NCBI RefSeq assembly: GCF_902506165.1
Contig: NZ_LR733817.1
Span: 6,261,262-6,325,261, forward strand
Reading direction: 5' to 3'
Length of the DNA stretch: 64,000 bases
DNA from: Bosea sp. 29B
GTDB taxonomy: Bacteria; Pseudomonadota; Alphaproteobacteria; Rhizobiales; Beijerinckiaceae
Within the stretch, counting starts at the first letter, position 1. The number at the start of each line of letters is the position of its first letter. Shown one piece after another: positions 1 through 64,000 of the stretch. The translations under genes were made by a program, and so were the position numbers. Under the pieces are notes generated by a model. The model worked only from the letters and a program-made list of their open reading frames with translations, had not been told where the DNA came from and made no database searches.

Positions 1-421
1 CCACATGCGAAACCACGAGCCGCTCGATCAGCGCGAACCCCTCAGGCGTCAGCACGATGCGCAGGCTGCGCCGATCCTGAGGATCGGCCTGCCGCGCGAT
101 CAGCCGACGCTTCTCCAGCCGGTCGAGTCGATTCGTCATCGCCGAGGTCGACAGCATCATGTCCTTGGCGAGTTCGGACGGGGTCAGCGAGCCACCCTGC
201 TCGCCCTGGCGGCGCAGCGTCATCAGTACGTCGAAGCCGGCGAAGTCGAGATCCTCGCCGACGAGATTGCGCCCGACGCCGAGGCGAACCCGCTCGGCCG
301 CCCGCCAGATCGCGCCGCAGATCGCCATCGGGCCGGGATCGATGTCGGGTCGCGCCCGGCGCCATTGCCTGAGGATCGAATCGAGCGGTCCGCCTTGCCC
401 GGCCTCGTCAGCTTGACTCAT
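1..421 (-). CDS. MarR-family transcriptional regulator (3' part outside the window)
   Basis: The gene starts at ATG 421 and reads off the left edge, so about 140 residues are visible. The central part has the MarR winged-helix layout: a recognition helix region (LAKDMMLSTSAMTNRLDRLE) followed by a wing containing DPQDRRSLRIVLTPEG, the DxRxxxxxLT signature of the family. Such proteins are dimeric, ligand-responsive repressors. It is divergent from the EamA transporter at 527, with a perfect palindrome at 453-472 between them, so it probably controls both itself and the transporter. The inducing ligand cannot be told from sequence. Confidence 0.88.
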   Translation of the reverse strand, partial: MSQADEAGQGGPLDSILRQWRRARPDIDPGPMAICGAIWRAAERVRLGVGRNLVGEDLDFAGFDVLMTLRRQGEQGGSLTPSELAKDMMLSTSAMTNRLDRLEKRRLIARQADPQDRRSLRIVLTPEGFALIERLVVSHV

Positions 422-452
422 GGAAATCCCGCACCTAATTATCCCGTATCAA

Positions 453-472
453 ATAATTCGATGTCGAATTAT
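453..472. promoter_or_regulatory. Perfect palindrome, probable MarR operator
   Basis: ATAATTCGATGTCGAATTAT: two perfect 9-bp arms around a 2-bp centre, AT-rich in a GC-rich background, lying between the divergent MarR and EamA genes. Family MarR proteins bind palindromes of this size. That this regulator binds it is inference. Confidence 0.7.
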
Positions 473-526
473 ATGTCGTCGAACAATCCTACGCAGACAC
501 GCTCTTCGATGCAAAGGGAGGCCATC

Positions 527-1447
527 ATGGCCGACAGCAAGACCCGCATCCTGTTCGCAACGATCCTGGCGCCCATACTCTGGGGTTCGACCTATGTCGT
601 CTTCACCCAGACGCTTCCCGTCGAGCATCCCCTGCTGGTCGGGGCGCTGCGCGCTCTGCCCGCCGGCATCCTCCTGATGCTGCTCGGTCCCGGCCTGCCG
701 CCGCGCGACAAGCTCCTGCCGCTCGCCATCATCGGCTTCGCCAATATCGGCCTGTTCTTCGGCATGCTATTTCTCAGCGCCTCGCGCCTGCCGGGCGGGC
801 TCGCCGCGACGCTCGGCTCGATGCAGCCGCTGCTCGTCGCCTTCCTCGCCTGGCCGTTGTTGTTGCGTAGGCCCGGTCTTGGCCAAGTGCTCGCCGCCCT
901 CGCCGGCACGATCGGCGTTGGCCTGCTGGTGATCGACGATACCGTGAAGCTCGACGCGATCGGCGTCATCGCCGCACTGATCGGCGCCGCCTCGATGGCG
1001 ACCGGCACCGTGCTGATCGAGCGCTGGGGCAAGGTCGGGACGCCGCTCGCGCTCGCCGCCTGGCAGCTCACATTGGGCGGGTTGCTGCTCCTGCCGGTCG
1101 CACTCCTGGTCGAGGGCCTGCCGCCCATGCCGACCCTGCTCAATCTCACCGGCCTGAGCTATCTCGTCGTGATCGGCACCGCTTTCGCCTACTGGCTCTG
1201 GGTCCGCGGCATCGCCGCGATCGGAACGGGCGTCGCCTTCTTGAGCCTGCTCAGCCCGCTGGTCGCGACCTTCCTCGGCGCCGCCCTGCTGGGCGAGTGG
1301 TTCCACGCCCAGCAATGGCTCGGCATCGCCATCATCTTCGGCTCGACCATCGCCGGAATCACGCTGTCACGGCGCAAGCCTACCGCGGCAGCTACGCCGA
1401 CTCAGGCCGCGACGCCGAACCGCTTGATCTCCCAGTGCAGCTCGTAG
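527..1447 (+). CDS. EamA/DMT-family transporter
   Basis: A 306-residue, very hydrophobic protein with about ten membrane segments arranged as two EamA halves, typical of drug/metabolite transporter superfamily exporters in the inner membrane. The first half has the family's N-terminal pattern ([17 protein letters not shown]) and the second half a similar repeat ending near TLSRRK. The ATG at 527 is chosen because GGGAGG lies a few bases upstream and the membrane domain begins right after it; the open frame extends further upstream but that stretch has no membrane character and covers the palindrome. Its 3' end overlaps the convergent murB by 46 nt. Substrate unknown; the MarR partner suggests efflux of a small toxic compound or metabolite. 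Confidence 0.88.
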
Positions 1448-2325
1448 CCTGAATTGTCCTTGACCCGGCGGCGGACCTCTTCGCCCAGCCCCTCGATATC
1501 GGCGGCGCTCGCGCCGCCGGTGTTGATCAGGAAGTTGCAGTGCATCTCGGAGACCTGCGCCCCGCCGATGCGCAGCCCGCGGCAACCGGCGGCATCGATC
1601 AGTTGCCAGGCTTTGCCGCCGTCCGGGTTCTTGAAGGTCGAGCCGCCGGTGCGCTCCTTGATCGGCTGCGCCGCTTCGCGTGCCGAGGTCACCCGCTCCA
1701 TCTCGGCGAGGATCTCGGCCTGGTCGCCCGGCCGGCCCTGGAACAGCGCCGAGGTGAAGACGATGTCGGTGGACGCCGTCGAGTTGCGATAGGTGAAGCC
1801 CATCTGCGCATGCGACAGGGTCACGATCTCGCCCTTGCGGGTGACGCCGCGCGCCTCGACCAGCACGTCGGTGGTCTCGCCGCCATGCGCGCCGGCGTTC
1901 ATGCGCAGAGCCCCACCGATGCAGCCGGGAATGCCGCGATAGAAGGCGAGCCCGTCGAGCGAGGCATCGGCTGCGGCGCGCGCCACCTTCACATCCGGGA
2001 CGGCGGTGCCGGCACGCAGCCGGTCGCCATCCTCGCGGGTGATCTCACCGAACGCCTTGCCCGCCAGGCGGATGACCACGCCGGGAATACCGCCATCGCG
2101 CACGATCAGGTTCGAGCCGAGCCCAACCACAGTGACCGGGATCTCCGCCGGCAGCTTGCCGAGCAGATAAGCGAGATCGGCCTCGTCGGCCGGGGTGAAC
2201 AGCACCTGCGCCGGCCCGCCGACACGAAACCAGGTCAGCCCCGCCATCTCCTGGTTGGCGAGCAGCCGCCCACGCAATTCGGGCGCAGCGGCGCGGATAT
2301 CGGGGGTGATGTCTTGGAAAGGCAT
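1402..2325 (-). CDS. murB: UDP-N-acetylenolpyruvoylglucosamine reductase MurB
   Basis: A cytoplasmic FAD enzyme that reduces UDP-GlcNAc-enolpyruvate to UDP-MurNAc with NADPH, the second committed step of peptidoglycan synthesis. The 307-residue protein shows the FAD-binding PCMH-type fold with WFRVGGPA near residue 30 and [15 protein letters not shown], then the C-terminal MurB domain with the substrate-loop region GSTFKNP and [10 protein letters not shown]. The ATG at 2325 is preferred over an in-frame extension into the upstream repeat (the extra 30 residues are repeat-encoded and not MurB-like). It is the last dcw gene here. It follows DUF559 by only 4 nt, so its ribosome-binding region lies inside that gene's end. 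Confidence 0.96.
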
Positions 2326-2329
2326 GAGC

Positions 2330-2758
2330 TTACCCGCGCGTCTCCTTCTCCCCTCGGGGGAGAAGGTGGCCCGGCGAAGCCGGGTCGGATGAGGGCCGTC
2401 CGGCGAGGCCGACATATTCGGCGATCTCGCGCAGGACGAATTCGAGGTTTCCTAGAACCCGCTCGTTCGAAAAGCGCAAGACCCGATAGCCCTCATGCCT
2501 GAGAAACGCGTCGCGACGCGCATCACGCTTCTGCGCTTCATCGGTCTCGTGAGGCTCGCCGTCGAGCTCGACAACAAGCCGATGCTCGAAACAGCAGAAA
2601 TCCGCGACAAAGGGACCGATCGCCATCTGGCGCTTGAACTTGAGACCGGCGAAGCGGCGGCCGCGGACCGCCTGCCAGAAGATGGTTTCAGCGCGCGTTG
2701 GCTCCTGTCGCTGACCGCGGGCGAAGGAGAGCGTGTCGGTCGTGTTCTTGCGCTCCAC
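2330..2758 (-). CDS. DUF559 endonuclease-like protein inserted in the dcw cluster
   Basis: A 142-residue protein of the DUF559 family, which shares the Vsr/PD-(D/E)XK endonuclease fold. Residues about 20-115 carry the family pattern: [37 protein letters not shown] and [12 protein letters not shown]. Candidate catalytic residues D53, E65, D66 and H70 are all present, so it looks intact. The start is GTG 2758. Residues from about 121 onward ([18 protein letters not shown]) are encoded by a palindromic repeat copy, and a second, inverted copy sits just upstream of the start. It separates murC from murB, which are normally adjacent. Family function is not established; a DNA-processing role in a mobile or repeat-related process is inference. 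Confidence 0.85.
2344..2397 (+). repeat. Palindromic repeat copy A (3' end of DUF559)
   Basis: Contains an outer hairpin, CTTCTCCCC/GGGGAGAAG at 2345-2365, then an inner hairpin CCCGGC-GAA-GCCGGG at 2370-2384, then CGGATGAGGGCCG. It is the inverted counterpart of copy B at 2762-2816: the first 27 bases of the core and the last 13 are identical, while the inner stem differs. It encodes the C-terminal tail of the DUF559 protein. Confidence 0.88.
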
Positions 2759-2761
2759 GAC

Positions 2762-2816
2762 CGGCCCTCATCCGTCAGCGCTTCGCGCTGCCACCTTCTC
2801 CCCCGAGGGGAGAAGG
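2762..2816 (-). repeat. Palindromic repeat copy B (between DUF559 and murC)
   Basis: Inverted copy of repeat A. The inner hairpin is CAGCGC-TTC-GCGCTG at 2776-2790 (plus strand) and the outer hairpin CCTTCTCC..GGAGAAGG at 2794-2816. It overlaps the 3' end of murC, supplying its last 13 or so residues and the stop codon. With copy A it brackets the DUF559 gene. Confidence 0.88.
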
Positions 2817-4214
2817 AAGAGAGGCAAGCTCACTCGGCAGGGCATACGCCCACTGTGTGATATTCCCAGCCCCCAAGCAGACCACGTAATCCCCCGGCCC
2901 GGCCAGCTCGGCGACCATGCCGGCGAGCTTGTCCGGGGATTCCAGCGGCAGCGTGTGACGATGGCCGCGCGCCTTGATCGCCGCCACCAGAGAATCGCGG
3001 TCGATGCCCGGGATAGGCTGCTCGCCGGCCGCGTAGACATCCGCGATGATCACTGAATCGGCATCGTTGAAGCAGGCGGCGAAGTCGGCGAACAGGCTCG
3101 ACAGGCGGCTGTAGCGATGCGGCTGCATCACCGCGATGACCTTGCCCTTGGTCGAGGCGCGCGCGGCCTTGAGCACGGCGGCGATCTCGACCGGGTGGTG
3201 GCCGTAGTCGTCGAAGATCAGCGCGCCGTTCCACTCGCCGGTCTTGGTGAAGCGGCGCTTGACCCCGCCAAAGCCGGCGAGCCCGGCCCGGATCTGCTCG
3301 ACCGGCACGCCCAGATCATAGGCGACGGCGATCGCGGCGGTGGCGTTGAGGGCATTGTGATGGCCCGGCATCGGCATGATGAGATCGCGCACCACCTCCT
3401 CGCGGCCGCGCTTGCGGTCGCGGATGAGCAACGTGAACTTCGACTGGCCGCCAGAGAGGTCGATGTCGAGCAGGCGGAAATCGGCCTGCGGGTTCTCGCC
3501 ATAGGTGATGACCCGGCGATCCTCGATCTGTCCGACCTGCTCCTGCACGGTCGGATGGTCGATGCACATCACCGCAAAACCATAGAAGGGCAGGTTCTCG
3601 ACGAAAGCGCGGAACGCCGCCTTGATCGCATCGAACGAGCCGAAATGGTCGAGATGCTCCGGGTCGATATTGGTGATGATCGCGACATCGGCCGGCAGCT
3701 TCAGGAAGGTGCCGTCGGATTCGTCGGCCTCGACCACCATCCAGTCGCTCTCGCCCATGCGGGCATTGGTGCCGTAGGCGTTGATGATGCCGCCATTGAT
3801 CACGGTCGGATCAAGCCCGCCCTTTTCGAGCAGGGTCGCGACCAGCGAGGTCGTCGTCGTCTTGCCGTGCGTACCGGCGATGGCGACGCAGGATTTCAGC
3901 CGCATCAGCTCGGCCAGCATCTCCGCGCGGCGCACCACCGGCAGGCGCTGCTCGCGCGCCGCCATCAGTTCGGGGTTGTCGCGCTTGATCGCGGTCGAGA
4001 CCACGACGACCTCGGCCTCGCCGATATTCTCGGCCTTGTGGCCGACGAAGGTCTTGATGCCCTTCTCGGCCAGGCGCTTGACGTTGGCGCCGTCGGAGGC
4101 ATCCGAACCCTGCACCTTGTAGCCGAGATTGTGCAGGACTTCGGCGATGCCGGACATGCCGATGCCGCCGATACCGACGAAATGGATGGAGCCGAGCTTC
4201 GGCGGCAGCTTCAT
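2775..4214 (-). CDS. murC: UDP-N-acetylmuramate--L-alanine ligase MurC
   Basis: A cytoplasmic ATP-dependent ligase that adds L-Ala to UDP-MurNAc. The 479-residue protein has the three Mur-ligase domains: an N-terminal Rossmann domain ([17 protein letters not shown] at about 11-27), a central ATPase domain with the P-loop [11 protein letters not shown] near residue 113 and [12 protein letters not shown], and a C-terminal domain starting around residue 320 with [11 protein letters not shown] and [10 protein letters not shown]. The ATG at 4214 begins 21 nt after murG ends. The last residues (about 467-479, [12 protein letters not shown]) are encoded by palindromic repeat copy B and are not MurC-derived, so the original C-terminus has been replaced. 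Confidence 0.97.
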
Positions 4215-4235
4215 GATGGATACGTCCTGAAAGGT

Positions 4236-5336
4236 TCAGCCTTGGGCGGTCTGCAGCACGAGCCGCGCCAGGCGGTCGGCCGCATCCGGTATGCCCGCGC
4301 TCTTGGCCGCCTGAGCCATCGCCGTCAAGCGCTGCGGCTCGGCGAGCAGCGTGGAAAGCTCGGCGGCGAGGCGCCGCGGCGAGAAATCATTCTGCAGGAT
4401 CATCATCGCCCCGCCTGCCCTGGCGAGCACGCCGGCATTGGCGGCCTGGTCCTGATCGAGCGAGCCCGGCAGCGGCACCAGGAGCGAGGGCCGGCCGATC
4501 ACCGTGAGCTCGGCAATGGTCGAGGCGCCGGAGCGCGCGACCACCAGATGCGATGCCGCCATCCGGGCCGGCAGGTCCTTGAAGAAGGGCGCGAGCTCGA
4601 ATTTGATGCCGAGCGAGGAATAGATCTTCCTGACACGCTCATCGTCCTCGGCCCGCGCCTGCTGGACAATCGACAGGCGGCTGCGCTCCTCCGCCGAGAG
4701 CAGCTGGATCGCCGGCGGCACGATGTCGGCCATCACCCGCGCGCCCTGGCTGCCGCCGAAGACGAGGAGGTTCAGCCGCATGTCCGACTCGGCATAGGGC
4801 GAGGCCGCCTCGATCACCGCCGGCCTGACCGGGTTGCCGACCTGCGTGCATTTCTTCGCCTGGTCCGGCGTCAGCCCGCCGACCTCGGCAAAGCCGGTGG
4901 CGATCGCCTTGACCCGGCTGGCAAGGAAGCGATTGGCTCGGCCGATCACGGCGTTCTGCTCGTGCAGAAGTGTCGGCACGCCCATCAGCGCCGCAGCGAA
5001 CACCGGCGGCACCGTCGGGTAGCCCCCAAAGCCGACGACGATGGAGGGCCTGAGTTGCTTGATCGCTTGCCGCGCGGCCAGCCCACCCTTCAGCAACACC
5101 AGCGCCGCCTTCGCCATCGCGACCGGCGACTTGCCCGAGGGCGTCGCTGCCGGCACGGCGTGGATCGATTCGGCCGGGAAATTGCCGGCGTATTCGGCGG
5201 CGCGCGTGTCGGTGATCAGCGCGACCCGGGCCCCGGCGCGATGCAGGGCATGGCTCAGCGCCTCGGCCGGGAAGAGATGCCCGCCCGTGCCGCCAGCGGC
5301 GAGCACGACGAGCGGCGCCTGTCCTGCTGCGCTCAC
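4236..5336 (-). CDS. murG: UDP-GlcNAc:lipid I N-acetylglucosaminyltransferase MurG
   Basis: A peripheral inner-membrane glycosyltransferase that converts lipid I to lipid II. At 366 residues it has the normal MurG length. The N-terminal domain has the glycine-rich loop AAGGTGGHLFPA at about 13-24 and VGFGGYPTVPP. The C-terminal domain has VFGGSQGARVM and the UDP-GlcNAc site ARSGASTIAELTVIGRPSLLVPLP..DQDQAANA. The GTG start at 5336 overlaps the ftsW stop (GTGA, 4-nt overlap), indicating translational coupling. Confidence 0.97.
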   Translation of the reverse strand: MSAAGQAPLVVLAAGGTGGHLFPAEALSHALHRAGARVALITDTRAAEYAGNFPAESIHAVPAATPSGKSPVAMAKAALVLLKGGLAARQAIKQLRPSIVVGFGGYPTVPPVFAAALMGVPTLLHEQNAVIGRANRFLASRVKAIATGFAEVGGLTPDQAKKCTQVGNPVRPAVIEAASPYAESDMRLNLLVFGGSQGARVMADIVPPAIQLLSAEERSRLSIVQQARAEDDERVRKIYSSLGIKFELAPFFKDLPARMAASHLVVARSGASTIAELTVIGRPSLLVPLPGSLDQDQAANAGVLARAGGAMMILQNDFSPRRLAAELSTLLAEPQRLTAMAQAAKSAGIPDAADRLARLVLQTAQG

Positions 5337-6472
5337 GAGCGCCGCCCCGGCTCGCCGAAGCTCTCGGCGCGCGGTCGCTTGCGGGTCAATGCCAGCAGGA
5401 AGCCGGTGCCGAGCGCCAGCGAGATCAGCGAGGAGCCGCCATAGGAGATGAACGGCAAGGTCATGCCCTTGGCCGGCATCATGTGCAGGTTCACCATCAT
5501 GTTGATCGCAGCCTGGATGCCGAACAGCAGGGCAAGGCCGGTGACGCCGAGGCGCACGAAAGGATCCTCGGCGCGCTGCGCCACGAACAGCGCCCGCAGC
5601 ACGATGACCGCGAAGAGCAGCACCAGTGCCATGCAGACGACGATGCCGAATTCCTCGGCCGTCACCGCGAAGATAAAGTCGGTATGGGCGTCCGGCAGGA
5701 TGCGCTTTACCGTGCCCTCGCCCGGGCCTTTGCCGAACCAGCCGCCCTGCGCGAAGCTCTCCAGCGCCGTGTCGACCTGGAAGGTGTCGCCCGAGCCCTT
5801 GTCCATGAAGCGCTCGATGCGGGCGCGCACGTGCGGCACGAGCTCATAGGCGATGAACAGGCCGACAGCGCCGATACCGCCGAGCCCCAGAACCCAGAAC
5901 CAGTGCAGGCCGGCGACGAAGAACAGCCCGGCCCAGACCAGGGTGATCAGGATGGTCTGGCCGAAATCGGGCTGCAGCACGAGCGGCACGATGGTGATCG
6001 GCAGCAGCAGGAAGGCGATGATCGTGCCCGGCAGCTCGGGCCGGCGATGGCCCTCGGCGAAGGCCCAAGCGGCCAGCACGACGAAGGCCGGCTTGACGAA
6101 TTCGGAAGGCTGGATCGAGCCGAGCGGCCCGAGCGTCAGCCAGCGCTTGGCGCCCTTGACCTCGACGCCGAAGAACAGCGTGCCGACGACGCCGGCGAGC
6201 GAGAACAGGAAGATGATCAGCGCGATGCGGCGCACCTGCCGCGGCGCCAGCAGCGAGGTCGAGAGGAAGATCGCCAGCGCGACCAGCAGATAGACCACCT
6301 GGCGGTTGACGAAATGGAAGGTCGAGAGACCGAGGCGTTCGGCGACCGGCGGGCCGCCTGCCATCAGCAGCACGACGCCGGAGACCATCAGAGCCACCAG
6401 CGTCGTCAGGATGATACGGTCGATCGACCACCACCAGCGGCCGCTCAGGCTCGGTTCTGCGCGCGAGACCAT
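5333..6472 (-). CDS. ftsW: Septal peptidoglycan polymerase FtsW (SEDS family)
   Basis: A multi-pass inner-membrane glycosyltransferase that polymerises lipid II at the septum with FtsI. The 379-residue protein has about ten membrane segments and family motifs including KGAKRWLTLGPLGSIQPSEFVKPAFV, PDFGQT, the large periplasmic loop with SLESFAQGG-like and GEGTVKRILPDAHTDFIFAVTAEEFG, and MTLPFISYGGSSLI near the C-terminus. Start ATG 6472. It now opens its own transcription unit, because TetR, DinB and cupin genes separate it from murD. A TTGACA at 6534-6539 (minus strand) could be a -35 element, but no good -10 follows. Confidence 0.97.
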   Translation of the reverse strand: MVSRAEPSLSGRWWWSIDRIILTTLVALMVSGVVLLMAGGPPVAERLGLSTFHFVNRQVVYLLVALAIFLSTSLLAPRQVRRIALIIFLFSLAGVVGTLFFGVEVKGAKRWLTLGPLGSIQPSEFVKPAFVVLAAWAFAEGHRRPELPGTIIAFLLLPITIVPLVLQPDFGQTILITLVWAGLFFVAGLHWFWVLGLGGIGAVGLFIAYELVPHVRARIERFMDKGSGDTFQVDTALESFAQGGWFGKGPGEGTVKRILPDAHTDFIFAVTAEEFGIVVCMALVLLFAVIVLRALFVAQRAEDPFVRLGVTGLALLFGIQAAINMMVNLHMMPAKGMTLPFISYGGSSLISLALGTGFLLALTRKRPRAESFGEPGRRS

Positions 6473-6581
6473 CGTTTACAAGGCTCCGTCGACGAGCAGG
6501 CAAATCGAGGGCGCCCGCTCCGGCGAATCACTCTGTCAATGAATGGTTAACCGATTGATTCCGATGCCGGTGATCGCGCCT

Positions 6582-7208
6582 TCACGCCTGCGATCGCTGC
6601 GGCTTGTCCACTGGGGCCTCACCGCGATCCGCCAGATAGGCACAAATCAGCCTGACGAGCTCGCGGCGCAACGCCGGCTCGTGCAGCCTGCCACGGCGCG
6701 CTGCATTGTGGATCACCCCGTCGATGGCATCCGAGATGACAAGGCCAACGGTCGAAGCGGGGGTGCCTTGGCCCTGCGATCCATGGATCGTCGCCGCCTG
6801 GGTGAAGAGCGCCAGGTATTGCGCCTCGATCTCGCTGTTCTGGTCACGATAGGCCTCGAGGCCCGGCGCCTCGTCCAATAGCACCCGATGCAGTCCGGGA
6901 TGGATGCTGTGCGCCGCGATGAGGTTGGCCACCAGGGCTTCGACGAACTCCGCGAGCGATTGCGTGCCCGCAAGCGCACGCCTGACAGCGTCGAGGCTGT
7001 CGTCGATATGCCGCCGCCTGATCGCGTCCACCAGCGACAGCTTGTCGGGGAAATACTGATAGAGCGAGCCGATGCTGACGCCGGCGGCATCCGCGACCTT
7101 GTTGGTGGTGAAGCCGCCCCAGCCCTGCTCGCTGAGAATGCGAGCACCGGCCTCGACCACCGCCTCGACCGTCGCCCGCGAGCGCGCCTGACGCGGCTCC
7201 TTGCGCAT
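6582..7208 (-). CDS. TetR-family transcriptional regulator
   Basis: A 208-residue one-component repressor. The N-terminal helix-turn-helix (about residues 10-55) reads RSRATVEAVVEAGARILSEQGWGGFTTNKVADAAGVSIGSLYQYFPDKLSLVDAI, the standard TetR_N layout. The C-terminal ligand domain includes a dimerisation region near GLVISDAIDGVIHNA. The ATG at 7208 is taken because the HTH follows at the usual distance; upstream in-frame codons would run into the operator-like palindrome at 7260-7284. It is divergent from the DinB gene. With DinB and the cupin it forms a block inserted between ftsW and murD. Confidence 0.88.
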   Translation of the reverse strand: MRKEPRQARSRATVEAVVEAGARILSEQGWGGFTTNKVADAAGVSIGSLYQYFPDKLSLVDAIRRRHIDDSLDAVRRALAGTQSLAEFVEALVANLIAAHSIHPGLHRVLLDEAPGLEAYRDQNSEIEAQYLALFTQAATIHGSQGQGTPASTVGLVISDAIDGVIHNAARRGRLHEPALRRELVRLICAYLADRGEAPVDKPQRSQA

Positions 7209-7259
7209 CGAGAGCTGCCCCTTGGCAATGCGAGTAGACAAACCGGCTGCCCTATCCTC

Positions 7260-7284
7260 GAATATGAGGACATTACTCACATTC
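7260..7284. promoter_or_regulatory. Imperfect palindrome between TetR and DinB genes, probable TetR operator
   Basis: Arms GAATATGAGGA and TACTCACATTC around a CAT centre pair at 9 of 11 positions. It lies between the divergent TetR start (7208) and DinB start (7305), where it could control both. Binding is inferred from position and symmetry only. Confidence 0.6.
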
Positions 7285-7304
7285 TCTGGGTAGGGCCAAC
7301 GACC

Positions 7305-7817
7305 ATGAGCGAGATGCTGCAGACCCTCTACGGCTACCAGGCCTGGGCGAACCATGACCTGCTCGATAAGCTCGCCCTGCTCGACGCAGCGTCACAGGCC
7401 ACCGAGCGCGAAACCGCGCTGAGACTCGTCAGTCACCACCATGTCGTGGCCCGGATCTTTGCCGCGCATTTGACCGGCACGGACCATGGCTACGCCTCCG
7501 ACAACACGGTCGAGACTCCGTCCCTCGACGAGCTTCGGACAGCGGTCGCGGCGACGGACCGCTGGTACCAGGACTATGTCCGGACAGCCACACCGACGAT
7601 GCTGTCCGAAGCGGTGGCGTTCAGCTTCACCGATGGCGACAAGGGCTGCATGACGCGGCAGGAGATGCTGCTGCACGTCACTCTGCACTCGGCAGTCCAT
7701 CGCGGCGAAGTCTGCCGCATCCTGTGGCAGCTCAAGATCACGCCGCCCTGGGACACGCTCGCCGTCTACCTGCACCAGTCGGAGCCGATGCGGCGCGAGC
7801 AGAGCGCGGCGGCTTAA
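7305..7817 (+). CDS. DinB/YfiT-family metal-dependent protein
   Basis: A 170-residue four-helix-bundle protein of the DinB superfamily. The usual metal triad is visible: a His in LVSHHHVVARIF (about residue 45) and two in MLLHVTLHSAVHRGEV (H128 and H132). Family members are thiol-dependent hydrolases or transferases or stress proteins; the substrate is not known. Start ATG 7305 follows the operator-like palindrome. The stop overlaps the convergent cupin gene by 4 nt. Control by the divergent TetR gene is likely. Confidence 0.85.
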   Translation: MSEMLQTLYGYQAWANHDLLDKLALLDAASQATERETALRLVSHHHVVARIFAAHLTGTDHGYASDNTVETPSLDELRTAVAATDRWYQDYVRTATPTMLSEAVAFSFTDGDKGCMTRQEMLLHVTLHSAVHRGEVCRILWQLKITPPWDTLAVYLHQSEPMRREQSAAA

Positions 7818-8275
7818 GCCTCGGGATAGGGCGTGCCGTCCTTGTGCAGGAAGCGGCCGTCGCTGCTTGGGCTCATCATGTCGATGTCGGAGCAGGTGAT
7901 GACGTCGTCGGGAGAGCGGCTGCCGACTTCGAGATAGACCGCGACTTTGTCGGAGCGGTTGATCATGTGGTGGCCGTTGCCGCTGTTCTTGGCGAAGGCA
8001 GCGCAATCGCCGGCGCGCAGCACGGTCTCGCCCTGATCCTCGACCAGCACCAGTTCGCCTTCGAGCAGATAGACGAACTCGTCCTCATGCGAATGCCAGT
8101 GCCGCTGGCTCGACCAGCCGCCCGGCGGCAGCCGCATCAGGTTGACGCCGAAATCGCTGAGGCGGCCGGCATTGCCGAGCCGCTTGCGGATACGGTTCGC
8201 GCAAGGCGCGTCAAAGGGCTTCGGATAGCCGGAGCCCTTGCGCTCCGGCACGGCTGCGACATCGATCTTGGGCAT
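7814..8275 (-). CDS. Cupin-domain protein
   Basis: A 153-residue single-domain cupin. Motif 1 is SSQRHWHSHEDEFVYLLEGEL (His ligands at about 59-63 and a Glu at about 65), and motif 2 contains the later ligand region NSGNGHHMIN. A metal site is therefore probable. The C-terminus RFLHKDGTPYPEA resembles the tails of small cupins of unknown function found in Rhizobiales. It is transcribed towards DinB and ends inside its last codons. It is not a dcw gene, and its insertion just downstream of murD breaks the cluster. Confidence 0.82.
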   Translation of the reverse strand: MPKIDVAAVPERKGSGYPKPFDAPCANRIRKRLGNAGRLSDFGVNLMRLPPGGWSSQRHWHSHEDEFVYLLEGELVLVEDQGETVLRAGDCAAFAKNSGNGHHMINRSDKVAVYLEVGSRSPDDVITCSDIDMMSPSSDGRFLHKDGTPYPEA

Positions 8276-8322
8276 AGGACGGGCACCTTCGGATGGCGGC
8301 TGCCCGCAAACCTATCACGCCG

Positions 8323-9753
8323 CTAGCGTGCCGCGACCGCCTCGAACCCCGGCAGCGCCCTGACCAGCGCCCGGAAAGCATCGCCCCGCACCTCGAAATT
8401 CGGGAACTGGTCGTAGGACGCGCAGGCCGGCGAGAGCAGAACAGCGATCTCGCCGCTCCCCTGCTGCGCCAGCGCCGCCTTGGCCGCGGTGGTGACGGCG
8501 ACATCGAGCGTACCGCTGCGCTCGTAAGCGACGCGGCCGTCATCGTCGAAGGTCGCGGCGAAGAGATCGCTCGCCGCGCCGATCAGATAGGCGTGGGCGA
8601 TGTTGGGGAAATAGCGCCTGAGCGACTCGATCCCGCCTTCCTTGGCCTTGCCACCAAGGATCCAGAAGATCTCGCGGAAGGAGGTCAGCGCCTTCTCGGT
8701 CGAGTCGGCATTGGTCGCCTTGGAGTCGTTGATGAAGACGACACGGCCAATCCGGCCGAGTTCCTCCATCCGGTGCTTCAGCCCGGGATAGCTCCTGAAG
8801 CCGGCGGCGATCTCCTCGGCGGACAGCCCAAGCGCGGCGCAGGCGGCGAAGGCAGCCGCCGCATTCTGGGCGTTGTGGCTGCCGCGCAAGGAACCGATAC
8901 CGGCGAGATTGGCAACGACCCTCGGCTTGCCGTCTTTGACCTCGACGATCCGGGTGTCGAGCTGGCCGGCATTGGCGGTGACGCCGGCGAAGACGCCCTC
9001 GTCGAGCGGCTGCTCGCCGCTGATCTTCACCAGAGGCTTGCCGGAGGCGGCACGCCGGCGCGCCATCTGCTTTGACGGCTCGTCGTCGACGCCGATCACG
9101 GCGATATCGGAGGCGGCGACCAGCCGCTCCTTGATCGCGCCATAGGCCTCGAAGGTGCCATGCCGGTCGAGATGATCCGGCGTCAGGTTCATCTGGATGC
9201 CGACTGTCGGCTTGATGGAAGGCGCCAGATCGATCTGGAAGGTCGAGCACTCCACCACATGGATGCGATCCAGAGCCGGCGGCTCCAGAGCCAGCACGGC
9301 GGTGCCGATATTGCCGCCCATCTGCACGTCGCGGCCGGCGGCCTCGAGCACATGTGCGATCAGAGCCGTGGTGGTCGATTTGCCATTGGTGCCGGTGATG
9401 CAGATCACCGGCGCGGCGGGCGCGATCTTCGCCCGCTCCAGGAAGAACAGTTCGATATCGCCGATCACCGGGACATTCGCGGCCTTCGCCTTCTCGACCG
9501 TCCAGTGCGGCGCGGGATGGGTCAGCGGCACGCCGGGCGAGAGCACGAAGGCGGCAAAGCCCGACCAGTCGGCGCTGGCAAGATCGACGACGTCGAGCCC
9601 CTCGGCCGCCGCCTTGTCGCGGCTTGCCTGATTATCGTCCCAGCACGCGACCTTGGCCCCACCGGCGACGAGCGAGCGCGCAGTTACCAGGCCCGAGCCG
9701 CCAAGGCCGAACAAAGCGAGCGTCTTACCCGCAAAGACTGTGACCGGTGTCAT
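8323..9753 (-). CDS. murD: UDP-N-acetylmuramoylalanine--D-glutamate ligase MurD
   Basis: A cytoplasmic ligase that adds D-Glu to UDP-MurNAc-L-Ala. The 476-residue protein has the N-terminal Rossmann-like domain ([17 protein letters not shown]), the P-loop [21 protein letters not shown] near residue 120, the central-domain motif [24 protein letters not shown], and the C-terminal domain with [17 protein letters not shown]. The ATG at 9753 sits in a TGATG overlap with the mraY stop; a TTG one codon earlier is possible. A DinB/cupin/TetR block follows it instead of ftsW. Confidence 0.97.
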
Positions 9754-10835
9754 CAACGCAGCTTCAGCGTGGCGAGGCCGACCAGCGCCAGCACCACCGA
9801 GATGATCCAGAAGCGGATCACCACCTGCGGCTCGGTCCAGCCTAGCTTCTCGAAATGGTGGTGGATCGGCGCCATCAGGAAGACGCGCTTGCCGGTGCGC
9901 TTGAAGACCGCGACCTGGATGATTACCGAGAGCGCCTCGACCACGAACAAGCCGCCGACGATGGCCAGCACGATCTCGTGCTTGATCGCGACCGCGATGG
10001 TGCCGAGCATGCCCCCTAACCCGAGCGAGCCGGTGTCGCCCATGAAGATCTGCGCGGGCGGCGCATTGAACCAGAGGAAGCCGAGCCCCGCCCCCATCAT
10101 CGCGCCGCAGATCACGGCGAGCTCGCCGACGCCCGGCACATGGTGGATCTGCAGGTAGTTGGCGAAGATGGCATTACCCGCGAGATAGGCGATGAAGCCG
10201 AAGGTGCCGGCCGCGATCATCACCGGCACGATGGCGAGGCCGTCGAGCCCGTCGGTCAGGTTCACCGAGTTGCCGGCGCCGACCACGACGAAGGCGGTGA
10301 CGACCGGGAACAGGATGCCGAGCGGGATCATCAGCTCCTTGAGGAAAGGCGTGGCGAAGCCGCTCGCGATCGCTGGCGGGCTGACCTGCATGATCGCCGT
10401 GCAGGCGGCGAGCGCGATGACGATCTCGAGGCCGAGGCGCGCCTTGCTGGAGAAGCCCTTATGCGACTGCTTCGTCACCTTGAGGAAGTCGTCATAGAAG
10501 CCGATCGCGCCATAGGTCGCGGTGACGCCGAGCACGATCCAGACGTATGGGTTGCGTAGGTTGCCCCAGAGCAGCGTCGCGACGAACAGCCCGGTCAGGA
10601 TCATCAGGCCGCCCATGGTCGGCGTGCCGCGCTTGGCGAGATGCGATTCCGGCCCGTCGGTGCGGATCGGCTGGCCCTTGCCCTGCTTGATCCTGAGCCA
10701 GGAGATCGCCGCGGGCCCGAAGAAGAACACGAAGAGCAGCGCCGTCGCGGTCGCCCCGCCGGCGCGGAAGGTGATGTAGCGGAAGACGTTGAGGATCGGG
10801 AACGATCCCGCGAACTCGGCAAGCCAGACCAGCAT
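9753..10835 (-). CDS. mraY: Phospho-N-acetylmuramoyl-pentapeptide transferase MraY
   Basis: An inner-membrane enzyme that transfers phospho-MurNAc-pentapeptide to undecaprenyl phosphate to make lipid I. The 360-residue, ten-segment protein has [12 protein letters not shown], the catalytic Asp region [33 protein letters not shown] and the [23 protein letters not shown] signature. Start ATG 10835, 17 nt after murF ends. The stop overlaps murD by 1 nt. Confidence 0.98.
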
Positions 10836-10852
10836 CGAACCTTGTTCCTTAC

Positions 10853-12280
10853 TCAGTCGTCGGCCTGGACGACCGGGAAGCGAGCCGTCATCGCCTTGAC
10901 GATCGGCCCCATGCGCGTACCCAGCGAGCCCTTGACCGTGACGACGTCGCCGGCGCGGACCGCATCGAGCACATAGGGCTCAAGGCTGCTCGCCTGTGCG
11001 GCATAAGCGCCGCGGCGGTGCGAAGGCAAGGCGTCGTACAGGGTTCTCATCAGGGGACCGCAGGCGAAAACGAGGTCGATGCCGTTGCCGGTGACCGCGT
11101 CGGCGAGCCCCTTGTGCAGCTCCGGCGCGGTTTCGCCGAGCTCCAGCATGTCACCGAGCACGGCGATGCGTCGCCCCCGACCCGCAACCGGCATGCGGCC
11201 GAGATTCTCGATCGCCGCCCGCATCGAGGCCGGGTTGCCGTTATAGCTCTCGTCGATCAGCGTGAACGGGCCGGCCGGCGCATGCAGCACCTGCCGCGCG
11301 CCGCGGCCGGAGGGCGGAGTCAGGTCGGCCAGCGCCAGCGCGGCCAGAGCGAGATCGGCGCCGAGCGCCTCGGCCGCCGCCAGCACGGCGAGCGAATTCA
11401 GGACGATATGCTTGCCGGGGCTGCCGAGCTTGTAGGTCACCGCCCGCCCCATGACGCTGGCATTGGCAGTCGAGACGTCGGGTTTCAGCGCGCAGCCGAG
11501 CAGTCGCACATCGGCAGCCTCGCTCTCGCCGAACGAGATGACGCGCCCTGCTCCGGCGGCCAGCGCCAATTCGCGCAAGAGGCCGGTCTGCTGGATATCG
11601 GCATTGATGATCGCGGTGCCGCCCGCCTTCAACCCATTGAAGATCGCCGCCTTCTCGCGGGCGATCCCTTCCAGCGACTCGAAGGCGGCGAGGTGCACCG
11701 GCTGGATCGTGGTGATCACGGCGACATCGGGCTGGACCATCTTGGCCAGCGGCAGGATCTCGCCGGGCGCGTTCATGCCGATCTCGTAGACGCCGTAGCG
11801 CACGTCGCGCGGCGTCCGGGTCAGGGTCAGCGGCACGCCCCAGTGGTTGTTGTAGGAGGCGACCGGCGCATGCGTCTTGCCCTGGCGCGACAGCACGAGG
11901 CGCAGCGCCTCCTTGGTGCCGGTCTTGCCGACCGAACCGGTGACGGCGACGACCTTGGCGGAGAGCTCCGCCCGGCGCGCCATGCCGGCCTTTTCCATGC
12001 CCCGCAGTACGTCGGGAACGATGGCGAGCGGCACATCCGCCGGGAAGGCGCCGGCATGCGCCTCGTCGACCACGGCGAGCGCCGCGCCCTTGTCGAGCGC
12101 TGCCGCGACGAAATCATGCCCGTTGCGGGCCTCGCCGGTGATCGCGAAGAAGGCGTCGCCCGGCTCGAGTGTGCGGGTGTCGATCGAGGCGCCGGTCACG
12201 GCCGCCGGCACAGGCCCTTGCGAACGGGCGCCCATCGCCTCGATCAGGCGCGCGCCGGTCCACAGCGGTTCGGTGGTCAT
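10853..12280 (-). CDS. murF: UDP-MurNAc-tripeptide--D-Ala-D-Ala ligase MurF
   Basis: A cytoplasmic ligase that adds the D-Ala-D-Ala dipeptide. The 475-residue protein has the N-terminal substrate domain ([29 protein letters not shown]), the P-loop [20 protein letters not shown] near residue 112, [13 protein letters not shown], the NADIQQ region and the C-terminal [18 protein letters not shown]. The ATG at 12280 overlaps the murE stop (ATGA, 4 nt). Confidence 0.97.
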
Positions 12281-13749
12281 CCCAGTCTTCCCCCAGCCAA
12301 GGCCGCGATCGCCTCGCGGACCACCTCATGGTCCGAGAATGGCAGCGTCCGATCGCCGATGATCTGGCCGCTTTCATGGCCTTTTCCGGCGACAACAAGG
12401 ACATCCCCAGGCTGCAGCATGGTGACACCGGCCTTGATCGCCTCGGCCCGGTCGCCGATTTCCCGCAGGCGCTCCGGCGCCGCCGCCAGCACCTCGGCGC
12501 GGATCGCGGCGGGATCCTCGCTGCGCGGATTATCGTCGGTGACGATCGCGATATTAGCACCATCAGCGGCGATGCCGCCCATCAGCGGGCGCTTGCCGCG
12601 ATCGCGGTCGCCGCCGCAACCGAAAACGCAGATCAGCCGGCCGCTGGCATAGGGCCGCAAGGTCTTGAGCACGGCAGCGAGCGCATCGGGCTTGTGGGCA
12701 TAGTCGACCACGACGAGCCCGCCATTGTGTTCAGCCACGCGATCGAGCCGGCCGGGAACGCCCTTGAGGCCGGCAATAGCCTGAACGCTGGCTACCGGGT
12801 CCTCGCCGGTCGCGATCGCCAGCCCGGCGGCGACCAACGCGTTGCCGGCCATGTAGTCGCCCACCATTGGCAGCACGACCGACACCCTCATTTCATCGAC
12901 CTCGACCGTCAGGCGCTGCGAGAAGCCCTCGCGGGCCACGTCGAGCAGCTTCAGGCGATCGCCGCCCCGGCCGATGCCGATCACGGGATGCCCGCCCGCC
13001 TTCGCCGCCGCTTCGGCCTTGTCGGCATAGGGCTCGTCGCGATTGATCACCACCGGCGCACCGGCCGGCAGCAGCTCCCAGAGCCGCAGCTTGGCCGCAA
13101 GATAGTCCTCGACGCTCGGATGGTAGTCGAGGTGGTCGCGGCCGAGATTGAGGAAGGCTCCGGCGGCGAGCCTGACGCCGTCGAGGCGATGCTGGTCGAG
13201 CCCGTGCGAGGAGGCTTCCATCGCCAGATGTGTGACGCCGTCGCCCGCCAGCTGGTCGAGCGAAGCGTGCAGCGAGAGCGGGTCCGGCGTGGTCAGCGAG
13301 CCATAATCGGCCCCGGCCTCGGTGACGATGCCGATCGTGCCGACACTCGCCGCCTTGCGGCCGAGCGCCTTGAAGATCTGGCGGGTGAACTCGGCGACTG
13401 AGGATTTGCCGCTGGTGCCGGTGACGGCGACGACCGTGCCGGGCTGGCGCGGATGCACCTTGGCGGCAGCCAGCGAGAGGGCGAGGCGCGGATCCTCAAC
13501 CTGTGCATAGAGGACATCGCCGGGCAGGTCGGCCGGACGCGGCCCGCTAGCGACAACCGCGGCCGCTCCGCGCTGGACAGCGTCGGTGATGAAGCGGGCG
13601 CCGTCGGCTTTGGCGCCGGCAAGCGCGACGAAGGCATCGCCGGGTACGACCTTGCGGCTGTCGAAGGCGACGCCGCTGACGCGGCGCTCGTCCGTTTCGA
13701 CGAAGGCCCCGGGGAAGAGCTGGTCGAGGCTGAAGCCGGTGTCAGTCAC
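12277..13749 (-). CDS. murE: UDP-MurNAc-L-Ala-D-Glu--meso-diaminopimelate ligase MurE
   Basis: A cytoplasmic ligase that adds the third stem-peptide residue. The 490-residue protein has the N-terminal domain with DSRKVVPGDAFVALAG, a P-loop VAVTGTSGKSSVAEFTRQIF (a slight variant of the common GTNGKTS form), MEASSHGLDQHRLDGV, and DHLDYHPSVEDYLAAKLRLWE. The C-terminal motif DDNPRSEDPAAI is the DNPR signature that goes with meso-diaminopimelate rather than lysine specificity. The GTG start at 13749 follows a 136-nt gap after ftsI, the largest gap within the mraZ-murD part. Confidence 0.97.
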   Translation of the reverse strand: MTDTGFSLDQLFPGAFVETDERRVSGVAFDSRKVVPGDAFVALAGAKADGARFITDAVQRGAAAVVASGPRPADLPGDVLYAQVEDPRLALSLAAAKVHPRQPGTVVAVTGTSGKSSVAEFTRQIFKALGRKAASVGTIGIVTEAGADYGSLTTPDPLSLHASLDQLAGDGVTHLAMEASSHGLDQHRLDGVRLAAGAFLNLGRDHLDYHPSVEDYLAAKLRLWELLPAGAPVVINRDEPYADKAEAAAKAGGHPVIGIGRGGDRLKLLDVAREGFSQRLTVEVDEMRVSVVLPMVGDYMAGNALVAAGLAIATGEDPVASVQAIAGLKGVPGRLDRVAEHNGGLVVVDYAHKPDALAAVLKTLRPYASGRLICVFGCGGDRDRGKRPLMGGIAADGANIAIVTDDNPRSEDPAAIRAEVLAAAPERLREIGDRAEAIKAGVTMLQPGDVLVVAGKGHESGQIIGDRTLPFSDHEVVREAIAALAGGRLG

Positions 13750-13885
13750 AAGCGCATATCCTTGCCGGGCGCGGAACCCCGCGCGTCATTCTCGGGCGAA
13801 GCGGAACGTAGACCCGAGAAGCTCATGCAGGATCAAGCTCCCTTCCGTCCAGAGAGCCCGGGCCAGGCCCGAGCACAGCTCTCGC

Positions 13886-15682
13886 TTACCTGGCCCCCCA
13901 GGCGCCGAGCTTGGCCATCAGCGGGAACGGCGACAGCGGCGGCTCGAAGCGCGGCGCCATGCCGAGGATCGGCGCTGCCCGCTCGATCAGCTTGCCGGTG
14001 GTCTTGCCCGCGTTCCAGGCCGCGGTCGAGTAGCCGCCGCTCTCGGCATAGCCCTTCGGCTCGTCATAGATGGCGAGGAAGACATAACGCGGCTTGTCCG
14101 AGGGCGTGATCGCCGTGAAGGTGGTGAAGTTCTTGTTCTTGGCGTAGCGGCCGTTGATGACCTTCTCGGCCGTGCCGGTCTTGCCGCCGACGAAGTAGCC
14201 AGGAATGTCGGCGAATCGGGCCGAGCCCTTCTCGCCGTTGATACGCATGATGAAGCGCATCGCCTCGGAGGTCTCCGGCTTGATCACCCGGATCGCGTCC
14301 TTCTTGGCCTCCTCCTCGGAGCGCTTCAGGAAGGTCGGCCTGATCAGGTAGCCGCCGTTGACCAGCGCCCCGACCGCCGCCAGCGCCTGGATCGGCGCAA
14401 CCGCGAGGCCGTGGCCGAAGGCGATCGTCGCCGTATTGATCTCGCCCCAGCGCTGCGGGACGATCGGCGAGGCGCTTTCCGGCAGCTCGGTCGTCATGCG
14501 GTCGAGCTGCATCATCTTCCTGAGGAAGGCCTTGTGGCCCTCGACGCCGACCGAGAGCGCCATCTTGATCGAGCCCATGTTCGACGAGTGCAGGAACACT
14601 TCCGGCACGGTCAGGGTGCGGCCGGTGCCGTGGTATTCCTTGATGACCTGCCGGCCGAAACGCATCATGCCGCCGGCGGTCGAATAGCTCGAATTGATGT
14701 TGGCCTTGCCGGAATCGAGCGCCATCGCGATGGTCAGCGCCTTGAAGGTCGAGCCCATCTCGTAGACGCCGACATTCATCCGGTTGATCCGGTCCTTCTC
14801 CAGCGCGTCGACCGGGTTGCCGGGATCGAAATCGGGCAGCGAGACCAGCGCGATCATCTCGCCGGTGTTGACGTCCATGACGGCACCGGCCGCCGCGATC
14901 GCCCGGTACTTCTCGATGCCCTTGACCAATTCGTCGCGCAGCAGGTGCTGGACGCGCATGTCGATCGAGAGCTGCACCGGCTTGAGGTCGGAGGCCTGGA
15001 CCGCGAAGCCCGCGCCGTTCAGGTCCTGGAGGCCTTGCGAGTCGATATACTTCTCGATGCCGGCGATGCCGATATTGTCGACATTGGCGAAGCCGAGCAC
15101 ATGCGCGGCGACATTGCCGTTCGGATAGACGCGCTTGTTCTCGGGCACGAAACCGACGCCGGGGATGCCGAGCCGGTGCACCTCGGCCTGCTGGCGCGGC
15201 GTGATCTCGCGCTTGACCCAGACGAAGCCCTTCTTGGTGCCGAGCTTGTCGCGCAGCTCCTTCGCGTTGAGATCTGGAAGGACCGCGGTCAGGAGCTCGG
15301 TCGCCTCATCCTTGTCGAGGATGTTGCGCGGCTCGGCGAAGACCGAGACGGTGCGGATGTCAGTGGCGAGCTGGATGCCGTTGCGGTCGAGGATGTCGGG
15401 CCGCGCCGCCGAGATCGCATTCGAGGTCGCCCGGCGCAGGCCGACCTGGTCGCTCGGGAAGGCGCCGAGCATGACGAGCCGGCCAACGATCGCGAGGAAC
15501 AGGCCGCTGAAGCCGAGGATGACGAGGCCGACGCGCGGCTCGCTCTTCTCGCCGCTCATCCGGAAGATGTCGCGCAGCCACTCCGTGCGGAAGCGCCATT
15601 TGCGCTTCACGGCTTCGGGCTTGGCGACTGCTGCGGCGGCGATCTCGGGCGCTGCGCCCTGCTGGTCGAGCTCCTGGCTCAT
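13886..15682 (-). CDS. ftsI: Septal transpeptidase FtsI (penicillin-binding protein 3)
   Basis: A bitopic inner-membrane class B penicillin-binding protein that crosslinks septal peptidoglycan with FtsW. Of 598 residues, about 1-45 are cytoplasmic and one membrane helix lies at about 50-73. The PBP dimerisation (pedestal) domain spans about 80-230. The transpeptidase domain has all three catalytic motifs: STFK at 311-314 (Ser311 nucleophile), SSN at 366-368 and KTG at 501-503. The ATG at 15682 overlaps the ftsL stop by 4 nt. The open frame continues upstream antisense to nothing meaningful, so the start is secure. Confidence 0.97.
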   Translation of the reverse strand: MSQELDQQGAAPEIAAAAVAKPEAVKRKWRFRTEWLRDIFRMSGEKSEPRVGLVILGFSGLFLAIVGRLVMLGAFPSDQVGLRRATSNAISAARPDILDRNGIQLATDIRTVSVFAEPRNILDKDEATELLTAVLPDLNAKELRDKLGTKKGFVWVKREITPRQQAEVHRLGIPGVGFVPENKRVYPNGNVAAHVLGFANVDNIGIAGIEKYIDSQGLQDLNGAGFAVQASDLKPVQLSIDMRVQHLLRDELVKGIEKYRAIAAAGAVMDVNTGEMIALVSLPDFDPGNPVDALEKDRINRMNVGVYEMGSTFKALTIAMALDSGKANINSSYSTAGGMMRFGRQVIKEYHGTGRTLTVPEVFLHSSNMGSIKMALSVGVEGHKAFLRKMMQLDRMTTELPESASPIVPQRWGEINTATIAFGHGLAVAPIQALAAVGALVNGGYLIRPTFLKRSEEEAKKDAIRVIKPETSEAMRFIMRINGEKGSARFADIPGYFVGGKTGTAEKVINGRYAKNKNFTTFTAITPSDKPRYVFLAIYDEPKGYAESGGYSTAAWNAGKTTGKLIERAAPILGMAPRFEPPLSPFPLMAKLGAWGAR

Positions 15683-16068
15683 GGACGGGCTCCCGGCGTC
15701 GTCGCGGTATTGCTCTTGCGGTCCCTGGGGGTCTCGGTCGGCAGTCCGAGGCCGAGGTCCTCGAGCTTGCGGCCGATCGAATCGACCTTCGGCCCGCGAT
15801 TGGGGATGTCGGACAGCCGCACGATCTGGGTGATCTGCAGCGTCTGCAGGTCGAGATGCTTGTCGGCCAGGGCCTGCAGCCGCTCCGGACGGTTGAGGAA
15901 CTGCCACTCGGCCTTCAGCACCGCGATCGCCTCGCGCTCGCGCTGGGCCTTGGCCTTCAGCTTCTGCAGCTGCTCGGCCTGCAGCGTCGTCTCGTATTTG
16001 ATCGAGTAGGCATAGAGCGCCGAGGAGACCAGCGCACCGATGGCGATGATGTGCAAGAGCTTGATCAC
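15679..16068 (-). CDS. ftsL: Cell division protein FtsL
   Basis: A 129-residue bitopic inner-membrane protein. One membrane segment lies at the N-terminus (LLHIIAIGALVSSALYAYSIKY), followed by a heptad-rich coiled-coil stretch (TTLQAEQLQKLKAKAQREREAIAVLKAEWQFL) and a periplasmic part with RPERLQALADKHLDLQTL, which is the FtsL-type pattern. FtsL scaffolds the FtsQLB complex that activates FtsWI. The start is GTG 16068, 2 nt after the rsmH stop, and the end overlaps ftsI. Sequence conservation in this family is low, so the call leans on position and topology as well. Confidence 0.93.
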   Translation of the reverse strand: MIKLLHIIAIGALVSSALYAYSIKYETTLQAEQLQKLKAKAQREREAIAVLKAEWQFLNRPERLQALADKHLDLQTLQITQIVRLSDIPNRGPKVDSIGRKLEDLGLGLPTETPRDRKSNTATTPGARP

Positions 16069-16070
16069 GC

Positions 16071-17075
16071 TCAGCTCCTCCGGCGAGTTTGCGGCGCAGG
16101 GACGACGGCGAGGCCGACGAGATCGGGATCGGGCGCGCGCGGCGGAATGCCGGTACGCTCCGCGGCGCGCAGCTTGGCCGAGCGAGCCCGCGGATTGGCC
16201 CTGCTCTCGGCCTCGGACGGCGCCACCGGCCCCTTGGTGACGAGGCTGAACGTCGCCTGCGGCTGGGCCACGGCCGGGGCATGGCGCGAGCCGGTCGGCG
16301 CCTTGCCCGAACGCTCGGCGAAGAACTGCTTGACGATGCGGTCTTCGAGCGAATGGAAGGTGACGACGGACAGCCGCCCACCCGGCGCGAGCACGGCCTC
16401 GGCGCCGTGCAGCGCCCGGACCAGCTCGCAGAGCTCGTCGTTCACCGCGATACGCAACGCCTGGAAGGTCCGCGTCGCCGGATGGGCTCCTCCCGGCTCG
16501 CCGCGGACGATGCCGGCAACGAGATCGGCGAGCTGCTTGGTCGTCGTGATCGGCGCCTTGCGCCTGGCCTCGACGATGGCGCGCGCCACGGCGCGCGAAC
16601 GCCGTTCTTCGCCATAATGATAGATGATGTTGGCGAGCACGCCCTCATCGGCCTCGTTGACGAGTTCGGCGGCGCTCTGGCCGCTCGCCGCCATGCGCAT
16701 GTCGAGTGGCCCGTCGAAACGGAAGGAAAAGCCGCGCTCGGCCTGATCCAGCTGCATGGAGGAGACGCCGATATCGAGCACGACGCCGTCGAGCGGCGCC
16801 ATATTGAAGCGCTCGGCCTCTTCCGCCAGCGCGCCGAAGCGCGCTTCGGCCAAGGTCAGCCGCCCGCTCATTGCAGCGACGAGGCCAGCGCCGCCGGCGA
16901 TCGCGCTCGGGTCGCGGTCGAGCGCCAGCAGCATCGCCTTGGGCTCGCGTTCCAGCAGCGCGCGCGAATAGCCGCCGGCCCCGAAGGTGCCGTCGAGATA
17001 GCGGCCTCCGGGTTTCAGGGCGAGCGCATCGAGCGCTTCTTCCATCAGTACGGGGATATGCGGCTCGCTGGTCAT
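16071..17075 (-). CDS. rsmH: 16S rRNA (cytosine1402-N4)-methyltransferase RsmH (MraW)
   Basis: A cytoplasmic SAM-dependent enzyme that N4-methylates C1402 of 16S rRNA; its gene is a conserved member of the dcw cluster. The 334-residue protein begins [13 protein letters not shown], then the SAM site [37 protein letters not shown], and the C-terminal [18 protein letters not shown] and [16 protein letters not shown], all classical RsmH motifs. The ATG at 17075 overlaps the mraZ stop (ATGA). Confidence 0.97.
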
Positions 17076-17527
17076 GCCGGCCTCGCGCCCAATGTCCGCC
17101 GGACGTCGCGCAGCTTCGCCCTGGCCTCCTCGAGATGCGCCTTGAAGCGCTCCGGCTCCCAGATCTGGAACTTGTGTCCCTGGCCGACGAAAGTGACGGT
17201 ATCGCCGATGCCGGCATGCGCCTTCAGCGTCTCGCTCAGCATGATCCGCCCTTCCGGATCGACCTTCAACACCTCCGAGGTGCCATTCAGCGCCGTCGAG
17301 AGCGACTCCCATTCCTCGGAGAAGGGCGAGAAGCGCGACAGGATCTCGTCGATCGTCGCGCGGAGTGCATGGCCGCCGCAATCGAGACTGAACTGATCGA
17401 GCGCCGGATAGACGTAAAGCCCCTCGTAGCCGTCCTTCGCCAGCACGGCCCGGAACGGAGCCGGGATCGAGACCCGCCCCTTGGCATCGAGCTTGTTGGT
17501 GAAATGGGAGACGAAGCGGTCCGTCAA
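17072..17527 (-). CDS. mraZ: Transcriptional regulator MraZ
   Basis: First gene of the dcw cluster. MraZ proteins are ring-forming AbrB-fold (SpoVT-AbrB) DNA-binding proteins that repress the cluster. The 151-residue protein has two AbrB-like halves with [19 protein letters not shown] in the first and [40 protein letters not shown] in the second. The TTG at 17527 is chosen: AGGAGG lies 5 nt upstream and the protein then begins [18 protein letters not shown] at the usual family position. An ATG 57 nt upstream would add residues that include the ribosome-binding site. TGGGN repeats 170 nt upstream are a probable autoregulatory site. Confidence 0.95.
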
Positions 17528-17911
17528 CGCCGCCTCCTGGTCGGACTTCCAACCGCGCCGCGATGGCGCGAAGCGAGCCGGCACGCGCCGGCAATCGATA
17601 CTCCCGCCGAGCCCGACATGGCGGCGCCGTCAGCCAGAATCCGCGCGGCACACGGGCTCCGACCTGATGCTTGCCTGTCGGTCTCGACGGGATGATTTGG
17701 GATAGCATGGGACAATATGGGCGTCAACGGATCCAGCGCTGTGGACACGGGTCTACCCGAGCCTGCGGACATCACAGCCCGTTAAGGTTAACTATCCGTA
17801 AAGACGAGGATTTTTGGCACACGAACGCCAGCTCACGGCAGCGCCTCGGCCAGCTGCCGGAACATGCTACGCAGAAATATTTTTGGAGCTACCGCCCTGC
17901 CCCGCCGGGCC
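17528..17911. other. Intergenic region between mraZ and the OhrR-like regulator
   Basis: About 384 nt without a convincing gene. It holds the mraZ ribosome-binding site (AGGAGG just upstream of 17527), the dcw promoter and MraZ repeats at 17698-17727, and a short AT-rich patch with GTTAAGGTTAAC at about 17781-17792. The remainder is the 3' flank of the MarR-type gene, with no clear terminator. Confidence 0.6.
17698..17727 (-). promoter_or_regulatory. dcw promoter overlapped by three MraZ-type TGGGN repeats
   Basis: On the plus strand three TGGGN units start at 17698, 17708 and 17718 (TGGGA, TGGGA, TGGGC), each separated by 5 nt, which matches the published MraZ operator pattern TGGGN-N5 repeated three times. 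On the minus strand a promoter-like TTGACG (17722-17727) is followed after 17 nt by TATCCC (17699-17704), so the repeats cover the promoter that would drive mraZ. The repeat orientation relative to mraZ is reversed here; I am not certain which orientation other species use. Confidence 0.7.
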
Positions 17912-18376
17912 TTAGCCCTCGTCCATGGCCCGGCGCAGGAGTGCCTCGCGCAGAGCCTGGACATCACCGAGCAGACGAGCCGGTGGGACACCGCTGTCCT
18001 CGACCGCGCACGGCACCGGATTGGGCATGCTGCCTGCCTTCTCGCGCAAGGCGCGGCCTGCCTCGGTCAACTCGACCAGCACCTGGCGCTCATCCGCGCG
18101 GCCGCGCTTGCGCAGGATCAGGCCATTGCCTTCAAGGCGCTTCAGCAGCGGCGTCAGCGTGCCGGAATCGAGCATCAACCTGTCGCCGATCGCCTTCACG
18201 CTCTGGCCGTCCTGCTCCCACAGCACCAGCATGACCAGATATTGCGGATAGGTCAGCCCGAGCCCGGCCAGGAACGGCCGATAGGCCCGGTTGAAGGCAT
18301 GGGCGGCCGAATAGACTGCAAAGCAGATCTGCTCGTCGAGCCCGCGTACCAATGGAGCCTTCGCATTTTTCGTCAT
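17912..18376 (-). CDS. ohrR: OhrR-type MarR-family peroxide-sensing repressor
   Basis: A 154-residue MarR protein. Near the N-terminus it has LDEQICFAVYSAAHAFNRAYRPFLAGLGLTYPQYLVMLVLWE, the OhrR signature with the reactive peroxide-sensing cysteine (Cys18 from the chosen start). The winged helix follows, with LDSGTLTPLLKRLEGNGLI and RADERQVLVELTEAG. OhrR proteins repress ohr until organic hydroperoxides oxidise the cysteine. The ATG at 18376 is preferred over one 24 nt upstream. The divergent ohr gene and the palindrome between them fit this assignment closely. Confidence 0.93.
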   Translation of the reverse strand: MTKNAKAPLVRGLDEQICFAVYSAAHAFNRAYRPFLAGLGLTYPQYLVMLVLWEQDGQSVKAIGDRLMLDSGTLTPLLKRLEGNGLILRKRGRADERQVLVELTEAGRALREKAGSMPNPVPCAVEDSGVPPARLLGDVQALREALLRRAMDEG

Positions 18377-18529
18377 GGCCCTGCCGTCAGTTGAGCGCAT
18401 CCTGACTCGTCAGGAAGGGGAAGCGATCCGATCGGATTGGAACAACTCGCCGATGGGATAGTCTTCCCTCCAACGAACCCAAGATACTCTTTCATCGCAT
18501 CACGTGCCGCCCTGTTCACGGACATGTGA

Positions 18530-18556
18530 ATTGCAGACAATTCAATTGTGCACAAT
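18530..18556. promoter_or_regulatory. OhrR operator palindrome
   Basis: The core ACAATT-C-AATTGT (18537-18549) is a perfect palindrome. Symmetric outer ATTG (18530-18533) and CAAT (18553-18556) boxes share the same centre, giving 10 of 13 pairs. OhrR boxes in other bacteria are built from ACAATT/AATTGT units. It lies between ohrR and ohr. Confidence 0.85.
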
Positions 18557-18606
18557 CTAAATCACATCGACCGCGGCGGATGGACCGCCCAGCAAGGAGA
18601 GCAGCG

Positions 18607-19032
18607 ATGAAGATCCTTTACACCGCCCATGGTTCCGCCACCGGTGGCCGCGAAGGCCAGGCCGCGACCGACACCGGCAACGTCAAGCTCGTGCTGAACA
18701 CGCCAAAGGAGCTCGGCGGCGGCGGTGGCGAGGGCACCAATCCCGAGCAGCTCTTCGCCATGGGCTATTCCGCCTGCTTCCTCGGCGCGCTCAAGTTCGC
18801 CGCCGGCAAGGAGAGCGTGAAGATCCCGGACGACGCCCGCGTCAGCGCCGATGTCGGCATCGGCCCGCGCGACGACGGCAAGGGCTTCGGCATCGCCGTC
18901 AAGCTGACGATCTCGGCGCCCGGCATCGACAAGGCCAAGCTCGAGGACCTCGTTCAGAAGGCCCATATCGTCTGCCCCTATTCCGATGCGACGCGGGGCA
19001 ACATCGACGTCCAGCTGACGGTTGCAGCCTGA
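18607..19032 (+). CDS. ohr: Organic hydroperoxide resistance protein Ohr
   Basis: A 141-residue OsmC/Ohr-family thiol peroxidase that reduces organic hydroperoxides using lipoylated proteins. The two catalytic cysteines are at C57 ([10 protein letters not shown]) and C123 ([11 protein letters not shown]), in the standard Ohr contexts, and the N-terminal [14 protein letters not shown] is characteristic. ATG 18607 follows AAGGAGAGC. It is controlled by the divergent ohrR through the 18530-18556 palindrome. Two hairpins follow the stop. Confidence 0.96.
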
Positions 19033-19054
19033 CCCTACGCCACCCATCTGATCC

Positions 19055-19082
19055 TCACGGCCGGACATCCCTCCGGTCGTGA
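19055..19082 (+). terminator. Hairpin downstream of ohr, possible terminator or attenuator
   Basis: TCACGGCCGGA (19055-19065) pairs with TCCGGTCGTGA (19072-19082) at 10 of 11 positions. No real T-tract follows, only GACGATTT, so a rho-independent terminator is uncertain. A second stem GCCTGC/GCAGGC follows at about 19092-19108. Confidence 0.4.
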
Positions 19083-19149
19083 GACGATTTGGCCTGCCTT
19101 GAGCAGGCATCGTTTCCGGAGCCGCAATTTCAGCTTCTGGAACACTCCC

Positions 19150-20103
19150 ATGATCGATCGCCGCCATTTCCTCGCAGCGGCCGCGGCCACTGCGCTCGCG
19201 CCCGCCCTCCCCGTTTCAGCCCGCGCGCCCCTGACCGGCAACCAGGTGCCGGGCATCTATCGCCGCAAGCTCGGCGACCTCGAGATCACCGCGATCCTCG
19301 ACGGTTATATTCCCTTCGATACCAAGGTCTTCGGTGGCAGCGACCCCGCCGCGATCCGCCAGAGCCTCGCCAATGCCGGCCAGGGCGAACGCCTGCCCAC
19401 GGCGGTCAACACCTTCGTCATCAACACCAGGGACAAGACCTATCTGCTCGACACCGGCGCCGGAGCGTGGAACGCGATGGGCGACACCATGGGCCGGGCC
19501 GAGAGCAATCTGCGCACCGCCGGCATCACGCCGGAGCAGATCGACGCGATCATCCTGACGCACGCCCATCCCGACCATCACGAGGGCCTGCTCACCGCGC
19601 AGAAGACGGCGCGCTTCGCCAATGCCGAACTGGTCATCAACGAGACCGAACATGCCTTCTGGCACGATGACGGCATCCTCAACCAGGCTCCGGCCGAGGT
19701 GAAACCCTTCTTCGCCTCGGCCCGGAACGCGCTCGCGCCCTATGCGAGCCGGACCCGAAAGGTGAAGGCAGGCGAGGTCGCCCCTGGCCTTACGCTGGAG
19801 CATGCGCCTGGGCATACGCCCGGCCACAGCATCCTGCGCGTCGCATCGGGCAATGAGCAGCTCCTGCTCGTCGGCGACAGCATCCACAACGTCGTGATCC
19901 AGACAGCGCAGCCCGAGGTGACCTTCGTCTTCGACGCCGACGGCAAGCAGGCGGCAACCTCGCGCCGGCGCGTGCTCGACATGGCCGCCACCGACGGGTT
20001 GCTGATCAGCGGGGCGCACATGCCCTTCCCCGGCTTTGGCAAGGTGCTGAAGGACGGCCCGGCCTTCCGCTTCGTTCCCGCCGATTGGAGCTACGCACTC
20101 TGA
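19150..20103 (+). CDS. Exported MBL-fold metallohydrolase
   Basis: A 317-residue metallo-beta-lactamase-fold protein. It starts MIDRRHFLAAAAATALAPAL, an RR-containing signal of Tat type, so it is probably exported folded. The metal motif is canonical: LTHAHPDHHEGL gives HxHxDH, with later ligands in HAPGHTPGHSIL, VGDSIH and SGAHMPFPG. This is close to the AHL-lactonase/quorum-quenching-like branch of MBL proteins, but substrate assignment from sequence is not safe. It follows ohr by 117 nt with hairpins between and has a strong terminator after it. ATG 19150 is used because the signal peptide starts there. Confidence 0.88.
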   Translation: MIDRRHFLAAAAATALAPALPVSARAPLTGNQVPGIYRRKLGDLEITAILDGYIPFDTKVFGGSDPAAIRQSLANAGQGERLPTAVNTFVINTRDKTYLLDTGAGAWNAMGDTMGRAESNLRTAGITPEQIDAIILTHAHPDHHEGLLTAQKTARFANAELVINETEHAFWHDDGILNQAPAEVKPFFASARNALAPYASRTRKVKAGEVAPGLTLEHAPGHTPGHSILRVASGNEQLLLVGDSIHNVVIQTAQPEVTFVFDADGKQAATSRRRVLDMAATDGLLISGAHMPFPGFGKVLKDGPAFRFVPADWSYAL

Positions 20104-20123
20104 TCGCAGCCGCTGCGAACAGG

Positions 20124-20152
20124 AAAGGGCCGGGATCGCTCCCGGCCCTTTT
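20124..20152 (+). terminator. Rho-independent terminator after the MBL gene
   Basis: A perfect 12-bp stem, AAAGGGCCGGGA (20124-20135) with TCCCGGCCCTTT (20140-20151), loop TCGC, followed by T. The A-run on the other side means it could also act on the minus strand, just past the end of rnpB. Confidence 0.85.
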
Positions 20153-20164
20153 CGCTGCGATGAG

Positions 20165-20576
20165 GGTGCCAGCCGGCCTGTAAGCCGGGTTTTGGATGGC
20201 CGGGAACAGGCTCCCGCAGGAACTTGCCCCCGACGTGACGGCCATTCCTCTGGGACGCGCATTGCTGCGCGCCTCGAGCAACCAACCCGGACGACTGGAC
20301 CTGGAAACCGGCCCCTCCTCCCTTGCGGGCGAGCATCGTCCCTATTCGGTTTTGCTCCCGGTGGGGCTTGCCATGCCGTCCCCGTTGCCGGGTCCGCGGT
20401 GCGCTCTTACCGCACCTTTTCACCCTTACCGCATGCCGAAGCATGCGGCGGTTCGATCTCTGTGGCGCTTTCCCTGGGGTCGCCCCCGCCGGACGTTATC
20501 CGGCACCGTGTTTCCGTGGAGCCCGGACTTTCCTCCCCCGCCGAAGCAGGAGCGGCCGTCCGGCCGACTGGCGGGC
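20165..20576 (-). ncRNA. rnpB: RNase P RNA (bacterial type A)
   Basis: The catalytic RNA that cleaves 5' leaders from tRNA precursors. On the minus strand it shows the conserved 5' segment GAGGAAAGTCCGGGCTCC, then GGTAAGGGTGAAAAGGTGCGG with GGTAAGAGCGCACC, and near the 3' end CCAAAACCCGGCTTACAGG. The closing helix P1 can be paired: GCCAGTCGGCC (plus 20562-20572) with GGCCGGCTGGC (plus 20168-20178). The approximate ends are set from P1 and may be off by several bases. The stem with GCATGC..GCATGC-type pairing (ACCGCATGCCGAAGCATGCGG on the plus strand, about 20429-20450) is typical of alphaproteobacterial forms. It lies between two protein genes with no competing ORF. Confidence 0.93.
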
Positions 20577-20725
20577 TCCCTCTGCGCTGGAAAGGCCTGA
20601 GCCGTCAAGCGCATGCATAATCGCGTCAGGGGATTGCGCATTCCGCCCATTGGAAATCACGCAAGCGCCTGATTTTCAACGATGGCTGAATCCGGCATCG
20701 CAAGGCGACCTGCCGGACCACGGGA

Positions 20726-21391
20726 TCAGTTGCTGGCGGAGATGGTGTGCGCGCTGCCGGAGATGCTGCGCACCTTGGCGCAATAGGTGCGGTTGGCGCC
20801 GTTCATGCGGTTGGCCATATGGCCGCTCTGATACTTCATCACGGTGCGGCAGGTGTCGCCACCGGCGAGGCGATAGGCCTGGCCGAGATATTTCATGCCG
20901 TAGCGGGCATTGGTCTCGGCATCGAGCAGCCCGGAAGCGCCGCCGGCATAGCCGACGCCGCGCGCCGTCTGGTGGCGGATCTGCATCAGGCCGAAATTGC
21001 CGGCATGGGCCGCACGCGGATTGTAACGGCTCTCGACGCGGATCACCGCGTCAGCCAGCGCGAACGGCACGCCATTGGCGGCGGCATGGCGGGCGACCAT
21101 GGCGCGAAGCCCTTCCGAACCGGCCGGCGCCGCGAGCGGCTTGCGCCCTTCGGAGCTCGCCTTGGCGATCTTGGCGCGCGCCTTGCGCTCGCCCTTGGTC
21201 TCGGCGGCTTCGGGAGCCGCCTGGCGCGAATCCTGGCCCTGCTCGGCGGCGGCAGCCTGGCGCTTGATTTCAGCCTCTCGCACGATGAAGGCGCGGGCGT
21301 CGGTCTCGGCGTTCACCTGGGCAAAAGCGGGTTGAAGAAAGGCCAGGCAAATCGCGAAGGCGGCGCAGCCGCTACCAGAGATTTTCATCAT
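20726..21391 (-). CDS. Lytic transglycosylase (SLT domain), secreted
   Basis: A 221-residue exported protein: signal peptide about 1-24 (ending PAFAQ), a charged Ala/Lys/Glu linker to about residue 90, and a C-terminal Slt-type lysozyme-fold domain. The catalytic Glu is E120 in AVIRVESRYNPRAAH, followed by GNFGLMQIRHQTARGVGY and ARYGMKYLGQAY, the family's ESxxNP/GLMQI/AYN-like pattern. It cleaves peptidoglycan glycan strands to 1,6-anhydro products in the periplasm. Two adjacent ATGs exist (21391, 21388). An AmpD-like amidase, which acts on such products, lies 1.4 kb away. Confidence 0.92.
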   Translation of the reverse strand: MMKISGSGCAAFAICLAFLQPAFAQVNAETDARAFIVREAEIKRQAAAAEQGQDSRQAAPEAAETKGERKARAKIAKASSEGRKPLAAPAGSEGLRAMVARHAAANGVPFALADAVIRVESRYNPRAAHAGNFGLMQIRHQTARGVGYAGGASGLLDAETNARYGMKYLGQAYRLAGGDTCRTVMKYQSGHMANRMNGANRTYCAKVRSISGSAHTISASN

Positions 21392-21704
21392 GCAGAAGGA
21401 GCCTCATCTATCGACAGGAGCCAAGAACGGTGCGGCGAAATGATAGATGAATGTGACGACAATCCGGACGATACGAACAAATTTCGACCGACTCCAAGGG
21501 AAGAGTGATTACTTTAGCCTCGATTCGAAAGCAGTAATCATCATGTATTGAGCGTTGGAACGATTCATCCTCACCGGCGTTGACGCAGTCATGGCAACGG
21601 GTCAAATCATCGCCGCATTGCCACCGCAATTGCCGGTCGCAATGCAAAAAGACGGCTCCGGCCGAAACCGTTCTGCTGGATACGACCCGAGAAGGGGGAA
21701 CGAG
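21392..21704. other. Divergent intergenic region with one AT-rich inverted repeat
   Basis: 313 nt between the minus-strand transglycosylase and the plus-strand lipoprotein. It is less GC-rich than its surroundings. It contains an inverted repeat TGATTACT (21506-21513) with AGTAATCA (21533-21540) separated by 19 nt, possibly a regulatory site. The ribosome-binding site GAAGGGGGA precedes 21705. I see no gene in it. Confidence 0.5.
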
Positions 21705-22004
21705 ATGAGGAAGTTGATCGCAATGGCGGCCGTCGCGCTGGCGCTGGGCGCCTGCACGCCGCATGAGGAACGCGTCGGCGGCGGCGCCCTGGTCGGTGCC
21801 GCGACTGGTGCCGTGATCGGCGGGCTCGCGACCGGCCGCGCGGGCGGTGCGCTCGCCGGCGCCGCGATCGGCGGCGTGGGTGGCGCCATCGTCGGCTCGG
21901 CCACCTCGCCCTATCGCCGCGGCGGCTACTATTATGACGACGGCTATGGCGGCTGCCCGTACGGCTACTACCGCGACTATTACGGCCGGCTCTATTGCCG
22001 CTGA
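21705..22004 (+). CDS. Glycine-zipper lipoprotein
   Basis: A 99-residue protein with a lipoprotein signal: MRKLIAMAAVALALGAC, lipobox LGAC with the acylated Cys at about residue 17. A glycine-zipper segment follows (ALVGAATGAVIGGLATGRAGGALAGAAIGGVGGAIVG, about 29-65 with GxxxG spacing), and then a Tyr/Gly-rich tail (YYYDDGYGGCPYGYYRDYYGR). This resembles outer-membrane YMGG/Gly-zipper_2 proteins. The start at ATG 21705 is supported by GAAGGGGGA upstream; the frame is open earlier but without sense. Function unknown, envelope-located. Confidence 0.85.
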   Translation: MRKLIAMAAVALALGACTPHEERVGGGALVGAATGAVIGGLATGRAGGALAGAAIGGVGGAIVGSATSPYRRGGYYYDDGYGGCPYGYYRDYYGRLYCR

Positions 22005-22059
22005 GCCGTTCGCATTCTACGCAGGAGCCGCGGCCGATCCGGCCGTGGCTGGATGAACG

Positions 22060-22806
22060 ATGACCTCGTCTTTCTGGGGGCTTCTGGGCGGCGGCGGCCT
22101 CGGCTTCGCCCTGGGGGGGCCGCTCGGCGCGCTCGTTGGTGCGCTGGCGGGCCACGTCCTGGTCGACCGCGAAGGCGCGCTCTTCGGCCCCGCCCCCAAG
22201 CAATTGATCTTCACCACCGGCCTGGTCGCGCTCGCTGCCAAGATGGCGCGCGCCGACGGGGTGGTGACACGTGAGGAAATCGCCGCCTTCGAGCGCATCG
22301 TCGAGGTGCCCGAGGAGCAGAGGGCGCATGTCGAGCGCCTGTTCGACCTTGCCAAGCAGACCAGCGACGGCTTCGAGGCCTATGCCCAGCAGATCGCCGA
22401 GGCCTTCCGCGACGAGCCGGCCTTGCTGGAGGACGTGCTCGACGGTCTCTTCCTGATCGCCGCCGCCGACGGCGCGATCCATGAGCGCGAGCACGCCTAT
22501 CTGCATGATGTCGCGATGATCTTCGCCATCGACGAGGCCGGCTTCGCCCGCATCGAAGCGCGTCACGTGCGCCGCCGCGACGACCCCTATCTCGTGCTCG
22601 GCGCCACCCGCGAGATGAGCGATGGCGAGTTGAAGCAGCTGCATCGCCGGCTCGTCCTGGAAAACCATCCGGATCGCGAGATCGCCCGTGGCCTGCCGGA
22701 AGAGGCGGTCTGCATCGCGACGCGCCGCCTCGCCGCCATCAACGCCGCCTGGGACGCGATCGAGAAGGAACGCGGCATCGGCCGTAAGGAGCCCGAGCCG
22801 GCGTGA
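22060..22806 (+). CDS. TerB-like and J-domain protein (DjlA-like)
   Basis: A 248-residue protein with three parts. At the N-terminus is a Gly-rich hydrophobic segment (WGLLGGGGLGFALGGPLGALVGALAGHVLV, about 6-35) that could be a membrane hairpin. Next comes an alpha-helical TerB-like domain (about 50-170; AAKMARADGVVTREEIAAFERIV, AAADGAIHEREHAYL). Last is a C-terminal J domain (about 180-240) with the HPD motif at H203 (VLENHPDRE). J domains stimulate DnaK. The layout matches DjlA-type membrane co-chaperones. Its stop overlaps the GTG start of the AmpD-like gene (GTGA), so the two are co-translated. Confidence 0.88.
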   Translation: MTSSFWGLLGGGGLGFALGGPLGALVGALAGHVLVDREGALFGPAPKQLIFTTGLVALAAKMARADGVVTREEIAAFERIVEVPEEQRAHVERLFDLAKQTSDGFEAYAQQIAEAFRDEPALLEDVLDGLFLIAAADGAIHEREHAYLHDVAMIFAIDEAGFARIEARHVRRRDDPYLVLGATREMSDGELKQLHRRLVLENHPDREIARGLPEEAVCIATRRLAAINAAWDAIEKERGIGRKEPEPA

Positions 22807-23591
22807 GCCTTACCCTCGAACCCGACAGCCGCTTCGCCGCCAAGGTCTTCCCCTCGCCCAATCATGGCGAGCGCAAGTTCCGCGACGGCTCGACAGGTCG
22901 GCGGCCTGACACGCTGATCCTGCACTACACCGGCATGCCCGATGCCGGCGAGGCGCTGCAGTGGCTGTGCAATCCGGCTTCGCAGGTCTCCTCGCATTAT
23001 TTCGTCTTCGAGAACGGCCACACCCTCCAGCTCGTGCCGGAAGAGCGCCGCGCCTGGCATGCCGGCGCCTCGCATTGGGCCGGCGAGACCGACCTGAACT
23101 CCGCCTCGATCGGCATCGAGATCGCCCATCCCGGCCACCCCGCCGGCCTGCCCGACTTTCCCGAGGCTCAGCTCGCCGCGACGCTGAACCTCTGCCGCGA
23201 CACCTGCGAGCGCTGGCAGATCCCGCCTGAGCGCGTGCTCGCCCACTCCGATATTGCGCCGGGCCGCAAGATCGATCCGGGCGAGAAATTCCCCTGGCGC
23301 CGCTTCGCCGAAGGCGGCGTCGGCCTCTGGATCGAGCCGGCGCCGATCAAGGGCGGGCGCTTCTTCGCCCGCGGCGATGCTGGCCCGCCGGTCGAGGCGC
23401 TGCAGGCGATGTTCGCCATGCTCGGCTACGGTGTTTCGGTCGACGGCACCTATGACGAGCGCTTCGAGGCGGTGGTCGCCGCCTTCCAGCGCCATTGGCG
23501 GCCGGATAAGGTCGACGGCGTCGCGGATGGCTCAACCATCACGACGCTGCGCGACCTGCTCGCGCTGACGCAGGACGCGCGGACCGCCTGA
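22803..23591 (+). CDS. N-acetylmuramoyl-L-alanine amidase, AmpD-like, with peptidoglycan-binding domain
   Basis: A 262-residue zinc amidase of the amidase_2 type. The metal ligands are H41 (LILHYTGM), H148 and D158 (LAHSDIAPGRKIDPG), with the catalytic GIEIAHPGH stretch between. A C-terminal peptidoglycan-binding_1 domain (about 185-255) has PVEALQAMFAMLGYGVSVDGTYDERFEAVVAAFQRHWRP. There is no signal peptide, as in cytoplasmic AmpD/AmiD-like enzymes that remove peptides from anhydromuropeptides during recycling. The GTG start at 22803 overlaps the upstream gene by 4 nt. Confidence 0.92.
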   Translation: MSLTLEPDSRFAAKVFPSPNHGERKFRDGSTGRRPDTLILHYTGMPDAGEALQWLCNPASQVSSHYFVFENGHTLQLVPEERRAWHAGASHWAGETDLNSASIGIEIAHPGHPAGLPDFPEAQLAATLNLCRDTCERWQIPPERVLAHSDIAPGRKIDPGEKFPWRRFAEGGVGLWIEPAPIKGGRFFARGDAGPPVEALQAMFAMLGYGVSVDGTYDERFEAVVAAFQRHWRPDKVDGVADGSTITTLRDLLALTQDARTA

Positions 23592-23703
23592 TCAGCTGGT
23601 CTGCGGCGATCCCGGCCCGAATGAGCGGCAAGCTTCATTAACTCTTCGGCCCTAGCGTCGCGGACGTTGCTCACATCACCGACGCAAGGCTAAGGGCCGC
23701 CGT

Positions 23704-24660
23704 ATGCCGCTCTCGGATGCCGAAGCCAGACGCCTCTACGATCAAGCAGCGCTGATGGCCTGCATCGGCGCCTGGGAATGTCGGCTCGCCGATACGCGCC
23801 TGAGCTGGACCGACGGCATCTACGACTTGTTCGGCCTGCAACGCGGCTGCGCGATCAACCGCCGCTCGATCGTCGAACTTTACCATGACGAGTCCCGCGC
23901 CGAGATGGAACGCCTGCGCAGCCGGCTGATCACCAGCGGCCAGGGCTTCGTCATGGACGCCCGCATCTGTACCACCACCGGCGCCGAGCGCTGGATGCGC
24001 CTCTCCGCCTCGGTCACGCATGAGCACGGCCGGCCGGCCCGCATTCACGGTGCCAAGCAGGACATCACCGGCGAGAAGGACATGTGGATGGGCCTGCGCC
24101 GGCTCGCCTACAGCGACCCGCTGACCGGCCTCGCCAACCGCCGCGCCTTCGAGATGCAGCTCTCGGACCTACGCCGCCACACCGGCGACGCCTGCGCGCT
24201 CGGCCTGCTCGCCATCGTCGATCTCGACAACCTCAAGCCGATCAACGATCGCCTCGGCCATGCCGCCGGCGACGAATGCCTGCGCCAGATCGCCATGCGG
24301 CTGGAAAGCGCGCTCAGCGACGCCGCGATCATCGCCCGCATCGGCGGCGACGAATTCGGCCTGCTGCTCTGCTCGGCCGCCGGTCGCCCCTATCTCCTCC
24401 ACCGGCTGGAACAGGCGCAAGCGGCGCTGTCGCGCCCGGTCTCCTGGCGCGGAACGACCATCGAGGTCAGCGCCTCGATCGGCGCCACCATCCTGCGGCC
24501 AGGCCTGCTGCACGATCCCGAGCGGCGCTTCGCCGAGGCGGATTCGGCGCTCTACGTCGCCAAGGCCGCCGGCCGCAACTGCCTGCGCCTGTTCGGCGAC
24601 CCCGTGGAGGTCGCCGGCGACGTGGCGATGGTCAGCGCCGGCGAGATGCACGTGGTCTGA
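23704..24660 (+). CDS. Diguanylate cyclase with PAS-like N-terminus
   Basis: A 318-residue cytoplasmic signalling protein. Residues about 10-125 look like a PAS/PAC sensor (GAWECRLADTRLSWTDGIYDLFGL, WMRLSASVTHEHGRPARIHGAKQDIT). Residues about 130-300 form a GGDEF domain (YSDPLTGLANRRAFE, VDLDNLKPINDRLGHAAGDECL) with an intact GGDEF at 214-218, so it should make cyclic di-GMP. The RxxD inhibitory site normally just upstream is absent (SDAA instead), which suggests no product inhibition at that site. It stands alone, 112 nt after the amidase gene. Confidence 0.92.
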   Translation: MPLSDAEARRLYDQAALMACIGAWECRLADTRLSWTDGIYDLFGLQRGCAINRRSIVELYHDESRAEMERLRSRLITSGQGFVMDARICTTTGAERWMRLSASVTHEHGRPARIHGAKQDITGEKDMWMGLRRLAYSDPLTGLANRRAFEMQLSDLRRHTGDACALGLLAIVDLDNLKPINDRLGHAAGDECLRQIAMRLESALSDAAIIARIGGDEFGLLLCSAAGRPYLLHRLEQAQAALSRPVSWRGTTIEVSASIGATILRPGLLHDPERRFAEADSALYVAKAAGRNCLRLFGDPVEVAGDVAMVSAGEMHVV

Positions 24661-24726
24661 GCGGGCGGGCGGCTGGGCGGGGCGTCGGCTTTCGCCCCCT
24701 TGCAGACATCGCTGATCGATGACCTG

Positions 24727-25209
24727 ATGGGCGGCATGGCATACGATCAGTTCCCGAACATCTACCGCGAAGTGCCCGGTGGTCCGGAACTGCTCCGCTG
24801 GTTCGGAGAGGTTCCTAGCTTTCACGACGCGGAGATCGTGAGCTTAGATTTGCGTCGCTGGGGCGTGAGTACGCTTCGCGTCCACGGATTTGTCGCGAAT
24901 TACCAAGCCGATTTGGGCAACGACCTCGTGTTCGACAAGCACGCCATCGTCACGTTCGCGATGGAAGACATCATGGACCTTCAGCTTGATGGTTTCAGCC
25001 ACCAGAACGTCATCGGAGGCTTGATGCTGCAACGCGCAACAGACCGCGGCCGCGCGAACTACTACTCGCATCCACAGTCGCCCGAAGACATAGAAATCGA
25101 GCTCGAGCCTTGTTACGGGCTAGACGGCGTCATTCGTGCCAAGCGCGTATTGATCTCGTTCGAGCCTGGAATTCCGGACGGCCCCTCGATCTATCGGGAG
25201 GGCAGCTAA
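24727..25209 (+). CDS. Hypothetical protein, possibly Imm50-type immunity protein
   Basis: About 160 residues, soluble, with no signal. The stretch LLRWFGEVPSFHDAEIVSLDLRRWG resembles the start of the Imm50 immunity family, in which FHDAEI is a recurring pattern, followed by a beta-rich region (LRVHGFVANYQ, HAIVTFAMEDIMDLQLDGFSHQNVIGGL, IEIELEPCYGLDGVIRAKRVLISFEPG). Third-position base use is visibly less GC-biased than in its neighbours, suggesting horizontal transfer. No toxin gene is adjacent. The start is uncertain (ATG 24727 or 24736, or TTG 24700), as none has a good ribosome-binding site. Confidence 0.6.
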   Translation: MGGMAYDQFPNIYREVPGGPELLRWFGEVPSFHDAEIVSLDLRRWGVSTLRVHGFVANYQADLGNDLVFDKHAIVTFAMEDIMDLQLDGFSHQNVIGGLMLQRATDRGRANYYSHPQSPEDIEIELEPCYGLDGVIRAKRVLISFEPGIPDGPSIYREGS

Positions 25210-25457
25210 CGACCCGAAGCTGACATTACGGCGTCCCGCCCCGCAGCGCCGCATGCGCCGAACTCGCACCGCAGCTGCGGCAACCTCTCCGCAACCTTCT
25301 TTGACCAACCTTCGCCGGCGGGACAGTTCCGGCTGACGATCTCGTGTCGCGCCTGAAGCAGAGGCCCGCGCTCGCTGAACGCGAGCGAACATTTCCGTTC
25401 AGGCGGCGTTGCCATTGCAAGTGCGATGATCGCCTCAGCTAAACCAGGAGACACCTC

Positions 25458-25793
25458 ATGCGACATCTCGTGATCGCAGCAGCCCTGTTCATGGGCTCGA
25501 TCACCGCGGTCAGTGCCGCGCCCTCCGCTCATCATGACGGAGCGCTTGCGCCCACGATCGCGCAGCAGCTCGACAAGCTGCCGGCCGAATTCAGCGCCAG
25601 CGCTGCGAAGCTGCGGCGGATGCAGATCATCCAGGACAATCTCGATCGCCAGCGCTACGGACGCGGTGGTGGCTACCGACGCGATTACGGCGGCGATTAT
25701 GGGCGCGGCTACGGACGTGGTTACGGCGGCGGCTATGGTTATCGACGCGGATATGGCGACGGCTATGGTCGCCCCCGCTACGATCGCTGGTGA
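25458..25793 (+). CDS. Small secreted Gly/Tyr/Arg-rich protein
   Basis: A 111-residue protein with a cleavable signal (MRHLVIAAALFMGSITAVSAA, cleavage about residue 21), a short helical middle (LDKLPAEFSASAAKLRRMQIIQDNLDRQ) and a C-terminal third made of GY/RGY repeats (GRGYGRGYGGGYGYRRGYGDGYG). Proteins like this are common and uncharacterised in Rhizobiales. AGGAG lies 7 nt before ATG 25458. Periplasmic or secreted; function unknown. Confidence 0.8.
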   Translation: MRHLVIAAALFMGSITAVSAAPSAHHDGALAPTIAQQLDKLPAEFSASAAKLRRMQIIQDNLDRQRYGRGGGYRRDYGGDYGRGYGRGYGGGYGYRRGYGDGYGRPRYDRW

Positions 25794-25943
25794 GACATGG
25801 CGGCCTCGCTGCGAAGCGGGGCCGCTCTCCCGGCCAATGCTCCCTTCACAAAACGAACGCCGTCTGTCGGAACCCTCGCCCCTCTTTCGTCCTTGAGACG
25901 ACAGGCCGACATCCGGTCTGATGACGCAGCAAGGAGCATGGCG

Positions 25944-26414
25944 ATGAAGGTCACCCAGAATCTCTGGTTCGATAAGGACATGGAGGCCGCGATCGGCCTC
26001 TATACGTCGCTGATCCCGAACTCGGCGCTGGAATGGACCAGCGCCCTGCCGGCGGAATCGCCAAGCGGGCCGGCCGGCAGCGTCAAGATCGCCGCCTTCA
26101 CCATCGGTGGCCAGCGCTACCAGGCGTTCGAGGCCTGGCGCTCCGACACCTTCAACCACACCTTCTCGATCTTCGTGGAATGCGAGACGCAGGCCGAGAT
26201 CGACCGGCTCTGGGAGGCGCTCGGCGAGGGCGGCAAGTTCGAGCAGTGCGGCTGGCTCAGGGATCGCTGGGGCCTGTCCTGGCAGATCGCGCCGAAGCGG
26301 CTGGGCGAGCTGACGCGGGACCCCGATCGCGCTAAGGCCAGGCGCGTCGCCGAGGCGATGCTGAAGATGGTCAAGCTCGATATCGCCGCGCTGGAAGCAG
26401 CCGCGAAGGGCTGA
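25944..26414 (+). CDS. VOC-superfamily protein (PhnB / 3-dmu-9_3-mt type)
   Basis: A 156-residue protein with the vicinal-oxygen-chelate fold. It has TQNLWFDKDMEAAIGLYTSLIPNSALEW, then AFTIGGQRYQAFEAWRSDTFNHTFSIFVECETQAEIDRLWEALGEGGKFEQCGWLRDRWGLSWQIAP, the PhnB/3-demethylubiquinone-methyltransferase-like pattern. ATG 25944 is preferred to ATG 25938 because AAGGAG (25931-25936) then has a 7-nt spacing. Despite the domain name, such proteins are usually of unknown function rather than ubiquinone enzymes. Confidence 0.88.
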   Translation: MKVTQNLWFDKDMEAAIGLYTSLIPNSALEWTSALPAESPSGPAGSVKIAAFTIGGQRYQAFEAWRSDTFNHTFSIFVECETQAEIDRLWEALGEGGKFEQCGWLRDRWGLSWQIAPKRLGELTRDPDRAKARRVAEAMLKMVKLDIAALEAAAKG

Positions 26415-26425
26415 AACTCTGGCGC

Positions 26426-26791
26426 CTAGGCCGCTTGCGCCCGCGCGACGGCTTGTGCCTTCAGCTTGGCGCCGACCTCGGCGATTGCCAGGATCGCGGG
26501 CACGTATTCCTGCCCGAGCTCGGTCAAGGCGTACTCGGTCGAGGGCGGCGTGGTCGGCACCACCTTGCGCCGGACGACGCCCTTTTCCTCGAGTGCTCGC
26601 AAACGCGCGCTCAGCATCTTGGCCGAGATCACCGGCATGTCGCGGCGCAGCTCACCGAAGCGGCGCGGCCCGCCTGACAGGAACCAGATCACGTTCGGCG
26701 TCCAGGCCCCGCCGAGCACCTGCATGCAGGCGCCGACATTGCAGGTCTCGGGCTGCGCCGCGGCGCGATTCTTCCTGAGTTTCAAAGCCAT
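26426..26791 (-). CDS. HxlR-family transcriptional regulator
   Basis: A 121-residue winged-helix protein of the HxlR family, with CNVGACMQVLGGAWTPNVIWFLSGGPRRFGELRRDMPVISAKMLSARLRALEEKGVV. Two cysteines, C17 and C22, lie just before the first helix. HxlR proteins with cysteines there can sense electrophiles or oxidants, but that is not shown here. It is divergent from the GST gene at 26918, and the 126-nt gap holds an operator-like palindrome. Confidence 0.92.
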   Translation of the reverse strand: MALKLRKNRAAAQPETCNVGACMQVLGGAWTPNVIWFLSGGPRRFGELRRDMPVISAKMLSARLRALEEKGVVRRKVVPTTPPSTEYALTELGQEYVPAILAIAEVGAKLKAQAVARAQAA

Positions 26792-26843
26792 TGCGGTCAG
26801 CTCTCCGGTTACCGAGAGGATACCGGAAAACGCAGTTACAACA

Positions 26844-26868
26844 AGTTACCCCGTATACAGAGGTAACT
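26844..26868. promoter_or_regulatory. Inverted repeat between HxlR and GST genes, probable operator
   Basis: AGTTACC (26844-26850) and GGTAACT (26862-26868) are perfect 7-bp arms with an 11-bp spacer containing GTATAC. A related imperfect site, CCGGTTACC..GGATACCGG, lies at 26805-26826, and another GTTAC at about 26834. Repeated GTTAC half-sites suggest several HxlR dimers bind here. Confidence 0.65.
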
Positions 26869-26917
26869 GCATCGGCCTAGCTCTCCGCCATTCGTCAACG
26901 CGGATGAGGAAATTGCC

Positions 26918-27529
26918 GTGAAGCTCTACTATGCCCCGGGCGCCTGCTCGCTCTCGCCCCATATCGCCCTGCGCGAGGCCGGCCTGCCCGTGACCCTCGA
27001 GAAGGTCGATCTCCTTGCCGGCCGGACCGAGACCGGCGCCGACTATGCCGCCGTCAGTCCGAAAGGCTATGTCCCGGCGCTGCAATTCGACGACGGCACT
27101 GTCCTCACGGAGGGCGCGGTCATCGCCCGCTATATCGCCGATCTCGCTCCGGACGCCGCTCTCGCTCCGAAGCCCGGCAGCTTCGAGCGCATCCGGCTCG
27201 AGGAGATCATGAACTTCATCGGCAGCGAGTTGCACAAGGCCTACACGCCGCTCTTCCTCCCCGACACGAGCGAGGACGGCAAGACGGCGGCGCGGGCCCG
27301 TGTGGCCAAAAAGCTCGGCTATATCGAGAACATCCTCGCCGACGGCCGCAGCCACCTTCTCGGCGAGCACTTCACCGTCGCCGACGGCTATCTCTTCACC
27401 ATCGTCAACTGGTCGGACAGCCGCAGCGTTCCGCTCGACGCCTTCCCGAAGCTGCGCGCCTTCATGGCGCGGATCGGCGCCCGCGCCAGTGTGCAGGAAG
27501 CGATGCGGGCCGAAGGCCTGCTCCAGTGA
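26918..27529 (+). CDS. Glutathione S-transferase
   Basis: A 203-residue cytoplasmic GST. The N-terminal thioredoxin-like domain starts MKLYYAPGACSLSPHIALREAG, the bacterial beta-class pattern with Cys10 as probable catalytic residue, followed by PKGYVPALQFDDGTVLTEGAVIARYIAD (glutathione-binding cis-Pro and Glu). The C-terminal helical domain includes LLGEHFTVADGYLFTIVNWS. The start is GTG 26918. The stop overlaps the next gene's GTG start by 4 nt. Its divergent HxlR neighbour is the likely repressor. Confidence 0.95.
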   Translation: MKLYYAPGACSLSPHIALREAGLPVTLEKVDLLAGRTETGADYAAVSPKGYVPALQFDDGTVLTEGAVIARYIADLAPDAALAPKPGSFERIRLEEIMNFIGSELHKAYTPLFLPDTSEDGKTAARARVAKKLGYIENILADGRSHLLGEHFTVADGYLFTIVNWSDSRSVPLDAFPKLRAFMARIGARASVQEAMRAEGLLQ

Positions 27530-27915
27530 GCGTCGATCCGCGTTTCACAGAGATCGTCGCTGCGCTCGGCGACTATTTCGACGGTCTCCATCACAGCGAC
27601 GCCGACAAGCTCGGCCAGCTTTTCCACCCGCAGGCGATCTATGCCTGCGGGACGGAGGGCAGCCTGACCCATCTCACCATGGATCAGTACCTGCCGATGG
27701 TAGCGAAGCGGCCCTCGCCGGCAAGCCGCGGCGAGCCCCGGCGCGACCGCATCCTCTCGATCGAATTCGCCGGTCCGGTCACCGCGCTGGCCCGCGTCGA
27801 ATGCGCCATCGGTCTAAAGCGCTTCACCGACCTCCTCAGCTTCATCAGGCTCGATGGGCGCTGGCGGTTGATCGCCAAGGTCTTCCATTTCGACCTCGAC
27901 TCCGCGGCAACCTGA
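27526..27915 (+). CDS. NTF2-like / lumazine-binding-like protein
   Basis: A 129-residue protein with the NTF2-like fold (DYFDGLHHSDADKLGQLFHPQAIYACGTEGSLTHLTMDQYLPMV, then FTDLLSFIRLDGRWRLIAKVFHFD). Such proteins (lumazine_bd_2 / SnoaL-like) include small isomerases and proteins of unknown role. It is translationally coupled to the GST gene (GTGA overlap), so it probably acts on the same compound. No catalytic residues can be assigned with confidence. Confidence 0.85.
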   Translation: MSVDPRFTEIVAALGDYFDGLHHSDADKLGQLFHPQAIYACGTEGSLTHLTMDQYLPMVAKRPSPASRGEPRRDRILSIEFAGPVTALARVECAIGLKRFTDLLSFIRLDGRWRLIAKVFHFDLDSAAT

Positions 27916-28153
27916 ACGGCCGAGAGACGCGGCCGTCGGCGGATATCGACGCCGGCGGCCCGTCGATTGCTCGCCAGCCTTGTGACGCACAGTCACCCAA
28001 ACGTCGTACGACCTGCCTAAGGACTCCGCTGGCCAGGTGGGGGCCGGCACGGAGAAGCACGCACGTCCATTGCCGGGCGCGCCTGTTGCCGCTTGCCGTG
28101 ACGCCTCGACCCGGGGGTAGACGCGACCGCGCACATTTGTCGGAGTCGAGAGC

Positions 28154-29863
28154 ATGCAAGTCGACATCTTCACGCAGGTGATCGTGCCTGTGATCGGCGG
28201 CCTGGGCATCTTCATGCTCGGCCTCGAATTCATGAGCAACGGCATCCAGAATCTCGCCGTCAACAAGATGCGGGCGCTGCTCGCCAGGATCGCCGGCACA
28301 CCGGCCAAGGGCGTCCTCGCCGGCACCTTCATCACCGGCATCATCCAGTCCTCGACCGCGATGACCGTCATGGTCGTCGGCCTCGTCAACGCCGGTGTGA
28401 TCGGCCTGCGGCCGGCGATCAGCGTGATCATGGGCGCCAATATCGGCACGACGCTCGGCAACGGCCTGATCGCGCTGCCGCTTGGCCCGCTGGGCCTGCT
28501 GCTCGCCGGCATCTTCGCGCTGATCCACATCTTCGCCAAGACCGACAAGGTGAAGAACATTGCGCTCGCCTGCATGGGCTTCGCGCTGATCTTCTACGGC
28601 CTCAACCTGATGACCGGCGGCCTGCGCCCCCTGCGCAACATGCCGGAGGTGATGGGCGTCATCTCCTCGCTGAAGGCCGACACCTATCTCGGCCTGCTCT
28701 ACTGCGTGCTGATCGCCGCCGGCATCACCGCGATGATCCACTCCTCCTCGGCGACGATCGGCATCGTCATGGGCCTCGGCGCCGCCGGCATCCTCGATTG
28801 GAAGACCGCGGTCGCCTTCTCGCTCGGCGCCGATCTCGGCACCACCATCACCTCGTGGATGGCCTCGCTCAACCTGACCAAGAACGCCAAGCGCGCGGCT
28901 TACGCCCATATCTCCTTCAACATCATCGGCGTCGCCATCACGATACCGCTGTTCTTCGTTTCCATGGACGTGCTGACCTGGGCGATGCAGTGGTTCGGCG
29001 GCGATCCGGGCGTTGCGGTCGTCAAGGACGGCAAGGAAACCTTCCCGCTCATCCCGGTCGCGATCGGCCTCTATTCGACCTTCTTCAACATCTTCAACAC
29101 CGTCCTGCTCTTCCCCTTCGTCGGCGTCTTCGAGCGCGTCCTGATGAAGGTCGGCGCCACGGCGACGGACGAGATCGAGGACTATTCGGCGCCGCGCTTC
29201 CTCGCCAAGGCCACCGATCACGCCCATGCCGTCGCCAACATCCAGAAGGAGACCGGCCGCTATCTCCAGGCCGCGCAGCTCTTCCTCGACATCGCTCGCA
29301 CCAAGCCCGATGCGCCGGAGAAGAGCGACGAGCATTACGCTGCGATCGACATCCTCAATCGCGACATCCGGACGTACACCTCCGGCATGTTCACGGCCGA
29401 GATGCCCTATGCCCGCGCCGACCTCGTCGCGAGCCTGATCGAGGAAGAGGATTTCACCGCCAGTCTCGGCGAGACCCTCTACCAGATCGCCCGCCGCATC
29501 GAGCGCCAGCCCTTCGGCGCGCCAGGGCGCCAGATCGTCGACAGCGTCATCGATCAGGTCGCCGAGGCGATGCGCGCGATCCTGCCGGCCGGGCCGGATG
29601 CTCCGCTGGTCTCCGCGGAGGCGCAGCCGCGCATCGCCGCCCTGACGAGCGTCCGCGAGCGCTGCCTGCGCCTCGGCGCCGAGCTGCCCTGGGTCGAGCG
29701 CGGCGCGATCCTGGCGCTGCTCGGCTCGGCCGAACGCGCCTACTTCCTGATCGAGCGCATCGATGAAGAGCGCCGTTCGGTCTCGCGTGTCGTGCCCGTG
29801 ACAGAGCCGAGCAAGCAGACCCGGGAGGCCGGCGGTTTCGACGCCGCTGCCGTGCCGGCCTGA
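28154..29863 (+). CDS. Na/phosphate cotransporter family protein with PhoU-like C-terminus
   Basis: A 569-residue inner-membrane protein of the NptA/YjbB type. The membrane half has two inverted Na/Pi-cotransporter repeats with the characteristic QSST-like motifs: GIIQSSTAMTVMVVGLVNAG (about residue 65) and AMIHSSSATIGIVMGLGAAG (about 197). The C-terminal part (about 345-550) is helical and PhoU-like. It probably moves phosphate with sodium, or exports phosphate as YjbB does. ATG 28154 has the membrane segment right after it. A terminator follows. Confidence 0.93.
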   Translation: MQVDIFTQVIVPVIGGLGIFMLGLEFMSNGIQNLAVNKMRALLARIAGTPAKGVLAGTFITGIIQSSTAMTVMVVGLVNAGVIGLRPAISVIMGANIGTTLGNGLIALPLGPLGLLLAGIFALIHIFAKTDKVKNIALACMGFALIFYGLNLMTGGLRPLRNMPEVMGVISSLKADTYLGLLYCVLIAAGITAMIHSSSATIGIVMGLGAAGILDWKTAVAFSLGADLGTTITSWMASLNLTKNAKRAAYAHISFNIIGVAITIPLFFVSMDVLTWAMQWFGGDPGVAVVKDGKETFPLIPVAIGLYSTFFNIFNTVLLFPFVGVFERVLMKVGATATDEIEDYSAPRFLAKATDHAHAVANIQKETGRYLQAAQLFLDIARTKPDAPEKSDEHYAAIDILNRDIRTYTSGMFTAEMPYARADLVASLIEEEDFTASLGETLYQIARRIERQPFGAPGRQIVDSVIDQVAEAMRAILPAGPDAPLVSAEAQPRIAALTSVRERCLRLGAELPWVERGAILALLGSAERAYFLIERIDEERRSVSRVVPVTEPSKQTREAGGFDAAAVPA

Positions 29864-29889
29864 GCGATCCGCTCCTCATCGGACTGTGG

Positions 29890-29915
29890 ACAGGCCGCCA
29901 TCGTGCGGCCTGTTT
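29890..29915 (+). terminator. Rho-independent terminator after the Na/phosphate cotransporter gene
   Basis: A perfect 9-bp stem, ACAGGCCGC (29890-29898) with GCGGCCTGT (29905-29913), loop CATCGT, followed by TTTG. Confidence 0.8.
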
Positions 29916-30043
29916 GCTGTTCCAGCTGAATTTCTGTCGTGATTGCGGGCGAAGGGGAGCGATCCGCAATGACGGTGCAATGCGCGAATTGTCGCCTGCT
30001 CGCCCCAAAGGCGCGGCGATCGATCGATACGAGGACAGCTATC

Positions 30044-30505
30044 ATGACGTCGAAGGCGATTTTCCTGCTGGCGCCCGCTCTGGCGCTCCCAGCCGCCGCC
30101 TGGGCCGATGACGGCCTGACCTGGGGTGTCCGGCAGGATGGCGAAGGCATCGTCGTCGCCTATGAGATGCCGCAGACAGACGACCAGCGCCTGTTCTTCT
30201 CCTGCGATTTCGCCAGCAAGAGCCTGACCGTGCGGGTCCCCTTCTTCAAGGAAGGCATGAAGGACAACGCCGTCGCGACCGCCAAGTTCTCGTCGAGCGG
30301 CGGGCAGGCGGATGTCGGCATGAAGCTGATCAGCGACGAGATGGGCAATCACTTCGAGGCGACGACGACGCTGTCGCCCGCGCTCCAGTCGGTGCTGCGC
30401 AAGGGGAAAAGCCTCACCCTGCGCATCGAGGGCGAGACGCAGAGCTTCCCGCTGGCCGCCGGGCAGAAGGGCTTTGCCGTGCTGGCACAGCGCTGCGGCG
30501 GGTAG
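30044..30505 (+). CDS. Hypothetical secreted protein
   Basis: A 153-residue protein with a signal peptide (MTSKAIFLLAPALALPAAAWA, cleavage about residue 21) and a mature beta-rich domain of about 130 residues with two Cys (FFSCDF and AQRCGG) that could form a disulfide. ATG 30044 is chosen because the signal starts there; the frame is open upstream without sense. It is predicted periplasmic. No family recognised. Confidence 0.75.
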   Translation: MTSKAIFLLAPALALPAAAWADDGLTWGVRQDGEGIVVAYEMPQTDDQRLFFSCDFASKSLTVRVPFFKEGMKDNAVATAKFSSSGGQADVGMKLISDEMGNHFEATTTLSPALQSVLRKGKSLTLRIEGETQSFPLAAGQKGFAVLAQRCGG

Positions 30506-30591
30506 GCAACGGGCGCCCCAATTGAAGCGACAGCCAGGCCGTGCCGTATCGGGCAAGATCCGAATACGCACAGCCTGTCATTGGCAATGTC

Positions 30592-31791
30592 TTATCTGGT
30601 CGCGGCGGCGCGGAAGCCATGGCTCTTCGCGCCCCACGCGACCATGAATGTCGCGACCAGCAACGCCGCCAGCACCCAAGGGAAAGGCGCGACGCCGAAC
30701 CCGCTCAGCAGCAATCCGCCGACGATGCCGCCACCGGCGATGGCGAGATTCCATGTCGTCACCAGCATCGACTGCGCGACATCAGCCGCATGGCCCGCCG
30801 CCTTGGCGGACGCGGTCTGGAACAGCGTCCCGGCCCCGCCGAAGGCCAGCCCCCAGACGGCGACGGCGCCATAAATCACCGAGGGCACCGTGCCTGCGAT
30901 TCCGAGCGCCAATGCCGAGAAGCCGAACAGTGCGACGCTCGCAAGAACCAGTTCGCGAAGCCAGCGATCGATCAGGGCGCCCGTGATCCAGATGCCCAGC
31001 AGCGACGCCAGGCCGAAGACCAGCAGCACGACATCGGTGCGGTTCTTGAGGCCGGCCGGCTCGAGGAAGGGCGCGATATAGGTGTAGAGGGTGTTGTGGG
31101 CGAGCACATAGGCGAAGACCACGAACAGGACCGGCCGGACGCCCGGCAGCGTGAAGACCGCCTTCAGCCCGAACTCCTGCCCCCGCTTCTGGCCGGGAAA
31201 ATCGGGCACGCTGGCCAGAACCCAGAAGACCAGCAGCACCGTCAGCCCGCTCATCACGCCGAAGGTCCAGCGCCAGCCCAGAAGCGTGCCGAGGAAGGTT
31301 CCCGTCGGAATGCCGAGCGAGAGGGCGAGCGGCGCTCCGACCATCGCGATGGCGATCGCGCGACCCTGCAGATGGTCGGGCACCATGCGCGCGGCATAGC
31401 CGGCCGCCAGCGCCCAGAGCAGCCCCGCGCTCATGCCCGCGACGAAACGGGCGACCAGCGTAACGGCATAGCTGTCGGAGATCGCCGTCACCGTGTTGAC
31501 GACGGCAAAGCCGCCGATCGCGATCAGCAGCAGCGTGCGCCGCCGCCAGTTCTGCGTCGCGATCGTCAGGGGAATGGCTGAGACCAGCGAGCCAACCGCA
31601 TAGGCCGTGACGAGCTGGCCGATGAGCGCCTCGGATTGACTGAGGCTCGCGGCCATTTGCGGGAGGAGGCCCGATGGCAGGATTTCGGTCAGGAGCGTGA
31701 TGAAGGCCGCCATGGCAAGCGCCAGCAGCCCCCCTAGGGGCAGCCGCACCTCGCTCGTGCCTGCCGATACCGTATCCGTCACTGATGTCAT
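30592..31791 (-). CDS. MFS transporter
   Basis: A 399-residue inner-membrane protein with twelve predicted segments in the arabinose-efflux-permease (AraJ/YdhP-like) branch of the major facilitator superfamily. It has LTEILPSGLLPQMAASLSQSEALIGQLVTAYAVGSLVSAIPLTIATQNWRRRTLLL, then WALAAGYAARMVPDHLQGRAIAIAMVGAPLALSLGIPTGTFLGTLLGWRWTF. The ATG at 31791 is used; the longer frame adds non-membrane residues. It is divergent from the LysR gene at 31909, its likely regulator. Substrate unknown, probably efflux. Confidence 0.92.
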   Translation of the reverse strand: MTSVTDTVSAGTSEVRLPLGGLLALAMAAFITLLTEILPSGLLPQMAASLSQSEALIGQLVTAYAVGSLVSAIPLTIATQNWRRRTLLLIAIGGFAVVNTVTAISDSYAVTLVARFVAGMSAGLLWALAAGYAARMVPDHLQGRAIAIAMVGAPLALSLGIPTGTFLGTLLGWRWTFGVMSGLTVLLVFWVLASVPDFPGQKRGQEFGLKAVFTLPGVRPVLFVVFAYVLAHNTLYTYIAPFLEPAGLKNRTDVVLLVFGLASLLGIWITGALIDRWLRELVLASVALFGFSALALGIAGTVPSVIYGAVAVWGLAFGGAGTLFQTASAKAAGHAADVAQSMLVTTWNLAIAGGGIVGGLLLSGFGVAPFPWVLAALLVATFMVAWGAKSHGFRAAATR

Positions 31792-31864
31792 GGCTATAGC
31801 GCCTTTGAAGATGGGTTGGCGCTTGAGGTAGCTGGTTCCCACTGAGCGAAAAATAGGACACAAC

Positions 31865-31894
31865 TCATGACACTTTGGACATTTCCGTCATGAC
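31865..31894. promoter_or_regulatory. Paired TCATGAC sites between MFS and LysR genes
   Basis: TCATGAC occurs at 31865-31871 and 31888-31894, a 23-nt period (two helical turns), in the 117-nt gap between the divergent genes. TCATGA is itself palindromic. It is a candidate LysR-type binding region; no further support is available. Confidence 0.45.
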
Positions 31895-31908
31895 TGAGTG
31901 GCCGCCGC

Positions 31909-32796
31909 ATGGACAGTCTCGGAGCGCTCTTTGCCTTTGTGCATGCGGCTGACGCCGACGGTTTCACGGAAGCCGGTCGCAAGCTCGGCATCTCCGCCTC
32001 GGCCGTCAGCAAGGCCGTGGCGCGCCTGGAGGATCGGCTCGGCGCAAGGCTGTTCCATCGCTCGACCCGCAGCGTCACGCTGACGCCGGAGGGCGCGATG
32101 TTCCTCGAACGCTGCCGGCGCATCCTCTGCGAATATGAAGCCGCCGAGCTCGAATTGTCGCGCAGCCGGGCGACGCCACAGGGCAAGCTGCGCGTCAGCC
32201 TGCCGTCGATGAGCATGATCCCGATGGCCAAGCTCGCAGCCTTCAAGCGGCGCCATCCGCAGATCGAGCTCGAACTGGATTCCACCGACCGAGTGGTCGA
32301 CGTCATCGGCGAAGGCTTCGACGTGGTGCTCCGCACCGGTGAGCCAGCCGACTCCCGGCTGATGACCCGCACGCTCGGCCATTTCCGTCAGGCGATCGTC
32401 GGTTCGCCGGATTATTTCCGCAGGATGGGCAAGCCGGAGACACCGGAGGACCTCGCCCGGCACGCCTGCCTGGTCTACCGCTACGCCAACACCGGCAAGC
32501 TCCACCAATGGCCCTTGTCCAGAGGTGGCGAGCCGGCGCAGGTCGAGATCCAGCCCAGCGTTGTGACGAACGCGCTCGAAGCGCAGATCGGCCTCGCTGA
32601 AAGCGGGCTCGGCATCGCCTGCGTTCCCGACCTGTCCGTCGCCGAACACCTGCGGCGCGGCTCGCTCGTCCGCATCCTCGAGAGCTATGTCGAGGCGCAG
32701 ACCAAGCTCAGCGTGATGTGGCCCGCCAGCCGCTACGCCTCGCCGAAATTGCGGGCCTTCGTCGGCTTCGCGGCCGAAGAGTTCCTGGCCTCATGA
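31909..32796 (+). CDS. LysR-family transcriptional regulator
   Basis: A 295-residue LysR protein: N-terminal winged HTH (about 1-60; FVHAADADGFTEAGRKLGISASAVSKAVARLEDRLGARLFHRSTRSVTLTPEG) and a periplasmic-binding-like effector domain of the CrgA/AaeR branch (from about 90; GKLRVSLPSMSMIPMAKLAAFKRRHPQIELEL, DVVLRTGEPADSRL). It is likely an activator or repressor of the divergent MFS gene. Confidence 0.93.
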   Translation: MDSLGALFAFVHAADADGFTEAGRKLGISASAVSKAVARLEDRLGARLFHRSTRSVTLTPEGAMFLERCRRILCEYEAAELELSRSRATPQGKLRVSLPSMSMIPMAKLAAFKRRHPQIELELDSTDRVVDVIGEGFDVVLRTGEPADSRLMTRTLGHFRQAIVGSPDYFRRMGKPETPEDLARHACLVYRYANTGKLHQWPLSRGGEPAQVEIQPSVVTNALEAQIGLAESGLGIACVPDLSVAEHLRRGSLVRILESYVEAQTKLSVMWPASRYASPKLRAFVGFAAEEFLAS

Positions 32797-32833
32797 CAGG
32801 CCTCGTCCCGCCGGGGTCGCGGGGAGACGGCGA

Positions 32834-36586
<3,753 letters not shown>

Positions 36587-36590
36587 CAGT

Positions 36591-37502
36591 CTACTCCGCC
36601 GCAACCTGCTGCGCCTGCGCCTTCTCCGGCTTCAGGCCGACGAGATGGCAGATCGCATAGACCAGGTCGGCCTTGTTCATCGTGTAGAAATGCAGGTCGG
36701 AAACGCCGCGATCGATCAGGTCGAGCACCTGCTCGGCGCAGACGGCGGCGGCGACCAGCCGGCGCGTCGCCGCATCGTCCTCCAGCCCTTCGAAGCGGTC
36801 GGCCAGCCATTGCGGCACACTCGCCCCGGTCCGGCGGGCAAAGCCGGCGGTCTGCTTGAAGTTCTGCACCGGCACGATGCCGGGCAGGATCGGGATATCG
36901 ATGCCGCTGGCACGGACCTTGTCGAGATAGCGGAAATAGACGTCGTTATCGAAGAAGAACTGGGTGATCGCCCGCGTCGCGCCGGCATCGACCTTCTTCC
37001 TCAGCGCATCGATGTCGGCATCGAGCGAAGCCGCCTCCGGGTGCTTTTCCGGGTAGGCCGAGACGGTGACCTCGAACTCGCCGATCTTGCGGATGCCTTC
37101 GACCAGGTCGGAGGTCTGGTGATAGCCCTCGGGATGCGGCTCATAGGTGGTGCCGAGCCCGCCGGCCGGGTCGCCGCGCAGCGCCACGATATGGCGCACG
37201 CCCGCCGCCCAATAGGAGCGGATGACGTCGTCGACCTCGGCGCAGGAGGCGGAGACGCAGGTCAGATGCGCCGCCGGCTTCAAGGCCGTCTCGTCGATCA
37301 TGCGCTTGACGGTGTTGTGGGTGCGCTCGCGGGTCGAGCCGCCGGCGCCATAGGTCACCGAGACGAACGCCGGACCGAGCGGCTCCAGCCGGCGCACGCT
37401 GTCCCAGAGATTGACCTCCATCTCCTCGTTCTTCGGCGGGAAGAACTCGAAGGAGACGCGCGGACGGCGCGAGCCGTGGCGGCTGGGGCGGAAAGCGTTC
37501 AT
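36591..37502 (-). CDS. metF: Methylenetetrahydrofolate reductase MetF
   Basis: A cytoplasmic FAD enzyme (TIM barrel) that reduces 5,10-methylene- to 5-methyltetrahydrofolate, the MetH substrate. The 303-residue protein has [63 protein letters not shown] and [34 protein letters not shown], all standard MetF motifs. The start ATG 37502 shares one base with the upstream stop (TGATG); a GTG one codon earlier is possible. It is co-transcribed between the ArsR-methyltransferase gene and metH. Confidence 0.97.
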
Positions 37503-38515
37503 CACGCAACCTCACGATCGAACTGACGAATCGGAAAATCACCCTGGAGGCGCCGGTCGCGCCCGCGCCAGAGCATGACGCCGAGCTGGCCGCAAGCCCC
37601 GTCGGGTGCCGTGACCTCTTTGGCGAGATCGCATTCGAGACCGGCTTCGGCGAACCAGGCGGCGATCTCGTCTTTCTCGAAGCCGAGCCGGCGATGGGCA
37701 TGCTCGGTGCGCAGGAATTCCATCTCGTGCGGCGCAAAATCGACCAGAATCAGCCGGCCACCGGGCGAGAGCAGCGCCGCCGCCTCGCGCAAAGCGCGGC
37801 CGGGATCGTCGAGGAAGTGCAGCACCTGGTGCACGATCACGAGATCGAAGGAGCCGCGCGCGAAGGGCAGCGCGTAGATATCGCCCTGCCGGAGCTCGAC
37901 CCGCGACAGCCCCGCCTTCTCCAGATTGGCACGGGCCACCGCCAGCATGGCATGGCTGGCATCGACGCCGACCGCACGCGCTGCCTTCGGCGCGAGGCGC
38001 TCCAGCATGCGCCCGGTGCCGGTGCCAAGATCGAGCAGCGCCTGCAACGGCGTCTCGCCGACGGCGGCCTCGACCGCGGCTTCCACGGCGGCATCGGGAA
38101 CATGCAGCGTGCGCAACTGGTCCCATTCGCGCGCGACATTGGCGAAATAGGATTGCGCCGCCGCGGCCCGCGATGCACGCACCGCGGTGAGGCGCTCGCG
38201 ATCAGCCGCCAGAACCGGGTCGGCAGGATCGAGATCGCGGGCGAGCGTCAGCGCCAATGCACCGCCGGGTGTCGCGTCGTCGAGCCTGAAGAAGGCAAAG
38301 GCGCCTTCCCGCGAACGGCGCAGCAGCCCGGCCTCGGCCATCAGCTTGAGATGGCGAGAGATGCGCGGCTGCGACTGGCCGAGGATGTCGGTGAGATCGG
38401 AGACCGAGAGCTCGCCTTCCGCCAACAGCGCCAGGATTCGCAAACGGGTCTCCTCGCCCGCCGCACGCAGCGAGGCCAGCAAGGTCGGCAGCGAATGGTG
38501 GGAGCGGCGGGTCAC
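37502..38515 (-). CDS. ArsR-family regulator fused to a SAM-dependent methyltransferase domain (SamR-like)
   Basis: A 337-residue fusion. Residues about 8-85 are an ArsR winged helix (EETRLRILALLAEGELSVSDLTDILGQSQPRISRHLKLMAEAGLL) lacking the metal-binding cysteine motif of metal sensors. Residues about 130-310 form a class I methyltransferase fold with the SAM loop LLDLGTGTGRMLERL and DLVIVHQVLHFLDDPGRALREAAALLSPGGRLIL. Proteins of this design regulate methionine/SAM genes in alphaproteobacteria, probably by sensing SAM or SAH. It is the first gene of the metF-metH operon. The start is GTG 38515 with GAGGTG upstream, and it has its own palindromic operator at 38540-38559. Whether it also methylates anything is unknown. 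Confidence 0.9.
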   Translation of the reverse strand: MTRRSHHSLPTLLASLRAAGEETRLRILALLAEGELSVSDLTDILGQSQPRISRHLKLMAEAGLLRRSREGAFAFFRLDDATPGGALALTLARDLDPADPVLAADRERLTAVRASRAAAAQSYFANVAREWDQLRTLHVPDAAVEAAVEAAVGETPLQALLDLGTGTGRMLERLAPKAARAVGVDASHAMLAVARANLEKAGLSRVELRQGDIYALPFARGSFDLVIVHQVLHFLDDPGRALREAAALLSPGGRLILVDFAPHEMEFLRTEHAHRRLGFEKDEIAAWFAEAGLECDLAKEVTAPDGACGQLGVMLWRGRDRRLQGDFPIRQFDREVA

Positions 38516-38539
38516 CAGCGAGCACCTCGAAACTCGGTG

Positions 38540-38559
38540 AAAGATATAAACATATCTTT
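38540..38559. promoter_or_regulatory. Palindromic operator upstream of the SamR-like/metF/metH operon
   Basis: AAAGATATAAACATATCTTT: perfect 8-bp arms around AAAC, 24 nt upstream of the regulator's start. It is strikingly AT-rich and resembles the AAGATAT/ATATCTT sites described for alphaproteobacterial SAM-responsive ArsR-type regulators. Overlapping symmetry (ACATA-TCTT-TATGT) is also present. Confidence 0.8.
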
Positions 38560-38633
38560 ATGTCAGATGCGAGGGCGATGCAAGCCGCTTGTCCGATATT
38601 TCAGTCGACATCGACGGATCAAACAAACGCACA

Positions 38634-38663
38634 CCCCTATCTCGAATGGAAGCGAGGTAGGGG
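38634..38663 (-). terminator. Strong hairpin downstream of the MocR-type gene, probable terminator
   Basis: CCCCTATCTCG (38634-38644) pairs with CGAGGTAGGGG (38653-38663) at 10 of 11 positions plus one wobble, with an 8-nt loop. On the minus strand it lies about 47 nt past the MocR stop and is followed by a loose T-rich stretch (GTTTGTTTG). It probably separates that gene from the met operon. Confidence 0.6.
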
Positions 38664-38710
38664 CAAGAGGCGGCCGGGATTACCGGAGCGTCTAAGGATG
38701 AGGGCCTTTC

Positions 38711-40150
38711 CTACGCAGACTTGTGCGATGCCGCCGCGCGCATCGCCTCGCGCAGCACGCTGAAGATGCGTGGGTCGGCGGCCTGCGCCACGTTGAAGCG
38801 CATGAAGTCCCTGGCCGTCCGGGACAGGCTGAAGGCGTTGCCGGGCGCGAGCACGACCCCCTCGCCCAGCGCATGCCGCGCGATCTCCCCCGCATCGAGC
38901 CCATCAGGCAAGCGGCACCACAGGAACAACCCGCCGCGCGGCGTCAGCCAGGGCTCGATGTCGAGTGCGGCGAGCCGGCCGCGCGTCTCGGCCATCGCCC
39001 GCACCAGCCGCTGGCGCAGTGCCTCGACATGCCGGCGATAGCTACCGTCCTTCAGGATATCGAGCACCAGCTCGGCTGCGAGCCGCCCACCGCCGAAGGA
39101 GAGCGCGACCTTGAGATCGGTCAGCCCCTCGACCCAGTCCGGCCTTGCAGCGATGTAGCCGCAGCGCACCGAAGCCGACAGCGTCTTCGAGAAGCTGCCG
39201 ATCTGGATCACCCGTTCCAGCCCGTCGAGCCCGGCAAGGCGCGGCGCGAAATCGGGTTCGAGATCGCCGAAAATATCGTCCTCGACGATGGTCAGCCCTG
39301 CTTGCTCGGCGAGCTTCAGCAGGCGATGCGCCGTCGTGGCCGAGAGCGTCGCACCGGTCGGGTTATGCAGGGCACAATTGGTGACGTAGAGCCGCGGCCG
39401 ATGCTCGGTCAGCGCCTGCGCGAACAGGGCAAGATCGGGGCCTGACGGCGTATAGGGCACACCGACGATCTTGACCCGGTGGACGCGCAACAGCGCATGA
39501 AAATTGAAGTAGCAGGGATCGTCGACCAGCACGGTATCGCCGGGCTCGAGCAGGAAGCGGCAGACGAGGTCGATCGCCTGGGTGCCGGACTCGGTCAAGA
39601 CGATCTGGTCGGGCGCAGCCTCGACGCCGCGCTCGGCAAGTCGATGCGCGAGCAGATGGCGCAGTGCCGGCAAGCCCAGCGGCGTGCCGTATTCGGCCAG
39701 CGTCGCCGCATCCGCCCGGCCGAGCTTGCGCAGCGCCTTGCGGATCGAGGCTTCGGGCATCCAGTCCGGCGGCAGCCAGCCGCAGCCGGGCCTCAAACTG
39801 TCAGCGCCAGCGTCGAGCGACTGCCGGGAGATCCAGAGCGGATCGACCGCCCGGTCGAGCTTCGGCGCGACATCGGCGAGCGAGAGCGGCGGCAGGCGCC
39901 GGACATAGAAGCCGGAGCCGCGCCGCGCCTGGATCGCGCCCTCCGCCGCCAGCCGCTCATAGGCCTCGACCACCGTCGATTTCGACACGCCCATGCTCTC
40001 GGCGAGGCCGCGGATCGAGGGCAGCTTGGCGCCCGGCGCCAGCGTCCGCCCGGCGATCCGCTGCCGGATCGTCGCCATGACCCGCCCGACCAGCGTATCG
40101 CCCGCGGCCGTAATATCGACCGAATCCTTAATCTGTACGGCCTCTTGCAT
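38711..40150 (-). CDS. MocR-type regulator: GntR DNA-binding domain fused to PLP aminotransferase-like domain
   Basis: A 479-residue fusion. Residues about 15-85 are a GntR winged helix (IRQRIAGRTLAPGAKLPSIRGLAESMGVSKSTVVEAYERLAAEGAIQARRGSGFYV). Residues about 110-470 form an aminotransferase class I fold with YGTPLGLPALRHLLAHRL, LHNPTGATLS, the Asp region IVEDDIFGDLEPDF, and the PLP-lysine motif IGSFSKTLSASVRCGYI. MocR proteins use PLP or amino compounds as ligands to control a divergent gene, here the EamA transporter. The ATG at 40150 is preferred because the GntR domain starts right after it. Confidence 0.93.
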   Translation of the reverse strand: MQEAVQIKDSVDITAAGDTLVGRVMATIRQRIAGRTLAPGAKLPSIRGLAESMGVSKSTVVEAYERLAAEGAIQARRGSGFYVRRLPPLSLADVAPKLDRAVDPLWISRQSLDAGADSLRPGCGWLPPDWMPEASIRKALRKLGRADAATLAEYGTPLGLPALRHLLAHRLAERGVEAAPDQIVLTESGTQAIDLVCRFLLEPGDTVLVDDPCYFNFHALLRVHRVKIVGVPYTPSGPDLALFAQALTEHRPRLYVTNCALHNPTGATLSATTAHRLLKLAEQAGLTIVEDDIFGDLEPDFAPRLAGLDGLERVIQIGSFSKTLSASVRCGYIAARPDWVEGLTDLKVALSFGGGRLAAELVLDILKDGSYRRHVEALRQRLVRAMAETRGRLAALDIEPWLTPRGGLFLWCRLPDGLDAGEIARHALGEGVVLAPGNAFSLSRTARDFMRFNVAQAADPRIFSVLREAMRAAASHKSA

Positions 40151-40154
40151 CAGG

Positions 40155-40182
40155 ACAGTTTGCCCGAACTGTACCGGACTGT
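40155..40182. promoter_or_regulatory. MocR binding-site-like ACTGT repeats
   Basis: ACAGTT (40155-40160) is followed by two direct ACTGT units at 40168-40172 and 40178-40182, one helical turn apart, with the first in inverted orientation. MocR regulators often bind mixed direct and inverted half-sites. The cluster lies directly upstream of the MocR start and 53 nt from the EamA start. Confidence 0.6.
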
Positions 40183-40234
40183 CTCTGGAAATCCGTGAGC
40201 CCCCGCCGCATGCAGGCCGGCTCCTGGAGGGATC

Positions 40235-41098
40235 ATGGACAGAACTGCGAACGGCCTGCTCAACGGCTTCATCGGCGTCGTCATCTTCAGCGGCTCGCTG
40301 CCGGCGACACGCGTCGCCGTCGCCGACTTCGATCCGGTGTTCCTGACCGTCGCACGTGCCGCCATCGCCGGCCTGCTCGGGCTCGCCCTCCTGCTCGCGC
40401 TCCGGGAAAAGCGGCCGGCCCGCGCCGATGTCCTGCCGCTCGCCGTGGTCGCGCTCTGCGTCGTCGTCGGCTTCCCGCTGCTGACCGCGCTGGCGCTGAA
40501 GCACGTCACCTCCGCCCACTCGATCGTCTTCATCGGCCTCTTGCCGCTCGCGACCGCGATCTTCGGCGTGCTGCGCGGCGGCGAGCGGCCTCAGCCTGCC
40601 TTCTGGGTCTTCGCCATCCTCGGCAGCCTCTGCGTCGTCGGCTTCGCCTGGACGCAAGGCATCGCCGCCTCACCCGTCGGCGACCTCCTGATGCTCGCCG
40701 CCGTCATCGTCTGCGGCCTCGGCTATGCCGAGGGCGCGCGCCTCTCGCGCCATCTCGGCGGCTGGCAGGTAATCTCCTGGGCGCTGGTCCTGTCGCTGCC
40801 GATCATGGCCGGCCTCTCGCTCGCGACGCTGCCGGTATCCTTCGCTCAGGCGGGCGGCCCGGCCTGGCTCGGCCTCGCCTATGTCTCGCTGTTCAGCATG
40901 CTGATCGGCTTCGTCTTCTGGTATCGCGGCCTCGCCCAAGGCGGCATCGCCGCGGTCGGGCAGCTGCAATTGCTGCAGCCCTTCTTCGGCCTGGCGCTGG
41001 CCGGCCTGCTGCTCGGCGAAACTGTCGGCTGGCAGATGATCGCGACCTCGGCCGCAGTCGTCCTCTGCGTCGCCGGAGCGCGGCGTTACGCGCGCTAG
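40235..41098 (+). CDS. EamA/DMT-family transporter
   Basis: A 287-residue inner-membrane protein with about ten segments in two EamA repeats (GVVIFSGSLPATRVAVADFDPVFLTVARAAIAGLLGLALLL and SLFSMLIGFVFWYRGLAQGGIAAVGQLQLLQPFFGLALAGLLLGE). It is divergent from the MocR gene and probably an exporter of an amino acid or amine that this regulator senses. ATG 40235 follows TGGAGGGATC. Confidence 0.93.
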   Translation: MDRTANGLLNGFIGVVIFSGSLPATRVAVADFDPVFLTVARAAIAGLLGLALLLALREKRPARADVLPLAVVALCVVVGFPLLTALALKHVTSAHSIVFIGLLPLATAIFGVLRGGERPQPAFWVFAILGSLCVVGFAWTQGIAASPVGDLLMLAAVIVCGLGYAEGARLSRHLGGWQVISWALVLSLPIMAGLSLATLPVSFAQAGGPAWLGLAYVSLFSMLIGFVFWYRGLAQGGIAAVGQLQLLQPFFGLALAGLLLGETVGWQMIATSAAVVLCVAGARRYAR

Positions 41099-41276
41099 AT
41101 CAGGAACGCCGACAACTCGACCTCAAGGATGAGAAGCAGGCCTCGTCGTGAGCGCGTGGTTGCCAGGCCGGTCGGGGCCGGTTCTCAAATGGAGCGTGAG
41201 CCTGCCGGCTTTGGGCGCAGTCATGACAACCGCAGGCCGGTAGCCTTCGTCACGCCTATCAGGCCTTTTGCTGCGT

Positions 41277-41480
41277 TCAGAGCAGCTTCAGGTCACCCGC
41301 CGCGGTCTTGCCGCGCTCGGTCTTCAGGTCGAAGGAGAGCTTCTGTCCCTCGGTCAGGGACATCAGGCCCGCTTCCTTGACGGCAGTGATGTGCACGAAC
41401 ACATCCTTGCCGCCGTCAGCAGGTTGAATGAAGCCGTAGCCCTTCTCGGTATTGAACCATTTGACGGTTCCGGTCGCCAT
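41277..41480 (-). CDS. Cold-shock protein (CspA family)
   Basis: A 67-residue single cold-shock domain that binds single-stranded nucleic acid. It has the RNP1 motif KGYGFIQP and RNP2 VFVHI, starts MATGTVKWFNTEKGYGFI, and is of normal length. ATG 41480 is the standard CSP start. The upstream region to 41728 is a long leader-like gap, common for such genes. Confidence 0.96.
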   Translation of the reverse strand: MATGTVKWFNTEKGYGFIQPADGGKDVFVHITAVKEAGLMSLTEGQKLSFDLKTERGKTAAGDLKLL

Positions 41481-41728
41481 CGCCGCATCCCTTGGAGCAT
41501 CCGTGGTCGTAACGGAGCCCTCGGCAACGCTGTCGAAAAGGCCCCGCACAGCGAGGATTGACCGAAAACGCAAGCTTGTCGAGATGAAACCGCTGGCAGT
41601 TGCCGTTACGTCCGCCAGGGCCGGATCCGATCAAGTCGCATCGACCTGATCGGTGAATCCGTTTCTGCACTTTTAGGTAGAGACCGTTTTATCCGAGCGA
41701 CTTGCACGCAAGTCACCCGGAACGGGCT

Positions 41729-43930
41729 CTAGCGCTTCGTCAGCTCGAATTGCGCCTTTACCGACGCGAGCGAAGAACCGCCGAAATAAACCTCCACGGT
41801 ACCCGGATCGAGCTGGTAGCGGCCGGCATCGTCATGGCCGCCGAGCGCCTTGCCCTCCAGCTTGAACCGCACCGTCCTGGTCTCGCCGGCCTTGAGCGCG
41901 ACCTTGTCGAAGCCCTTGAGCAGACGCAGCGGCCGCGAGCGCTCTGCGACGGGCTGGCGGATATAAAGCTGTACCACCTCCTGGCCGTCGCGATCCCCCT
42001 GATTGGTCACGTCGACGGCAACCTCCGTCGCCCCGTCGAACGGCACCCTGGCGTTGGTCACGCGCGGATTGGCATAGGCGAAGCGGCTATAGGACAGGCC
42101 GAAGCCGAACGGGTAGAGCGCCTCGTTGGCCTCGTCCATGTAGATGGATTCATAGCGCTGGCGGATCTTCTGCGGCCGTCCCGTCGGCAGTTGGTCGTAA
42201 TAGACCGGGATCTGCCCGACCGAGCGCGGGAAGCTCATCGGCGTCCGCCCGGCCGGATTGACCTTGCCGGCCAGCACCTCGGCGATCGCGGCGCGCCCCT
42301 CGGTGCCGCCATGGAAGGTCTGGACGATCGCGGCAACGTTCTTGTCGGCCCAGCTCAGGACCAGCGGCCGGCCCGTCGCCAGCACCAGCACCACCGGCTT
42401 GCCGGTCGCGACCAGCGCCTCGAGCAATTCCTGCTGCACGCCGGGCAGGCCGAGATTGGTGCGCGAGGCGCCCTCGCCCATGAACTCGCAGTCCTCGCCG
42501 AGCATGGTGACGATGAGATCGGCGGCAGCCGCCGCCTTCAGCGCCGCGTCCTTGTCCTTGAACTCGGTGCCGCAGGCCTTGGCGAAGGCAGGCTCGTAGG
42601 TAACCGTGACGTCGGCCGGCAGCTGCTCGCGCAGCGCCTCAGGCAACGGCTGGACGACACGGCGCCCCAAACCCGCCGGATCGGTCCAGACCCGCTCATC
42701 CTCCGGCACCGCCATGGCGCCGATCACCGCGACCGACTTCACAGCCGGCGCGATCGGCAGCGTCTGCTTGTCGTTCCGGAGCAGGATCACGCCTTCGCGC
42801 GCGGCCTGGCGGGCGACCTTGCGGGCTTCCTCGGTCTGCATCAGCGACGGCGCGGCGGCGACGTCGACATCCGCGCGCTCGAACAAGCCGAGATGATATT
42901 TGACTCTGAGCACGCGCCGGACGGCCTCGTCGAGCGCCTTCACCGGCACGCGGCCGGCCTTCACCTCATTGGCGAGGTGCTTGTGGTAGACATCGCCCAT
43001 CATGTCCATGTCGATGCCGGCGAGCAGCGCCTTGCGCGCGGCTTCCGCGTCGTCCTTGGCGATGCCGTGCAGGCGCAATTCGGTGATCGAGCCGAAATCC
43101 GAGGTGACGAAGCCGCGAAAGCCCCATTGCCCGCGCAGGAGATCGGTCAGCATGCCGCGATGGGCCGTGGCCGGCATGCCGTTCAGCGCATTGAACGCCG
43201 CCATCGCCGTCATCGCGCCGGTGTCGAACGCAGCCTTGAATGGCGGCAGGAACAGGTCGTGCAACTGGCTCGTCGGGATCCAGGTCGAATTGTAGTCACG
43301 CCCGCCCTCGGCCGCACCATAGCCGACGAAGTGCTTGACGCTCGCAGCGACACCGCCGCGCTGGTAGCCACGCGTCCGCGCCACCGCGATGATGCTGGCG
43401 AGATAGGCGTCTTCGCCCGCGCCCTCCAGCACCCGCCCCCAGCGCGGATCGCGCGAGATGTCGACCATCGGCGCGAAGGTCCAGTTGACGCCGGCGGCAC
43501 GCGCCTCGCGCCCGGTCCAGTAGGCCGCCTGCTCGATCAGCTGCGGATTCCAGCTCGACGCCTGGCCGAGCGGCAGCGGGAAATAGGTCGAGAAGCCATG
43601 GACGGCATCGAGCCCGATGATCAGCGGGATCTTGAGGCGCGACTGCCTGACGGCCTCCTGGACCTGCCGAACCTCCTGCGGCACGACGAAGTTCATCACC
43701 GCACCCATCCGGCCAGCCTTGACCTGGTTGATGTCAAAGCCCTCGCCGCGCCCGGAGAGGTGGAGCTGGCCGACCTTCTCCTCCAGCGTCATCCTGCCGA
43801 TCAGCGCCGTGATCTTGCGCTCGATCTCGGCGGCCTCGCGGCCCTGCTTCCAGCCGACACCCTCCTGCTGCGCGTGGGCGAAGGTCGCAAGGCCGCAGAA
43901 CAGGAATGCAGCGACGAGCCGCAGAAGCAT
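41729..43930 (-). CDS. bglX: Beta-glucosidase, glycoside hydrolase family 3, secreted (BglX-like)
   Basis: A 733-residue exported enzyme: signal peptide about 1-20 (LLRLVAAFLFCGLATFAHAQ), GH3 N-terminal TIM barrel with LIIGLDAVHGF, KHFVGYGAAEGGRDYNST and the nucleophile Asp at about residue 277 (GFVTSDFGSI). The GH3 C-terminal domain follows (GVILLRNDKQTLPI, GEDCEFMGEGASRTNLGLPGVQ), and then a fibronectin-III-like domain (NQGDRDGQEVVQLYIRQPVAERSRPLRLLKGFDKVALKAGE). This is the order and length of periplasmic BglX. It hydrolyses terminal beta-glucosides. ATG 43930 begins the signal. It is divergent from the lldD-like gene. Confidence 0.95.
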   Translation of the reverse strand: MLLRLVAAFLFCGLATFAHAQQEGVGWKQGREAAEIERKITALIGRMTLEEKVGQLHLSGRGEGFDINQVKAGRMGAVMNFVVPQEVRQVQEAVRQSRLKIPLIIGLDAVHGFSTYFPLPLGQASSWNPQLIEQAAYWTGREARAAGVNWTFAPMVDISRDPRWGRVLEGAGEDAYLASIIAVARTRGYQRGGVAASVKHFVGYGAAEGGRDYNSTWIPTSQLHDLFLPPFKAAFDTGAMTAMAAFNALNGMPATAHRGMLTDLLRGQWGFRGFVTSDFGSITELRLHGIAKDDAEAARKALLAGIDMDMMGDVYHKHLANEVKAGRVPVKALDEAVRRVLRVKYHLGLFERADVDVAAAPSLMQTEEARKVARQAAREGVILLRNDKQTLPIAPAVKSVAVIGAMAVPEDERVWTDPAGLGRRVVQPLPEALREQLPADVTVTYEPAFAKACGTEFKDKDAALKAAAAADLIVTMLGEDCEFMGEGASRTNLGLPGVQQELLEALVATGKPVVLVLATGRPLVLSWADKNVAAIVQTFHGGTEGRAAIAEVLAGKVNPAGRTPMSFPRSVGQIPVYYDQLPTGRPQKIRQRYESIYMDEANEALYPFGFGLSYSRFAYANPRVTNARVPFDGATEVAVDVTNQGDRDGQEVVQLYIRQPVAERSRPLRLLKGFDKVALKAGETRTVRFKLEGKALGGHDDAGRYQLDPGTVEVYFGGSSLASVKAQFELTKR

Positions 43931-44128
43931 GATTGAGGTCTCGCTGAACGGACGGAAGGGATGAGCCGCCCTACAGGATCGGGCCGCCCGGCTCAACCGC
44001 TGGCATCGCCGCATCGCGATGAACAGGGCCTGAAGCGACGCCGGCATCTTCGCGCGCGGCCTCCGCGGTTGCCTCTCGCTTCGTTCCATGCGACCGAGCG
44101 AACGGAGAAAACGCGGGATTTGGCGACC

Positions 44129-45274
44129 ATGGCCCAGCTTCTGACCATCGAGGATTTGCGTCTGCTGGCGAAGCGCCGCGTCCCGCGCATGTTCTACGAC
44201 TATGCCGATTCCGGCGCCTGGACCGAGAGCACCTACCGCGCCAACGAGGCCGATTTCGCCGGGATCAAGCTGCGCCAGCGCGTCGCCGTCGACATGACCA
44301 ACCGCACGCTGGCCTCCACCATGATCGGCGAGCAGGTCTCGATGCCGGTGGCGCTCGCGCCGACCGGCATCGCCGGCATGCAGCACGCCGATGGCGAGAT
44401 TCTCGCGGCCCGGGCCGCCGCCCGGGCCGGCGTGCCCTTCACGCTCTCGACCATGAGCGTCTGCTCGATCGAGGACGTCGCCGAGAACACCGACAAGCCA
44501 TTCTGGTTCCAGCTCTATGTGATGCGCGACCGCGCCTTTATCGAGCGCCTGATCGACCGCGCCAAGGCGGCCGGCTGCTCGGCGCTGATGCTGACGCTCG
44601 ACCTGCAGATCCTCGGCCAGCGCCACAAGGACATCCGCAACGGCCTCTCCGCTCCGCCGAAGCCGACCATCGCCAACCTGATCAACCTCGTGATGAAGCC
44701 GCGCTGGTGCATGGGCATGCTCGGCACCAGGCGGCGCAGCTTCGGCAACATCGTCGGCCACGCCAGCGGCGTCGGCGACATGACCTCGCTCTCCGCCTGG
44801 ACCGCCGAGCAGTTCGACCCGACGCTGAGCTGGGACGACGTCAAATGGATCAAGGACCGCTGGGGCGGCAAGCTGATCCTGAAGGGCATCCTCGATGCCG
44901 AGGATGCCGAACTTGCGGCACAGAGCGGCGCCGATGCGCTGATCGTCTCCAACCATGGCGGGCGCCAGCTCGACGGCGCAGTCTCCTCGATCGCAGCCCT
45001 GCCGGGAATCGTCGAGCAGGTCGGCGGACGCATGGAGGTCTGGATGGATGGCGGCATCCGCTCCGGCCAGGACGTGCTGAAGGCGGTGGCGCTCGGCGCC
45101 CGCGGCGTGCTGATCGGCCGCCCGTTCCTCTATGGGCTCGGCGCCCTGGGCGAGGAGGGAGTCAAGCTGGCGCTGGAGATCATCCGCAAGGAGATGGACA
45201 TCACCATGGCCCTCTGCGGCAAGCGCGACATTCAGGATGTCGACGCCAGCATCCTGGTCAAGGGCAAGGCCTGA
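44129..45274 (+). CDS. lldD: FMN-dependent alpha-hydroxy-acid dehydrogenase (L-lactate dehydrogenase type)
   Basis: A 381-residue TIM-barrel flavoenzyme that oxidises L-lactate or similar 2-hydroxy acids, passing electrons to the respiratory chain. It has FYDYADSGAWTESTYRANEADF, APTGIAGMQHADGEILAARAAARAGVPFTLSTMSVCSIEDVA, WFQLYVMRDR, LILKGILDAEDAELAAQSGADALIVSNHGGRQLDGA with the active-site base His276, and DGGIRSGQDVLKAVALGARGVLIGRPFLYG. ATG 44129 follows the usual spacing. It could be specific for lactate, glycolate or mandelate-like acids; the class is certain, the substrate less so. Confidence 0.93.
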   Translation: MAQLLTIEDLRLLAKRRVPRMFYDYADSGAWTESTYRANEADFAGIKLRQRVAVDMTNRTLASTMIGEQVSMPVALAPTGIAGMQHADGEILAARAAARAGVPFTLSTMSVCSIEDVAENTDKPFWFQLYVMRDRAFIERLIDRAKAAGCSALMLTLDLQILGQRHKDIRNGLSAPPKPTIANLINLVMKPRWCMGMLGTRRRSFGNIVGHASGVGDMTSLSAWTAEQFDPTLSWDDVKWIKDRWGGKLILKGILDAEDAELAAQSGADALIVSNHGGRQLDGAVSSIAALPGIVEQVGGRMEVWMDGGIRSGQDVLKAVALGARGVLIGRPFLYGLGALGEEGVKLALEIIRKEMDITMALCGKRDIQDVDASILVKGKA

Positions 45275-45286
45275 GGCTTTCGGCGC

Positions 45287-46300
45287 TCAGGGCTCCTCTT
45301 CCAGAGCGAGCACGGCAAAGCTCGCGAGCCAGTGCTCGCCCATATAGTCGCCGGCGATATGGGGAATTCCGGCGGCGAGATGCTCTGTCGCGGCGGTCTC
45401 CGCGACCGCCCGGCGGGCATCGCCTTCCGGCAGCGCACCGGCCAGCGCCCGCCAGCACCAGGCGCGGCTGAGGTTCAGCCCGTCGAGATGGGCGATCTTG
45501 CCGTCGCTGCGGTCGGTGACAGTGGCGGGCCGGAACAAAGTCGCCGGCTCCCGGCGCCCGAGCTTCGGCAGGAAGCGATCGAACCAGGGCAGGAAAGCCT
45601 CCGGCGCCAGCAGGCGGCGCATGCATTCGGCCTCGATCAGGGCCGAGGACTGGAAATCGTCGCCGCTCGGCTCACCCCAGGCCGGGCAATCGACATCGGC
45701 ACCATACCAGCGCAGGGCCGTGTCGCGCAGCAGCGCCGCGAAATCATCGTCCGCCGTCGCGGTCGCATAATCCGCGGCCATGCGCAGGCCGAAGGCGGTG
45801 TTGAAATGCGTCCCGACCCGCACCGGATAGGTCGCGAGCGGCAGGAAATCGCGGAAGCGCTGCGCGAAGACCTCGGCCAGCGGGGCGATAATCTTCGACC
45901 AGCGTTTGTCGTCGAGCAGGCTCAGTTCCGCCGCCAGCTTCAGCAGCCAGCCCCAGCCATAGGGGCGCTTGAAGCCGCGCGCGGTCGGAGCTGCCAGATA
46001 GGCGCATTCGACCGCGACCTTCTCGGGCGTCAGCTGCGCGTCGAACAGCGCGCGGATCTCGGCAGCCGCCGCGAATCCGGGATAGCGTCGCAGCAGGCGC
46101 GCCAGCATCCAGTAGCTGTGGACGCAGGAATGCCAGTCATAGCTTCCGTAGAAGACCGGGTGCAGCTCGCGCGGGGTCAGCGCATCCTCCGGCCCCGCCA
46201 GCGTATGATCCGGCTTGTTGGGGTATTCGCGCCCGACATGCCCAAGCGCGATGCGGGCGAAGCGGAGTGCGAGCTCTTCCGTCAGACGGGCGGCGGTCAT
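45287..46300 (-). CDS. DUF2891-family protein
   Basis: A 337-residue cytoplasmic protein of the DUF2891 family. Recognisable stretches are ELHPVFYGSYDWHSCVHSYWMLARLLRRYP, KRPYGWGWLLKLAAEL, YPVRVGTHFNTAFGLRMAADYA, and SGDDFQSSALIEAECMRRLL, a mostly alpha-helical, His/Trp-rich pattern resembling (alpha/alpha) barrels. The ATG at 46300 overlaps the transporter stop (ATGA), so it is translationally coupled to the transporter. The function of the family is unknown. Confidence 0.92.
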   Translation of the reverse strand: MTAARLTEELALRFARIALGHVGREYPNKPDHTLAGPEDALTPRELHPVFYGSYDWHSCVHSYWMLARLLRRYPGFAAAAEIRALFDAQLTPEKVAVECAYLAAPTARGFKRPYGWGWLLKLAAELSLLDDKRWSKIIAPLAEVFAQRFRDFLPLATYPVRVGTHFNTAFGLRMAADYATATADDDFAALLRDTALRWYGADVDCPAWGEPSGDDFQSSALIEAECMRRLLAPEAFLPWFDRFLPKLGRREPATLFRPATVTDRSDGKIAHLDGLNLSRAWCWRALAGALPEGDARRAVAETAATEHLAAGIPHIAGDYMGEHWLASFAVLALEEEP

Positions 46301-47220
46301 GATGGCTTCCTTGCTCTGGCGTAGCTGATGATCATGTCGATCAGACGCGGGGTGAGATAGATCGGCAACTGCGTCGCCGCGAAGTACAGCGCCATGCGCG
46401 GCGAGGCCGCAGCGCCGAGCGCCGACCAGACCAGCCCGACATTGCGGTTGCCGAGGATGAGGCCGACGGTCAATCGCTCGACGAGCGCGCCGGGGAGCAG
46501 AGCGGCCCCCGCACCCTGCAAACCGAGATTGCAGGCGAAGGCGAGCGCGAGGCAAAGCAGCGCGCCTTGCCAGTCCGCCTCGATCTGCCCGCGCACGCCC
46601 GCCATGGTGGCGATCACGAAGACGAGCAGCGCCACGACCACGATCCTGTCGATCGCTTCACCATGGCTGCGCAGTTGCACTCCAGCAAAGCGCCGCAGCA
46701 GCAGGGCGACGCCCTCGGCACCGCCGACCAGCACGGCCAGGCGCAAGGCGAGATCGAGGGCGCTGAGACCGATCCCGCCGAACCAGCCTGCGAGGAGCGG
46801 CACGGTGAGCGGGGCGAGCGCCATGCACAGCAGCGTCACCGCGAGCGGCACCGTGCCGTCGAGCCCCAGCATCCGCGCCACCGCCGCCGTGCCGCTCGAT
46901 GGCGGCGCCGCGGTTGCCAGCACAAGGGCGAGCGCCAGCTCGGCGCCGACACCGAAGCGGTAAGCAATCAGTCCGATCAGCACCGGGCACGCGACCATGA
47001 CGGTGACAGGAAGCAGAACGGAGAGCGCCGGGCGGCCAAGCACGGCGATGACGGCCTTTCCGTCGGTCCGCAGCAGCGTGCCGAGCACGATGATGAAGAT
47101 CGTCACCGGCATCGACGGCCGGACCAGCTCCGCCAGCGCCGGAAAGGCCAGCCCGACCAGGACGCCGAGCGCCAGGATCGTTGGTCCGCGCGGGATGAGG
47201 CGCGACAGGGATGCTCGCAT
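46297..47220 (-). CDS. Bile-acid:sodium symporter (BASS)-like transporter
   Basis: A 307-residue inner-membrane protein with about nine or ten segments. The layout (MPVTIFIIVLGTLLRTDGKAVIAVLGRPALSVLLPVTVMVACPVLIGL, ALVLATAAPPSSGTAAVARMLGLDGTVPLAVTLLCMALAPLTVPLLAG, LILGNRNVGLVW) fits the BASS/arsenite-permease-like fold, with the two broken-helix regions near the PPSSGTAA and GNRNVG motifs. Substrate unknown. It is the first gene of a two-gene operon with DUF2891 and is divergent from the LysR gene at 47311. Confidence 0.85.
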   Translation of the reverse strand: MRASLSRLIPRGPTILALGVLVGLAFPALAELVRPSMPVTIFIIVLGTLLRTDGKAVIAVLGRPALSVLLPVTVMVACPVLIGLIAYRFGVGAELALALVLATAAPPSSGTAAVARMLGLDGTVPLAVTLLCMALAPLTVPLLAGWFGGIGLSALDLALRLAVLVGGAEGVALLLRRFAGVQLRSHGEAIDRIVVVALLVFVIATMAGVRGQIEADWQGALLCLALAFACNLGLQGAGAALLPGALVERLTVGLILGNRNVGLVWSALGAAASPRMALYFAATQLPIYLTPRLIDMIISYARARKPS

Positions 47221-47310
47221 GCGCCTCGTCCGGCCGTTTCAAGCACGCCTCTTTCAGCAGCCCGCACATCATTGTGGAAATCGATTTTTACTATCGGTAC
47301 TATTGCTCAG

Positions 47311-48216
47311 ATGAATTTAGCTGCCGTCGACCTCAACCTGCTCACCGCCTTCGAAGCGCTGCTGGAGGAGCGCAACGTCACCCGCGCCGGCCAACGCATC
47401 GGCCTGGCGCAGCCCTCGATGAGCAGCGCGCTGACACGCCTGCGCGCTCTGTTCGGCGACGAGCTCTTCATTCGCACCGCCGCGGGCATGCAGCCGACCG
47501 CAAGGGCGCTGGCGCTGGCCCGGCCGATCGGCGAGGCGCTCGCCCAGATCAGGGCAACGCTCGCGCCGGACACCGACTTCGACCCGGCGACCGCGCGCCG
47601 CCGCCTGACCATCGCCGTGACCGATTATGGCGACCTCGTCGTCGTGCCGGCGCTGGTCGCCCTGCTGCGTCAGGAAGCGCCCGGCATCGACCTCATCGTC
47701 AGGCCGATCGCTGATGCCGCCGCCAGCCTCGCCGCCCTCGAACGCGGCGATGTCGACTCGCTCGTCGGCGGTCACCTTCCAGACTCCCCGCGCATCGTCC
47801 GGCGCGAGTTGTTCGAGGAAGACTTCGTCTGCATCCGCGACAAGAAGCACGCCGCGCCGCTCACAGCCAGCGACTATCTCCGGCTGCCGCATGCGCTGTT
47901 CTCCGCCGGCGGGGGCGACGGGTCGCCTGGCATCGTCGACGCCATCCTCGCCCTGGAGGGCCGCAAGCGCCGCGTCGCGGTCACGCTCGCCCATGTCATC
48001 GCCGTGCCCTTCGCCGTCGCCGGCACCGACCTCGTCGCGACCATGGCGCGGCGTGTCGCCGGGCGCTTCGCCGAGATCGCCGGCGTCAGGCTCATGCCCC
48101 TGCCCTATGACGCCCCGCCCTTCGCCATCGACCTGCTGCACAGCCGCCGCGCCGCGACCGACCCGGCGCTGGCCTGGTTCCTGGCCGCGATCGAGCGGGT
48201 CGGGCGCTCGCTCTGA
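47311..48216 (+). CDS. LysR-family transcriptional regulator (NodD-like branch)
   Basis: A 301-residue LysR protein with HTH about 5-65 (LNLLTAFEALLEERNVTRAGQRIGLAQPSMSSALTRLRALFGDELFIRTAAGMQPTARA) and an effector domain from about 92 (RRRLTIAVTDYGDLVVVPALVALLRQEAPGIDLIVRPI). The start-of-domain pattern with QPSMSSALTRLR is the NodD/NahR-like branch. It is divergent from the BASS-DUF2891 operon and is its probable regulator. Confidence 0.92.
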   Translation: MNLAAVDLNLLTAFEALLEERNVTRAGQRIGLAQPSMSSALTRLRALFGDELFIRTAAGMQPTARALALARPIGEALAQIRATLAPDTDFDPATARRRLTIAVTDYGDLVVVPALVALLRQEAPGIDLIVRPIADAAASLAALERGDVDSLVGGHLPDSPRIVRRELFEEDFVCIRDKKHAAPLTASDYLRLPHALFSAGGGDGSPGIVDAILALEGRKRRVAVTLAHVIAVPFAVAGTDLVATMARRVAGRFAEIAGVRLMPLPYDAPPFAIDLLHSRRAATDPALAWFLAAIERVGRSL

Positions 48217-48266
48217 AAAAACGAGCGGGGACAGCCCTTGACTCTCGCGGTCCTCACATCCAAATA

Positions 48267-48288
48267 AATGAGCAATCACTCACTCATT
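48267..48288. promoter_or_regulatory. Probable TetR operator, copy 1 (upstream of the TetR gene)
   Basis: AATGAG at the left and CTCATT at the right form perfect 6-bp arms around a 10-bp spacer (CAATCACTCA). Its first 20 bases match the site at 48915-48934 in all but one position. It lies 16 nt upstream of the TetR start. Confidence 0.75.
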
Positions 48289-48304
48289 CAGATTTGACCC
48301 GTTC

Positions 48305-48874
48305 ATGGCCCGTCCCCTCAGCGAAGCGAAGCGCGAAGCGATCCTGGCCGCTGCCTGCAAGCTGGTGGCCGAGCACGGCACTGGCGCGCCGACCGCGAAG
48401 ATCGCGAAGGAGGCCAGGCTCGCCGAAGGTACGCTCTTCACCTATTTCGCCAACAAGGACGAATTGCTCAACCAGCTCTATCTTGAGCTGAAGACCGATT
48501 TCGCCAGGCTCACCGTGCCCTCCTATCCGAGCAATGGCAGCGTGCGCGACCGGTTCGAGCACTTCTGGAACGGTTTCATCGACTGGGGCGCGAAGCATCC
48601 CGCCAAGCGCAAGGCGCTGCGCCAGCTCGCGGTCTCCGGCCGGATCACCCAGGAGACCCGCGACAAATCCGCCATCGCCTTCGCCGAGATCAGCGCCATG
48701 TTCGAACAGGGGCACCGCGACGGCGTGCTCAAGGACCAGCCGCAGAGCTTCATCGGCGCGGTTCTCGACGCCATCGGCACCATGACGCTCGACCTCATCG
48801 CGCAGGAGCCGAACCGGCACGAGCACTACCGGCGGACCGGCTTTTCGGTGTTCTGGGACGGCATTTCCGCCTGA
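48305..48874 (+). CDS. TetR-family transcriptional regulator
   Basis: A 189-residue repressor. The N-terminal HTH (about 8-55) reads SEAKREAILAAACKLVAEHGTGAPTAKIAKEARLAEGTLFTYFANKDELLNQLY. The rest is an all-helical ligand domain. ATG 48305 is the family-typical start. It is followed 80 nt later by an SDR gene in the same direction, and the same operator-like motif precedes both genes, so it probably represses itself and the SDR gene. Confidence 0.92.
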   Translation: MARPLSEAKREAILAAACKLVAEHGTGAPTAKIAKEARLAEGTLFTYFANKDELLNQLYLELKTDFARLTVPSYPSNGSVRDRFEHFWNGFIDWGAKHPAKRKALRQLAVSGRITQETRDKSAIAFAEISAMFEQGHRDGVLKDQPQSFIGAVLDAIGTMTLDLIAQEPNRHEHYRRTGFSVFWDGISA

Positions 48875-48914
48875 AGGCCAACGACCATCCAGCGCGGCCT
48901 TTTGGCCTCGCTAG

Positions 48915-48934
48915 AATGAGCAAGCACTCACTCA
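48915..48934. promoter_or_regulatory. Probable TetR operator, copy 2 (upstream of the SDR gene)
   Basis: AATGAGCAAGCACTCACTCA matches the first 20 bases of the site at 48267 with one difference (G for T at position 10), although the outer right arm is not completed here. It lies 20 nt upstream of the chosen SDR start, inside an alternative longer frame beginning at ATG 48916. Confidence 0.72.
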
Positions 48935-48954
48935 CAGCCTCGAAAGGACATCTC

Positions 48955-49836
48955 ATGACCAAGACCTGGCTGCTCACCGGCGCCGCCCGCGGCCTCGGCC
49001 GCTCGATCGCTGAAGCCGCCCTCGCCGCCGGCGACAACGTCGTCGCAACCGCACGCGATCCCCACCGCCTCGCCGATCTCGAGGCCCGATATCCCGACAC
49101 GTTGCTCTCCTTCGCGCTCGACGTCACCGACATGGCGGCCGCGCAGGTGGCCGTGACCGTGACGGTCGACACCTTCGGCCGGCTCGATGTGCTCGTGAAC
49201 AATGCCGGCTATGGCCATGCCGTCGCCTTCGAGCAGACCAGCGAGGACAGCTTCCGCGCCCAGATCGAGACCAATTTCTACGGCGTGGTGAACCTCACCC
49301 GCGCCGCGCTGCCGGTGCTGCGGGGCCAGCGCGCCGGCCATATCATCAACATCTCCTCGGTCGGCGGGCGCACCGGCACGCCCGGCCTCAGCGCCTACCA
49401 GTCGGCGAAATGGGCGGTCGGCGGCTTCACCGAGGTGATCGCCAAGGAGGTTGCGCCGTTCGGCGTCAAAATCGTCTCGGTCGAACCCGGCGGCATGCGC
49501 ACCGGCTGGGGCGAGATCGCCCGCGGAAATGCTCCGGCGGTGATGCCGGACTACCAGCCCAGCGTCGGTGCCGTGCTCGACCTGCTCAAGGCCTATGTCG
49601 GCAACGAGATCGGCGATCCCGAGCGGATCGCCGGGATCGTGCTCGACCTCAGCCGGCGCGAAAGCCTGCCGGCCCATCTCGTCCTCGGCAGCGACGCCCT
49701 CTTCGTCCTCGCCCAGGCGGAGGCGCAGCGGCAGAAGGAGTCGGCTGAATGGGCGGAGGTCAGCCGGTCGTCGGACTTCGTGGGGACTGATCTTGTCGCG
49801 GTGCAGAAGCTGCTTGGTGGGGAAGCCAGGGCTTGA
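48955..49836 (+). CDS. Short-chain dehydrogenase/reductase (SDR)
   Basis: A 293-residue NAD(P)-dependent oxidoreductase of the classical SDR family. The cofactor loop is LLTGAARGLGRSIAEAAL, with the conserved NNAG motif (VLVNNAGYGHA). The catalytic serine lies in INISSVGGRTGTPG, and YQSAKWAV gives Tyr and Lys (YxxxK). The start at ATG 48955 is chosen over an in-frame ATG 48916 that lies within the operator-like motif. Substrate unknown. It is likely induced through the upstream TetR. Confidence 0.92.
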   Translation: MTKTWLLTGAARGLGRSIAEAALAAGDNVVATARDPHRLADLEARYPDTLLSFALDVTDMAAAQVAVTVTVDTFGRLDVLVNNAGYGHAVAFEQTSEDSFRAQIETNFYGVVNLTRAALPVLRGQRAGHIINISSVGGRTGTPGLSAYQSAKWAVGGFTEVIAKEVAPFGVKIVSVEPGGMRTGWGEIARGNAPAVMPDYQPSVGAVLDLLKAYVGNEIGDPERIAGIVLDLSRRESLPAHLVLGSDALFVLAQAEAQRQKESAEWAEVSRSSDFVGTDLVAVQKLLGGEARA

Positions 49837-49926
49837 GCAGGACGCGGCCAGCCCTGCTTCGCTGTGGTGCGCTGGCTTGCCCTGGAACTACTGGTCACCC
49901 CGGACAAGCCGCGCAGCGGCGCCGAT

Positions 49927-49977
49927 CCGGGATCCATGCCGGAGCGCTTCCGGCAAAGGTTCAGGCATGGATCCCGG
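49927..49977. repeat. Palindromic intergenic repeat
   Basis: CCGGGATCCATGCC (49927-49940) and GGCATGGATCCCGG (49964-49977) are perfect 14-bp inverted arms around a 23-nt loop. Flanking text continues with CCGGACAAGCC upstream and CCGGCCGGGATGAC downstream, typical of dispersed REP-like units in alphaproteobacteria. Confidence 0.75.
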
Positions 49978-50038
49978 CTCTACGCTTCGCTCCGGCCGGG
50001 ATGACATGCGCTTCTGGCAAGACGCAGTAGGTTCCAAT

Positions 50039-50077
50039 AAAAAACCCGCGCCCCGTTTCCGGAGCGCGGGCCTTTTT
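50039..50077 (-). terminator. Rho-independent terminator, bidirectional, next to ettA
   Basis: CCCGCGC with GCGCGGG is part of an 11-bp-class stem (CCCGCGCCCCG / CGGAGCGCGGG around TTTC). It is flanked by an A-run on the left and TTTTT on the right, so it can act in both directions. On the minus strand it lies just past the ettA stop. Confidence 0.8.
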
Positions 50078-50095
50078 GAATCCTGCGCCAGCAAC

Positions 50096-51748
<1,653 letters not shown>

Positions 51749-51851
51749 GGGGCGTGCGGGCTCCGCTTCGGACTGGGGCGCTGAGGCTTTCGGGAAATGT
51801 GCCGCGTATGTAGCGACCGGCCGCCCTGCCCGCAACCATCATGGCCGCATG

Positions 51852-52742
51852 CTAGCCGGTGAAGATCGGTTTCAGCGCGGCCTTGTTCTCGACGATGAAG
51901 TCGAAGAAGGCAGCGATGCGCGGCGTATGCCTCAGATCGGGATGGACCAGGATGCGCCAGCTCCGGGTGAGTTCCGGGATCGGGCCGAAAATCCGCACCA
52001 GCCCGTCATCGGCATCGCCAAGCGCCGTCGGCAACGGACCAATTCCGACGCCGGACCGGACCGCCGAGACCAGGCCGAGCACGCTGTTGTTGCGCACCGC
52101 GAAATGCGCTCCCGGCGCGACATCGGCGAGCCAGGTCAACATGCGGTGCGAAGCGAGCGCGCTCTCCAGCCCGACCAGAGCATGCCGACCGAGATCGCCC
52201 AGCGTCGCCGGCCGGCCATGGCGTTCGAGATAGTCGGGGCTGGCATAGATCGCCCAGAGCGACTCGGCGATCTTGCGCCCGACCAGCTCGTCATCCGTAT
52301 CGCCGGAACGGAAGGCGATATCCGCCTCGCCCAGCGAGAGATCGAGATAGCGGTCGCTGGTCACGAACTCGACACGCAGCCTCGGATAGCGCGCCTGGAA
52401 GGCGTCGAGCAGCCCCGAGCCGACGATGCGCGGCACCAGCGGCTCCGGGCAGGTCACGCGGACGACGCCGTCGAGATCGCGGGCGGTGTCGTCAAGATGC
52501 TGCTGCAGCTCGGCGACGGCACGCCCTACCTTCTGCGCCATCGGCAGCAGGCTCAGCCCATCCTCCGTCAGGCGATAGCCGGCGGGGTGCCGCACCACCA
52601 GGGCACGACCGATGCGCCGTTCGAGCTCCGCCAATCGCCGCTGCACGGTGGATTGGCTGAGGCCGAGCGATTTTGCCGCCGCGATCATGCTGTGGTGCTC
52701 GGCGACGGCCAGGAAAGGCTTGAGGTCGTCCCAGTCGAACAT
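51852..52742 (-). CDS. LysR-family transcriptional regulator
   Basis: A 296-residue LysR protein: HTH about 3-62 (DDLKPFLAVAEHHSMIAAAKSLGLSQSTVQRRLAELERRIGRALVVRHPAGYRLTEDG) and effector domain from about 88 (DLDGVVRVTCPEPLVPRIVGSGLLDAFQARYPRLRVEF). It is divergent from the cupin gene at 52887, with a 144-nt gap, and probably controls it. Confidence 0.93.
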   Translation of the reverse strand: MFDWDDLKPFLAVAEHHSMIAAAKSLGLSQSTVQRRLAELERRIGRALVVRHPAGYRLTEDGLSLLPMAQKVGRAVAELQQHLDDTARDLDGVVRVTCPEPLVPRIVGSGLLDAFQARYPRLRVEFVTSDRYLDLSLGEADIAFRSGDTDDELVGRKIAESLWAIYASPDYLERHGRPATLGDLGRHALVGLESALASHRMLTWLADVAPGAHFAVRNNSVLGLVSAVRSGVGIGPLPTALGDADDGLVRIFGPIPELTRSWRILVHPDLRHTPRIAAFFDFIVENKAALKPIFTG

Positions 52743-52886
52743 GTCCCCGCCTCGCTTCGGGCGCTGCCTTGGAGACGCAATCCTGCGACCCCCCTCCCGG
52801 AAATCGCGGCTCCCGCGGGTCCCGGCCAGGACCTACCCTCACGGAATGCCGGCAGGATACCAGCCCCGAAACGGAAGGAAAATGCG

Positions 52887-53300
52887 ATGCGCCCGTCGCT
52901 CTATCCGTCAGCCCTCGTCGTCGCGAGCCTCGCCCTTGGACCCAGCGCCAGTGCTCATGACGCGGCCCTGACCAAGCCCAATCTCCTGCTGCGCCAGCTG
53001 GTCGACGCGATGCCGCGCGATGCCTCGCAGGAGATCCGCGTCATGAGCGCGACCTTCCAGCCCGGCAGCAGGACGGTCAGGCACAGCCATCGCTTTCCCG
53101 TGACGGTCTATGTCCTCGAAGGCACGTTCACGCTCGAGCTGAAGGGGCAGCCGCCCTTGGTGGTCAAGGCTGGCGAGGCCTATGTCGAACCGCCGGGCGT
53201 CGAGATGACCGGCTACAATCGCAGCGCCACCGAACTGACCAAGGTGGTGATCTTCTATGTGAGCAGCCGCGACACGCCATTCCTCGACCAGACCGAGTAA
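52887..53300 (+). CDS. Secreted cupin-domain protein
   Basis: A 137-residue protein with a signal peptide (LYPSALVVASLALGPSASAHD, cleavage about residue 23) and a cupin barrel (about 45-125). Motif 1 is RTVRHSHRFPVTVYVLEGTFTLEL and motif 2 GEAYVEPPGVEMTGYN, with His ligands partly replaced in motif 2. ATG 52887 follows GGAAGGAAAATGCG; an ATG at 52882 is out of frame. It is likely periplasmic; function unknown, probably small-molecule related. Confidence 0.85.
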   Translation: MRPSLYPSALVVASLALGPSASAHDAALTKPNLLLRQLVDAMPRDASQEIRVMSATFQPGSRTVRHSHRFPVTVYVLEGTFTLELKGQPPLVVKAGEAYVEPPGVEMTGYNRSATELTKVVIFYVSSRDTPFLDQTE

Positions 53301-53483
53301 GCCCGCTCCCCCGTTCACCTGCGCGGCAGGCGCGCCTTGTTCCCGGCCCTGCCCTTGCCCAAGGCACTGGCGTAGAACGCCGCGGGGAGCTGCTCAGGCA
53401 TCCGTCCTCGATCGCCATCTCCAAGACTGAGCGCAAGCTGTGGATACCCACAGCCGGCGGCACCTTCGCTCACTTGCGATTCA

Positions 53484-53501
53484 ATCATATGATGATATGA
53501 T
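53484..53501. promoter_or_regulatory. Palindromic operator upstream of the GntR/TRAP operon
   Basis: ATCATAT-GATG-ATATGAT: perfect 7-bp arms, 6 nt before the GntR start codon. FadR-type GntR proteins bind short palindromes like this, so autoregulation and repression of the transporter operon are expected. Confidence 0.75.
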
Positions 53502-53507
53502 CTATCT

Positions 53508-54317
53508 ATGGCTCGGCCTTCGAACTTCCATGCGCATCTCGTCGACCGGCTCGGCCGGGAGATCGTCTCCGGGCAGATCGGGCTCGGTGGCACGCTGCCG
53601 CGCGAGGATGAGCTTTGCGCGCATTTCGGCGTCAGCCGCACCGTCATCCGCGAGGCGACCAAGACGCTGCAGGCGCTCGGGCTGATCGTCACCGGGCCGC
53701 GTGTCGGCTCGCGCATCCAGCCGGTCTCGGCCTGGCGGCTGCTCGACCCGCAGGTGATGGGCTGGATGACCGATGCCGACATGGCGAGCGGCTTCCAGCG
53801 CGACTTGCTCGAACTGCGCGGCATGATCGAGCCGACCGCCGCCGGCCTCGCCGCCGAGCGCGGCACCGACGAGCAGATCGCCGAGATCAGCGCGGCCATG
53901 GCGGCGATGACGGCAGCGGGCGACAAGCCCGGCCACCAGACCGCCGACTATCGCTTCCACGAGGCGATCCTGGAGGCCTCCGGCAACCTGCTGCTGATCC
54001 AGCTGAGGCCGATCCTGCAGGCCGTGCTGAAGGCCTCGTTCGGTCTCTCCATGCACGATCTTGAGCGCGCCCGGGCCTCGCTCGCGATCCACCGTGTCGT
54101 CACCGACGCCATCGTCGCCCGCGATCCGGAGGCTGCGCGCAGGACCATGGCGGAACTGATCGCGGTCGCCCGCGCCGACATGGAAAACGCCGCCCGCACC
54201 AAGAGCGAGATGCCCAAACCCGAGGCGACACAGAGCGTCCGGACATCGACAACAACAGACCAACAGGAAACGTCCAATGCTGCGTCACGCCGAAAGGTGG
54301 GTCTTACGCGCGCTTGA
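53508..54317 (+). CDS. FadR-subfamily GntR transcriptional regulator
   Basis: A 269-residue regulator. The winged HTH (about 8-72) reads HLVDRLGREIVSGQIGLGGTLPREDELCAHFGVSRTVIREATKTLQALGLIVTGPRVGSRI. The FCD effector domain (about 90-215) has DLLELRGMIEPTAAGLAAERGT, DYRFHEAILEASGNLLLIQL and HRVVTDAIVARDPEAARRTMAELI, with the metal-binding His pattern of FCD domains. The C-terminal tail after about residue 235 is low complexity and runs 41 nt into dctQ. It heads a catabolic operon for a probable sugar acid. Confidence 0.93.
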   Translation: MARPSNFHAHLVDRLGREIVSGQIGLGGTLPREDELCAHFGVSRTVIREATKTLQALGLIVTGPRVGSRIQPVSAWRLLDPQVMGWMTDADMASGFQRDLLELRGMIEPTAAGLAAERGTDEQIAEISAAMAAMTAAGDKPGHQTADYRFHEAILEASGNLLLIQLRPILQAVLKASFGLSMHDLERARASLAIHRVVTDAIVARDPEAARRTMAELIAVARADMENAARTKSEMPKPEATQSVRTSTTTDQQETSNAASRRKVGLTRA

Positions 54318-54822
54318 GTTCAGCCTCGTCGCCCTGCTCGCCGGCATGGTGGTGATGGTGTTCGGCAATGTCGTGCTGCGCTATCTGTTCAACTCCGGCA
54401 TCGACGTGTCGGAAGAGTTGTCGCGCTATTTCTTCGTCTGGCTGACCTTCATCGGCGCCGTCGTGGTGATGCGCGAGAACGGCCATCTCGGCGTCGACAG
54501 CCTGGTCGGCGCGCTCGGCGACAAGGGCCGGCGCGTCTGCATGATCACCAGCGACGCGATCGTCTTCATCTGCTGCCTGATGCTGCTCGAAGGCACCTGG
54601 AAGCAGCAGGCGATCAATGAGAGCGCCGTCGCCCCGGTCACCGGCATCAGCATGGCCTATGTCTATGGCGTGCTCTATTTCGCCGGCGCCGGCATCGCCC
54701 TGATCACGCTCGGCCGTTTGTTCCGGGCCCTGACCGGCAGGCTCGGCCCCTATGAGCTCGCCGAATTCGCCGGCGACTACAGCGCCAGCCCCTCGCATAA
54801 TCTGAAGGGGCATCTGGAATGA
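54277..54822 (+). CDS. dctQ: TRAP transporter small membrane subunit DctQ
   Basis: A 181-residue inner-membrane protein with four segments. It has FNSGIDVSEELSRYFFVWLTFIGAVVVMRENGHLGVDSLV, the DctQ-type signature, and pairs with DctM. ATG 54277 lies inside the end of the GntR gene (41-nt overlap) but is supported by AGGAAA 7 nt upstream. The stop overlaps dctM by 4 nt. Confidence 0.93.
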   Translation: MLRHAERWVLRALEFSLVALLAGMVVMVFGNVVLRYLFNSGIDVSEELSRYFFVWLTFIGAVVVMRENGHLGVDSLVGALGDKGRRVCMITSDAIVFICCLMLLEGTWKQQAINESAVAPVTGISMAYVYGVLYFAGAGIALITLGRLFRALTGRLGPYELAEFAGDYSASPSHNLKGHLE

Positions 54823-56102
54823 CCGTCGCCGTCTTCCTCGTCTCGCTCTGCGGAGCGATGGCGCTCGGCATGCCGATCGCCTTTTCGCTGATCGTCTGCG
54901 CCGTCGCGCTGATGTTCTGGCTCGGCGTCTACGATACCCAGATCATCGCGCAGAACATGATCATCGGCGCGGATTCCTTCCAGCTCCTCGCTATCCCCTT
55001 CTTCCTGCTCGCCGGCGAATTGATGAATGCCGGCGGCCTCTCGAAGCGCATCGTCAACTTCGCGCTCTCGCTGGTCGGCCATCTCCATGGCGGCCTCGGC
55101 TATGTCGCGATCTTCGCAGCGATCATCATGGCCTCGCTCTCCGGCTCGGCCGCCGCCGATACCGCAGCGCTGGCCTCGATCCTGCTGCCGATGATGCGCA
55201 GCGCCGGCTACGATGTCGGCCGCTCGGCCGGCCTGATCGCGTCCGGCGGCATCATCGCGCCGATCATTCCGCCCTCGATCGGCTTCATCGTCTTCGGCGT
55301 CGCCGCCAACCTGTCGATCACCCGGCTCTTCCTCGCCGGCGTCTTCCCCGGCCTGCTGATCGGCCTCTCGCTGGTCATCGCCTGGTGGATCGTCTCCCGC
55401 CGCGACAAGATCACGGTGCTGCCGCGCAAGACCGGTGCCGAGCGCCTGAAAGCGACCTGGGACGGTTCGCTGGCCCTGCTGATGCCGATCGCGATCCTGG
55501 GCGGCATCCGCTTCGGCATCGTCACGCCGACCGAGGCGGCCGTGGTCGCCACCGTCTATGCGCTGATCGTCGGCATGTTCGTCTACCGCGAGCTGAAGCC
55601 GAGCGACCTCTACCGGGTGACGCTGCTGGCGGCGAAAACCACCAGCGCCGTGATGCTGCTCGTCGCCGCGGCCGTAGTCTCGGCCTGGCTGATCACACAG
55701 GCCAATATCCCGGCCGAGCTGTCGTCGTTGCTCGAACCCTTCATGGGCAACAAGACCGTGCTGATGATCATCATCATGTTGCTTGTCATGGTGGTCGGCA
55801 CCGCGCTCGACTTCACCCCGACCGTGCTGATCCTGACGCCGGTGCTGATGCCGATCGTCAAGCAGGCCGGGATCGACCCGATCTATTTCGGCGTCCTCTT
55901 CATCATCAACAACGCCATCGGCCTGATCACGCCGCCGGTCGGCATCGTGCTCAACGTCGTCTGCGGCGTCGCCCGCGTGCCGATGAGCGCGGTGATGCGT
56001 GGCGTCTGGCCGTTCTTCATCGCCCAGTCGCTCGCGATGTTCCTGCTCGTGCTGTTCCCGCAGCTCGTGATGGTGCCGCTCGCCTGGCTGAGCGGCCGCT
56101 GA
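54819..56102 (+). CDS. dctM: TRAP transporter large membrane subunit DctM
   Basis: A 427-residue, roughly twelve-segment inner-membrane protein that carries the sodium-driven transport. It has GADSFQLLAIPFFLLAGELMNAGGLSKRIVNFALSLVGHLHGGLGYVAIFAAIIMASLSGSAAADTAALASILLPMM, SGGIIAPIIPPSIGFIVFGV, and FGVLFIINNAIGLITPPVGIVLNVVCGVARV, all standard DctM motifs. ATG start overlaps dctQ. Confidence 0.96.
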   Translation: MTVAVFLVSLCGAMALGMPIAFSLIVCAVALMFWLGVYDTQIIAQNMIIGADSFQLLAIPFFLLAGELMNAGGLSKRIVNFALSLVGHLHGGLGYVAIFAAIIMASLSGSAAADTAALASILLPMMRSAGYDVGRSAGLIASGGIIAPIIPPSIGFIVFGVAANLSITRLFLAGVFPGLLIGLSLVIAWWIVSRRDKITVLPRKTGAERLKATWDGSLALLMPIAILGGIRFGIVTPTEAAVVATVYALIVGMFVYRELKPSDLYRVTLLAAKTTSAVMLLVAAAVVSAWLITQANIPAELSSLLEPFMGNKTVLMIIIMLLVMVVGTALDFTPTVLILTPVLMPIVKQAGIDPIYFGVLFIINNAIGLITPPVGIVLNVVCGVARVPMSAVMRGVWPFFIAQSLAMFLLVLFPQLVMVPLAWLSGR

Positions 56103-56157
56103 GACAAAGCCTGCCTGTCGAATATCCAACCAAGAAACCAGTACCAGGGAGTAGATC

Positions 56158-57171
56158 ATGACCAGGACAGCCCGCCTCCTCTCGCTCGTCGCCGGTGTCG
56201 CGCTCGCGGCCTTCGCCGGCACCGCCCAGGCCCAGATCAAGGAGCGCAATATCCGCGTCTCCAACGGCATCAACGAGGATCACCCTGTCGGCAACGGCGT
56301 CGCCAAGATGAAGGCCTGCATGGCCGAGAAGTCCGGCGGCAAGCTCAAGCTCCAGGCCTTCTGGGGCGGCGCGCTCGGCGGCGACCTGCAGGCGACGCAG
56401 GCGCTGCGCGCCGGCACCCAGGAGATGGTGATCACCTCTTCGTCGCCGCTGGTCGGCATCATGCCCGAGCTCGGCGTCTTCGACTTGCCCTTCCTGTTCA
56501 CCGACGAGAAGGAGGCCGATGCGGTGCTCGATGGCGCCTTCGGAAAGTACATCGCCGACAAGCTGCCGGGCTTCGGCGTGGTCAACCTGGCCTATTGGGA
56601 GAACGGCTTCCGCAATCTCACCAATTCGAAGCGCGCCGTGACCAAGGCCGAGGAGATGACCGGCCTCAAGGTCCGCGTCATGCAGAACAACATCTTCCTC
56701 GACAGCTTCAAGACCATGGGCGCCAATGCGACGCCTATGGCCTTCGGCGAGGTCTTCGCCGCGCTGGAGACCCATGCGATCGACGGCCAGGAGAACCCGC
56801 TCGTCACCATCGACACCTCGAAGCTCTATGAGGTGCAGAAGTACCTGACGCTGACCCGGCACGCCTACACGCCGTTCCTGATGCTCTATTCGAAGAAGCT
56901 CTGGGACCAGCTCTCGGCCGAGGAGCAGAAGGTGCTGAGCGACTGCGCCGTCGTCGGCCGCGACGAGGAGCGCAAGGTCTCGCGCGAGCTCAACGACAAG
57001 TCCCTCGTCAATCTCAAGGCCAAGGGCATGCAGGTCAGTGAGGTCAGCGCCGAGGAGCTCGCCAAGATGCGCGACAGCACCCAGGCCGTCTATCAGCGCC
57101 ATCAGGCGACGATCGGCAAGGACACGATCGAGCGCATCCAGGCCGACCTCGCCAAGCTCCGCGGGAAGTAA
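56158..57171 (+). CDS. dctP: TRAP transporter solute-binding protein DctP
   Basis: A 337-residue periplasmic binding protein with a signal peptide (LLSLVAGVALAAFAGTAQAQ, cleavage about residue 24). It has the family segment MTGLKVRVMQNNIFLDSFKTMGANATPMAFGEVFAALETHAIDGQENPLVTIDTSKLYEVQKYLTLTRHAY. The Arg in KVRVMQN is the usual carboxylate-binding residue, so an organic or sugar acid is expected. It follows dctM after 55 nt in the same operon. Confidence 0.94.
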   Translation: MTRTARLLSLVAGVALAAFAGTAQAQIKERNIRVSNGINEDHPVGNGVAKMKACMAEKSGGKLKLQAFWGGALGGDLQATQALRAGTQEMVITSSSPLVGIMPELGVFDLPFLFTDEKEADAVLDGAFGKYIADKLPGFGVVNLAYWENGFRNLTNSKRAVTKAEEMTGLKVRVMQNNIFLDSFKTMGANATPMAFGEVFAALETHAIDGQENPLVTIDTSKLYEVQKYLTLTRHAYTPFLMLYSKKLWDQLSAEEQKVLSDCAVVGRDEERKVSRELNDKSLVNLKAKGMQVSEVSAEELAKMRDSTQAVYQRHQATIGKDTIERIQADLAKLRGK

Positions 57172-57187
57172 GCCAGCCTTCCGACAC

Positions 57188-57269
57188 CGTCATGGTCGGG
57201 CTTGACCCGACCATCTCGGAAACCAGGCCCTCTGGTCATGAGATTCTCGGGTCAACCCCGAGAATGACG
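57188..57269. repeat. Palindromic intergenic repeat related to the core of the 62.7 kb composite
   Basis: The left part, CGTCATGGTCGGGCTTGACC and on to CCAT (57188-57214), and the right part, ATTCTCGGGTCAACCCCGAG to ACG (57243-57269), each form a small hairpin and begin or end with CGTCAT/ATGACG. Its left half is nearly identical to the reverse complement of 62729-62750. Confidence 0.72.
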
Positions 57270-57312
57270 CCTGCCGAGGCCGCCCCTCTCCCCACCAATC
57301 CCCGGACCACCG

Positions 57313-58509
57313 ATGAAGATCACCGCCCTCGAAACCATCCGCCTCGCCGAGTTCGGCAACCTCGTCTGGGTGCGCCTGCACACCGATGACGGGCTCGTCG
57401 GCCTCGGCGAGACCTTTATGGGCGCGGCCGCGGTCGAGGCCTATCTGCACGAGAGCGTCGCGCCCAAGCTGATCGGCCAGGACCCGCTGCAGATCGAGGC
57501 CCGCAACGCCAGCCTGAACAACTATCTCGGCTGGCGCGGCTCAGGCGTCGAGACGCGCGGCAACTCCGCGGTCGACCTCGCCCTCTGGGACATCTACGGC
57601 AAGGCGATCGGCCAGCCGGTCTCGATCGCGCTCGGCGGCCGGACCCGCGACACCATCCGCACCTACAACACCTGCGCGGGCTACAAATACATCCGTGATG
57701 CCCGCGCCCAGAAGGTCGCGAACTGGCATGTCGGCGAGCAGGGCGGCCCCTATGAGGACCTCGAAGGCTTCCTCTACCGGGCCGACGAATTAGCGCATTC
57801 CCTGCTGGAGCAGGGCATCACCGGCATGAAGATCTGGCCGTTCGACATCGCCGCCGAGCGCACTTCCGGCTGGGACATCAGCCCGCAGGAGCTGAACACG
57901 GCGCTGGAGCCCTTCCGCAAGATCAGGAAGGCGGTCGGCGACAAGATGGACATCATGGTCGAGTTCCACTCGCTGTGGAGCCTGCCCATGGCCAAGAAGC
58001 TGGCCGAGCGGCTCGCCGAATTCGACACCTACTGGCACGAGGACCCGTTCCGCCTCGACAACGTCCAGGACCTCGGCGAATACGCCCGCCATTCCAAGGC
58101 CTGGGTCTGCGCCTCCGAGACGCTGGCCTACACCCACTCCTTCCGCGACTATCTCGAGACCAAGGCGGCCGGCGTCGTCATGCTCGATCTGTCCTGGTGC
58201 GGCGGCCTCTCGGAAGCGCGCAAGATCGCCGGCATGGCCGAGGCCTGGCACACCCCGGTCGCGCCGCATGACTGCACCGGCCCGGTGGTCTACGCGGCGT
58301 CCTGTCATTTCTCGCTGCACGCCCGCAACGCGCTGATCCAGGAATCGGTGCGCGCCTTCTACACCGGCTGGTACACCGAGCTCGTCACCGAGCTGCCGGT
58401 AACGAAGGACGGCATGATCACCGTCTCGGAAGCGCCGGGCCTCGGCCTCGAACTGCTGCCGGGGCTGGAGAAGCGCGCCGACGCGATCGTGCGGGTCAGC
58501 AAGGCCTGA
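57313..58509 (+). CDS. Enolase-superfamily (mandelate racemase/muconate lactonizing) protein, probable sugar-acid dehydratase
   Basis: A 398-residue barrel enzyme: N-terminal capping domain (IRLAEFGNLVWVRLHTDDGLVGLGETFMG, NSAVDLALWDIYGKAIGQPVSIALGG) and C-terminal barrel. Metal ligands E217 (VEFH), E243 (HEDPF) and E269 (ASET) are present, and H319 (APHDCTG) can act as base. The usual KxK motif has K173 but Trp at the second Lys position (MKIWPFD), which is typical of some dehydratase groups rather than mandelate racemase itself. The TRAP operon context suggests an acid sugar substrate; no specific one can be named. Confidence 0.9.
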   Translation: MKITALETIRLAEFGNLVWVRLHTDDGLVGLGETFMGAAAVEAYLHESVAPKLIGQDPLQIEARNASLNNYLGWRGSGVETRGNSAVDLALWDIYGKAIGQPVSIALGGRTRDTIRTYNTCAGYKYIRDARAQKVANWHVGEQGGPYEDLEGFLYRADELAHSLLEQGITGMKIWPFDIAAERTSGWDISPQELNTALEPFRKIRKAVGDKMDIMVEFHSLWSLPMAKKLAERLAEFDTYWHEDPFRLDNVQDLGEYARHSKAWVCASETLAYTHSFRDYLETKAAGVVMLDLSWCGGLSEARKIAGMAEAWHTPVAPHDCTGPVVYAASCHFSLHARNALIQESVRAFYTGWYTELVTELPVTKDGMITVSEAPGLGLELLPGLEKRADAIVRVSKA

Positions 58510-58526
58510 CGCTTCACAAACCCGCC

Positions 58527-58552
58527 AGCCGGCTTTTCGTGGTCCGGCTTTT
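58527..58552 (+). terminator. Possible terminator after the enolase-superfamily gene
   Basis: AGCCGG (58527-58532) pairs with CCGGCT (58544-58549), followed by TTT. An outer CCCGC/GCGGG pair could extend the structure. It would partly separate the downstream MBL gene. Confidence 0.5.
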
Positions 58553-58594
58553 GCGGGAAGCTCCTCACGGCACTGAGATCGTGGGGAGCCCGCT

Positions 58595-59401
58595 ATGACG
58601 GTTGCGACGATGCTTTGGCGACTAGGGATCGCCGCCATCCTCGCGGCCGGGCTCGCCGCCCCTGCCCTCGCCCAGGCCAACGAGCCTGGCTGCCGGCCGG
58701 AAATGGCGAGCTATCGCCTGCCGATCCAGCGCGTGAACCTAGCCAAGGACGAGGTGAAGCTGACCTTCATCGGCCACGCGACCTTCCTGATCGAGACGCC
58801 CGGCGGGGTGAAGGCGGCGACCGACTACAACGACTATGTCCGCCCGCCGGTGACGCCCGACATCGCGACGATGAACAAGGCGCATTCGACGCATTATTCG
58901 CGCGCGCCCGATCCCGCCATCAAGCAGGTGCTGCCGGGTTGGGATCCGTCCGGCAAGGGCGCCGCCCATCACGACGTCACCCTAGGCGACATGCGCGTGC
59001 GCAATGTCCCGACCAATATCCGCACCTATGGCGGCGACACCGACTATGACGGCAACTCGATGTTCGTCTTCGAGATCGGCGAGCTCTGCATCGCCCATCT
59101 CGGCCATCTCCATCACCCGCTCGAGCCCGGGCACTTGCGCGCGCTCGGCCGGGTCGACATCGTGCTCTTCCCGGTCGACGGCAGTTATACGCTCGACCAG
59201 GAAGGCATGCTGGAGGTGCTGAAAGCCGTGCAGGCCAGGGTGATGATCCCCATGCACTTCTTTGGTGGCGGCACCCTCAACCGCTTCCTCGCCCGATCGC
59301 AGGACCTCTGGCCAGTCGAGCGGCGCGAGCGGCCAGAGATCGTGCTGTCGAAGGCGAGCTTGCCGGCCAAGCCGACGATCATCGTGCTGCCTGGGCACTG
59401 A
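58595..59401 (+). CDS. Exported MBL-fold (UlaG-like) protein with altered metal motif
   Basis: A 268-residue protein with a signal peptide (LGIAAILAAGLAAPALAQA, cleavage about residue 27). The fold signature TFIGHATFLIETPGGVKAATDYND resembles UlaG-type MBL proteins. The usual HxHxDH position reads NKAHSTHYSRAPDP, with only two of the motif's His and no Asp, while later His-rich segments (AHLGHLHHPLEPGH, IPMHFFGGG) remain. It may bind metal differently or be a divergent subfamily. It follows the catabolic enzyme gene after 85 nt with a hairpin between, so linkage to that pathway is likely but not certain. Confidence 0.82.
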   Translation: MTVATMLWRLGIAAILAAGLAAPALAQANEPGCRPEMASYRLPIQRVNLAKDEVKLTFIGHATFLIETPGGVKAATDYNDYVRPPVTPDIATMNKAHSTHYSRAPDPAIKQVLPGWDPSGKGAAHHDVTLGDMRVRNVPTNIRTYGGDTDYDGNSMFVFEIGELCIAHLGHLHHPLEPGHLRALGRVDIVLFPVDGSYTLDQEGMLEVLKAVQARVMIPMHFFGGGTLNRFLARSQDLWPVERRERPEIVLSKASLPAKPTIIVLPGH

Positions 59402-59413
59402 GAGCGATGGCGC

Positions 59414-60154
59414 TCAGGTATTCACCCCGCCATCGATGGCGATGCCGGTGCCGGTGATGAACCGCCCCTCCTCGCTCGCGAGATAGGCGATCAGGCCGGC
59501 GATATCCTCGGCCTTGCCATAGCGCGGGATCGCCATCTTGGCGCGCTGGTCTTCCGCATGCTCGCCATCGGCCGGGTTCATGTCGGTATCGGTCGAGCCG
59601 GGATGGACGACGTTGACGGTGATGCCGCGCGCGCCGAGATCGCGGGCAAGCCCCTTGGTGAAACCGATCAGCGCGGCCTTGCTCATCGCATAGAGCGCGA
59701 TCCCCGGATCCGTCACGCGTTCGGCGAGGCAGGAGCCGGTGGTGATGATCCGCCCGCCATCTGGCAAATGCTTGGCAGCCGCCTGCGAGGCGACGATCAC
59801 GGCGCGGACATTGACCGCGATGACCTTGTCGATCTCGTCGAGAGCCCAGCTTCCGACCTCGCCATAATGCCAGATGCCGGCATTGTTCACGAGGATGTCG
59901 AGCCCGCCGAGCTCAGCCACCGCCTTGTCGACTGCCGCGGTCAGCGCCGCCGGGTCGGCACTATCGGCCTGCAGTACGACGGCCTTGCGGCCGAGCGCCC
60001 GGATCTGGTCCGCCACAGCCTCGGCCTTGTCGCGGGCGCGCTCGTAGGTCAGTGCCACATCCGCCCCGTCCTGCGCCAGCCGGAATGCCGTCGCCGCGCC
60101 GATGCCGCGGCTGCCTCCGGTCACGAGGGCCGTCTTGCCTGCCAGTTTCGTCAT
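59414..60154 (-). CDS. Short-chain dehydrogenase/reductase (SDR)
   Basis: A 246-residue classical SDR (FabG-like). The cofactor loop is ALVTGGSRGIGAATAFRL, followed by NNAG (ILVNNAGIWHYG), a catalytic Ser in ITTGSCLAERV, YAMSKAAL (YxxxK) and the C-terminal TGTGIAIDGGVNT. Substrate unknown. It is divergent from the TetR gene at 60255 and is its likely target. Confidence 0.95.
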   Translation of the reverse strand: MTKLAGKTALVTGGSRGIGAATAFRLAQDGADVALTYERARDKAEAVADQIRALGRKAVVLQADSADPAALTAAVDKAVAELGGLDILVNNAGIWHYGEVGSWALDEIDKVIAVNVRAVIVASQAAAKHLPDGGRIITTGSCLAERVTDPGIALYAMSKAALIGFTKGLARDLGARGITVNVVHPGSTDTDMNPADGEHAEDQRAKMAIPRYGKAEDIAGLIAYLASEEGRFITGTGIAIDGGVNT

Positions 60155-60176
60155 GGATCACCATATCTGTAATAAT

Positions 60177-60238
60177 TGATACAAATATCGATGCCTCGCT
60201 TGCCTCAACGCGTCAAGTAATTTATTTATCGAACGATA
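60177..60238. promoter_or_regulatory. Operator-like half-sites and palindrome between SDR and TetR genes
   Basis: TATCGAACGATA (60227-60238) is a perfect palindrome with a 2-bp centre. A second imperfect one, TGATACAAATATCGA (60177-60191), shares the GATA/TATC half-sites. Both lie in the 100-nt AT-rich gap between the divergent genes and fit TetR control of both. Confidence 0.65.
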
Positions 60239-60254
60239 CAGAAAGGTGACGACC

Positions 60255-60863
60255 ATGGCCGAACGAGGCCGCCCACGCGCCTTCGACCGGGCTGCGGCCT
60301 TGCAGAAGGCCATGCTCCTGTTCTGGGAGAAGGGCTTCCAGGGCGCCTCGATGAGCGAGCTCACCGGAGCGATGGGCATCAATGCGCCCAGCCTCTACGC
60401 CTGCTTCGGCAGCAAGGAGGCGCTCTATCGCGAGGCGATGGCGCTCTACGAGTCAGGCGACGGCGCCGAGCTCGCGGCTGCGATCGCCGCTGCGCCCACG
60501 GTGCGCGAGGCGATCGAAATCTATCTGATGCGCTCCGCCGCGCTGTTCAGTCGCCCGGACAAGCCGGCGGGCTGCATGGTCGTGCTCTCGGTGGTGCACG
60601 CCGCCGGCACCAGCGCGGAAGCAGGCCGGGCTCTGCGCGACGCCCGCACCGAGATGCAGGGCGTGCTGGAAACGCGCCTGCGCGGCGCGATCGCCCGCGG
60701 CGAACTGCAGGCGGGCGATCCGGCCGCCATCGCCGCCTTCTACTGCACGGTGCAGCAGGGCATGTCTGTCCGCGCCCGCGACGGCGCCAGCCGCGCCGAG
60801 CTCGAGGCGGTGGCCCAAGGCGCCATGGCGGCCTGGCCCGGCCTGACCGGAGCACGGGCCTGA
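60255..60863 (+). CDS. TetR-family transcriptional regulator
   Basis: A 202-residue TetR protein with HTH (about 8-52) GRPRAFDRAAALQKAMLLFWEKGFQGASMSELTGAMGINAPSLYACFGSKEALYREAM and the TetR_C-type ligand domain (GCMVVLSVVHAAGTSAEAGRALRDARTEM). ATG 60255 is preferred to GTG 60246, because GAAAGG then has a normal spacing. It probably represses the divergent SDR gene. Confidence 0.93.
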   Translation: MAERGRPRAFDRAAALQKAMLLFWEKGFQGASMSELTGAMGINAPSLYACFGSKEALYREAMALYESGDGAELAAAIAAAPTVREAIEIYLMRSAALFSRPDKPAGCMVVLSVVHAAGTSAEAGRALRDARTEMQGVLETRLRGAIARGELQAGDPAAIAAFYCTVQQGMSVRARDGASRAELEAVAQGAMAAWPGLTGARA

Positions 60864-60974
60864 TATCGCAGCAGCCCGCGACATCCGCTTAACCCCTTGC
60901 TCAGCCTGATCCCAGGCTTCGCTGGGCAGGACAGGTACGCTCAGGCACGCTCAGGCCGCGCAATGGAGCCTGGC

Positions 60975-61295
60975 ATGATCCGTCTTCTCGCTGTCGCCAC
61001 TCTCGCCCTGGCCCTGCTGCCGGCGAGCGCCGAAGCCGCCAAGTTCCGCTTCGGCGGCCGTTCACACGCCACGCCGACGAGCCAGGGCCACCGTGATAGC
61101 TCCCATGTCGTGGCGACGCCATCCCTGCGCAGCCGTCAGGGGGAGAGCGCAGCGCCGAACCAGCCGCTCCACATCGCAGCACCAACCACCATCGCTGCAG
61201 CCGACGCGGCTGACCTGCGGGGCACGCGGCCGGCGGAACCGCAGATCTGGTGCCGTTCGCAGACGGTCGTCGGCGGCTTCTGCGTGATGAACTGA
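60975..61295 (+). CDS. Small secreted protein of unknown function
   Basis: A 106-residue protein with a signal peptide (MIRLLAVATLALALLPASAEA, cleavage about residue 21) and a short mature part of mixed composition with two Cys near the end (IWCRSQTVVGGFCVMN). ATG 60975 is chosen: GGAG is 5 nt upstream and the signal starts there. No family recognised. Confidence 0.7.
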   Translation: MIRLLAVATLALALLPASAEAAKFRFGGRSHATPTSQGHRDSSHVVATPSLRSRQGESAAPNQPLHIAAPTTIAAADAADLRGTRPAEPQIWCRSQTVVGGFCVMN

Positions 61296-61302
61296 GCGCC
61301 GC

Positions 61303-62187
61303 TCAGGCCGCGTCCGGCCTGCTTCCGACCTGCATCGCCCGCCAGCGCCCGGGAGATTGCCCATAGGCCTTGCGGAAATGCCGGGTCATATGGCTCTGGT
61401 CGGCGAAGCCGCTGGCGGCGGCAGCCTCGGCCAGCGCTTCGCCCCGGCGGATCAGCAATCGCGCCCGTTCGAGCCGGCGCATCACCAGGTAATGATGCGG
61501 GCTGGTGCCATAGCGGCGGCGGAACTGCCGCGCCAGCGCATAGCGATCGAGCCCGGTGACCGCCTCCAGCTGCGCAGAATCGATCGCTTCGTCACGGCTC
61601 TCGCTCAGGAAATCGCGTGCCCGCTCACAGGCCCGCATCGCCGACGTCTCCGCGCTGTTCAGCGCGCAGGACGGGTCGAGCTTGAGCAGCGCCTCAGCCA
61701 GCGCCCCGACCGCGGCATCGCGTTCCAGCGGCTCCAGCCCATGCTCGACATCGCCGAGCAGGCCGACGAGCGCGCGCATCGGGCTGCCGTCGCGGCAGAC
61801 GGCATTGCCGATGAACGGCATCGCGCTGGCCCGCCCGGCGAGCGCCGCCATGATCAGCCCGGGCTCGACATAGGCCATGCGATAGCGAAAGCCGCTCTCG
61901 ATTCCGGCCCGGCCGTTATGCAATTCATCCGGATGCAGCACGATCAGGTCGCCCGGCGTCGAATCCCGCTGCACGCCGCGATAGTCGAAGCTCTGCACCC
62001 CGCTGATCGTGTAACCGATCGCATAGGTGTCGTGCCGGTGCGTGTCATAGGCATGGCCGCTGAAGAACGCCTCGATCCGCTCGAGACCTTCGCCATCCGG
62101 CGCCGTGCGGATCCAGTCGCCGGGCGAGGCGAACGCGCACGAACGTTCAAGACCGGCAGGCTGGCCGGGCTCTATCGCTGTGGGCAT
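61303..62187 (-). CDS. AraC-family transcriptional regulator
   Basis: A 294-residue protein with an N-terminal cupin-like arm (about 30-150; GLERIEAFFSGHAYDTHRHDTYAIGYTISGVQSFDYRGV, LHPDELHNG) and a C-terminal double HTH (about 190-285; AIDSAQLEAVTGLDRYALARQFRRRYGTSPHHYLVMRRLERARLLIRRGEALAEAAAASGFADQSHMTRHFRKAYGQSPGRWR). The ATG at 62187 overlaps the divergent DUF2000 start by two bases (CATG). An upstream ATG at 62256 would place the start inside DUF2000. It probably regulates that gene or a more distant one. Confidence 0.9.
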   Translation of the reverse strand: MPTAIEPGQPAGLERSCAFASPGDWIRTAPDGEGLERIEAFFSGHAYDTHRHDTYAIGYTISGVQSFDYRGVQRDSTPGDLIVLHPDELHNGRAGIESGFRYRMAYVEPGLIMAALAGRASAMPFIGNAVCRDGSPMRALVGLLGDVEHGLEPLERDAAVGALAEALLKLDPSCALNSAETSAMRACERARDFLSESRDEAIDSAQLEAVTGLDRYALARQFRRRYGTSPHHYLVMRRLERARLLIRRGEALAEAAAASGFADQSHMTRHFRKAYGQSPGRWRAMQVGSRPDAA

Positions 62188-62596
62188 GCGCTTCGACAAC
62201 AAGATTGCCATCATCGTCCATGACGAGCTCGCCGCCTGGCAGAAGCTCAATGTCACCGCGTTCCTGTCCGGAGGGTTGGTCGCCGCCGCGCCGGACCTCG
62301 GCGGCCAAGCTTACCGCGACGGCTCCGGCAAGGTCTACGGTCCGCTGGTACGCCAGCCGATCCTGATCTTCGCCGCAACCTCCGCCGACCTCACCCGCGT
62401 GCTGCGGCGCGCCGGCGAAGCGGGCCTGACGCCCTCGCTCTACACGAGGGAGCTGTTCGCGACCGGTCATGACGAGGCCAACCGCGCTGCAGTTGAAGCT
62501 GTCGCCACAGACGCGCTCGACCTAGTCGGGATCGCAATGCATGGCGAGCGCAAGGCGGTCGACAAGGCGATCAAGGGGCTGAAGCTGCATCCATAG
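62186..62596 (+). CDS. DUF2000-family protein
   Basis: A 136-residue cytoplasmic protein of the DUF2000 family (FDNKIAIIVHDELAAWQKLNVTAFLSGGLVAA, then YTRELFATGHDEANRAAVEA and DLVGIAMHGERKAVDKAIKGLKL). Its ATG at 62186 overlaps the AraC start head to head. The family has a known peptidyl-tRNA-hydrolase-II-like fold but no established function. It is followed directly by the composite palindromic repeat. Confidence 0.85.
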   Translation: MRFDNKIAIIVHDELAAWQKLNVTAFLSGGLVAAAPDLGGQAYRDGSGKVYGPLVRQPILIFAATSADLTRVLRRAGEAGLTPSLYTRELFATGHDEANRAAVEAVATDALDLVGIAMHGERKAVDKAIKGLKLHP

Positions 62597-62609
62597 GGCG
62601 GCGGCAGTC

Positions 62610-62814
62610 CCCACTCCCCTTGCGGGAGAGGGTTAGGGTGAGGGGTCGCGTGACCTTTCCGTCATGCTCGCCCTTGTGGCGAGCATCCACGTCTTGAACA
62701 CTACGCTGCCCGGAGGAAGACGTGGATGGTCGGGACAAGCCCGACCATGACGCGGAAAGGTCGCGCGCCCCCTCATCCGGCGCTGCGCGCCACCTTCTCC
62801 CGCAAGGGGAGAAG
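62610..62814. repeat. Composite palindromic repeat with inverted ends and nested hairpins
   Basis: The outer ends are inverted copies of the family seen around DUF559: CTCCCCTTGCGGGAG..GTGAGGGG at 62610-62645 and CCCTCATCC..CTTCTCCC..GGGGAGAAG at 62769-62814. Inside are further inverted pairs: CGCGTGACCTTTCCGTCATG (62647-62666) with its near-complement at 62746-62767, and CATCCACGTCTT (62684-62695) with AAGACGTGGATG (62717-62728). Small hairpins lie at 62667-62683 and 62729-62745. No gene is inside it. Confidence 0.85.
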
Positions 62815-62829
62815 TGAGGAACACCGCCC

Positions 62830-63840
62830 TCACCCGGTCCGCGCCAGCCGTCCTTCCAGCGGATAGGCCGGATCGCTATAGCCCGGCGTCGAGGGATGGC
62901 CCGCAGGCACAAGACTGTCGACCAGCGCCTCGTCTTCGGCGGTGAAGTCGGCCGACAATGCCGAGAGATAGCCCTGCCATTGCTCCATGGTGCGTGGCCC
63001 GGCCACCGCCGCGGTCAAGAGCTTGTTGTTCAGCACCCAGCGGACCGCGAACTGCACCGGCGTCAGGCCGCGCGCCGCGGCATGGTCGCGGATCGTGCGA
63101 GCGATCACCAGCGATTCCTCGCGCCATTCCGTCTGCATCAGGCGCTTGTCGGCACGGCCGGCGCGCGTGCCTTCCGGGGGCGCCTGGCCGGGCTCGTATT
63201 TCGCTGTCAGCACGCCGCGCGCCAGCGGCGAATAGCTGGCGACGCCGAGCCCGTAATAGCCGCAGGCCGGCAGGTGCTCGACCTCCGGCATGCGGTTCAT
63301 CGCGTTGTAATAGGGCTGGCTGACCACCGGCCGGTCGATGCCGAGCTCGTCGCAGAGCCGGCAGATCTCGGCGACGCGCCAGCCCCGATAGTTCGAGACG
63401 CCGAAATAGCGGATCTTGCCGGCCCGCACGAGATCGCCGATCGCCCGGATCGTCTCGGCGAGCGGCGTCCCGTGGTCTTCCTTGTGCAGGTAATAGATGT
63501 CGATGAAATCGGTGCCGAGCCGCTTCAGGCTGGCATCGCAGGCCTCCAGCAGCCATTTGCGCGAGAGCCCGCGCTGGTTCGGCCCCTCGCCCATCGCGTT
63601 CGCCGCCTTGGTCGCCAGCACCCAGCTTTGGCGATTGCCGGCAATGGCGCGGCCGATGATCTCCTCCGAGCGTCCCTCGGCATAGACGTCGGCGGTGTCG
63701 ATGAAGTTGATGCCGGCGGCCGCGGCATTGTCGATGATCGCGCGCGCATCGGTTTCCTCGGTCTGCGCGCCGAACATCATCGTGCCCAGGCACAGCGGCG
63801 AGACCTTGAGGCCGGCACGGCCGAGTGCGCGGTAGTCCAT
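62830..63840 (-). CDS. Aldo/keto reductase
   Basis: A 336-residue NADPH-dependent oxidoreductase with a TIM barrel. It has YRALGRAGLKVSPLCLGTMMFG, NFIDTADVYAEGRSEEIIGRAI (catalytic Asp and Tyr), WVLATKAANAMGEG (Lys), DFIDIYYLHKEDHGTPLAETIRAIGDLVRAGKIRYFGVSNYRGW (His in the YLHKED segment), and the C-terminal cofactor region (VAGPRTMEQWQGYL). ATG 63840 precedes the domain start; the frame extends a few codons upstream. Substrate not assignable. Confidence 0.95.
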   Translation of the reverse strand: MDYRALGRAGLKVSPLCLGTMMFGAQTEETDARAIIDNAAAAGINFIDTADVYAEGRSEEIIGRAIAGNRQSWVLATKAANAMGEGPNQRGLSRKWLLEACDASLKRLGTDFIDIYYLHKEDHGTPLAETIRAIGDLVRAGKIRYFGVSNYRGWRVAEICRLCDELGIDRPVVSQPYYNAMNRMPEVEHLPACGYYGLGVASYSPLARGVLTAKYEPGQAPPEGTRAGRADKRLMQTEWREESLVIARTIRDHAAARGLTPVQFAVRWVLNNKLLTAAVAGPRTMEQWQGYLSALSADFTAEDEALVDSLVPAGHPSTPGYSDPAYPLEGRLARTG

Positions 63841-63956
63841 GACGATCTCTCCTGAGCAGGCTGGCAAACCTGCCGCAGAGCCGGCGCTGGCACCAGCGTT
63901 GCCTGGAGCATGGCAGGGTCACGATGGACACGTTCTCGCACTGAGGCGAAGCGGCC

Positions 63957-64000
63957 TTCCCCTCCCCCCGCTTGCGGTGGGGAGGGCTGGGGTGGGGGGC
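63957..64000 (+). repeat. Partial copy of the palindromic repeat at the window edge
   Basis: CCCTCCCCCCGCTTGCGGTG and the following GGGAGGGCTGGGGTGGGG match the outward end of the family seen at 62610-62645 (CTCCCC-TTGCGG-GGGAG pattern then a G-rich run). It runs off the right edge, so its inverted partner is not visible. Confidence 0.6.

Follow-up and report, generated by a model that had tools for sequence, protein, structure and literature searches.

A DUF559 endonuclease-like gene between inverted palindromic repeats in Bosea: a probable analogue of REPtrons built on a different enzyme

In the genus Bosea, genes of the DUF559 family commonly lie between inverted copies of short, dispersed palindromic repeats, and each clade of the protein goes with its own repeat sub-family. 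Genomes with the gene carry more copies of the matching repeat (kinship ignored), the sites of insertion are polymorphic among relatives, and the gene is under purifying selection. One such unit is found in the window, the whole stretch of 64,000 nucleotides of Bosea sp. 29B that was analysed, where 473 bp made up of repeat copy A, a DUF559 gene and copy B set murC and murB apart. This unit is probably an analogue of a REPtron, in which a Vsr/homing-type DUF559 endonuclease is carried between inverted copies of its cognate repeat and is proposed to spread them.

The unit between murC and murB

The first-pass annotation had placed a DUF559 gene between murC and murB, bracketed by inverted hairpin repeats, and this reading is confirmed (Table 1). 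The inverted arms (2343-2407 and 2753-2817) are 65 nt long and 83% complementary, and 100 shuffles of the window never yielded palindromic cores like the pair at 2344-2366 and 2794-2816 (mean 0.00). Each copy has a palindromic core of 23 nt, followed by a second hairpin and by a tail that points inward; folded as single-stranded DNA, each forms at least two hairpins (z -3.3 and -4.1). The ends are as described earlier, with CTTCTCC facing outward and a GAGGG-type end facing inward, the inward tail being read as GGATGAGGG in both copies. The second hairpins are unlike in sequence between copies A and B, but pairing is kept in both. The GTG start of the DUF559 ORF lies a few bases to the gene side of the copy B tail, and copy A encodes most of the last ~20 residues of the protein, so that the C-terminal tail is indeed encoded by a repeat. 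The C-terminal tail of MurC (about 13 residues, window 2775-2820) is likewise coding sequence within copy B. As copy B codes for the end of MurC, the insertion altered the C-terminus of a cell-wall enzyme.

Table 1. Features of the murC-murB unit and of the doublet at 62.6 kb, in window positions.
Feature	Position	Strand	Remarks
murB	1402..2325	-	downstream flank of the insertion; start 2325 picked from the ORF list
DUF559 ORF, 142 aa	2330..2758	-	domain part ~2396-2758
Repeat copy A	2344..2397	+	palindromic core (hairpin 1) 2344-2366; hairpin 2 ~2368-2386; inward tail GGATGAGGG 2387-2395
Repeat copy B, inverted	2762..2816	-	core 2816-2794; hairpin 2 within 2793-2774; inward tail GGATGAGGG 2773-2765
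murC	2775..4214	-	C-terminal tail encoded by copy B
Left half of gene-less doublet, CGCAAGG-type sub-family	62609..62645	+	
CGTC-type inverted doublet nested in the 62.6-kb doublet	62660..62752	.	arms 62660-62695 and 62717-62752, 83%
Right half of gene-less CGCAAGG-type doublet	62768..62814	-	

DUF559 is a family of unknown function. The window ORF matches its profile (PF04480) with 118 bits, against a curated cut-off of 20.6. A Pfam search of the unit's gene gave DUF559 and a sub-threshold match to MTES_1575 only, with no Y1 HuH tyrosine transposase. The window protein is a sequence relative of PDB 3hrl (E 7e-15, 93 residues), an entry named 'Endonuclease-Like Protein'. At profile level, the C-terminal part of the nuclease core also resembles PDB 3r3p, 'Mobile intron protein' (E 6e-4), which belongs with the Vsr-like homing endonucleases of the family named EDxHD. 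E17, D46, E57, D59, H63 and D70 (first-row numbering) are invariant in 23 rows from the genus, including the window protein, and from this conservation the acidic and histidine residues of DUF559 are predicted to be catalytic. Median omega is 0.14 in the murC-murB clade, a rough value as dS is near saturation there (median 1.04), and 0.15-0.20 in four other clades. Membership of a defence system was considered and rejected, since PADLOC gives weak DpdF matches alone, over ~50 residues and in two of three proteins.

The genome of Bosea sp. 29B (G000), whose seven closest named orthologues all come from Bosea, has one DUF559 gene and 39 core palindromes, 26 of which form 13 inward-facing A1-type pairs. 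Twelve of these pairs are gene-less, with 95-119 bp between core starts, and the remaining one, of 450 bp, holds the DUF559 gene. The repeats of this genome are thus mostly inverted doublets, as in REPINs. A second unit at 62.6 kb had been described as a gene-less relative of the same layout. It is present and indeed gene-less; however, its cores (...CTCCCCTTGCGGGAGAGGG and CTTCTCCCGCAAGGGGAGAAG) are of a different sub-family, the CGCAAGG type. At its centre, this doublet (62609-62814) carries a CGTC-type inverted doublet, which starts with CGTC at 62660.

At the murC-murB junction, 64 of the 67 genomes of the genus were fetched, seven had no murB found beside murC, and 57 were resolved. The unit with its DUF559 gene is present in 16 of these, with an apparently broken frame in two (G006 and G063), and the gene is missing from 41, so that empty sites, by which the earlier proposal could be checked, do exist. 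By eye, the gene-less junctions divide into 13 clean ones (29-40 bp from MurC residue 460 to the murB start), ten with a single core of the A1 sub-family, intact or decayed, two in which such a core is accompanied by a doublet from a different sub-family, 11 that carry CGTC-type repeats (in one case with a half core as well), and five with no recognised repeat. Distances between DUF559 genes track the distances measured in the murC and murB DNA on either side (Mantel r 0.66 and 0.83, p 0.0005, 14 genomes). This correlation with both flanks indicates that the unit is old and mostly vertical, and gives no support to a recent insertion at this junction. The murC-murB unit is an old insertion that was later inherited and often lost.

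DUF559 genes and their flanking repeats

DUF559 was found in 49 of 67 Bosea genomes; in the wider samples, it occurs in 77 of 240 genomes from the class and in 86 of 249 from the phylum. The 89 match rows of the genus correspond to 87 loci, two broken genes having given two rows each, and 86 of these could be scored for inverted repeats (score of at least 16 between 400-bp flanks; L075 was without a flank). For the class and the phylum, the best match per genome was taken from 30 of the 77 and 28 new of the 86 positive genomes. Flanking repeats, which the first-pass annotation had led us to look for in relatives, are present at 62 of 86 loci in the genus, 18 of 30 in the class and 17 of 28 in the phylum; the other 24, 12 and 11 loci lie below the threshold. 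When the windows were shifted by 1000 bp, and loci with less than 400 bp on a side dropped (82 of 87 genus and 29 of 30 class loci kept), inverted repeats were found in 0/168 cases in the genus, against 61/82 in place, and in 0/59 and 1/55 in the class and phylum. None of 400 random positions of the window between 4 and 59 kb had them. Chance or composition as the origin of the inverted repeats is therefore ruled out by shuffles, random positions and shifted windows. A direct-orientation control in the class (10/30 at a score of at least 16) carries no information, as palindromes match in both orientations. A palindrome of the type CTTCTCC/CCCTCTCC/CCCTCCC occurs on at least one side of 77 of the 86 genus loci, and on both sides of 51. 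ParE toxin genes of the same genomes have inverted repeats at 0/30 loci, which speaks against the idea that such repeats lie beside any small accessory gene; they also have the DUF559-type palindrome at 0/30 and a CGTC-type match on one side at 2/30. The association of DUF559 with flanking repeats thus holds generally, beyond the window.

No recognised repeat lies within 160 bp of ten of the 87 genus loci, six of which are one clade (L046, L052, L063, L065, L067 and L074; upstream of L046 no more than 133 bp are available). Further afield, six of 13 records pass, including two of Deinococcus and one of a cyanobacterium, in a set of 12 plasmid or megaplasmid records, picked by hand from 38 for spread, plus E. 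coli K-12. The Deinococcus loci (L348 and L354) have inverted repeats beside DUF559 outside Pseudomonadota, in an orientation that looks reversed, and the Pseudanabaena locus (L352) has inverted repeats of another sequence type. Sinorhizobium meliloti pSymB, also among the six, has a 102-point repeat beside an IS, which may be something else. In E. coli K-12, ycjD (L345) is a DUF559 gene without inverted flanking repeats, and has one CCCTCTGGGGAGAGGG palindrome on one side.

The repeat hairpin is formed by a C-rich arm, a loop and a G-rich arm, often followed by a second, co-varying hairpin. In 32 distinct segments gathered from the fetched loci, 21 retain a second stem of 5 bp or longer, with G-T pairs accepted, built from 11 different 5' arms, compared with a mean of 2.4 and a maximum of 7 in 200 shuffles. 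By eye, the inward tail (GTGAGGG/GGATGAGGG) is an imperfect repetition of the G-rich arm. The motif GG[AG]TG[AG]GG within 45 nt of the core is on the gene side in 29/39 cases and on the outer side in 1/39 in the class set, with corresponding figures of 14/34 and 2/34 in the phylum and 77/132 and 32/132 in the genus, where repeats often stand side by side. GTAG is absent from both window copies, and GGTGAGGG and similar tails are seen at other loci. CGTC is also absent from copies A and B, and so does not mark one end of the window DUF559 repeats. At six loci (L114, L120, L130, L131, L324 and L332), the loop of the core hairpin is apparently interrupted by other palindromes, as in a nested insertion into the loop.

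At 10/15 class, 7/11 phylum and 9/34 genus loci that have a tail, the tail is no more than 14 nt away from an in-frame start codon (counted with no control set). The GTGAGGG/GGATGAGGG tail is a few bases before the DUF559 start codon at L230, L231, L238, L255 and L259. These positions are suggestive of a tail that could serve as the ribosome-binding site of DUF559.

Clade pairing, copy number and insertion sites

Five repeat sub-families are found nearest to DUF559 in the genus: A1 (CCTCGGG loop), TGTAA, CGGATG type, CGCAAGG type and A3 (CCCTCCC). Labels follow the nearest repeat on either side and were set after viewing the flanks; L042, whose two flanks carry differing sub-families, took the label of the closer one. 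In a tree of 80 DUF559 proteins, 72 of them labelled, there are four label changes, the minimum for five labels, whereas 200 shuffles gave at least 38 (seven loci, L095 and L097-L102, being fragments or broken genes, were left out of the tree, and the eight unlabelled rows were not counted). The murC-murB and CGCAAGG units are each at a single syntenic site, so those rows are not independent. As A1 genes occupy two sites and CGCAAGG genes one syntenic site, the pairing was recounted with one row per genomic site and label, leaving out L100. This gave 17 rows and again four changes, against at least six in 2000 shuffles. DUF559 clades and repeat sub-families therefore match. The TGTAA and CGGATG clades are found at several different sites, sometimes twice per genome.

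Equal abundance of the repeats in genomes with and without the gene would have spoken against the earlier proposal, and it is not what is seen. A1 cores have a median of 24 copies in the 17 genomes that have an A1-type gene (all with at least one copy; gene frame broken in two) versus 2 in the 50 without (18 zero; p 2e-7, kinship ignored), and TGTAA cores have a median of 26.5 in 16 genomes with a TGTAA-type gene versus 5 in 51 without (p 9e-6, kinship ignored). One mismatch was allowed in counting, so that some A1 counts, among the rows listed, take in a CGCGGG-loop variant. However, the repeats do not disappear with the gene: the 18 genomes without any DUF559 gene have up to 20 A1 and up to 47 TGTAA cores, and the cross-pairings are mildly enriched as well (p 0.008 and 0.011). 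Part of the copy-number signal is thus explained by shared ancestry.

In one genome (G032, L088), an A1 unit with its gene lies between fadA and fadB (named by eye), and the joined flanks match uninterrupted in at least 48 of the 67 genomes. Ten genomes were fetched for this site: G032 is filled, one is empty and one unresolved, doublets are A3-like and gene-less in three, A1-like in one and of CGTC type in one, and two have inserts without a recognised repeat. At a second site, ten fetched genomes comprise one with a TGTAA unit and gene, one empty, three unresolved, one each with a CGCAAGG-type and a CGTC-type doublet, two with A1 doublets (G000 and G004), and one with an A1-like doublet and more DNA (G039). 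The mixed occupancy of both sites indicates that units and doublets are alternative occupants of the same sites, and among related species one intergenic site is found empty, with the gene or with a gene-less doublet. In the cases printed, units and doublets lie directly after or near a stop codon. No target-site duplication was clear by eye at the two filled sites with empty relatives. The empty sites seen at murC-murB and fad are plain junctions, not doublets of the same sub-family minus the gene. Across Bosea species, doublets of different repeat families (L318-L337) are seen at these two intergenic sites as if they were recurrent insertion sites.

GIY-YIG genes of Bosea (L133-L162) were meant as a negative control but gave a second positive, with a different class of repeat; like the ParE set, they comprise 30 fetched loci out of a larger number of matches. 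Inverted repeats were found at 22 of 30, a CGTC/GTCATnCC-type match on at least one side at 26 (both sides at 14), and a DUF559-type repeat at one. Conversely, a CGTC-type (GTCATnCC) match is present on a single side of 16 of the 86 genus DUF559 loci and on both sides of none of them, so the two repeat classes are not wholly dissociated. GIY-YIG clades track the repeat sub-type with five changes, against at least nine in 1000 shuffles (sites not collapsed), although these labels were defined after viewing the flanks and cover 23 of 30 rows, seven being unlabelled. In a phylum-wide set (L288-L317), inverted repeats were found at 7/30 GIY-YIG loci and a DUF559-type repeat at 0/30. In the passages drawn on here, a 2013 paper describes CGTC-tagged REPs as short palindromes that mostly form head-to-head dimers and apparently have no dedicated transposase (PMC3733652). 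The GIY-YIG-linked repeats resemble them in these features and may include some of those CGTC families. Whereas those passages report no associated transposase, the look-alike repeats of Bosea pair with GIY-YIG genes. Thus, GIY-YIG is a candidate enzyme for CGTC-tagged repeats.

Mode of spread and relation to known systems

In the reading that we consider probable, DUF559 would recognise the cognate hairpin and tail and would nick or cut there. Cutting would let gene-less inverted doublets, such as those of Bosea sp. 29B, spread in trans to intergenic sites, and the whole gene unit would move in cis occasionally or rarely. The single core in ten relatives at murC-murB fits deletion between two near-identical cores, which we infer to be the route by which it arose. 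The earlier interpretation is supported by the flanking repeats in relatives, the junctions that lack the gene and the unequal repeat numbers; that DUF559 proteins process or spread the repeats, through recognition, cleavage and movement, we infer.

The chief rival is that DUF559 is a homing-endonuclease-like passenger, which invades the doublets, safe and recurrent targets into which to copy its gene, without spreading the repeats. Such a passenger would agree with the homing-type relative 3r3p found by profile match, with the central position of the gene in an inward-facing pair, a structure more often seen gene-less (12 of the 13 A1-type pairs in Bosea sp. 29B), and with the alternation of units and doublets at one site. 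However, it has no need of the pairing of clades with sub-families or of a higher copy number with the gene, and the sites examined include no orthologous pair of the same sub-family differing by the gene alone, which makes it an unlikely account. It is quite improbable that the repeats merely serve the gene, as bidirectional terminators, insulation or a ribosome-binding site, with association and pairing reflecting vertical descent only. Although the strong hairpins, the start codons close to the tail, the near confinement of two clades to single sites and the vertical inheritance of the murC-murB unit would all suit this role, it does not lead one to expect tens of dispersed gene-less copies in several genomes, a pairing that holds with each site counted once, or an inverted, tail-inward symmetry on both sides. 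Least probable of all is spread by another enzyme, for example an unlinked RAYT/TnpA-REP, with DUF559 as a host nuclease selected to process or repair the hairpins. Purifying selection on DUF559 and the persistence of repeats in some genomes without it are compatible with this, but it does not account for each DUF559 clade being flanked by a repeat sub-family of its own.

In REPtrons, as the passages drawn on present them, REPs and REPINs tagged with GTAG go together with a tyrosine transposase, RAYT/TnpA-REP (PMC3116915, PMC3733652, PMC6006769), and REP types are specific to TnpA-REP subclasses (PMC6006769). As in REPtrons, the gene of the Bosea units lies between inverted copies of a palindromic repeat that is dispersed in the genome, the repeats are spread largely as gene-less inverted doublets, and each gene clade has a particular repeat type. 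The A1 and CGCAAGG clades further share one conserved site per genome and vertical inheritance, the latter shown for murC-murB. The doublets of Bosea sp. 29B together with its DUF559-bearing pair have the same arrangement as REPINs and their RAYT gene in the passages of PMC3116915. The layout of REP-associated transposase units with another enzyme, as first proposed, therefore stands, while the 62.6-kb doublet does not qualify as a gene-less copy of the same sub-family. The enzyme differs, being a Y1 HuH transposase in REPtrons and here a DUF559 nuclease with nuclease structure relatives, and so does the tag, which is GTAG in REPtrons and here GTGAGGG/GGATGAGGG. Also unlike REPtrons, the TGTAA and CGGATG clades are spread over multiple sites.

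Other systems resemble the units in part. MITEs are likewise short, gene-less inverted-repeat units beside a gene-bearing relative; they differ in that here no target-site duplication was established and the enzyme is not a known transposase. The likeness to Vsr-like homing endonucleases (PDB 3r3p) consists of the profile similarity in the C-terminal part of the nuclease core, but here there is no intron or intein, and copies of a dispersed repeat family stand on both sides of the gene. In Legionella pneumophila, the passages of PMC12308824 (2025) describe repeated recombination hotspots, both in intergenic regions beside GIY-YIG genes and in segments carrying a transposase and DUF559, and call GIY-YIG a homing endonuclease/mobile element; unlike in Bosea, these passages describe no cognate palindromic repeats or clade pairing. 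Among the matches listed in open-licence PMC, no paper linking DUF559 or GIY-YIG to cognate palindromic repeats was found. The searched terms are present yet unconnected in passages of PMC9465073, and a term search of PMC12306157 (2025) found neither 'nuclease' nor 'endonuclease'.

The chances are about even that at least three parallel systems of co-evolving enzyme and hairpin repeat exist: the known RAYT/GTAG system, and the new DUF559/GTGAGGG and GIY-YIG/CGTC systems. The palindromes beside DUF559 have no known driver in the literature searched, and the pairing of nuclease and repeat gives both a testable role. If the reading is true, DUF559 gains a function and CGTC repeats gain their missing enzyme. 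The RAYT/REP idea would then extend to unrelated enzymes, and restriction- or homing-type nucleases, not transposases alone, would drive the spread of short palindromic repeats.
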